Position numbers and translations under genes: made by a program. Under the pieces are notes generated by a model. The model saw nothing but the letters and a program-made list of their open reading frames with translations, did no database searches and was not told the origin of the DNA. This document shows, one piece after another, positions 1-25,372 of a stretch of DNA of 25,372 nt. The first letter of the stretch is position 1, and every line of letters begins with the position of its first letter. The stretch comes from a virus: IMG/VR virus record IMGVR_UViG_3300046804_003128, positions 1 to 25,372 of that record; one strand, 5' to 3'.

Positions 1-87
1 AACAGTAAACTGATTCTTGCCAGATGGATAGGCATGGACTGCCATGGGGTGAACGGAGGCTTCTGTTAATTCGCGAAAAGTCTTCAT
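1..87 (-). CDS. N-terminus of a possible internal (capsid-packaged) protein, partial
   Basis: Only the first 29 codons are in the window; the gene runs off the left edge. It begins MKTFRELTEASV. From memory, this closely resembles the start of T4 internal protein III (MKTYQEFIAEASV), whose first ten residues are the capsid-targeting sequence removed by the gp21 protease after Glu. Here L-T-E|A fits the same L/I-x-E|A cleavage rule. If that reading is right, the product is packed in the prohead, trimmed and injected with the DNA. The start ATG at 85-87 lies seven bases after the stop of the preceding gene, with AAGGG upstream. The gene is last in the unit driven by the promoter at 1921-1949. 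Similar MKTF-type leaders also occur on other phage proteins, so the role stays tentative without the rest of the gene. Confidence 0.6.
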   Translation of the reverse strand, partial: MKTFRELTEASVHPMAVHAYPSGKNQFTV

Positions 88-94
88 TTTAGCT

Positions 95-475
95 TTACCC
101 TTTTGGATAGATGCAATGAGATCCGTTCTCGCCGTCCTCACTCACATCGATGATGATATCTCTCTTAGGGTATTTATCTTTTATCTTAATTGCAAGATCA
201 TCTGAAATCATCTCACAGGAACGATAATTTAGCTGGAGAATTCCATCAGAATATAGGGATTCTAGCCAACGTTTGAACTGGATGAACTCGATATCACGGT
301 CATCATGAAATACTTCAATTTGAATCTTAAAGTGAAAAATATGGCGATGAGGATAGCCAAGGAAACTTACATCATAATCATCTCCAGTTTTTAGCTTAGG
401 ATCTTCTAGTGCTGCTGGGTATTTGTGAATGCCTTCTTTGGCAAACTTTACCCAAATAAATTTTTGATCAGTCAT
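95..475 (-). CDS. Conserved phage-type hypothetical protein, 126 aa
   Basis: I do not recognise a functional family. The start is ATG 475, preceded by GGAG at a spacing of nine; an in-frame GTG at 490 lacks a ribosome site and would lie inside the preceding gene. The start overlaps the stop of the preceding gene by a few bases, so the two are probably translationally coupled. The central part is rich in charged and aromatic residues (around GYPHRHIFHFKIQIEV and RDIEFIQFKRW), followed by a conserved-looking C-terminal stretch with DIIIDVSEDGENG. It has no signal peptide or membrane segment and looks like a small soluble mixed alpha/beta protein. The His-rich HRHIFHFK segment could bind a metal or nucleotide, but this is a guess. 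Confidence 0.8.
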   Translation of the reverse strand: MTDQKFIWVKFAKEGIHKYPAALEDPKLKTGDDYDVSFLGYPHRHIFHFKIQIEVFHDDRDIEFIQFKRWLESLYSDGILQLNYRSCEMISDDLAIKIKDKYPKRDIIIDVSEDGENGSHCIYPKG

Positions 476-755
476 TGAAGTTAACTCCACTCTTTGTTCT
501 TAATGAATATACTTTACGATCCATGTTAGGATATAGCTTCTTTGTTTGAAGCTTAACATTTCCTGGAAAAACTAGGTAATACTTACAAGGAGTTGTATCT
601 GTTTTACCAATCTCGATGTCATTGAAATAACGATTGAATTCAGCAATACGAGCTTGTACACCTTGTCTACGTGTAATGATCTTTAACTCATTTGCTGTCT
701 TTGGACCTGTACCAAGTGCATTCAAAATACGAGAATATGACTTCATTGTCTTCAT
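468..755 (-). CDS. Small winged-helix-like DNA-binding protein (predicted), 95 aa
   Basis: The N-terminal half reads as a helix-turn-helix: residues about 8-45 (ILNALGTGPKTANELK, then a basic helix RRQGVQARIAEFNRYF), followed by short beta segments and a conserved-looking KYYLVF. This fits a winged-helix fold of the kind found in small phage regulators, though no exact family is recognised. The basic helix RRQGVQARIAEF is the likely recognition helix. The gene starts at ATG 755, two bases after the stop of the GIY-YIG gene (TAATATG). A second in-frame ATG at 746 is possible. The neighbours are accessory genes behind the 1921-1949 promoter, so it could regulate that unit; this is inferred from position only. 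Confidence 0.75.
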   Translation of the reverse strand: MKTMKSYSRILNALGTGPKTANELKIITRRQGVQARIAEFNRYFNDIEIGKTDTTPCKYYLVFPGNVKLQTKKLYPNMDRKVYSLRTKSGVNFND

Positions 756-756
756 A

Positions 757-1224
757 TTATATTGCTTTCTTTTTCACTTTATGTTGTTTGTTCATAGGAG
801 GATTATAATGTCTAATTAGTTCTGCTTCAACACCATGTTGATTGACCCATCTGTTATCAGGAAATTTTTCTCTAATACTAGAAAGTGGTAGTACATAAAC
901 ATGGACATGCTTATTTGTTTTTCTAGCTTGCTCGGCCAGTTTATCACCCTTGAAGTGTCTGAATGTTCTTTCACAGTTAGAGTTGGAACGTTTATTTACC
1001 CAACGTGATTGAAACGAGTTACTATACTCACCAATATATACTAACTCTTCATCATGGTAAACAGCATACAATCCACCAAGTGATTCAAACTTCTCTTGGT
1101 TGACAATATCAATAGCCTTTTCACCTCTTTGACCAGTAATAGTCATAGTATAGTGAAAAGTCCAACCTTGAAGTTGTTTTGTTTTATTAGCAACTGAAAA
1201 GGAAGGTTCAAGTTCGACAATCAT
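757..1224 (-). CDS. GIY-YIG domain protein (putative nuclease), 155 aa
   Basis: The GIY-YIG nuclease signature is visible: G51-L52-Y53 in GGLYAVY, Y63-I64-G65 in LVYIGEYSNSFQSRW with the expected Arg at about 74, and a candidate metal-binding Glu at about 135 in GVEAELIRHYNPPMNK, a typical end for this domain. GIY-YIG proteins cut DNA using one divalent metal; in T4-like phages they include homing endonucleases (Seg, I-Tev), while others serve repair or restriction. There is no recognisable additional DNA-binding module, only about 50 residues before the core. A freestanding homing-type or defence-related nuclease are both possible. It lies three bases downstream of a second GIY-YIG-like gene and starts at ATG 1224. 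Confidence 0.75.
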   Translation of the reverse strand: MIVELEPSFSVANKTKQLQGWTFHYTMTITGQRGEKAIDIVNQEKFESLGGLYAVYHDEELVYIGEYSNSFQSRWVNKRSNSNCERTFRHFKGDKLAEQARKTNKHVHVYVLPLSSIREKFPDNRWVNQHGVEAELIRHYNPPMNKQHKVKKKAI

Positions 1225-1227
1225 ATA

Positions 1228-1671
1228 TCACCTATTCAATATTTCTTTTCTAGTATTATGGAGTTGTTGAAATAATGAACCAGCATGTTTCTTTGTTAAT
1301 AGTCTCATCTCAGTTATACCAGTATTGTTTTTATAATAGTTTCTATCTGGTATGTTTAGATAATTTTCTACCCATACTTTGTATTCTTTAGCAGGGATAA
1401 CTTTATTGAGAATATGCTGTTCAAACTCCATAGCAGAAACTACATTGTTAAATGGCATTGAAAACTTAGGTGATATAATCCAATCATCATAATTTTTTTG
1501 ATAACCATCATTAATCTTAGGATTGAAACGATCCATAATATCATAATGATGAGTTATTCCTATTTTAACAAACACATGATCATCATCAGGCATTGGATAT
1601 ACCTTGTTTGTCATTGTTACTGCATAGACTTTTCTTTTAAATTCAGACCAATTGAATTTAGATAACTCCAT
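1228..1671 (-). CDS. T5orf172/GIY-YIG-like protein, 147 aa
   Basis: The N-terminal half carries a divergent GIY-YIG pattern: VYAVTM (first strand), then HVFVKIGITHHYDIMDRFNP (second strand KIG with an Arg in the following helix), then AMEFEQHILNKV, where a Glu could be the metal ligand, and a C-terminal TGITEMRLL. This is the layout of the T5orf172/Mug113-type branch of GIY-YIG proteins, often in phages. ATG 1671 is chosen over ATG 1677 because AAGGG sits eight bases before the former and only two before the latter. It overlaps the preceding 76-aa gene by 14 bases. Function (DNA cleavage, homing or another role) cannot be assigned from the sequence. Confidence 0.7.
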   Translation of the reverse strand: MELSKFNWSEFKRKVYAVTMTNKVYPMPDDDHVFVKIGITHHYDIMDRFNPKINDGYQKNYDDWIISPKFSMPFNNVVSAMEFEQHILNKVIPAKEYKVWVENYLNIPDRNYYKNNTGITEMRLLTKKHAGSLFQQLHNTRKEILNR

Positions 1672-1888
1672 AACCATGACCCTTCATAATAAAGTTATTG
1701 ACTGACTTAAGGATATAGTCCTTACTAGAACTTCTCTTAAGTTGTTCAATCAATGAGTTATTTGGAGCACGTGCATTGGAAATGAGATCAATACACCTCT
1801 GACGAAAATCATCTACTGTCATATTGTAATAATCTTGGTAGAAAGAGATTTGGTCAAACTCTTTAATTTTTGTGCTAGATTGTTTCAT
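1658..1888 (-). CDS. Hypothetical protein, 76 aa, first gene of its unit
   Basis: A small, charged, mostly helical protein that I do not recognise. An in-frame ATG at 1903 has no ribosome site; the next ATG at 1888 has GGAG nine bases upstream, so 1888 is chosen. It is the first gene behind the strong sigma70-like promoter at 1921-1949. It overlaps the following GIY-YIG-like gene by 14 bases and is presumably coupled to it. The sequence has a Tyr/Asp-rich helix (YQDYYNMTVDDFRQR) and a basic, Ser-rich middle (IEQLKRSSSKDYILK). It could be a partner of the adjacent nuclease-like genes, inferred from position only. Confidence 0.75.
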   Translation of the reverse strand: MKQSSTKIKEFDQISFYQDYYNMTVDDFRQRCIDLISNARAPNNSLIEQLKRSSSKDYILKSVNNFIMKGHGYGVI

Positions 1889-1906
1889 GTCAGTTTTCTC
1901 CATTGG

Positions 1907-1949
1907 TTGACATTCTTATTAATATACGATAATTTAATAAAAATGTCAA
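1907..1949. promoter_or_regulatory. 43-nt near-perfect inverted repeat overlapping a promoter (operator-like)
   Basis: Two 16-nt arms, TTGACATTCTTATTAA on the left and the reverse complement of TTGACATTTTTATTAA on the right, flank an 11-nt spacer and differ at one position. The right arm holds the -35 box of the minus-strand promoter, and the -10 box spans the left-arm end and spacer. A dimeric regulator bound here would cover the whole promoter. Confidence 0.65.
1921..1949 (-). promoter_or_regulatory. Sigma70-type (early) promoter for the 1888-1 unit
   Basis: On the minus strand TTGACA (1949-1944), exactly 17 bases, then TATATT (1926-1921): a consensus -35, optimal spacing and a 5/6 match at -10. 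The first gene starts about 33 bases beyond the -10. The same box with the extension CGTATATTAATAA recurs at 14684-14712. Confidence 0.8.
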
Positions 1950-1967
1950 CTGGAAAAAACCCAATGA

Positions 1968-2003
1968 TTACAAGCAGCTATATTTACTTTGGGATGCTTG
2001 TAA
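1968..2003 (-). terminator. Possible weak terminator hairpin at the end of folE
   Basis: A 9-bp inverted repeat (TTACAAGCA / TGCTTGTAA) with an 18-base loop covers the last codons and stop of folE. On the minus strand a TTTTTT run follows about ten bases later. The stem is short and AT-rich and the U-run is displaced, so termination is only possible. The position, at the end of the metabolic operon and just before the next promoter, is apt. Confidence 0.3.
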
Positions 2004-2729
2004 CTTCACATTCTGGAAGAATTCATTCTTAATTCCATCGATGTAGAACATGCCATGTAATACAGTTGTTTGTGTCAAGGATGATGATGCCATAATCCCA
2101 CGATTAGTACAACACCCATGTTCTGCTGCAACATGGACTGCAACATTTTCACTATTTGTAGCTTCCATAATAGCTTGTGCAATATCACCACAAAGTTCTT
2201 CTTGTAGTGTTCCACGACGAGCACAGTGTTGTGCAAGACGTACATATTTTGAAAGACCAATAACTTTTGTTGTTGGAATGATTCCAATATATGCAGTTCC
2301 TGATACTGGCTGATGATGATGTGAGCACATGGACTTAAGTTCTGCTCTCACAACTAACATTCCGTTGTAAGGATCTGTACCATGTGAACCATCATTAGGG
2401 AATGCAGTTACTTCTGGTGCTGGAAAATATCTACCAGACATAATCTCATTGACATACATCTTAGCAAGACGTCTAGCAGTTCCCTTAGAGTTTGGATCAT
2501 TATCTACGTCAATAAGTAATGAACGTAGTACACCATCAAACTTATCTGCTACCTCGTCAATGAGTAACCCACGATCATCATCGTCCATAAATTGGCTAAT
2601 GTTATCATTGGCAAAAAACCTAACATTGGCATCTTTTAACTTCTTTCTAATTTTCATTGAAACTGGCTGATAGCTTACAGATGTTTCAATTCTTGTTGGT
2701 TCAGTAATAATGTCTTTCACCTTACTCAT
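1968..2729 (-). CDS. folE: GTP cyclohydrolase I (FolE type)
   Basis: Converts GTP to 7,8-dihydroneopterin triphosphate, the entry step to both folate and 7-deazaguanine (preQ0) synthesis. The conserved core is clear: C135-S-H-H138, the motif VIGLSKYVRL at about 156-165, LQEELCGDIA, and H204-G-C206 before TNRG. Cys135, His138 and Cys206 match the three zinc ligands of E. coli FolE, and His137 and His204 match active-site histidines. Length (253 aa) is slightly above the usual 220. It overlaps queD by four bases (ATGA), so the two are coupled. With QueD and QueE in the same operon, the job is more likely preQ0 supply than folate. It is the last gene of the metabolic block. Confidence 0.93.
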   Translation of the reverse strand: MSKVKDIITEPTRIETSVSYQPVSMKIRKKLKDANVRFFANDNISQFMDDDDRGLLIDEVADKFDGVLRSLLIDVDNDPNSKGTARRLAKMYVNEIMSGRYFPAPEVTAFPNDGSHGTDPYNGMLVVRAELKSMCSHHHQPVSGTAYIGIIPTTKVIGLSKYVRLAQHCARRGTLQEELCGDIAQAIMEATNSENVAVHVAAEHGCCTNRGIMASSSLTQTTVLHGMFYIDGIKNEFFQNVKLQASQSKYSCL

Positions 2730-3247
2730 GCGAACAAATCCTCATTCCATTCTCTATGACCCTCACGATATGCCATATTGGCAATCGTTTCACGAACTTC
2801 TACCTTAAAGCACCAAAGGCGTTCAGCTTCACCAGGTCCCCACATATCAGGAATATACACACCATTAACATACTTATAAAGCATGTCAGAAAGACCTTCA
2901 CAACCAAGCTTTGGTAGAATAGTTAGTTTAGCTAAATTCTTTTTTTCTAGCAACTTAAAAGTTTCCATTTCTGGATCATCTTGAGCTACCAACAAAGTAT
3001 GGTCAAATTGATCTTCCAATACCTTCTTAAGTTCCTTGAGTCCACCATAATCAGCTACCCAGTTACGAATATCTAATGTATCGGAACCAAAATAAAATTT
3101 CATAGAGAAGGAATAACCATGAATAAGATTGCAATGGCTATCTGCTCTCCATTGCCTATAGGCACAAGGAAATGCATTATGATATTCTTTAGTACTTACA
3201 TATTTGTATGTTCTTGGTCTTGGCCCAAAGTTACTGTCCCACATCAT
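2726..3247 (-). CDS. queD: 6-carboxy-tetrahydropterin synthase-like protein (QueD/PTPS family)
   Basis: Expected to act on the FolE product to form 6-carboxy-5,6,7,8-tetrahydropterin for preQ0 synthesis. The family pattern is recognisable: ADSHCNLIHGYSFSMKF at about 35-51 (the C-x3-H-G segment with catalytic Cys39), FDHTLL (Asp82-His83 of the catalytic triad) and a late Glu in CEGLSDML. At 173 aa it is longer than E. coli QueD (about 120). Two of the usual three zinc His positions appear to be Tyr (PCAYRQ instead of AAHR, HGY instead of HGH), so the metal site may be altered. ATG 3247 or the adjacent ATG 3244 can serve, with AAGGA upstream. It overlaps the preceding 80-aa gene and folE. Confidence 0.85.
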   Translation of the reverse strand: MMWDSNFGPRPRTYKYVSTKEYHNAFPCAYRQWRADSHCNLIHGYSFSMKFYFGSDTLDIRNWVADYGGLKELKKVLEDQFDHTLLVAQDDPEMETFKLLEKKNLAKLTILPKLGCEGLSDMLYKYVNGVYIPDMWGPGEAERLWCFKVEVRETIANMAYREGHREWNEDLFA

Positions 3248-3473
3248 TATTATTATCCTTCTTAACTAGAAACGTTTCTATTCTACGGTCAATATATTCA
3301 TCTAGATGTTTTTTAAATTTTTCTTTCGTAGCAGGTAGAATTTTATTGCGAATATCATCAGCTTGTCGCCATCTACCTTCTTTATTAGCGTACCATTCAT
3401 CATCTAAAGAATCTATAAGCGACTCTAAAGATGTAATTACATCTTCAATAATTTCACTACTTCTTCTTGGCAT
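3231..3473 (-). CDS. Hypothetical protein, 80 aa, in the deazaguanine operon
   Basis: Not recognised. The start is ATG 3473, overlapping the queE stop as TAATG; the frame stays open further upstream, but that part lies wholly inside queE. The protein is short, soluble and strongly helical, with an acidic N-terminal helix (EIIEDVITSLESLIDSLDDEW) and a basic C-terminal part (ATKEKFKKHLDEYIDRRIE). Placement between queE and queD, with overlaps on both sides, suggests co-translation. It could assist the pathway or merely be a passenger. Confidence 0.75.
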   Translation of the reverse strand: MPRRSSEIIEDVITSLESLIDSLDDEWYANKEGRWRQADDIRNKILPATKEKFKKHLDEYIDRRIETFLVKKDNNNDVGQ

Positions 3474-4336
3474 TACGTACCCCAGGCGTTCTTCCACAAC
3501 TGCACTTGTAGACGTGGAGTGTAACGCCAACCGTGCTTCATAGCAAGATCTGCAACCCATTTCTCGTTAGTATCATATACCTTTGTAGTACCACCAGCAG
3601 GCATAAGATATATTGGAATGTGTTGCATTGCAGCACGAAGTGTCATCGAATAATCATCAATTGCTTTAATAACGTCTTGGTAGTCTTCTTCATTAGACAC
3701 TACCCACTTAAAGTATGTGAGACTGCCGTTATCATAATACTGTTTAATAATCTCAGGACGAATAGCTTCTTCCCACTTCTCACCAGATGATGGTAACTTA
3801 GAAGATACACTGAAAGTAATATTCAAATCTGGAAAGCAATCATTAGACTTAAACCAATCGATCAATTCTGGTTTTAGTTCTTGTGTACCATTTGTCTCAA
3901 ATGTTATATGAGTAAGGTTCATATCCTGTTTAAAGATTTCTTCAAACAAAGCAATATATGAACGTTGCCATCCAAGTAGTGGCTCACCACCTGTAAGAAT
4001 CAAATGCTTATCTGGTCCAAACTTTCCATCAGGTAGAAGTTCTTTCATCTTTGCTACAATAGCTTCTACAGTCATTAAAGGTGAAAGATGCTTGAACCTC
4101 ACATCCCACGATGCATAAGAATCACATCCTGTATGTACTAAAGGAAGATCTTCATAGTTTTCATATTGTTTAGGATCTATGGATAATCTTTCTTCTGATA
4201 ACTGTCCACGTGGCATACCAAATCCTGAACACATAAAGTTACAACCAAACGTGCGAAGAAATACTGAAGGTGTACCTAGATATTGTCCCTCACCTTGTAG
4301 TGAGTAAAATAATTCTGCAACTTTAATCTTAGACAT
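3473..4336 (-). CDS. queE: 7-carboxy-7-deazaguanine synthase-like radical SAM enzyme (QueE)
   Basis: Radical SAM enzyme that contracts the ring of carboxytetrahydropterin to 7-carboxy-7-deazaguanine. Evidence (numbered from ATG 4363): the family N-terminus VAELFYSLQGEGQYLGTPSVF, a cysteine cluster starting FGC41NFMC45, the SAM-binding ILTGGEPLL, and ETNGT. Unusually, the third cluster cysteine does not follow C45: the C-D-S/T-x3-W motif that normally holds it appears at C80-D-S-Y-A-S-W86, after a 34-residue insertion. The start ATG 4336 (287 aa) has AGGAGA well placed; the upstream ATG at 4363 would lie inside the previous gene. It overlaps the preceding gene by eight bases. Paired with folE and queD in one operon. 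Confidence 0.88.
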   Translation of the reverse strand: MSKIKVAELFYSLQGEGQYLGTPSVFLRTFGCNFMCSGFGMPRGQLSEERLSIDPKQYENYEDLPLVHTGCDSYASWDVRFKHLSPLMTVEAIVAKMKELLPDGKFGPDKHLILTGGEPLLGWQRSYIALFEEIFKQDMNLTHITFETNGTQELKPELIDWFKSNDCFPDLNITFSVSSKLPSSGEKWEEAIRPEIIKQYYDNGSLTYFKWVVSNEEDYQDVIKAIDDYSMTLRAAMQHIPIYLMPAGGTTKVYDTNEKWVADLAMKHGWRYTPRLQVQLWKNAWGT

Positions 4337-4598
4337 CTTTATCTTTCTCCTGATAGAGCTCAACTGCAGCTGATAGCATACGATTTAATTCAGCACTTAT
4401 TGCAATCTCTAGCTCTTCTGTTATTTGACCATTAACTTTATAAGCTCTGTCTTTATCTATTTTGTAAATGTCTACATCAATAGATAATTTACCATCTTTA
4501 TCTTCGTGAACAAAATCACCAGGAGGAAAGGTTACAAAATATTCTCCAACCCTAAATCCTTCTTTAAGTTGTTCTTTACTTATTCCATTTTCCATCAT
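4329..4598 (-). CDS. Hypothetical protein, 89 aa
   Basis: Not recognised. A small, acidic, soluble protein: an N-terminal segment with FRVGEYFVTFPPGDFVHEDKDG, likely beta, then a C-terminal helix (ITEELEIAISAELNRMLSAAVELYQEK). It overlaps the end of the deformylase gene by 23 bases and the start of queE by eight, so it is tightly packed into the operon. ATG 4598 or ATG 4595 can be used; AAGGG lies five or eight bases upstream, the latter being the better spacing. No motif links it to deazaguanine chemistry. Confidence 0.75.
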   Translation of the reverse strand: MMENGISKEQLKEGFRVGEYFVTFPPGDFVHEDKDGKLSIDVDIYKIDKDRAYKVNGQITEELEIAISAELNRMLSAAVELYQEKDKDV

Positions 4599-5076
4599 AG
4601 TAACCCTTCATAGCTTTATCTCTATGATACTTGTTTGCTCTATTAACAAATACAATACCATCTAAATGATCCATTTCATGTTGAAACACTCTTGCAGTAA
4701 GACCGTCAAATGTCATAGAAGTAGTTTCACCTGATGGTGTCTGAAATCTAACTCTGATATGCTTTGATCTCTTAACCTTAACATTTACACCTGGAAAAGA
4801 GAGACAACCCTCTTCGAGAGTTTCTGTTTCATCACCATAGTGTACAATTTTTGGATTGAAGCAAACAAAATTCTCAGGTGAGCTTCTCATAACAAATACA
4901 CGAAATGGAACGCCAACCTGATTGGCTGACAATCCTACACCCTTATAATCATTCATTATTTGAATTAATCCAACAGCTAATTCATTCGGATCACCAGGAG
5001 GATTTGCAAAGTCAAATAGATCACAAGGTGTTGATAGCATTGTATGAGGATATTTTAAAATTGTATCGTCACTCAT
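4576..5076 (-). CDS. def: Peptide deformylase
   Basis: Removes the formyl group from the N-terminal Met of new proteins. All three family motifs are present: motif 1 GVGLSANQVG at 46-55 (usually GxGxAAxQ; Ser replaces one Ala), motif 2 EGCLSFPG at about 89-96 with the metal-binding Cys91, and motif 3 QHEMDHLDG at 132-140 with metal ligands His133 and His137 and catalytic Glu134. At 166 aa it is close to bacterial enzymes and ends soon after motif 3. ATG 5076 is chosen because GAGG lies seven bases before it; ATG 5082 has almost no spacing. The start overlaps the stop of a 58-aa gene (ATGA). Deformylases are known accessory genes of marine phages. Confidence 0.93.
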   Translation of the reverse strand: MSDDTILKYPHTMLSTPCDLFDFANPPGDPNELAVGLIQIMNDYKGVGLSANQVGVPFRVFVMRSSPENFVCFNPKIVHYGDETETLEEGCLSFPGVNVKVKRSKHIRVRFQTPSGETTSMTFDGLTARVFQHEMDHLDGIVFVNRANKYHRDKAMKGYYDGKWNK

Positions 5077-5249
5077 ACCCATTCCTCAACAATACCAACG
5101 ATCTCAGCTGCTAGAAACCAGGCAGCAAGATATATTATATCATGCCCAAACCAAATAACAGAAGCACAACCAATTATACGTAAAAGACTTTTGACATATG
5201 ACCAATATCCATGCCATGATCTATAATTCTTTTCAAAATCATCACTCAT
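5073..5249 (-). CDS. Small membrane protein, 58 aa
   Basis: A short gene with AGGAG before ATG 5249 and a stop overlapping the deformylase start (ATGA). The product begins MSDDFEKNYRSWHGYWSYVK and continues with a hydrophobic, aromatic stretch (LLRIIGCASVIWFGHD, then IIYLAAWFLAAEIVGIV) that looks like one or two membrane segments, ending EEWV. A Trp/Tyr-rich N-terminus followed by a hydrophobic C-terminal half is common in tiny phage inner-membrane proteins. Function unknown. The spacing of two bases to the upstream gene and the coupled start downstream support it as a real gene. Confidence 0.7.
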   Translation of the reverse strand: MSDDFEKNYRSWHGYWSYVKSLLRIIGCASVIWFGHDIIYLAAWFLAAEIVGIVEEWV

Positions 5250-5251
5250 AA

Positions 5252-5542
5252 TTAAACTCCTGCTGCTCCATTGCCACTTACTGGTGTTTTGTTAATATGG
5301 AAAGATCCTGCTACGCCGATAGAAGTTGCTTTAGTAGGGCAATTAGGAACACTACACACAACACCACTGATTCCATTTCTACCACAAATAGGACACGAAG
5401 TCCAGTCTTCCATAGGTGCTGGATGAGGTAACTTTATGTAAGGATTCAAAAGATCAGCATCCGCTCTACCACGTTTATAACCTTCATCAAAACCATCTCT
5501 AAAACCTTCTTTGTAGGTCTTCAATTTTTCTTCTGTTGTCAT
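5252..5542 (-). CDS. Small zinc-ribbon-like protein, 96 aa
   Basis: The start overlaps the gp46 stop (ATGA). Residues 1-30 are a charged helix with a repeated Tyr/Gly pattern (YKEGFRDGFDEGYKRGRADAD). Next comes a Cys-rich knuckle, SCPICGRNGISG followed by VCSVPNCP, giving C-x2-C-x8-C-x4-C, a plausible zinc site. The tail is Gly/Ala/Val-rich. The charged helix plus knuckle resembles small phage proteins of unknown role. Its place directly after gp46 suggests it is expressed with the recombination genes. No catalytic motif is seen. Confidence 0.75.
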   Translation of the reverse strand: MTTEEKLKTYKEGFRDGFDEGYKRGRADADLLNPYIKLPHPAPMEDWTSCPICGRNGISGVVCSVPNCPTKATSIGVAGSFHINKTPVSGNGAAGV

Positions 5543-7254
5543 GCTGCAATCCTACTGAAATTTTTATGTTTTTCAAACTTAAGTACATTAGCAAATTTAT
5601 CATACAGTGTATCAACTTTATGACTAATGATAAACGTATTTGTATCTTGAGTCAACGTGCTAATGATCTTTAGGAACTCATCAGTGCCATTACTATCCAA
5701 CGAACCGTCGAGGACTTCATCCATAATAAGTAGATTAGTGCTAGCACTATTCCTAAGCTTAGCAATCGCTCTCCAAGTAAACAATACAGAGAGGTTGATA
5801 CGCATCTTTTCTCCTTCTGAGAATGACGCGTAGCTGAACTCGTCTCTGAATCTTGACTTGATTGTTTCATTAAAGTTTTCATCTAACTCAAAGTTGACAA
5901 AGAAATCCATAGCAGCTAGATATTTGTTAATCAACTTGTTAATTACTGGTATGTATTGTTTGATAATTCTTGCTTTGATACCATTGTCTTTAAGAATGAT
6001 GGATGCAACCCCAAACGCATCTCTATCTTTAAGAAGATCAGTCTTCTCGATAGTATACTTTTCAAGTAACTCTTCAAGTTCCTTCATCTTGTCATCATTG
6101 ATAACAAGCTCATCAGATTTATCCTGAAGTTCTTTTATCTCCTTAGCAACTTTCTTACATTGCTGAACAAGACCTGTAATAGAATTACTTCTTGTTATCT
6201 TGTCTATATTTAAAGATGATATTTGAGATGATACATCAGCAATGTATTGTATTTTATCATGGATGATATTGATTTCTTCTTTGAGTTTTTCAATACCTTC
6301 TTGGGTTTCTTGTATTTGTAGCTGCTTTGTATCAACAGTCTCGCATTTAAATTCAGTATCAATTGCCTGCTTGCATGTAGGGCAGTTATCATGTGAAGTA
6401 AAGAACTCGATGTCATTCTGGAGTTTGGTAATTTTGTCTCCCAGTTGTACTTCCAACTTTTGTAGATTTTTTTGTTTCTTACTAACTTGTTCTTGATCCT
6501 CAATGGAGGCTTTGAGTGATAAAATTTCAACGTCGATTCTTTCAATAGCATCTTTTTCTCTTTCAATGAAATCTGTATACTCTTTCAAATCCTTCTTGAG
6601 TTTCTCTATCTGCTCTTCGCTATTCTTTTGCATTGCAACAATATGTTCATGTTGCATCTTGATCTTCTCAGAAGTTAAGTCATACTGGTATTCTATTTCC
6701 ATAATCTTATTAGTGTTGACACTAATCTTTTCTTTGAGAAGACTATTCATAGTAGAGAAGATTTGTATGTCAAGGAGATCCTCAATCACATCTCGTCTGT
6801 TTTGCGCTGATAGCTGCATGAATGGAACAAACGAAGCTGACCCGAGTACTACTACTTGACAAAACGATTTATGGTTAAGCTTCAGTATCTGCTTTTCCAA
6901 AACTTCTTGATAATCTTTAGTCTCTGCATCCTGATTAATTAAATTGTTATTCATATATACTTCAAACACAGATGGTTTGAGACCACGAACAACTTTATAC
7001 TTGTTACTACCAATATCAAATTCAATCTCTACAACAAGATCTTTCTTGTTGATAGAATTAAGTAGTTGTGGTTTGTTAACCTTACGAAAAGGTTTGTTGT
7101 ACAAAACAAAAGAAAGAGCATCAAGCATAGTTGACTTGCCTGCTCCATTCTCACCAACTATCAACGTTGTATTATTCTTACTGAAATCAATTTCTGTGAA
7201 TGAATTACCAGTAGATAGAAAGTTCTTCCAACGAATTTTTTTAAAGAATATCAT
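5539..7254 (-). CDS. 46: Recombination endonuclease subunit gp46 (SbcC/Rad50-like)
   Basis: ATPase partner of gp47 (Mre11/Rad50-type complex). It processes double-strand ends for recombination-dependent replication and takes part in host DNA breakdown in T4. Seen: Walker A GENGAGKST at 34-42; long coiled coils at about 180-285 and 305-410; zinc hook C291-P-T-C294 at the coiled-coil apex; ABC signature FSEGEKMRINLS at 478-489; Walker B LLIMDEVLD at about 508-516 followed by a D-loop; and His545 in the switch region. At 571 aa it is close to T4 gp46 (560). It overlaps a small upstream gene by four bases. All key residues are intact. Confidence 0.96.
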   Translation of the reverse strand: MIFFKKIRWKNFLSTGNSFTEIDFSKNNTTLIVGENGAGKSTMLDALSFVLYNKPFRKVNKPQLLNSINKKDLVVEIEFDIGSNKYKVVRGLKPSVFEVYMNNNLINQDAETKDYQEVLEKQILKLNHKSFCQVVVLGSASFVPFMQLSAQNRRDVIEDLLDIQIFSTMNSLLKEKISVNTNKIMEIEYQYDLTSEKIKMQHEHIVAMQKNSEEQIEKLKKDLKEYTDFIEREKDAIERIDVEILSLKASIEDQEQVSKKQKNLQKLEVQLGDKITKLQNDIEFFTSHDNCPTCKQAIDTEFKCETVDTKQLQIQETQEGIEKLKEEINIIHDKIQYIADVSSQISSLNIDKITRSNSITGLVQQCKKVAKEIKELQDKSDELVINDDKMKELEELLEKYTIEKTDLLKDRDAFGVASIILKDNGIKARIIKQYIPVINKLINKYLAAMDFFVNFELDENFNETIKSRFRDEFSYASFSEGEKMRINLSVLFTWRAIAKLRNSASTNLLIMDEVLDGSLDSNGTDEFLKIISTLTQDTNTFIISHKVDTLYDKFANVLKFEKHKNFSRIAA

Positions 7255-7577
7255 TTACTAAACAACACCAATATAATAAAGAAGAATATTATAGTATAGA
7301 AGAATTCAGAAAAGCTCAACGATTTTCCTTTACGGAATCGAAACTTTTTCTGTCTCTTAGTACCACCCCAGGTCTGCGTTTCTCTTTTAGTCATACCACC
7401 CATTGTTATAGTTGTGGTACGTCTTGTCTTGCCATTAGGAAGAAGTGATGTGGTTATTCTATTGCCTTTAGTACCCATAGAGTATGATCTAGTAGTACCT
7501 TTAGAAGAATTATAAGTCGTAGTAGTATTACCACTCCTAGTTCTTCTAACCCAACCTCCTGTACCTTTCTTACCCAT
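7251..7577 (-). CDS. Low-complexity basic protein with C-terminal membrane segment, 108 aa
   Basis: About 80 residues rich in Gly, Thr, Ser, Arg and Lys (for example RSGNTTTTYNSSKGTTRSYS and repeated TTT, GTK, RRTTT) precede a basic patch KKFRFRKGKS and a hydrophobic tail (FYTIIFFFIILVLFSK). This layout suggests a tail-anchored inner-membrane protein with a flexible, nucleic-acid-binding or surface-exposed N-terminal part. No family recognised. It is inserted between the 77-aa linker and gp46 with stop-start overlaps on both sides (TAATG, ATGA), so it is co-translated with the recombination genes. Confidence 0.7.
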   Translation of the reverse strand: MGKKGTGGWVRRTRSGNTTTTYNSSKGTTRSYSMGTKGNRITTSLLPNGKTRRTTTITMGGMTKRETQTWGGTKRQKKFRFRKGKSLSFSEFFYTIIFFFIILVLFSK

Positions 7578-7810
7578 TATGCAGTTTTCTTTACACCAAT
7601 CATTTCAACTTCTGCATCAGTTTCAATCCATAGCTTAGCACCACAAGGTCTAGGCTTATCTGGACGATATACCATACGAGATGGTCCTTTAATATCTACT
7701 TCCATGCAATATGTAACAACACCCTTTTCTTCAACACGAACTACTGGTTCTTGTTCCCCACGTTTAGCATTTTTTTGTATGATGTTACGATTGATATGTA
7801 TAATCTTCAT
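7577..7810 (-). CDS. Conserved small protein between gp47 and gp46, 77 aa
   Basis: A small beta-rich protein starting MKIIHINRNIIQKNAKRG, followed by a segment with VVTYCMEVDIKG, a conserved-looking RMVYRPDKPRPCGAKLWIET, and ending EMIGVKKTA. A protein of this type in the gp47-gp46 gap is, as far as I recall, a constant feature of marine T4-like phages, but no function is known to me. The start overlaps the gp47 stop (ATGA). Co-translation with gp47 and gp46 suggests an accessory role in the nuclease complex, which is inference. Confidence 0.8.
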   Translation of the reverse strand: MKIIHINRNIIQKNAKRGEQEPVVRVEEKGVVTYCMEVDIKGPSRMVYRPDKPRPCGAKLWIETDAEVEMIGVKKTA

Positions 7811-8916
7811 ATAATATCATGAGCCTCGATATAAAGATTCTGAATAATATTTTCTACTCTCTTCTTATCAGTATTGATACCCATTGTAGAAATATATTTA
7901 CGTACAATACTCATTGTATCTTCTGCTTCATTGACAATGTCAGAGTCTTCTTCCAAATCTAAATGGAAATGATCTTCCACAACTTGAAGATCTGCTGCTC
8001 CAGACTTTTCTAGTCTTTCGATAACAAGATCAAACCAGTATGGATTTGTTTTGTTCTTAATAACAATCTTAACATAACAATCTTTATATTGTTCTGCATC
8101 AAACACCAACACTTCATCCATGTTCTTGTTTAGATCATCATAAAAAAACTTATGGAAGATTTGATTGGGGTTAGCAATAAACTCTAACGATCTTGTTTCT
8201 GTGTCGAGGATATGAAACCCTTTAGCATCAGCATAATCACTCCATATGTACTGGCAAGGAGTGCCCAGATAATGGATATTACCCCTATTGGAACGAGTAT
8301 GATAATGCCCACTAAGTACGAGATCGAATTTATCAAAGATCTTAGGATCGTCACCATGATCACTTACGTGTCCTCTATACATTTCATAACCAGCTAACTC
8401 TAGATGTCCTAATGCAATTGGTGCTGTAGTTTCTTCAATTGCTTTAAGTGTCTCAGCTCTATTAGTATCACATATCCATGGCATAACAAATAATTTTGCA
8501 TATGTGATATTACCCATTGTAGGACCTGGAGTTGTGGAAATATGTTTAAGAATTAATTCACCAGGTGCTTCATCATAAATTGTAACATTATTAAATTTAC
8601 CATCTACCAGTTCTCTTAGACTATTAATAGAATTGGTATTTTTATAATATGTATCATGGTTACCAGCAATGATAAAAGTATCAATGTCTCGTTGCTGTAA
8701 TGGTTTTAAAAAGTCTTCTCGTAGACGTCTGGCTGTTACGTAGTTAATATACTTGCGGCGATCAACAAGATCCCCAAGATGAATAACAGTAGAAATGCCA
8801 TCTCTATCGAGTGTAGGGAAGAAAACTTCATCTAAAAACTTCTTCATTTGGTTATGCATAATTGGAGAGTCATTTCTGACTCCCCAATGCGTATCAGTTA
8901 TTAATGCTATCTTCAC
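7807..8916 (-). CDS. 47: Recombination endonuclease subunit gp47 (SbcD/Mre11-like)
   Basis: Metallophosphoesterase nuclease that works with gp46 on double-strand ends. The five phosphodiesterase motifs are visible: D8-T-H10 in ITDTHWG, GDLVDRR with Asp49, GNHDTY at 85-90, His171 in LGHLELAGYEM, and GHYHTR with His204 and His206. At 369 aa it is slightly longer than T4 gp47 (339). The start codon is GTG at 8916, overlapping the stop of the 72-aa gene upstream; the N-terminus MKIALITDTHWG fits the family exactly, so no other start is needed. The C-terminal third (about 270-369) is acidic and would carry the gp46-binding region. Confidence 0.95.
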   Translation of the reverse strand: MKIALITDTHWGVRNDSPIMHNQMKKFLDEVFFPTLDRDGISTVIHLGDLVDRRKYINYVTARRLREDFLKPLQQRDIDTFIIAGNHDTYYKNTNSINSLRELVDGKFNNVTIYDEAPGELILKHISTTPGPTMGNITYAKLFVMPWICDTNRAETLKAIEETTAPIALGHLELAGYEMYRGHVSDHGDDPKIFDKFDLVLSGHYHTRSNRGNIHYLGTPCQYIWSDYADAKGFHILDTETRSLEFIANPNQIFHKFFYDDLNKNMDEVLVFDAEQYKDCYVKIVIKNKTNPYWFDLVIERLEKSGAADLQVVEDHFHLDLEEDSDIVNEAEDTMSIVRKYISTMGINTDKKRVENIIQNLYIEAHDII

Positions 8917-9131
8917 TTAGTAGCCTCTACATTTCTGCTACCACGTCCACGTTTATATATGTTAGTATTAGCTTCCATATTATGCTTACGTATAGCTTGA
9001 TCACAAAAGTCACGAATAGCTTCTAGTCTAATAATGTAATTAAGACGTAGATTGTCTTGTTTAGTTACAGACAAACCTTGTGCGCAATCAATAACAACTT
9101 GTGGTATGAGATGTAATTTTTCATTCTTCAT
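8913..9131 (-). CDS. Hypothetical protein, 72 aa, between gp55 and gp47
   Basis: Not recognised. A small helical protein with a basic C-terminus (NIYKRGRGSRNVEATK). ATG 9131 has GGAG seven bases upstream, inside the end of the gp55 gene. Its stop overlaps the GTG start of gp47. The Cys and Gln content is low and no metal or nucleotide motif is seen. Tight overlaps on both sides indicate that it belongs to the replication-recombination operon and may help set the expression of gp47 through translational coupling. Confidence 0.7.
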   Translation of the reverse strand: MKNEKLHLIPQVVIDCAQGLSVTKQDNLRLNYIIRLEAIRDFCDQAIRKHNMEANTNIYKRGRGSRNVEATK

Positions 9132-9675
9132 AGAACTTCTCCACTCCTTGGCGTCTCGACTTACTCTTCTTTTGTTTTTCTAGTTGTTTTTTATCGTAAG
9201 ACTCTACAAGCCCCTTCATATACTCATTGTCAAGATTAACTGTCACAGACTTGTCTTCATCAAATGCTTGTTCTGCTAACATACCCTCAAAGTAAAAATT
9301 TTCCAACGTTTTTTGTTTAATGTACAAATGTTTTTTCTCTTTATCAATTCGTCTAATAAAAGCAAACCAAATAATTTGTGTAAAGTAAGCAAATGGATTG
9401 TCGGACTTTTCTGGATCAAAATTGTTTAAATAATTAATACAATTTTCCAACCCATCAGATATCATTTCATCTCTGTATGTGTAACTAATAAAGTTTGGCT
9501 TTAGTGACAAACGTGTGGCAATCTTATAAAGACATTCACCTATGTAGGAAGGTATTCGAGGATCTTCCTTTCCTTCAGCTCGTGCTGCAGTGACAGCCTG
9601 CTTGTGATGTAAAAGTGCTGTATAGAATTTTTTGTTGTCGATGTAATGCTTACTGTTTTTTGCTGCAGCTGCCAT
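9121..9675 (-). CDS. 55: Late-transcription sigma factor gp55
   Basis: Directs host RNA polymerase to late promoters (TATAAATA) together with the sliding clamp. Length 184 aa (T4 gp55 is 185). The central part aligns well with T4 gp55: YTYRDEMISDGLENCINYLNNFDPEK, then NPFAYFTQIIWFAFIRRIDKEKK, corresponding to the conserved sigma region 2-type helices that bind polymerase and melt the promoter. The C-terminal part (about 130-184) is charged and ends GVEKFYEE; a clamp-binding hydrophobic-acidic tail like that of T4 (SLDFLYE) is only faintly present. The TATAAATA boxes before the head genes in this window are consistent targets. Confidence 0.93.
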   Translation of the reverse strand: MAAAAKNSKHYIDNKKFYTALLHHKQAVTAARAEGKEDPRIPSYIGECLYKIATRLSLKPNFISYTYRDEMISDGLENCINYLNNFDPEKSDNPFAYFTQIIWFAFIRRIDKEKKHLYIKQKTLENFYFEGMLAEQAFDEDKSVTVNLDNEYMKGLVESYDKKQLEKQKKSKSRRQGVEKFYEE

Positions 9676-9720
9676 GGTATACCTATTTAAAATTTAAATT
9701 ATTGTATGATAAAATGTAAA

Positions 9721-10053
9721 TTAATGCAAGTGTTTTGGTTTAATAACCACTTCTTGCTTTTTAGATTCGGAAGGTTTTTTGAAAGTAACCTTACTGTCCT
9801 TCATCTCAGAGGCAATCCCTTTGTAGAATTCCTTGACTTCATCTTCTACTGCTGCAACACAAATAACGTTATTTTTGTTGAATGCAACTAAACCACCTTT
9901 TGCAAATGGAGCAAACGGAATAGTAATTAAGTATGACTCTTCGTTGTAGAGCATTACAGGATACTGTACGTTGATATATTCTTCGTCTTCTTTAATAACG
10001 GTACCAATGATAGGTTGACAACCTGGTACTGTAAGGAGAATAATTTTTTCCAT
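9721..10053 (-). CDS. Sm/Hfq-like fold protein, 110 aa
   Basis: Starts one base after the uvsW stop, with GGAG six bases upstream of ATG 10053. Residues about 1-75 look like five short beta strands (MEKIILLTVPG, IIGTVIKEDEEYINVQYPVML, LITIPFAPFA, GLVAFNKNNVICVAAVEDEV), and the tail is helical and Lys-rich. A small Sm-like protein of this type next to uvsW is known from cyanophage-type genomes, and one such protein has a solved Sm-like structure. RNA binding is the natural expectation for the fold but is not shown here. The C-terminal KPSESKKQEVVIKPKHLH could contact nucleic acid. Confidence 0.7.
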   Translation of the reverse strand: MEKIILLTVPGCQPIIGTVIKEDEEYINVQYPVMLYNEESYLITIPFAPFAKGGLVAFNKNNVICVAAVEDEVKEFYKGIASEMKDSKVTFKKPSESKKQEVVIKPKHLH

Positions 10054-11511
10054 TTAGATCTCCGTATTGAAGATTTTGAATTCAAAACCTTCACTGCTAT
10101 AGATATTTATCCTCTCCATAAAATGTTGCAGAGTAAAGTTAGTATGAGTACCAACTCTCATATCATCAGCAATATCATATAAAGTCATCGTATCTTTGCT
10201 ATCACCTTTTCTCAGTCCGCGGCCAATGGACTGAAGAATTCTAACACGAGACTTAGAAGGACTAGCAAGAACAACACTGTGTAGATTACGAATGTTGATG
10301 CCAGTTGAAAAGGTGCCATAGCTTGCCACAATAATAGCATTGGATTCTGTTTCGACAATTCCTCTAATTCTTTCTCTGTCATCGCCTTCCACTCCTCCGT
10401 AGACAAAAAATATCTTACGATCTGGGGTTTTAACTTTCATCATATCATATAATACTTTACCGTGCTTGTCAACAAATTGAAACAACACAAGAGTATTACC
10501 ATCCAATGATAAAGTTAGATTACGTATAAACTTATTTCTTTTTTCATGTCTTACAATAAAATCTATTTCATCGTGATATGTAAATTTTCTAGATAGCTTT
10601 CTTGTATCTTTATCATGCTGAAGTACGAGAGCTTTAATTTTTAACTCAGCAATGTGACCTTGATTCATTAGTTCAGTAGAAGTGGTAACCTGTTTGACTG
10701 AACCAAACAATCCTTCAAGAGTTATTCTATTAGTAAGAGAACCATCCAGCGTTCCTGTAAAACCAAAACGGTATTTACAATCAACTAGCTTTTCCATAAT
10801 AGATTTAAGAGAAGTAGCTTTGAATAAATGAACCTCATCTCCTATCACACATCCAAATTGCTTAAACCAATCCTTAGGCATTTTATAGATCGATTGCCAT
10901 GTAGATACAACTACAGGCGATGTAGTTACTTTATCAACACCTGCTGTAATAGAATGAATGTCGAGAGACTTACCTGCATACTCTTCAAAGTCTTTCTTCA
11001 TCTGAAGAACAAGAGATACAGTAGGAACGATAACCAACACTCTTTGTTTTCTAAGAATAGAAAGATAATAGCATGCAATCAGATAAATGATAAGAGATTT
11101 ACCAGAAGCAGTAGGTGATAAGAAGATTGCTCTATCAGATGTTATAGCTATATTGAAAGCAAGTCTTTGATAATCACGGGGAGATATTTTACTAAGATTT
11201 GAGATGTGTTGATCGAGCTCACTATCATCTAACAAATCACCAGACTGTAGTTGTGGATCGATCTCTATATCATAGTTGCGTACTGATGCAAACTCAGAAA
11301 TCTCCTTGACCAACCCTGCATACGTAAGGCCAGTCAAAGAGTTCAATAATCTAATCTTACCATCCCAGAATTTATTTTTGTATGCAGGTGAAAACTTTGC
11401 ACCTGGTACCATAAACGTTAGATGATCTGATAGTTCTTGTACAACAGAAGGTTCACTGTTTACTTTTAAGTATACTTCGTTAACCTTACTAAGAATTATT
11501 TTATCACGCAC
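10054..11511 (-). CDS. uvsW: UvsW recombination helicase
   Basis: SF2 helicase that unwinds R-loops and branched DNA, switching origin-dependent to recombination-dependent replication in T4. Seen: N-terminal DNA-binding domain ending FWDGKIRLLNSLTGLTYAGL; Q-motif-like SPRDYQRLA; Walker A SPTASGKS at 132-139; IVPTVSLVLQM; DEVH at 225-228; FTGTLDG; motif V ASYGTFSTGINIRNL; motif VI QSIGRGLRKGD. At 485 aa it matches T4 UvsW (about 500). The start codon is GTG 11511; it gives the full N-terminal domain known in T4, whereas the first ATG (residue 34) would remove part of it. The start overlaps the uvsY end by eight bases, consistent with coupling. Confidence 0.95.
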   Translation of the reverse strand: MRDKIILSKVNEVYLKVNSEPSVVQELSDHLTFMVPGAKFSPAYKNKFWDGKIRLLNSLTGLTYAGLVKEISEFASVRNYDIEIDPQLQSGDLLDDSELDQHISNLSKISPRDYQRLAFNIAITSDRAIFLSPTASGKSLIIYLIACYYLSILRKQRVLVIVPTVSLVLQMKKDFEEYAGKSLDIHSITAGVDKVTTSPVVVSTWQSIYKMPKDWFKQFGCVIGDEVHLFKATSLKSIMEKLVDCKYRFGFTGTLDGSLTNRITLEGLFGSVKQVTTSTELMNQGHIAELKIKALVLQHDKDTRKLSRKFTYHDEIDFIVRHEKRNKFIRNLTLSLDGNTLVLFQFVDKHGKVLYDMMKVKTPDRKIFFVYGGVEGDDRERIRGIVETESNAIIVASYGTFSTGINIRNLHSVVLASPSKSRVRILQSIGRGLRKGDSKDTMTLYDIADDMRVGTHTNFTLQHFMERINIYSSEGFEFKIFNTEI

Positions 11512-11938
11512 CTACTTTAAATTTCTCAAACTCAATTGCACTCTTAATAAGAAAACCTCTATTACTAACAGACTTGATAATAGATTCTAATGTATCTACT
11601 TTTTCATTCTGCATAGCAATCCTTAAGTTCATCTTGATAATATCTTGGTCAGCATCTATATGCATTGGGATGTCTGACTTAAGAACATTATATTGAAAAG
11701 GTTCCCAACCATTAGCTTTGAGATCCTCTTCAGGTAACACACCTCTATAGTAATCATGTTTGGTTTTAAGAAGCTCTCTTTTTTCTTCTTCTAGTTTACG
11801 AAGTAAGAGTCTTTCTTCTGAGTAGTGTCTAAGATACTTGCTGTGTAGTTTAGGTATCTTGAGAGCCTCTTCACCCAACTCAGTACGGTCGACATTACAG
11901 TCTGCCGACCACATATCCAAAATTTCATCAAGTTTCAT
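11504..11938 (-). CDS. uvsY: UvsY recombination mediator
   Basis: Loads the UvsX recombinase onto single-stranded DNA coated with gp32. At 144 aa it is close to T4 UvsY (137). The likeness lies in KYLRHYSEERLLLRKLEEEKRELLKTKHDYYRG (T4 has a similar helix followed by DYYSG), a middle part with DADQDIIKMNLRI, and the C-terminal SRGFLIKSAIEFEKF (T4 has SRGFAIKHI). Mostly helical and charged, as expected. It lies directly downstream of the tail-tube-like gene and is coupled to uvsW, the standard order in marine T4-like phages. Confidence 0.92.
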   Translation of the reverse strand: MKLDEILDMWSADCNVDRTELGEEALKIPKLHSKYLRHYSEERLLLRKLEEEKRELLKTKHDYYRGVLPEEDLKANGWEPFQYNVLKSDIPMHIDADQDIIKMNLRIAMQNEKVDTLESIIKSVSNRGFLIKSAIEFEKFKVGA

Positions 11939-11946
11939 AACAAAAA

Positions 11947-12468
11947 TTAGACTTTCTTCACATGGAATATTTTATATTTAAATGATACGGAAGCTGAAAT
12001 ATAATTAACATCAGTGTCTGATGTAGTAAAGTTAATTTGATCAATAGAGGTAGGAAACAAATCTTCAAACGTAACTTCAATGTTAGGAACCATATCACTA
12101 GTCATTATAGTTAATGTTGCATCAGATACTAATTGATTAGGCGTGCCCTTCTGAGCAGCCTTGAGGCCTTTATATTGATTGAAATTTTCAGGAAATCCAA
12201 TTGCAATTAACCAATTGTATATTTCAAAATATGTTGACATATCTTCGTCCATCTTGAACGTAAGATTGAAATCACCATAGTCTAACTTACTTCCAGGCAA
12301 GCTAACTACTTTAAATGGTGTTGGTAGTTCAACAGTATTTAACGATATCTGAGGTAGATTTACATCAGTTACAAAAAAGTTAAGGTTAGGTGCACGCTTA
12401 AGCTTGAACCTAAACCCTAACGGTGATAAGAAATTGATGTTTGCAGGTTGTTCGTTTATTTGAGCCAT
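11947..12468 (-). CDS. Tail-tube-fold protein (gp19-like; possibly the gp3-position protein)
   Basis: A structural tail protein of 173 aa. The pattern is that of the contractile-tail tube family: a beta-rich body with NINFLSPLGFRFKLKRAPNLNFFVTDVNLP at the N-terminus, GDFNLTFKMDEDMSTYFEIYNWLIAIGFP in the middle, and a late VNYISASVSFKYKIFHV strand. In marine T4-like phages the gene just before uvsY is usually called gp3 (tail completion/terminator), so this may be a tube terminator rather than the main tube subunit gp19. ATG 12468 has AAGGAGT. The late promoter CATAAATA (12494-12487) and a hairpin over the ribosome site lie immediately upstream (see findings). Confidence 0.8.
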   Translation of the reverse strand: MAQINEQPANINFLSPLGFRFKLKRAPNLNFFVTDVNLPQISLNTVELPTPFKVVSLPGSKLDYGDFNLTFKMDEDMSTYFEIYNWLIAIGFPENFNQYKGLKAAQKGTPNQLVSDATLTIMTSDMVPNIEVTFEDLFPTSIDQINFTTSDTDVNYISASVSFKYKIFHVKKV

Positions 12469-12470
12469 CT

Positions 12471-12490
12471 AATACTCCTTATTGAGTATT
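12471..12490 (-). promoter_or_regulatory. Hairpin covering the ribosome binding site of the tail-tube-like gene
   Basis: On the minus strand AATACTC, loop AATAAG, GAGTATT: a perfect 7-bp stem. The Shine-Dalgarno AAGGAG (12479-12474) is half in the loop and half in the 3' arm, so a transcript containing the whole stem would hide it. A transcript starting at the late promoter just upstream would lack the 5' arm. Confidence 0.6.
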
Positions 12491-12494
12491 TATG
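12487..12494 (-). promoter_or_regulatory. T4-type late promoter CATAAATA (7/8)
   Basis: CATAAATA on the minus strand differs from TATAAATA at the first base. It overlaps the stop codon of the preceding small gene and ends 18 bases before the start of the tail-tube-like gene. Starting about six bases on, the mRNA would have a leader of about 12-14 bases containing AAGGAG. Confidence 0.55.
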
Positions 12495-12663
12495 ACTCTT
12501 GATTTCGACGGTCCTTAATATCCCTAACTTCTCCGATAGCACCACGAATAGCATGAGACATTAGAACTACAAATGCAGCTATAGAGATCATCGTCATGAT
12601 GAATAATGAAACAATGAAGATTAAATCCTGGGGTGAGTAGCAAGCCTTGAGATCAGTAAGCAT
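12490..12663 (-). CDS. Small single-span membrane protein, 57 aa
   Basis: Starts at ATG 12663 with AGGA upstream; an in-frame TTG further up lies inside the preceding gene and is not needed. The product has a short polar N-terminus (MLTDLKACYSPQD), one long hydrophobic segment (LIFIVSLFIMTMISIAAFVVL) and a charged C-terminus (RDIKDRRNQES), consistent with a single-span inner-membrane protein, probably with its charged tail in the cytoplasm. Its stop codon lies within the late promoter of the next gene. Function unknown; small membrane proteins in early phage regions often act on superinfection or host membrane processes, but nothing here proves it. Confidence 0.75.
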   Translation of the reverse strand: MLTDLKACYSPQDLIFIVSLFIMTMISIAAFVVLMSHAIRGAIGEVRDIKDRRNQES

Positions 12664-12664
12664 A

Positions 12665-12856
12665 TTAGTCTTTCCTATTTTTAATTTGTGTAAGGCTACC
12701 AAAAAGAATAATGGAAGCGATCCATGTATAGAAGTTAAATGGAATGTTCAATACTGGAAACAAAGTGTTCAAAGCCCAGATGTTTAGAAAACCAGCAATT
12801 GCTAATAGCAAAACTATAAACAAAATGCCAGCAATTAGTTTTAGAAAGTCTTCCAT
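12665..12856 (-). CDS. Small two-span membrane protein, 63 aa
   Basis: ATG 12856 has GAGG six bases upstream; frame extension further up lies in the previous gene. Two hydrophobic segments are evident: LKLIAGILFIVLLLAIAGFL, then a short turn with NIWALNTLFPVLNIPFNFYTW, and WIASIILFGSL, ending in a basic tail KNRKD. The NTLFP...IPF...W pattern between spans recurs in tiny membrane proteins of many phages, as far as I remember; the function is not known. It sits between two other small genes with gaps of one base, in the early-type cluster. Confidence 0.75.
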   Translation of the reverse strand: MEDFLKLIAGILFIVLLLAIAGFLNIWALNTLFPVLNIPFNFYTWIASIILFGSLTQIKNRKD

Positions 12857-12857
12857 A

Positions 12858-13070
12858 TTAAACCTCTGATATAAGATACACTTCTTTATTGTTGTGCAAA
12901 AATACACCAACAACTTGATTGTCTACCATTAATACTTTTTGATCAACACCCATTTGCATCTTGATTGTTTTATTTTCTACTTCAAACATACCACGCTTAC
13001 AAACTAAAGTCTTGCCAACAAGATTAAAATCTGTGTAGTTGTTTTCGTTAAGTGGTAGCAGTACCTTCAT
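12858..13070 (-). CDS. Hypothetical protein, 70 aa
   Basis: Not recognised. A small beta-rich protein (MKVLLPLNENNYTDFNLVGKTLVCKRG, later VDNQVVGVFLHNNKEVYLISEV). The start at ATG 13070 overlaps the stop of the DUF1281-like gene (ATGA), with AGGAAAG upstream. Alternating hydrophobic residues suggest a small beta-barrel or SH3-like fold. No ligand or catalytic residues can be named. Confidence 0.7.
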   Translation of the reverse strand: MKVLLPLNENNYTDFNLVGKTLVCKRGMFEVENKTIKMQMGVDQKVLMVDNQVVGVFLHNNKEVYLISEV

Positions 13071-13618
13071 TTGCTTTCCTGTTCTTCCCAATCCTTAAAC
13101 TCCAACCAACCTTCATAATGGCTTTCAAGAAGTTGTAAAATGTCTTCATCTTCAAATGAGTCTCTCCAATTTTCATCTTCAAAATCTGGAAAATCGTAGT
13201 ATGTGTCACCATACTCAGAAACATACTTACCTACAAACGAACCACCTTCCTCGTCGTATACAACTTCGAGATCAAAACCCATTTGTGTTAATTTGTCGTA
13301 TGCTTCGATAGGAGGACTCCAAGCTGTAAGAAAGCTACCTTTAACTACATTGCCTTCTTCAAATGCAGAACTGGCAGAAATGTCCCACTTAGTGCCCCAG
13401 TTACTAACACGCCAGCTATACCAATTGTCGTGACCATACTTTTCAATTAAGGTAACATCACTATCACGATAAGGAGATGTTGTAGTGTCATTAAGCACTT
13501 CAGGCATAGGAATAAATGTCTGAAAAAGATTACAATCATTTACTGCTTGAGTAAACTTCTTTAACATCTCAGGATCTTGATGAGATACAGTAAAATTATT
13601 AGTACACCAATTAGGCAC
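13067..13618 (-). CDS. API92/DUF1281-like ferredoxin-fold protein, 183 aa
   Basis: The N-terminus MPNWCTNNFTV is the hallmark of the phage and plasmid API92/YubB-like (DUF1281) family, and the WGTKWDISASS motif at about 74-84 and the aromatic AWSPPIEAYDKL that follows are also typical. The fold is ferredoxin-like; no activity is established that I know of. At 183 aa it is in the usual range and intact. The C-terminus is very acidic (FEDENWRDSFEDEDILQLLES). ATG 13618 follows the previous gene at once and the stop overlaps the next start, so it is part of the small-gene operon behind the promoters at 14442 and 14712. Confidence 0.85.
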   Translation of the reverse strand: MPNWCTNNFTVSHQDPEMLKKFTQAVNDCNLFQTFIPMPEVLNDTTTSPYRDSDVTLIEKYGHDNWYSWRVSNWGTKWDISASSAFEEGNVVKGSFLTAWSPPIEAYDKLTQMGFDLEVVYDEEGGSFVGKYVSEYGDTYYDFPDFEDENWRDSFEDEDILQLLESHYEGWLEFKDWEEQESK

Positions 13619-13620
13619 GA

Positions 13621-13947
13621 TTAGCTCCCAACACCAACATAGATCTTACCCTTTTCTTTGGTAAACATCTCTACATAAACACCCCAGTAGCCAGTCTGCT
13701 TGATGAGATCTAACATATCTTGTTCAATGGTATCTCTATCAAACATACCGTTTTTAACTTCAACGACTTTCGAAAACTCACGACCAGACCATTTATAGAA
13801 GATCTCTACAGGACCATCGTGAAGAAACTTAATACGGTTAGGAGCGAAGTTGGTATCGACATCATAATCATAATACCATGCTGCATAGTTAGGCAACCAT
13901 TCATCAGCATTGCTAGATGAAGAATCCTTAAAGATTGACCAAGCCAT
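13621..13947 (-). CDS. Hypothetical protein, 108 aa
   Basis: Not recognised. A soluble, aromatic-rich protein: DEWLPNYAAWYYDYDVDTNF near the N-terminus, FYKWSGREFSKVVEV in the middle, and TGYWGVYVEMFTKEKGKIYVGVGS at the C-terminus. Strand-rich, with many Tyr and Trp residues. The start overlaps the stop of the previous gene as TAATG, with GGGAAA upstream. It belongs to the early-type small-gene cluster. The high Trp/Tyr content is similar to that of its DUF1281-like neighbour, but there is no clear sequence relation. Confidence 0.7.
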   Translation of the reverse strand: MAWSIFKDSSSSNADEWLPNYAAWYYDYDVDTNFAPNRIKFLHDGPVEIFYKWSGREFSKVVEVKNGMFDRDTIEQDMLDLIKQTGYWGVYVEMFTKEKGKIYVGVGS

Positions 13948-14180
13948 TATACAGTTTCCCTTTTCATGTCTTCCATAATTTCCAAAGCCTGAATATCAAA
14001 ATCCCTTGCTAACGATATGATATGTTCAGACACATCTCGATTGAAGCATACTGATTTGAAAGCATCACTCATCTGTTCTGCAATCTCATCAACCAAATAT
14101 TCATTAAACGAACAATGCTTGAATGCATGATGTGCTTCAGGAGTCAATTTAAGATTGATTGTAATAGGAACATTAACCAT
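13947..14180 (-). CDS. Hypothetical protein, 77 aa
   Basis: Not recognised. It begins MVNVPITINLKLTPEAHHAF, a beta strand then helix arrangement that resembles small ribbon-helix-helix or antitoxin-like N-termini, followed by two acidic helices (VDEIAEQMSDAFKSV and FDIQALEIMEDM). A DNA-binding or protein-binding role is conceivable but unsupported. The start overlaps the end of the preceding gene by eight bases; GGTGG lies upstream. Its stop codon overlaps the next start as TAATG. Confidence 0.65.
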   Translation of the reverse strand: MVNVPITINLKLTPEAHHAFKHCSFNEYLVDEIAEQMSDAFKSVCFNRDVSEHIISLARDFDIQALEIMEDMKRETV

Positions 14181-14388
14181 TTGCTACCACCATTGCATCA
14201 TCATGTTGTTCGTATGCTTGTGCAAGCTGATTATAATAACCATCCATCTCTTGAACATCGTATTCAAGATTATCTGCAAGCATTTGTAATTCAGAAACGT
14301 AATCTTCTGCCTTAAAATTTAAGACTTGACCCATTGTTATAATCCGATTAATGTGATCTACAATTTCCATAATATCATTGACGTGCAT
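14173..14388 (-). CDS. Hypothetical helical protein, 71 aa
   Basis: Not recognised. Mostly helical and acidic (VNDIMEIVDHINRIITMGQV, then EDYVSELQMLADNLEYDVQEM), possibly a short coiled coil or helical hairpin. ATG 14388 is chosen since GGAG lies six bases before it; ATG 14400 has no ribosome site and would itself supply that GGAG. The gene lies right behind the promoter at 14414-14442 and overlaps the next gene by eight bases. Confidence 0.7.
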   Translation of the reverse strand: MHVNDIMEIVDHINRIITMGQVLNFKAEDYVSELQMLADNLEYDVQEMDGYYNQLAQAYEQHDDAMVVANG

Positions 14389-14413
14389 TTGTATCTCCAT
14401 TGCTCATATTATA

Positions 14414-14442
14414 ATAATAGCAGATTGCCAAAATAATGTCAA
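14414..14442 (-). promoter_or_regulatory. Sigma70-type promoter for the 14388-12490 cluster
   Basis: TTGACA (14442-14437), 17 bases, TATTAT (14419-14414) on the minus strand. The -35 box contains the TGA stop codon of the preceding gene, so the promoter is embedded at the gene junction. Confidence 0.75.
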
Positions 14443-14654
14443 CCAATTTTTTTGACGTCAATCAGTACATCAATTCCTTTGGCAAGCATGTCAAAACGAA
14501 GATCTTGTAATTTATTAGGATCTGTAACATATTTCTCAATTAATCCAACGATAAACGATTCCATATAACCAATCGCATAATCCTTGTTTTTCTTGGTCAA
14601 AGCCGAGACCATTTTCCCAACAATTTCAGAGGTTTCCATACGTGTATTGCTCAT
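14439..14654 (-). CDS. Hypothetical helical protein, 71 aa
   Basis: Not recognised. Predominantly helical: METSEIVGKMVSALTKKNKD, then YMESFIVGLIEKYVTD and LRFDMLAKGIDVLIDVKK. It is the first gene on the minus side of the divergent promoter region, with ATG 14654 preceded by AGGA at a spacing of seven. Its stop codon forms part of the next promoter's -35 box. Being first in the early unit, it would be expressed very soon after infection if the promoter is used by unmodified host polymerase. Confidence 0.75.
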   Translation of the reverse strand: MSNTRMETSEIVGKMVSALTKKNKDYAIGYMESFIVGLIEKYVTDPNKLQDLRFDMLAKGIDVLIDVKKIG

Positions 14655-14683
14655 GTGTTTTTCCTTTCATTCACTATATTATT

Positions 14684-14712
14684 AATATACGGTTTTTTTA
14701 AAATAATGTCAA
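14684..14712 (-). promoter_or_regulatory. Sigma70-type promoter, minus side of the divergent pair
   Basis: TTGACA (14712-14707), 17 bases, TATATT (14689-14684), followed by AATAA as in the promoter at 1921-1949. It drives the gene at 14654. Confidence 0.8.
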
Positions 14713-14731
14713 CAGAAAAAAAACCCTGTAA

Positions 14732-14759
14732 TTTCAAAGAGTTAGCTAACCCCTTGAAA
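14732..14759. promoter_or_regulatory. 28-nt dyad midway between divergent promoters (operator-like)
   Basis: TTTCAA, three unpaired bases, GTTAGCTAAC (a perfect 10-bp palindrome), three unpaired bases, TTGAAA. Its centre (14745.5) is 33.5 bases from the upstream edge of each -35 box (14712 and 14779), an exactly symmetric placement. Confidence 0.6.
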
Positions 14760-14778
14760 ACACACAATAATTTTTTTG

Positions 14779-14807
14779 TTGCTTTTTTTATTAAAATATC
14801 GGATATT
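14779..14807 (+). promoter_or_regulatory. Promoter of the plus-strand island
   Basis: TTGCTT (14779-14784), 17 bases, GATATT (14802-14807) followed by AATAA. The -35 and -10 are weaker than on the minus side, but the stretch from TTTTTATTAAA through TATCG to ATATTAATAA is nearly identical to the promoter at 1921-1949. ATG 14834 lies 27 bases on. Confidence 0.65.
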
Positions 14808-14833
14808 AATAACATCAGAAATGGAGAAAAGAA

Positions 14834-15019
14834 ATGTTTATATTGTTTGCTGGTCAAGATTACTATCCTGGTGGTGGATGGGAAGATTTTATAGGTATGT
14901 ATGAATCGTTAGAAGAAGCTCGTGAAGCTTTTTATAAATCTGGTTACTCTGTTATAAAATACGAATGGGGTCATGTAGTAGATTTAGAGAATCAGGTTGT
15001 TGTTTGGCAAGTCGGATGA
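14834..15019 (+). CDS. Small conserved phage protein, 61 aa
   Basis: First gene of the plus-strand island. The sequence MFILFAGQDYYPGGGWEDFIG followed by SLEEAREAFYKSGY and WGHVVDLENQVVVWQVG is of a type I have seen in many phages (a YP-GGW-D motif, an EEA helix, then VDLE), with no known function. It is soluble and probably mixed alpha/beta. GGAG lies seven bases before the ATG. The TGA stop overlaps an ATG (15016), but the better start of the next gene is 15034. Confidence 0.8.
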   Translation: MFILFAGQDYYPGGGWEDFIGMYESLEEAREAFYKSGYSVIKYEWGHVVDLENQVVVWQVG

Positions 15020-15033
15020 AAATGGAGAATAAT

Positions 15034-15231
15034 ATGACGCAAGCAGAAGCCACTTCAATTATTAGCACATTTGCAATGGATCATGATTCAGGTATTCTTG
15101 AGGCTCTTGAATATATGGATGGCATTTATAAAGAAAGTCATGAAGAATGGACAGAGACATTCTCGATTAAAGAGCGTCAAGCATACTGGGTTGTAATGGA
15201 AGGTATGCGTGAGTTGTTCTTTGGAAAATAA
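15034..15231 (+). CDS. Hypothetical protein, 65 aa
   Basis: Not recognised. Helical and acidic: TQAEATSIISTFAMDHDSGILEALEYMDGIY, then a Trp-rich middle (EEWTETFSIKERQAYWVVMEGM). ATG 15034 is chosen because GGAG lies six bases before it; ATG 15016 (ATGA overlap with the previous stop) would add six residues. It is followed directly by the next promoter, so it ends the first small operon of the island. Confidence 0.7.
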   Translation: MTQAEATSIISTFAMDHDSGILEALEYMDGIYKESHEEWTETFSIKERQAYWVVMEGMRELFFGK

Positions 15232-15232
15232 G

Positions 15233-15260
15233 TTGATCTTTTTTATCTTTTGTGTATAAT
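15233..15260 (+). promoter_or_regulatory. Sigma70-type promoter
   Basis: TTGATC (15233-15238), 16 bases, perfect TATAAT (15255-15260). The next ATG is at 15292 with AAGG upstream. It would drive the run of coupled genes 15292-17677. Confidence 0.7.
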
Positions 15261-15291
15261 GACACATAGGGATCAAATAAGGATATATTAT

Positions 15292-15648
15292 ATGCTTGTA
15301 GAAGTACGTAATGCTCTTGCTAACAATCCAGCATACTCACATATGCCAAAGGTTGATATATTTGAGGGTGAGGTTGTTGCAACTCCTAAATGGGTCGACT
15401 ATCCTGCTATCGCTTTGTCAACTGGCAATAAGAAGTTCCCTTTCAGGATTATTGCACAGGAACAAATTGTATCAATTAACAACTCACCTTTTGTAGCAGA
15501 AAAGATTCAGCCAACTAAAAAAGAGATATTAGTGACAGGATCTAAAGGTGACATTTATACGGTAACAGTGGATGGTAACTATAAGACTTGTACATGCCAT
15601 GCATTCCAATTTCGCCGTAACTGTAAACATATCGTTGGAGTAAAGTAA
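15292..15648 (+). CDS. SWIM zinc-finger protein, 118 aa
   Basis: The C-terminus carries the SWIM signature: CTCHAFQFRRNCKHI (C-x-C-x8-C-x-H), a zinc-binding module found in DNA-, RNA- or protein-interaction domains of transposases, helicases and plant factors. The rest is about 95 residues of mixed content with no catalytic motif, so this is a freestanding SWIM protein rather than part of a larger enzyme. ATG 15292 is chosen (AAGG nine bases upstream); the frame stays open upstream to a GTG at 15250 that lies within the promoter. The stop overlaps the next start as TAATG. Confidence 0.8.
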   Translation: MLVEVRNALANNPAYSHMPKVDIFEGEVVATPKWVDYPAIALSTGNKKFPFRIIAQEQIVSINNSPFVAEKIQPTKKEILVTGSKGDIYTVTVDGNYKTCTCHAFQFRRNCKHIVGVK

Positions 15649-15818
15649 TGTTCTATAGACGCAAAAAGGTGATTAACTTTAAGGAACCTAATTACGTAGA
15701 AAATCCGTTGATTACTTTTAGCTGGGATAAGATACTAATTGAGACTGATCAAGGTACTCTGGTAGTAGAAACTAAACCTAAGAAGCGTCGTAAGAAGGAA
15801 GAAGAAAGTGAAGATTGA
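15648..15818 (+). CDS. Small basic protein, 56 aa
   Basis: A short gene starting in the TAATG overlap with the SWIM gene. The product begins MFYRRKKVINFKEPNYVENP, has a middle DKILIETDQGTLVVETK, and ends in a basic-acidic tail (PKKRRKKEEESED). The KPKKRRKK cluster resembles a nucleic-acid-binding tail. No family recognised. The overlap at both ends (11 bases with the next GTG start) supports it. Confidence 0.65.
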   Translation: MFYRRKKVINFKEPNYVENPLITFSWDKILIETDQGTLVVETKPKKRRKKEEESED

Positions 15819-16239
15819 TACTAAGAGTTCCTTTATTAAAGAAGAAATGATTCCAGTATTTGAGAAGGAATATAATGCAAAGTATGTTCTAGAAACTGAT
15901 CTTAGGTATAAAGATGGCGGTTGGGCTAACAGACCTGCTGCAATCTTTTATACAGAGAAGGCTCATCCTCGAGGATCTAATTACTTTGCAGTATATTTTA
16001 GCGGTGACTCTCTTATGATTACTGATGGTTTACCTTCAGTTAAAGACGTTGTATTCTCTGGTATTGAAGCAGAAGGTGAAGTAGTTTATTCTCGTTACCG
16101 TCATGACTATCGTGAAGGTAAGAATGGAGCATTTGTAGATGGCGGACGAGATTATTTTAGGTATGGTGGCGATCGCTTTTCTGATTACAATGTTGTTAAG
16201 TTTAAAGTGGTGAAAGATCATCTGGAGATTATTGAGTGA
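15808..16239 (+). CDS. Hypothetical protein, 143 aa
   Basis: Not recognised. A soluble, beta-rich protein with many aromatic and Gly residues (DLRYKDGGWANRPAAIFYTE, NYFAVYFSGDSLMITDG, ending VVKFKVVKDHLEIIE). The start is GTG 15808 with GGAAG upstream; ATG 15847 is an alternative but would drop a conserved-looking N-terminal helix. The start overlaps the preceding gene by 11 bases and the stop overlaps the next start as TGATG. Confidence 0.75.
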   Translation: MKIDTKSSFIKEEMIPVFEKEYNAKYVLETDLRYKDGGWANRPAAIFYTEKAHPRGSNYFAVYFSGDSLMITDGLPSVKDVVFSGIEAEGEVVYSRYRHDYREGKNGAFVDGGRDYFRYGGDRFSDYNVVKFKVVKDHLEIIE

Positions 16240-16649
16240 TGGACATTGTTGAACGGTTGCGTAATGGCGACACAACAGTAAAAATAAATGCTGATGGATC
16301 AATAAAGTATATTAAAGATGAAGCCGCCGACGAGATTGAGCGGTTGCGTGGCGCATTAAGAACAATTGATAATTTAGTTCCAAAGACTAAAGAAATCACT
16401 GACCTTCCTTATTGGGTGGCAATAGTTGGAGATATTGCAGAAAGCGCATTGAATGGAACATGGCCTGCATACGGTGTTATGCCTGAATCTGCTAAGTCAT
16501 TTGCTGGTAAGTATGGGGATAAGATTGGTGATAAATCACTAACTAATGAGTTTGAAAAAATTATGTCTCATCTCAGCGAAGAAGGAAAAGAACATTGGCG
16601 TAAGTTTATTCGTCAGTTGATTAAAGAGTTAGATAATGAACAGACGTAG
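16239..16649 (+). CDS. Ead/Ea22-like hypothetical protein, 136 aa
   Basis: The N-terminus MDIVERLRNGDTT followed by AADEIERLRGALRTIDNL is a pattern common in small phage proteins of the Ead/Ea22 type, often next to early genes; its function is unknown. The C-terminal half is helical and acidic (EFEKIMSHLSEEGKEHWRKFIRQLIKELDN). ATG 16239 overlaps the previous stop (TGATG). The end overlaps the next gene by 14 bases. Confidence 0.7.
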   Translation: MDIVERLRNGDTTVKINADGSIKYIKDEAADEIERLRGALRTIDNLVPKTKEITDLPYWVAIVGDIAESALNGTWPAYGVMPESAKSFAGKYGDKIGDKSLTNEFEKIMSHLSEEGKEHWRKFIRQLIKELDNEQT

Positions 16650-17049
16650 TGTGTTAGGATTCTTAGGAATTGCTCCTACTCTTGCAGGTCAACTTGCTAA
16701 ACAGCAAGACTTTGAGACTGTTCAAACATCTATTAGTGGCTACAATCAATTACAAAATACACCAGAGGTGATATCACCACATGAAATGGTACGATCTACT
16801 AAATTAAATTTGTCTACCTTTACTAAAAATAAAGATAAGTTTTTTGAAGAAAGAATTAGGAGTGAGATGAGACATCTTAGATCTCATCCTCGTATTGATG
16901 TTGATATTATGGCAATGAAGTCTATCTCTGATGTTTCTAAAATATACATGCAGGCTAAAAGAAATGCAGAAAATCAATATGAAGAAAATATTTCACATTT
17001 TAAAAATGATTTAAATTATTGGTTACAACAAATTGGAGTTACAGTATGA
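16636..17049 (+). CDS. Protein with twin-arginine-like leader, 137 aa
   Basis: Begins MNRRSVLGFLGIAPTLAG, which resembles a Tat export signal: a short n-region with twin Arg followed by a mildly hydrophobic stretch. A clear A-x-A cleavage site is not obvious. The mature part is charged and helical (NKDKFFEERIRSEMRHL, MQAKRNAENQYEENISHF) and not recognised. The first 15 bases are identical to the start of the next gene, suggesting duplication of the leader. It overlaps the preceding gene by 14 bases. Confidence 0.7.
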   Translation: MNRRSVLGFLGIAPTLAGQLAKQQDFETVQTSISGYNQLQNTPEVISPHEMVRSTKLNLSTFTKNKDKFFEERIRSEMRHLRSHPRIDVDIMAMKSISDVSKIYMQAKRNAENQYEENISHFKNDLNYWLQQIGVTV

Positions 17050-17339
17050 ACAGACGTAGTTTATTTGGAGCAATTGCTTTAGCACCTATCATGGCGGTTG
17101 AAGCATTTGCTAAGGAGAAGCCAACAGGAGAACCATTAGAAGATTCAGTGAAAATGACTCTAATGGGAGCTAAGAAGAAAGACGGTACAATGATGTATCT
17201 TGGAAATAGTTCTTCTATGACTCTTGGCAACTTTCCTCAATATGATCCGGATAAACAGGTATCAATGTCAGTAGGTGAAGATGGTAATCTTTGGCTAAAG
17301 AGTAAAGATGGTCAATGGAAAAGGATTGTAACAGAATGA
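17046..17339 (+). CDS. Protein with twin-arginine-like leader, 97 aa
   Basis: Begins MNRRSLFGAIALAPIMAVEAFA, then KEKPTG: twin Arg, a hydrophobic core and an A-F-A site after which cleavage is plausible, the better Tat-like signal of the pair. The mature part is small and probably beta-rich (MTLMGAKKKDGTMMYLG, SMSVGEDGNLWLKSKDGQWKRIV). The start ATG 17046 overlaps the previous stop (ATGA), with GGAG seven bases upstream. If exported, it would act in the periplasm; the motif is short and could be coincidental. Confidence 0.75.
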   Translation: MNRRSLFGAIALAPIMAVEAFAKEKPTGEPLEDSVKMTLMGAKKKDGTMMYLGNSSSMTLGNFPQYDPDKQVSMSVGEDGNLWLKSKDGQWKRIVTE

Positions 17340-17677
17340 GTAATATTGTAGAAGAAATCTTAAAGAATGAAATTGAAGTATTAAAGTCTAAGTATCTTCC
17401 AGAGGATACAGGACACCTTCGTACTGCTGTATCTGTATTAGAAGAACGTCTTAAAGAACTTCCTGTATCAGACCAAGCATACTTAACTGCTCATAACATC
17501 CAGCTTGAGATGATGAAGAGCTTTGATGAGAGACTTGATGGGTATGCAAGAAATGAGGTGTGGAATCGTCAATGGGCTATTGAGCAGGCATTGAAATATA
17601 GTGAAGGTAAGAATTTTACCGTATTACATATTATTGAGACTGCTGATAGGTTTTATAGCTACGTTATTGAAAAGTAA
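17336..17677 (+). CDS. Hypothetical protein, 113 aa
   Basis: Not recognised. All-helical and acidic (MSNIVEEILKNEIEVLKSKY, LRTAVSVLEERLKELPVSD, DERLDGYARNEVWNRQWAIEQALKYSEG). ATG 17336 overlaps the previous stop (ATGA). It is the last plus-strand gene and ends four bases before the bidirectional terminator. No motif for function. Confidence 0.75.
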   Translation: MSNIVEEILKNEIEVLKSKYLPEDTGHLRTAVSVLEERLKELPVSDQAYLTAHNIQLEMMKSFDERLDGYARNEVWNRQWAIEQALKYSEGKNFTVLHIIETADRFYSYVIEK

Positions 17678-17681
17678 AAGA

Positions 17682-17703
17682 AAAGGGGGCCGAAGCCCCC
17701 TTT
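17682..17703. terminator. Bidirectional rho-independent terminator
   Basis: A GGGGGC / GCCCCC stem, extended by AAA/TTT, with a four-base loop. On the minus strand the loop is TTCG (a very stable UUCG tetraloop) and the stem is followed by TTTTCTTTT; on the plus strand the loop is CGAA followed by TTTG. It separates the convergent plus-strand island and the gp23 gene. Confidence 0.9.
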
Positions 17704-17733
17704 GTAGTATGAGCAGGTTTATCCTGCCTCTTA

Positions 17734-19107
17734 TTACATAATGTTATTAACGATAACTCTACGATAATAAGCATTGGAGTTAGCAACGATTGAACCATCG
17801 TTTGCAGCTCCTGGAGTACCTTGTACTGAACGTGCAAATGGATTTGCAACCATTCCGTAACGAGTCTTGAATCCAATCTTTGGTTGGAATGTGTCTTGAC
17901 CAACTGCACGAACCATCTGAAGTGGTACGTATGGGCAATAGAACACGCCAGCATCGAATGCATTTGAACCCTTGTAACCGATAGTCATGTAGTTACCAGT
18001 TGTATATGGGTCAATGTAAACGCGGAAGCGACCATTTAGAACACCTGCGAAAGTGTTACCAGTGTCATCTACCTGAAGATTGTTTGAATTGAGAGCTGGT
18101 GTATAATCAAGAACACCTGCCATCTGAAGAGCTGAAGCTACGTCTGATGAGCAGAGTACGATGTTACCCTTGCCACGACGTGTGTCTTTAGCAATCTTGT
18201 TAGCTTCGCGTTCCATGTGGAACATCAAGCCCTTGAACTTTTCAACTGACCAACGGCCGTTTGAGTCTGTATCAAGGTCGAAGATACCTGCAGTTGTAGT
18301 TGAGCTATTTTGAGCTCCCTGTACAGCTGAAAGGTTGATTGTACGAACTACTTCACGATTAATTTCAGCAAGAATTTCTGATTGAAGAATGTTAGCAAGT
18401 TCTGTTTCAGCGTCAAGACCATGAACTGCCTTAAGATCTTGAGCAAGTTCAATAGTGTATTCTGCCTTCAATGCACGTGATTGTGCAGTTACAGATACCT
18501 TATCAATTGTGAATGCCATTTCTGGGAATGAATCAGCAGCAACGCCAAGAGCTTCAGCAGTAGCTGTGTTTGCACCACCAGCAAAGTTATAAGCATCTGC
18601 ACCAAGTGCTGGAGTTGTTCCAGTGTGTGCATTACCGATTGTGTTAGCACCTGAACGTACAGTTGAGAATGAAGTTCTTGCTTCATCATAGAATGCTTCT
18701 GAAGCACCTGATCCACCTAGGCCTTCTCTTGTTGAAGAGTTAGCATATTGTGAACGCATTGCGAAGATAAGACCAGTTGGTCCAGTCATTGGCTGTACGC
18801 CGCAGATGTCGTATGCAACGAGGTTAGGCATTGCACGACGGATCAATGAGATAAGAATTGGATCGTAACCAGCTACACCACCAGTTGCTGATGCTGCGCC
18901 AGTATAACCACCAGTTCCTACTGAGTTAGTAGCAACTTCGAGAAGTGCTTGTGGTGACATACCACCTGATTCACGCATTGACTTCTCAGTGTTCTCAAGA
19001 AGTTGTGCAATTACGTGTCTCTTGTGTGAGTCCTTAATAGCTGGAAGTTCAGGGTGTTCAAGCACTGGCTTCCACTTAGATACCATTTCTTCATTAAAAC
19101 TTGTCAT
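17734..19107 (-). CDS. 23: Major capsid protein gp23
   Basis: The main head subunit, 457 aa (T4 521). The HK97-fold capsid protein is recognised by LLEVATNSVGTGGYTGAA at the expected cleavage region, then GYDPILISLIRRAMPNLVAYDICGVQPMTGPTGLIFAMRSQY, which matches T4 gp23 closely. The first 57 residues form a charged propeptide; cutting after L55-L56-E57 would be consistent with the L/I-x-E rule of the gp21 protease. The C-terminal part keeps the typical DYTPALNSN, GNTFAGVLNGRFRVYIDPY and ending. A late promoter lies 30 bases upstream; AAGGAG precedes ATG 19107. No gp24 vertex gene follows; the terminator comes next. Confidence 0.96.
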   Translation of the reverse strand: MTSFNEEMVSKWKPVLEHPELPAIKDSHKRHVIAQLLENTEKSMRESGGMSPQALLEVATNSVGTGGYTGAASATGGVAGYDPILISLIRRAMPNLVAYDICGVQPMTGPTGLIFAMRSQYANSSTREGLGGSGASEAFYDEARTSFSTVRSGANTIGNAHTGTTPALGADAYNFAGGANTATAEALGVAADSFPEMAFTIDKVSVTAQSRALKAEYTIELAQDLKAVHGLDAETELANILQSEILAEINREVVRTINLSAVQGAQNSSTTTAGIFDLDTDSNGRWSVEKFKGLMFHMEREANKIAKDTRRGKGNIVLCSSDVASALQMAGVLDYTPALNSNNLQVDDTGNTFAGVLNGRFRVYIDPYTTGNYMTIGYKGSNAFDAGVFYCPYVPLQMVRAVGQDTFQPKIGFKTRYGMVANPFARSVQGTPGAANDGSIVANSNAYYRRVIVNNIM

Positions 19108-19136
19108 CTTTGTCTCCTTTTAGAGTTTACTTAATT

Positions 19137-19144
19137 TATTTATA
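19137..19144 (-). promoter_or_regulatory. T4-type late promoter TATAAATA before gp23
   Basis: Perfect TATAAATA on the minus strand, ending 29 bases before the gp23 start. Matches the gp55-recognised late box. Confidence 0.85.
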
Positions 19145-19149
19145 ATCAC

Positions 19150-20241
19150 TTACTTTTTAGCGGTTTTTGAAATCGAAGAAACATACATTTGCATCATTGG
19201 ATCAATAGCAGGTGCCTTTTCTGGCTCCTCTACGCTTTCGCTAAGAAGTTGATCCTGTGCAACTTTGACTTCACCATTCTTTGGGAAGTATGTTTCTTTA
19301 ATTACGGAAGCCTTCTTGCGAAATTCTTCTACATCAGAAAAGCTAACTGCTTCTGCAAGCTTTGCAAACTTTTCCTTCTGAGTATCAGTCATTCCTTCTG
19401 AAAGTTCATCAGCGATATCCTTAATTTCTTTCTCGCTAACAGTCTTTGAGAGCTCAATATTTTCTTCAGTAAGTTCGTTTACCTTAGCCTTGAGTTCTTC
19501 TACTTCAGCAGCCATTGCTTCAACAACGTCTACTTGGTCATCTGGAATGTTTACATAATGTTGCTCGAAAACGCTCTTGAGACTTGTCATGAATGACTCA
19601 GCAATCTCAGACTTAATGTTGTTTTCGATAGCAAGTTTGTTTTCTGAAATCCATTCAGCAACTGCATAGTTGAGATAATTGTCAATGTTCTCAACCATTT
19701 CGTTTTTAATTTCTTCTACAGATTCAATGAGTGAAGCTTCGTACTTTTCGTTAAGTTCTTTAGTAGTTGCTTCATATTGTTCTTCAAGTTCTGCTGCACG
19801 AATGTTGTAGCGTGTTGAAACAGCAGCTTCGAAGAGTGATTCTACCTTAACTCTGAAGTCTTCTGAAAGGTCTTCTGAGTCACCAAAAAGAAGAGCAAGA
19901 TCTTCTTTTACGTGTGGCATTGGATCAGCTGGCTTGCCAGATGATTTAATAGTGCCTTTATTCTTTTCTGAATTATCACCAACTGCACCTGCAGCAGCTT
20001 TGACTGATGCATCTGCTTCATCTGGTGTTGTTGCATTTGGGTTAGCTGGTGCTGAACCAATGCTTGCAATGAAGTTTGCTAGTTCACCCTTATCAGCCTT
20101 GGATGCATAAGCAACCATCTTTGAAATAAGGTCTGAACGAGAAACGTCTGTAGGCTTTGCGGCGATAGTAGCCATGTTAGAAGAAGCATCAGCTTCGCTA
20201 ACTTCTACTTGATCGTCAATCTGATTAGTTTCGTTACTCAT
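19150..20241 (-). CDS. 22: Prohead core scaffold protein gp22
   Basis: The main scaffold core protein, 363 aa, acidic and mostly coiled coil as expected. A long N-terminal linker rich in Ala, Pro and Asp (residues 1-110) is followed by LALLFGDSEDLSEDFRVKVESLFEAAVSTRYN, a stretch I recognise from T4-like gp22 proteins, then helical repeats (YEATTKELNEKYEASLIESVEEIKNEM and more). L-x-E sites such as LFE|A and LAE|A fit gp21 cleavage during maturation. The start is the second ATG (20241): AAGGAG is six bases before it, only three before the first. A late promoter lies upstream at 20268-20275. Confidence 0.92.
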   Translation of the reverse strand: MSNETNQIDDQVEVSEADASSNMATIAAKPTDVSRSDLISKMVAYASKADKGELANFIASIGSAPANPNATTPDEADASVKAAAGAVGDNSEKNKGTIKSSGKPADPMPHVKEDLALLFGDSEDLSEDFRVKVESLFEAAVSTRYNIRAAELEEQYEATTKELNEKYEASLIESVEEIKNEMVENIDNYLNYAVAEWISENKLAIENNIKSEIAESFMTSLKSVFEQHYVNIPDDQVDVVEAMAAEVEELKAKVNELTEENIELSKTVSEKEIKDIADELSEGMTDTQKEKFAKLAEAVSFSDVEEFRKKASVIKETYFPKNGEVKVAQDQLLSESVEEPEKAPAIDPMMQMYVSSISKTAKK

Positions 20242-20267
20242 CATTTTCTCCTTAAAGTTGTATAAAT

Positions 20268-20275
20268 TATTTATA
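20268..20275 (-). promoter_or_regulatory. T4-type late promoter TATAAATA before gp22
   Basis: Perfect TATAAATA on the minus strand, 26 bases before the gp22 start, at the start of the palindrome TATAAATAATTTATA that recurs at 24285-24299. Confidence 0.85.
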
Positions 20276-20279
20276 TTTT

Positions 20280-20957
20280 TTATAGTTTCGAAAGGAAATG
20301 TTTGAAAACTCTGATCTTAGCTTCTGCCAAATCAGCTTTCGGTGTCTGTTTAATTTCTTTTACATGCTGTTCAGCAACTCTTGCAATTTCCTCTGCTTTT
20401 TTAGGTTGTGTAGCTTTTAACAGGCCATTATCCCAGATCCATTCTACGCCTTCCATAACGCCATTTACATAAGCATCAGGAGCGGAAGGATCAGCTACAA
20501 TATCTGCTGCAGTAGCAAGATAGAAGTCATCCTGTACCATGTTAACACCGTTAACTTCCTTAAGAGATCCCATCCCTCTGGAAGAAACACCCAATCTAGC
20601 ACCCTCTGACATTAGATTTTTAACAATCTGTCCATAAGGTGTTTCCATAATTTTAGCTTTACCAATGAAGTTATTACCTTCACGCTTAAGTGATTTAATC
20701 ATCATACAAACGCGTTCTAGGTTGATTGAAGGTCCTGATGGATGTCCTAATTCGCCATATGCACGATTGTTATTAATAGCATCGTTAGTGTAGCGTTCTA
20801 CTTCTTTGTTAAGAATATCAGGATCATACATTCTGCCATTGCGATTTACAAGACCACCTTGAAGAAAGATACCTTCAATATAAAGATTCTTTTTGCCTTC
20901 TGAGCCTTCTTCTGCAATATAGTTTAGTTCTTCATTGACTTCAGTAATCAGTTTCAT
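20280..20957 (-). CDS. 21: Prohead protease gp21
   Basis: Serine protease that trims core, scaffold, capsid and internal proteins during head maturation; 225 aa (T4 gp21 212). Conserved motifs: RAYGELGHPSGPSIN with catalytic His72, GVSSRG at 123-128 with the catalytic Ser, and the following DDFYLATAADIVADPSAPDAYV. This is the herpesvirus-protease-like fold of the T4 family. L-A-E|A at about 210-213 could be a self-cleavage site releasing the tail. The start ATG 20957 lies a few bases after the stop of the 82-aa gene. The gene order gp20-67-21-22-23 is as in T4. Confidence 0.94.
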   Translation of the reverse strand: MKLITEVNEELNYIAEEGSEGKKNLYIEGIFLQGGLVNRNGRMYDPDILNKEVERYTNDAINNNRAYGELGHPSGPSINLERVCMMIKSLKREGNNFIGKAKIMETPYGQIVKNLMSEGARLGVSSRGMGSLKEVNGVNMVQDDFYLATAADIVADPSAPDAYVNGVMEGVEWIWDNGLLKATQPKKAEEIARVAEQHVKEIKQTPKADLAEAKIRVFKHFLSKL

Positions 20958-20961
20958 TTAA

Positions 20962-21210
20962 TTAGTTCCTATAAGCAATTGGAGCAGCTCTCAAACTAGA
21001 TCCAGCTACTGTATCTGTAGGTGATTTTTCTAGAATTAATGTCTCATTTGGTGCTACAGTTGTATTACCATAAGTTGCAGTAGTATTTGCAACAGTAAGA
21101 ACTGTAATAGAATTTGTAGTGTTTACTATTCTTACTACCTTTGATAATGAAACAGTATTAGCAGATGAAATGCTTATTTCTGTCCCTAAAAACTTATACA
21201 CTGAAGACAT
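20962..21210 (-). CDS. Small beta-rich protein, 82 aa
   Basis: Not recognised by function. A Thr/Ser/Val/Asn-rich protein that would be all beta (FLGTEISISSANTVSLSKVVRIVNTTNS, TVLTVANTTATYGNTTVAPNETLILEK), ending with SLRAAPIAYRN. Such small beta proteins in the gap before gp21 are usual in marine T4-like phages and are likely virion components, but that is inference. Two bases separate it from the 526-aa gene. ATG 21210 is the only good start. Confidence 0.8.
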   Translation of the reverse strand: MSSVYKFLGTEISISSANTVSLSKVVRIVNTTNSITVLTVANTTATYGNTTVAPNETLILEKSPTDTVAGSSLRAAPIAYRN

Positions 21211-21212
21211 TA

Positions 21213-22793
21213 TTAGTACCCTTGATTTCTAGCAAACTGTAGAAGTTTTTCTCTTCCTTCATCAGTTAGGATTAAATTGTTAAAAACTTGTCTATTTTCT
21301 TCTGATAAATCTACATATAGATTATTTAGGGTTTCATTCTCTGCAACTGAAAATTTACCCATTCCATACGTAGTATCTTCACCACCAGCTGAAACGTTAC
21401 CTAAAGTTGGAGGAAGATCTATTTTTTCAGAAGAAGCTAATGGATCAGCAGCCAATTTCTTTCTGCTATCAGAAGTTAGATCAATACTAAAGCCTTTATG
21501 CTTTTCGTGTTTTTCTTTCTTCTCTTCTTGTTCTTCTTTTTTAGGATCATATATTGTTATAGCTTCTTGTGCATCTACTACATCTCTTGAAGAAGGACCG
21601 CCAGTTCTTGAATGTACTCTCAATACGCCTTCACTATCTCTTCTGAGAAATGGCTTTTTAGCTTTTCTGTCTGCTGATGCTGTTTCAGGATCAACAGATT
21701 CAGCTTTCATCTTACCAAGCGAAACTTTAGGACGAGCTGCATCTTCTACTGGCTTACCTGATTTAATAGTAGCCATAAATCTATCATGTGAATGAGAAAG
21801 ACTATTTTGTAGCTTTTCTTTATCTGCTGGTTTTGGAGTATTAGCAAACATAGATAATGCTTTGTTTACATGCTGAACATGTATTTGCTTTTTTTCACCA
21901 TTGTTGAATGTTATTGTATGGTGATCAGCAACTGGCTTTTTTCTCATCTGATTGATAATATTCTTATCAGCTTCTTGTTCTTCGCCTTCACCGGATTGTG
22001 CTTTAGATTTTGCAGCAAGAAAGGCTTTTGAACCTACCTTAGGTGGACGACCACGCTTTGCTTCATCTAATTCTAATTCTTCGTTTTGCTTCATCCAATC
22101 TTTAGCCTTGCTTTCGCTGTCGGAAGAGAAGTGAATTTTACCACCAATATTGTTCTTATGATAAACGTTATATTTGTCACCTATCTTTTTTACTTGATAA
22201 TGAAGTGGCTTATCTGGAAATGCCTTAGTAGTTGCAGCACCAACACCAGCACCAATTCCTAATGCAAGAGCACCAGCCGCCAAAGTCTTTCCAATACCTT
22301 CTTCAACAGCTTCTTCCTTTACAGCTCTTCTTGCAGCAGCACGTGCAAAGAATCTAGCTTGTTTAGCTTTTTTATCAGACATATCTCTATCAGCATTAAC
22401 TTCTTTAGATAATTTATCTGCTTCTTTTTCTTTACCTTTGACTATTGTATTAGTATCTTGATCAGTCATCTTATACATGTCTTTTACTTTTTGATTTGCA
22501 GATTGTCTAATATTTTCTGACTTGTCTAACGCAGATTTAGCTGCTCTAACTAACAATTTAGAAGACACTTCTTTAATAGTACTTAAAGTTTGCTTTTCTT
22601 CTGGCATGTTCTTTATACCTCTACCTTTACTTGAACTATTAAAGTGTGTTATTTTATCGTTAATTTTTTTAGCAGCTTTAGCAATATGTTTTTCGTTAGG
22701 ATGAGGATCCTTGTAAGTTTGGACAATACCTCTACGAATACCTTCGTGGTCAACCTTTTTAGTATTGTCTTTACTTACTTGATTGTTGTTCAT
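21213..22793 (-). CDS. Large mosaic head-region protein, 526 aa (gp68 position)
   Basis: Very charged, low-complexity protein built from separable blocks. A Lys-rich helical N-terminus with TIKEVSSKLLVRAAKSALDK is followed by a Gly/Ala hydrophobic stretch at 170-189 and a block HYQVKKIGDKYNVYHKNNIG. Next is L-D-E244|A-KRGRPPKVGSK, with an AT-hook-like RGRPPK and an L-x-E|A site. A block around 290-343 (HHTITFNNGEKKQIHVQHVN, KALSMFANTPKPADKEKLQN) and a C-terminal block LSEENRQVFNNLILTDEGREKLLQFARNQGY complete it. Several blocks resemble modules I have met in other marine myophages. T4 has gp68 (about 140 aa) in this position. Probably a prohead core component cut by gp21; the exact role is unknown. 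Overlaps the preceding gene (ATGA). Confidence 0.75.
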   Translation of the reverse strand: MNNNQVSKDNTKKVDHEGIRRGIVQTYKDPHPNEKHIAKAAKKINDKITHFNSSSKGRGIKNMPEEKQTLSTIKEVSSKLLVRAAKSALDKSENIRQSANQKVKDMYKMTDQDTNTIVKGKEKEADKLSKEVNADRDMSDKKAKQARFFARAAARRAVKEEAVEEGIGKTLAAGALALGIGAGVGAATTKAFPDKPLHYQVKKIGDKYNVYHKNNIGGKIHFSSDSESKAKDWMKQNEELELDEAKRGRPPKVGSKAFLAAKSKAQSGEGEEQEADKNIINQMRKKPVADHHTITFNNGEKKQIHVQHVNKALSMFANTPKPADKEKLQNSLSHSHDRFMATIKSGKPVEDAARPKVSLGKMKAESVDPETASADRKAKKPFLRRDSEGVLRVHSRTGGPSSRDVVDAQEAITIYDPKKEEQEEKKEKHEKHKGFSIDLTSDSRKKLAADPLASSEKIDLPPTLGNVSAGGEDTTYGMGKFSVAENETLNNLYVDLSEENRQVFNNLILTDEGREKLLQFARNQGY

Positions 22794-24052
22794 ATTACTT
22801 TATTCAATGCCTTCATAAGAGCTGGACTTTTTAATTCTAGTTCTTCTGTTTTTACTTCAATATCAGCTTTTGGATTTTTCTTTTTGATCAAAGCTAGTTT
22901 GTCAGCAAAAGTTGCTTTGTCATGGGGATGTGCTTGCGAAGCAAATTCTGATTTAGTCATTTTTTCTTCAACTTTTTCCACTTCTTCCCCCATTCTATTT
23001 AAAAATGTTCCGTATGTGCCAGCCATTGTATCTGATTGTGTTGGCATAGCAGGAGCAGCCGCTACTGATGGCTTATCACGATATACCATATAGTCGTATA
23101 CAGCATCGATGTAGTCTTTAGCTTTTGAGATCTTTGATTGTAGCCATGCTTCAAGTTGTTGATCATCTGAAAGCATGTTGGCAAGCTTGTCAGCCTTGTC
23201 GCACATTGCACGAAGCTCAGTCTTTGCCATTTCACCTTCATAGTCATAATCTACATCTTCTTTAACTTCTTTTTTAACTTCTTTCTTTTCTGCTGCTTTG
23301 CGTTGCTTTTCGCTACGAACCATTGAAGCAATACGTTGAGCACTATTCTTACCAAACTCTGTAGCAGCTTTAATATTTGCCATAGTACCTAATGCTTCAT
23401 CCATTTCAACTTCTTCTTTTTGTGCAGCATAGTAAGCACCTAAAGCCATCTTCTGACGTTCTTTAGTTGACTTACCTTTGAACTTTGGATTGTCTGAATG
23501 TACAAAGTCGTGGATCCACTTTGATGCAGAATCATTCTTTGAAAGAACTTCATTTAGTTCTTCGTCAGTAATATCTTCAGCTTCCTTAAGACCTCTTTTA
23601 GCAAGAGCTTCCTTATAGCCAGGCATTGAAGATAAACCAGCTCTTTTTTCTGACTTTGACTCTTCACCAGGTTGTCTGTAAGGCTTCATGCTTTTTCTTC
23701 CAACCTTAGCACCTTCACGCTCATTACGATCATCTCTGTGAGCTTTATCCCAATTTTGTTTTCCAGCTTCACCTAGAACTTTTCCAAGAACTGAAGCAAA
23801 GAAGCTTTCTTCTTTAGATTTTGCTTTTAGATTCTTGTCATATTCTTCTTCTGATTCATCCTCAGACTTATAAATCTCAAGAGATGCAGTTGGCTTATCA
23901 AGCTTTCTTTCACCACCGCTAAACACATGATCTTGATCAGTAATTCCAGGAACAAGCTTCTTGTTAGGATTTACTGCATGTAAGGCTTTAAAAGCTTTTT
24001 CACCCTTTGAGAGTGGCTCAGCTATTTCATCAATTTTGTTCTGAGTTGACAT
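22790..24052 (-). CDS. Mosaic prohead core-region protein, 420 aa
   Basis: Follows the gp67-like gene, overlapping it by 23 bases. Charged, Lys/Glu-rich, with at least two blocks typical of marine phages: SKNDSASKWIHDFVHSDNPK...FKGKSTKERQKMALGAYYA at 171-209, and EGEMAKTELRAMCDKADKLA...LEAWLQSKISKAKDYIDAV at 272-318. L-x-E sites L93-G-E95|A and L155-K-E157|A fit gp21 cleavage. These blocks, joined by variable linkers, suggest domain shuffling. It may act as a core/scaffold component that is trimmed in the head, or carry DNA-condensing peptides. No enzyme motif. GAGG precedes ATG 24052. Confidence 0.75.
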   Translation of the reverse strand: MSTQNKIDEIAEPLSKGEKAFKALHAVNPNKKLVPGITDQDHVFSGGERKLDKPTASLEIYKSEDESEEEYDKNLKAKSKEESFFASVLGKVLGEAGKQNWDKAHRDDRNEREGAKVGRKSMKPYRQPGEESKSEKRAGLSSMPGYKEALAKRGLKEAEDITDEELNEVLSKNDSASKWIHDFVHSDNPKFKGKSTKERQKMALGAYYAAQKEEVEMDEALGTMANIKAATEFGKNSAQRIASMVRSEKQRKAAEKKEVKKEVKEDVDYDYEGEMAKTELRAMCDKADKLANMLSDDQQLEAWLQSKISKAKDYIDAVYDYMVYRDKPSVAAAPAMPTQSDTMAGTYGTFLNRMGEEVEKVEEKMTKSEFASQAHPHDKATFADKLALIKKKNPKADIEVKTEELELKSPALMKALNKVI

Positions 24053-24266
24053 CTACTGGTTCCTCATGTGTTTGATCTGTTGAAATTTCATCTTGTGATT
24101 CTGTCTCGACTGGGGCTTGTTGTCCAAACAATGAAGCTGCAACAGAAGAATACATTCCCTGAATAGCATCAGCAGCCTTAGATGACATTACTGCATCTAA
24201 AGCAGGTGCTAAATTAACAGCATCTTTATTCCACGCATGAACTAGAACATCTTCAATATCACTCAT
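24030..24266 (-). CDS. 67: Prohead core protein, gp67-like, 78 aa
   Basis: A small, acidic protein directly after the portal gene, the place and size of T4 gp67 (80 aa), a core component needed for correct head shape. The sequence has an N-terminal helical part (DIEDVLVHAWNKDAVNLAPALDAVMSSK) and a very acidic tail (ETESQDEISTDQTHEEPVDVNSEQN), similar in overall plan to T4 gp67; residue-level similarity is weak. GGAGG lies five bases before ATG 24266; an in-frame TTG at 24278 has no separate ribosome site. A perfect late promoter is just upstream. Confidence 0.7.
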   Translation of the reverse strand: MSDIEDVLVHAWNKDAVNLAPALDAVMSSKAADAIQGMYSSVAASLFGQQAPVETESQDEISTDQTHEEPVDVNSEQN

Positions 24267-24291
24267 TATAGCCTCCAAAAATCCTATAAAT

Positions 24292-24299
24292 TATTTATA
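24292..24299 (-). promoter_or_regulatory. T4-type late promoter TATAAATA before the gp67-like gene
   Basis: Perfect TATAAATA on the minus strand, 25 bases before ATG 24266, followed by ATTTATA to give the same 15-nt palindrome as at gp22. Confidence 0.85.
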
Positions 24300-24311
24300 A
24301 AAACTAGTCAA

Positions 24312-25372
24312 TTACCTACCAGCTCCATCAATATTAGGAACTGTACCTGGTTTAGCTTGTATAGGTTGTTCTCCGCTACCATCATCTTCTGGTACTGGAA
24401 CACTACCTTCCTCAGCTATCTCTTCCATCATTTGTTGTATTTCTTCTTCAGTCTGCATGAGAACGTTCTTACGTACCCAAAGATCTGAATAGAATCTTCC
24501 AATATATGGAAGTACATTGTTTAGATTTTGCAATCTATTCTGAAGAACTTCAGCTTGTTTAAATTCTTCAAAATGATTGTCTATAGCAAAATCAAAGTTA
24601 ATAGCATTTGATATTTCTGGCCAATCTTGTTCAGAAACAATACCTTTAAGGATTAATTGCTTTTCAAGTGCCTTCATAAACAGCTGTGAAAATCTTTTTC
24701 TAAGACGACCAGCAAATTTAGTAAATTTTACTTCATCACGTGTAATTTCTGCAGCACGACCTAAATTAAATCCGGCTTCAGATCCCTTTAAACGTGAGAT
24801 AGGAACATTTAATGATTGAAATAGTTTTTGTTGAAAGTATTCAACATCTGCTAATTCACCAAGATTTTGACCTGCAGGTAGTGTAGTAATTTCAGTACCA
24901 CGATTACCTTCACGACGAGGAAGCCAATAATCTTCTAACATTGTCATATACTTACGATCGTCACGTACCTCACCTGTTGTAGCATCATATACTAGACGGT
25001 TCTTGTGCTTAACCATCATCTCTCTAAGATATTGTTCTGCCTTTATCTTAGGAAGATTTCCAACGTCAATATAGAATATGCGACGTTCAGGAGCACGGGA
25101 AATACGATATATAACTGTTGCATCTTCAAGTGTTCTCAATTGGTTAAGAGGACGAATGGCTTTTTGTAGGTAAGAATAAACAAACGAATTATTCTTATCC
25201 ATTAGACCTGATGTACAATGTAGAATAGAATCTACGGATATCTTTACACCTTGAGTAGCACCAGTGTCTAGCGGAAGTCCAGCATTACCACCAGCTGGAA
25301 GGAAGTTTCTTTCGTTATAAACAAAGTATTCGTTTTGCTTTGTAGTAACAGTAACTTGACCTTTTGGTCTCT
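24312..25372 (-). CDS. 20: Portal vertex protein gp20, C-terminal part
   Basis: About 353 residues to the window edge; the gene enters from the right (no start codon in the window). The sequence LRTLEDATVIYRISRAPERRIFYIDVGNLPKIKAEQYL, KNRLVYDATTGEVRDDRKYMTMLEDYWLPRREGNRGTEITTLP and LADVEYFQQKLFQSLNVPISRL matches T4 gp20 closely. The C-terminal tail is acidic and Pro/Gly-rich (VPVPEDDGSGEQPIQAKPG). The portal ring forms the DNA entry channel and nucleates head assembly. The frame is open from 25372; ATG 25202 is internal, not a start. Confidence 0.95.
   Translation of the reverse strand, partial: RPKGQVTVTTKQNEYFVYNERNFLPAGGNAGLPLDTGATQGVKISVDSILHCTSGLMDKNNSFVYSYLQKAIRPLNQLRTLEDATVIYRISRAPERRIFYIDVGNLPKIKAEQYLREMMVKHKNRLVYDATTGEVRDDRKYMTMLEDYWLPRREGNRGTEITTLPAGQNLGELADVEYFQQKLFQSLNVPISRLKGSEAGFNLGRAAEITRDEVKFTKFAGRLRKRFSQLFMKALEKQLILKGIVSEQDWPEISNAINFDFAIDNHFEEFKQAEVLQNRLQNLNNVLPYIGRFYSDLWVRKNVLMQTEEEIQQMMEEIAEEGSVPVPEDDGSGEQPIQAKPGTVPNIDGAGR

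Follow-up and report, generated by a model that had tools for sequence, protein, structure and literature searches.

A hairpin with an embedded late promoter, predicted to lock translation of a gp3-like tail gene in an uncultivated T4-like virus

Described T4 systems and the locus in the window

T4 genes e, soc, 49, I-TevI, I-TevII, I-TevIII and segB are among the known or implicated cases of translation locked by a hairpin (PMC3014915, PMC2988022). The lock of gene e has been shown by experiment. On its long mRNA, the Shine-Dalgarno (SD) sequence and AUG of e lie in a stem whose 5' arm comes from the late promoter region; the late mRNA lacks this arm, the gene stands behind early-transcribed genes, and lysozyme made from long e mRNA is about 100-fold down (PMC3014915). 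The split ribosome-binding sites of T4 genes 25 and 38 also have an RNA stem at a late gene start, but PMC3014915 places it between SD and AUG, where it raises translation. No report of a lock of the e kind on gene 3 was found in the open-access literature searched.

The DNA analysed here (the window) was a full IMG/VR record of 25,372 bases from a T4-like bacterial virus known only from metagenomes; the phage records searched contained no isolate of its clade. The gene order on the minus strand was a portal-like fragment, gp21/gp22/gp23, a block of small genes, a gp3-like gene, uvsY, uvsW, gp55, gp47 and gp46. The names gp20, gp21, gp22, uvsW, gp46 and gp47 were assigned from sequence only, as were those of GTP cyclohydrolase I-, QueD-, QueE- and peptide deformylase-like proteins at 1968-5082 (minus strand), a set suggesting deazaguanine modification. 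The features of the locus, with the late sigma factor gene, were as follows.

14684..14712, minus strand: sigma-70-like early promoter TTGACA-17-TATATT, 11/12 (promoter scan)
14414..14442, minus strand: second sigma-70-like early promoter TTGACA-17-TATTAT, 11/12 (promoter scan)
12490..14654, minus strand: cluster of small early-type genes, co-directional and reading into the locked gene (sequence)
12490..12663, minus strand: upstream ORF of 57 aa, membrane-like, MLTDLKACYSPQDL..., with homologues in L003-L006 and L024-L026
12492..12498, minus strand: 5' side of the outer stem, GAGTCAT (fold; partly kept in relatives)
12487..12494, minus strand: T4-type late promoter CATAAATA (sequence)
12484..12490, minus strand: 5' arm of the inner stem, AATACTC, entirely upstream of the predicted late +1 (sequence and fold)
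12478..12483, minus strand: loop AATAAG, containing the 5' half of the SD (sequence and fold)
12475..12480, minus strand: Shine-Dalgarno AAGGAG (sequence)
12471..12477, minus strand: 3' arm of the inner stem, GAGTATT, containing the 3' half of the SD (sequence and fold)
12468-12466, minus strand: start codon ATG (sequence)
12462..12468, minus strand: 3' side of the outer stem, ATGGCTC, start codon included (fold)
11947..12468, minus strand: gp3-like tail-tube terminator/tail completion protein, 173 aa (profile match)
9121-9675, minus strand: gp55-like late sigma factor (phrog_234, E 1.4e-58)

The perfect 7-bp stem AATACTC-AATAAG-GAGTATT over AAGGAG, on which the original prediction was built, was read directly from the minus strand at 12490-12471, exactly as claimed. 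The late promoter at 12494-12487 was likewise confirmed to overlap the 5' arm. In T4 the late box spans -13 to -6 (PMC2988020), so that with C12494 at -13 in T4 numbering the 5' end of the late mRNA would fall near 12481, in the loop; the late mRNA would thus lack the entire 5' arm (12490-12484) and have a leader of about 13 nt. Folding extended the structure beyond the earlier description, with an outer stem predicted to pair the AUG.

This arrangement resembled T4 e in the placement of SD and AUG in the stem, of the late promoter region as the 5' arm and of the gene behind early-type genes, and its start-region score, defined below, was 10.7 compared with 12.2 kcal/mol for e. The e gene, however, is a lysis gene with 37 nt between the end of its upstream gene and its AUG, whereas the upstream stop here lies inside the promoter; the window lock is a computed prediction. 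The layout was near-identical to that of segB (leader CATAAATActcttagaaataggagatatttATG) and I-TevI, which are mobile-element genes, while the gene here is a structural tail gene. T4 soc and gene 49 (scores 6.0 and 10.6 kcal/mol) are also late genes behind early or middle genes, with the lock here on a different gene. Unlike the stems of genes 25 and 38, the stem in the window contains both SD and AUG.

Folding energies, upstream transcription and identity of the gene

The start-region score was the cost of opening the AUG and the 12 nt before it, long mRNA minus late mRNA. For the window gene, the computed cost was 14.3 kcal/mol on the long mRNA and 3.6 kcal/mol on the late mRNA, and the difference of 10.7 kcal/mol was reached by 2 of 3000 random leaders in which promoter, SD and AUG were held constant. 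Opening of the SD alone was computed at 9.1 and 1.9 kcal/mol, respectively; an SD-only score failed on stem types 3 and 4 described below, whose loop holds the SD and whose stem holds the AUG, and the SD-to-AUG score was therefore adopted. The 101-nt context folded at -21.7 kcal/mol (z -2.8) and was equalled by 1 of 200 shuffles. By computed folding, SD and AUG are thus paired on transcripts starting upstream, as in a T4-type hairpin that sequesters the ribosome-binding site. A function of the hairpin as a terminator was rejected, as there is no following U-run and the terminator scan did not call it.

Both early promoters from which read-through had been proposed, at 14712 and 14442, were present, and the tail gene was found directly behind the early cluster in the same direction, as had been stated. 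The window held five 11/12 early-promoter sites against 1.25 expected, and similar early-type promoters were seen upstream of the cluster in L004, L007, L011, L024 and L025. No intrinsic terminator was called on the minus strand from 14712 to 12494, where there was one weak candidate only; at the sequence level the gene therefore stands behind co-directional early-type genes and promoters with no called terminator between. As a separate observation, the element TTGACATT...TATATT/TATTAT recurred in the window at 14712, 14442 and 1949 (minus strand) and is likely the early promoter consensus of the group.

One part of the original prediction was revised. The gene had been called tail-tube-like, and PHROG 45 does label it 'tail tube', but its profile matched the solved gp3 tube terminator 9mkb (E 3.8e-12), with gp54 second (0.0015), and its cyanophage homologues carry the annotation gp3 or tail completion. 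An identity as the gp19 tail tube was rejected, since the relative G001 has a separate gp19-like ORF between gp18 and gp20 and its homologue of the window gene sits away from that interval. On profile and gene order, the gene is identified as gp3, the tail-tube terminator.

The preferred reading, held at a probability of about 80%, is that translation of gp3 would be locked, with a late bypass built into the lock, as for T4 e, soc, 49 and I-TevI. Early transcripts from 14712/14442 would read through the small-gene cluster into gp3. On this long mRNA the inner 7-bp stem is computed to mask the SD and the outer stem the AUG, which would give poor loading of 30S subunits. With gp55-type late transcription, RNA polymerase would start near 12481, and the short late mRNA, having no 5' arm, would leave the SD free. 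As an interpretation, the original prediction is supported: the layout of the elements, the computed energy difference, conservation in relatives and the T4 control all agree with it. Read in this way, the locus would add a tail-assembly gene of uncultivated T4-like viruses to the few genes, in coliphages and their relatives, for which this textbook but seldom described form of T4 regulation is on record.

Conservation among gp3 relatives and alternative explanations

Relatives of gp3 were gathered by protein and not by hairpin, and a leader was counted as locked when the long-minus-late difference was at least 2.5 kcal/mol. Conservation of the stem in relatives, whose failure had been named in advance as refuting, was found: 17 of 18 distinct gp3 leaders (59-100% identity) were locked. 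The mean difference was 7.8 kcal/mol over all 18 clade leaders vs 1.7 kcal/mol over 62 distant gp3 leaders (p 5e-8, uncorrected for shared ancestry); the 18 leaders share ancestry and do not represent 18 independent events. Four stem sequences occupied the same place in the clade leaders.

Type 1: AATACTC/GAGTATT, the commonest, includes the window
Type 2: ATACTCCTG/CAGGAGTAT, longer, in L011
Type 3: ATAGCATATAA/TTATATGCTAT, in L030 and L128
Type 4: ATAGGATAAA/TTTATTCTAT, in L131-L134

L011 and L030 were each equalled by 0 of 2000 random leaders. The type 4 leaders were individually weak (42 and 111 of 2000 random leaders equalled them), and the type 1 relative L024 was also weaker, L024 and type 4 together ranging from 39 to 111 of 2000. 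When 5' and 3' halves were swapped, types 3 and 4 were distinct from the rest, while types 1 and 2 cross-paired. Within the type 1 alignment, inner-stem covariation consisted of one C-G to U-A change and six G-U cells and did not exceed shuffled controls, since the 5' arm is constrained by the promoter. The comparative evidence is that the predicted lock was retained while its sequence turned over.

Locked members of the clade had small early-type genes directly upstream and co-directional, while most distant relatives had gp23 directly upstream of gp3, and there an intrinsic terminator usually preceded the late promoter. The sole unlocked clade member, L135, carried a terminator (GGGGGTCATTGTGACCCCC plus a T-rich run) immediately before TATAAATA. 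Lock and lack of insulation were associated (17 and 16 against 9 and 38; Fisher p 0.003, uncorrected for ancestry), and 16 insulated leaders nonetheless passed the 2.5 kcal/mol cut-off. By these leader sequences, the predicted lock occupies the place of the terminator or late upstream gene found at other gp3 genes. It was probably needed once early genes came to precede gp3, and the contrast between lock and terminator suggests that locks originate where early genes come to stand in front of a late gene. Among the distant leaders, L034, L066 and L074 had palindromes at TCTAAATA promoters (in L034, AAATACTT...AAGTATTT) despite an upstream terminator; these are not explained by the read-through idea.

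The strongest competitor, though an unlikely one, was translational coupling, in which the hairpin bars free 30S loading, and ribosomes finishing the small membrane-protein ORF unfold the 5' arm and pass on to gp3. Production of gp3 would then follow that of the upstream ORF on the long mRNA and be independent of it on the late mRNA. The upstream stop codon (TAA, 12492-12490) falls within the late promoter and 5' arm at -24 to -22, and its position is similar in most relatives; the corresponding reading frame of L024-L026 extends across the 5' arm to a stop codon in the loop, near -10. A ribosome terminating at the upstream stop would sit on the 5' arm and might leave the SD accessible. With the stop inside the promoter, terminating ribosomes may open the stem and leak early translation, and the early state of gp3, proposed as silent, may be leaky or coupled. 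However, the upstream ORF ends farther off in L011 (-61) and in L128 and L030 (-38), and there the lock was kept and was longer; the strong locks of L011 and L128 with distant stops argue that coupling is not the selected feature. In T4, too, the genes before e, soc and 49 end close by, 37, 32 and 41 nt from the AUG, though farther from it than the window stop, and long e mRNA still yields about 100-fold less lysozyme (PMC3014915).

It is much less probable that the complementarity is a by-product without function, arising because CTC often follows a late promoter and the SD is GGAG. ATAAATACTC...GGAG was indeed common before late genes in viral contigs, a scrambled control pattern gave 94 stretches against at least 120 for the perfect stem, and column covariation stayed within shuffles. 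The other exact TATAAATA boxes before window genes were, however, followed by ATTTATA, ATTTATA and AATTAAG and not by CTC, stem types 3 and 4 have no CTC/GAG pairing, and permutation of 3' halves among late leaders lowered the mean pairing in 300 of 300 shuffles; the rarity of the window score among random leaders (2 of 3000) also speaks against chance. Least probable of all was a DNA or RNA-processing signal, with the palindrome as a repressor operator (for example of a homing endonuclease) or as a nuclease site, cut within GGAG in the manner of RegB. I-TevI binds an operator over its own late promoter (PMC2988022), and the annotation of T4 RegB describes cleavage at GGAG in a subset of T4 mRNAs. 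Against this, G-U pairs in L001, L003, L005 and L006 break the DNA palindrome and keep the RNA stem, and stem sequence and register vary by type while complementarity stays.

T4 control and candidate cases beyond gp3

The T4 control covered those genes of a chosen list that have a late box no more than 60 nt from their start. The same score placed the known locked T4 genes at the top, in agreement with the proposal that the logic is that of e, soc and 49: I-TevI scored 14.8, I-TevII 13.0, e 12.2 (both late promoters), 49 10.6, segB 9.7, gene 4 7.3, soc 6.0 and inh 5.5 kcal/mol. Genes 18, 20 and 22 were near 0-3 and most other late genes below 4 kcal/mol. The window gp3 (10.7) would rank beside gene 49. 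T4 gene 3 and I-TevIII had no score entry; for gene 3 the scan over 60 nt showed no late box. The score recovered known T4 cases and is applicable to any T4-like genome. T4 gene 4 (NC_000866, 77337; L474) scored as locked, between segB and soc. Neither gene 4 nor inh is named as locked in the passages of PMC3014915 and PMC2988022 consulted, and their scores may be false positives or unreported cases.

When 58 late-promoter genes of the window and of five related contigs (G001, G002 and G011-G013) were scored, the top consisted of two GIY-YIG homing endonucleases and gp3, while gp18, gp20, gp22 and gp23 were near zero; three other genes (L106:1493, L458:1288 and L458:17431) lay between 5.7 and 7.5. 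The two locked endonuclease genes (L464:5916 and L459:18535, contig G011) had strong late-promoter hairpins over the ribosome-binding site; in T4, homing endonucleases of this class are known to be controlled in this way.

The scan for the exact stem pattern behind the count of at least 120 stretches was also followed to its contexts, and 75 of 80 fetched stretches preceded an ORF. Most of the 94 stretches of the scrambled control stood before genes as well, and the pattern count was set aside as weak proof of a widespread device. On balance, we lean slightly towards locks of this kind being general in uncultivated T4-like viruses, repeatedly re-made and interchangeable with terminators where a late gene follows early genes, with gp3 and a 55-residue family as two of many.

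This 55-residue orphan family (MAKIVEDVVVIKFSKIVKD..., L378-L457, for example L381 and L421) showed a late-promoter hairpin upstream of the match start. It is unrelated to gp3, had no PHROG or phage-record match, and in most loci read stood behind one ORF and a gene for a ClpA-like ATPase, a name likewise taken from the sequence. When the family was re-fetched by protein, 43 of 44 promoter-bearing leaders were locked.
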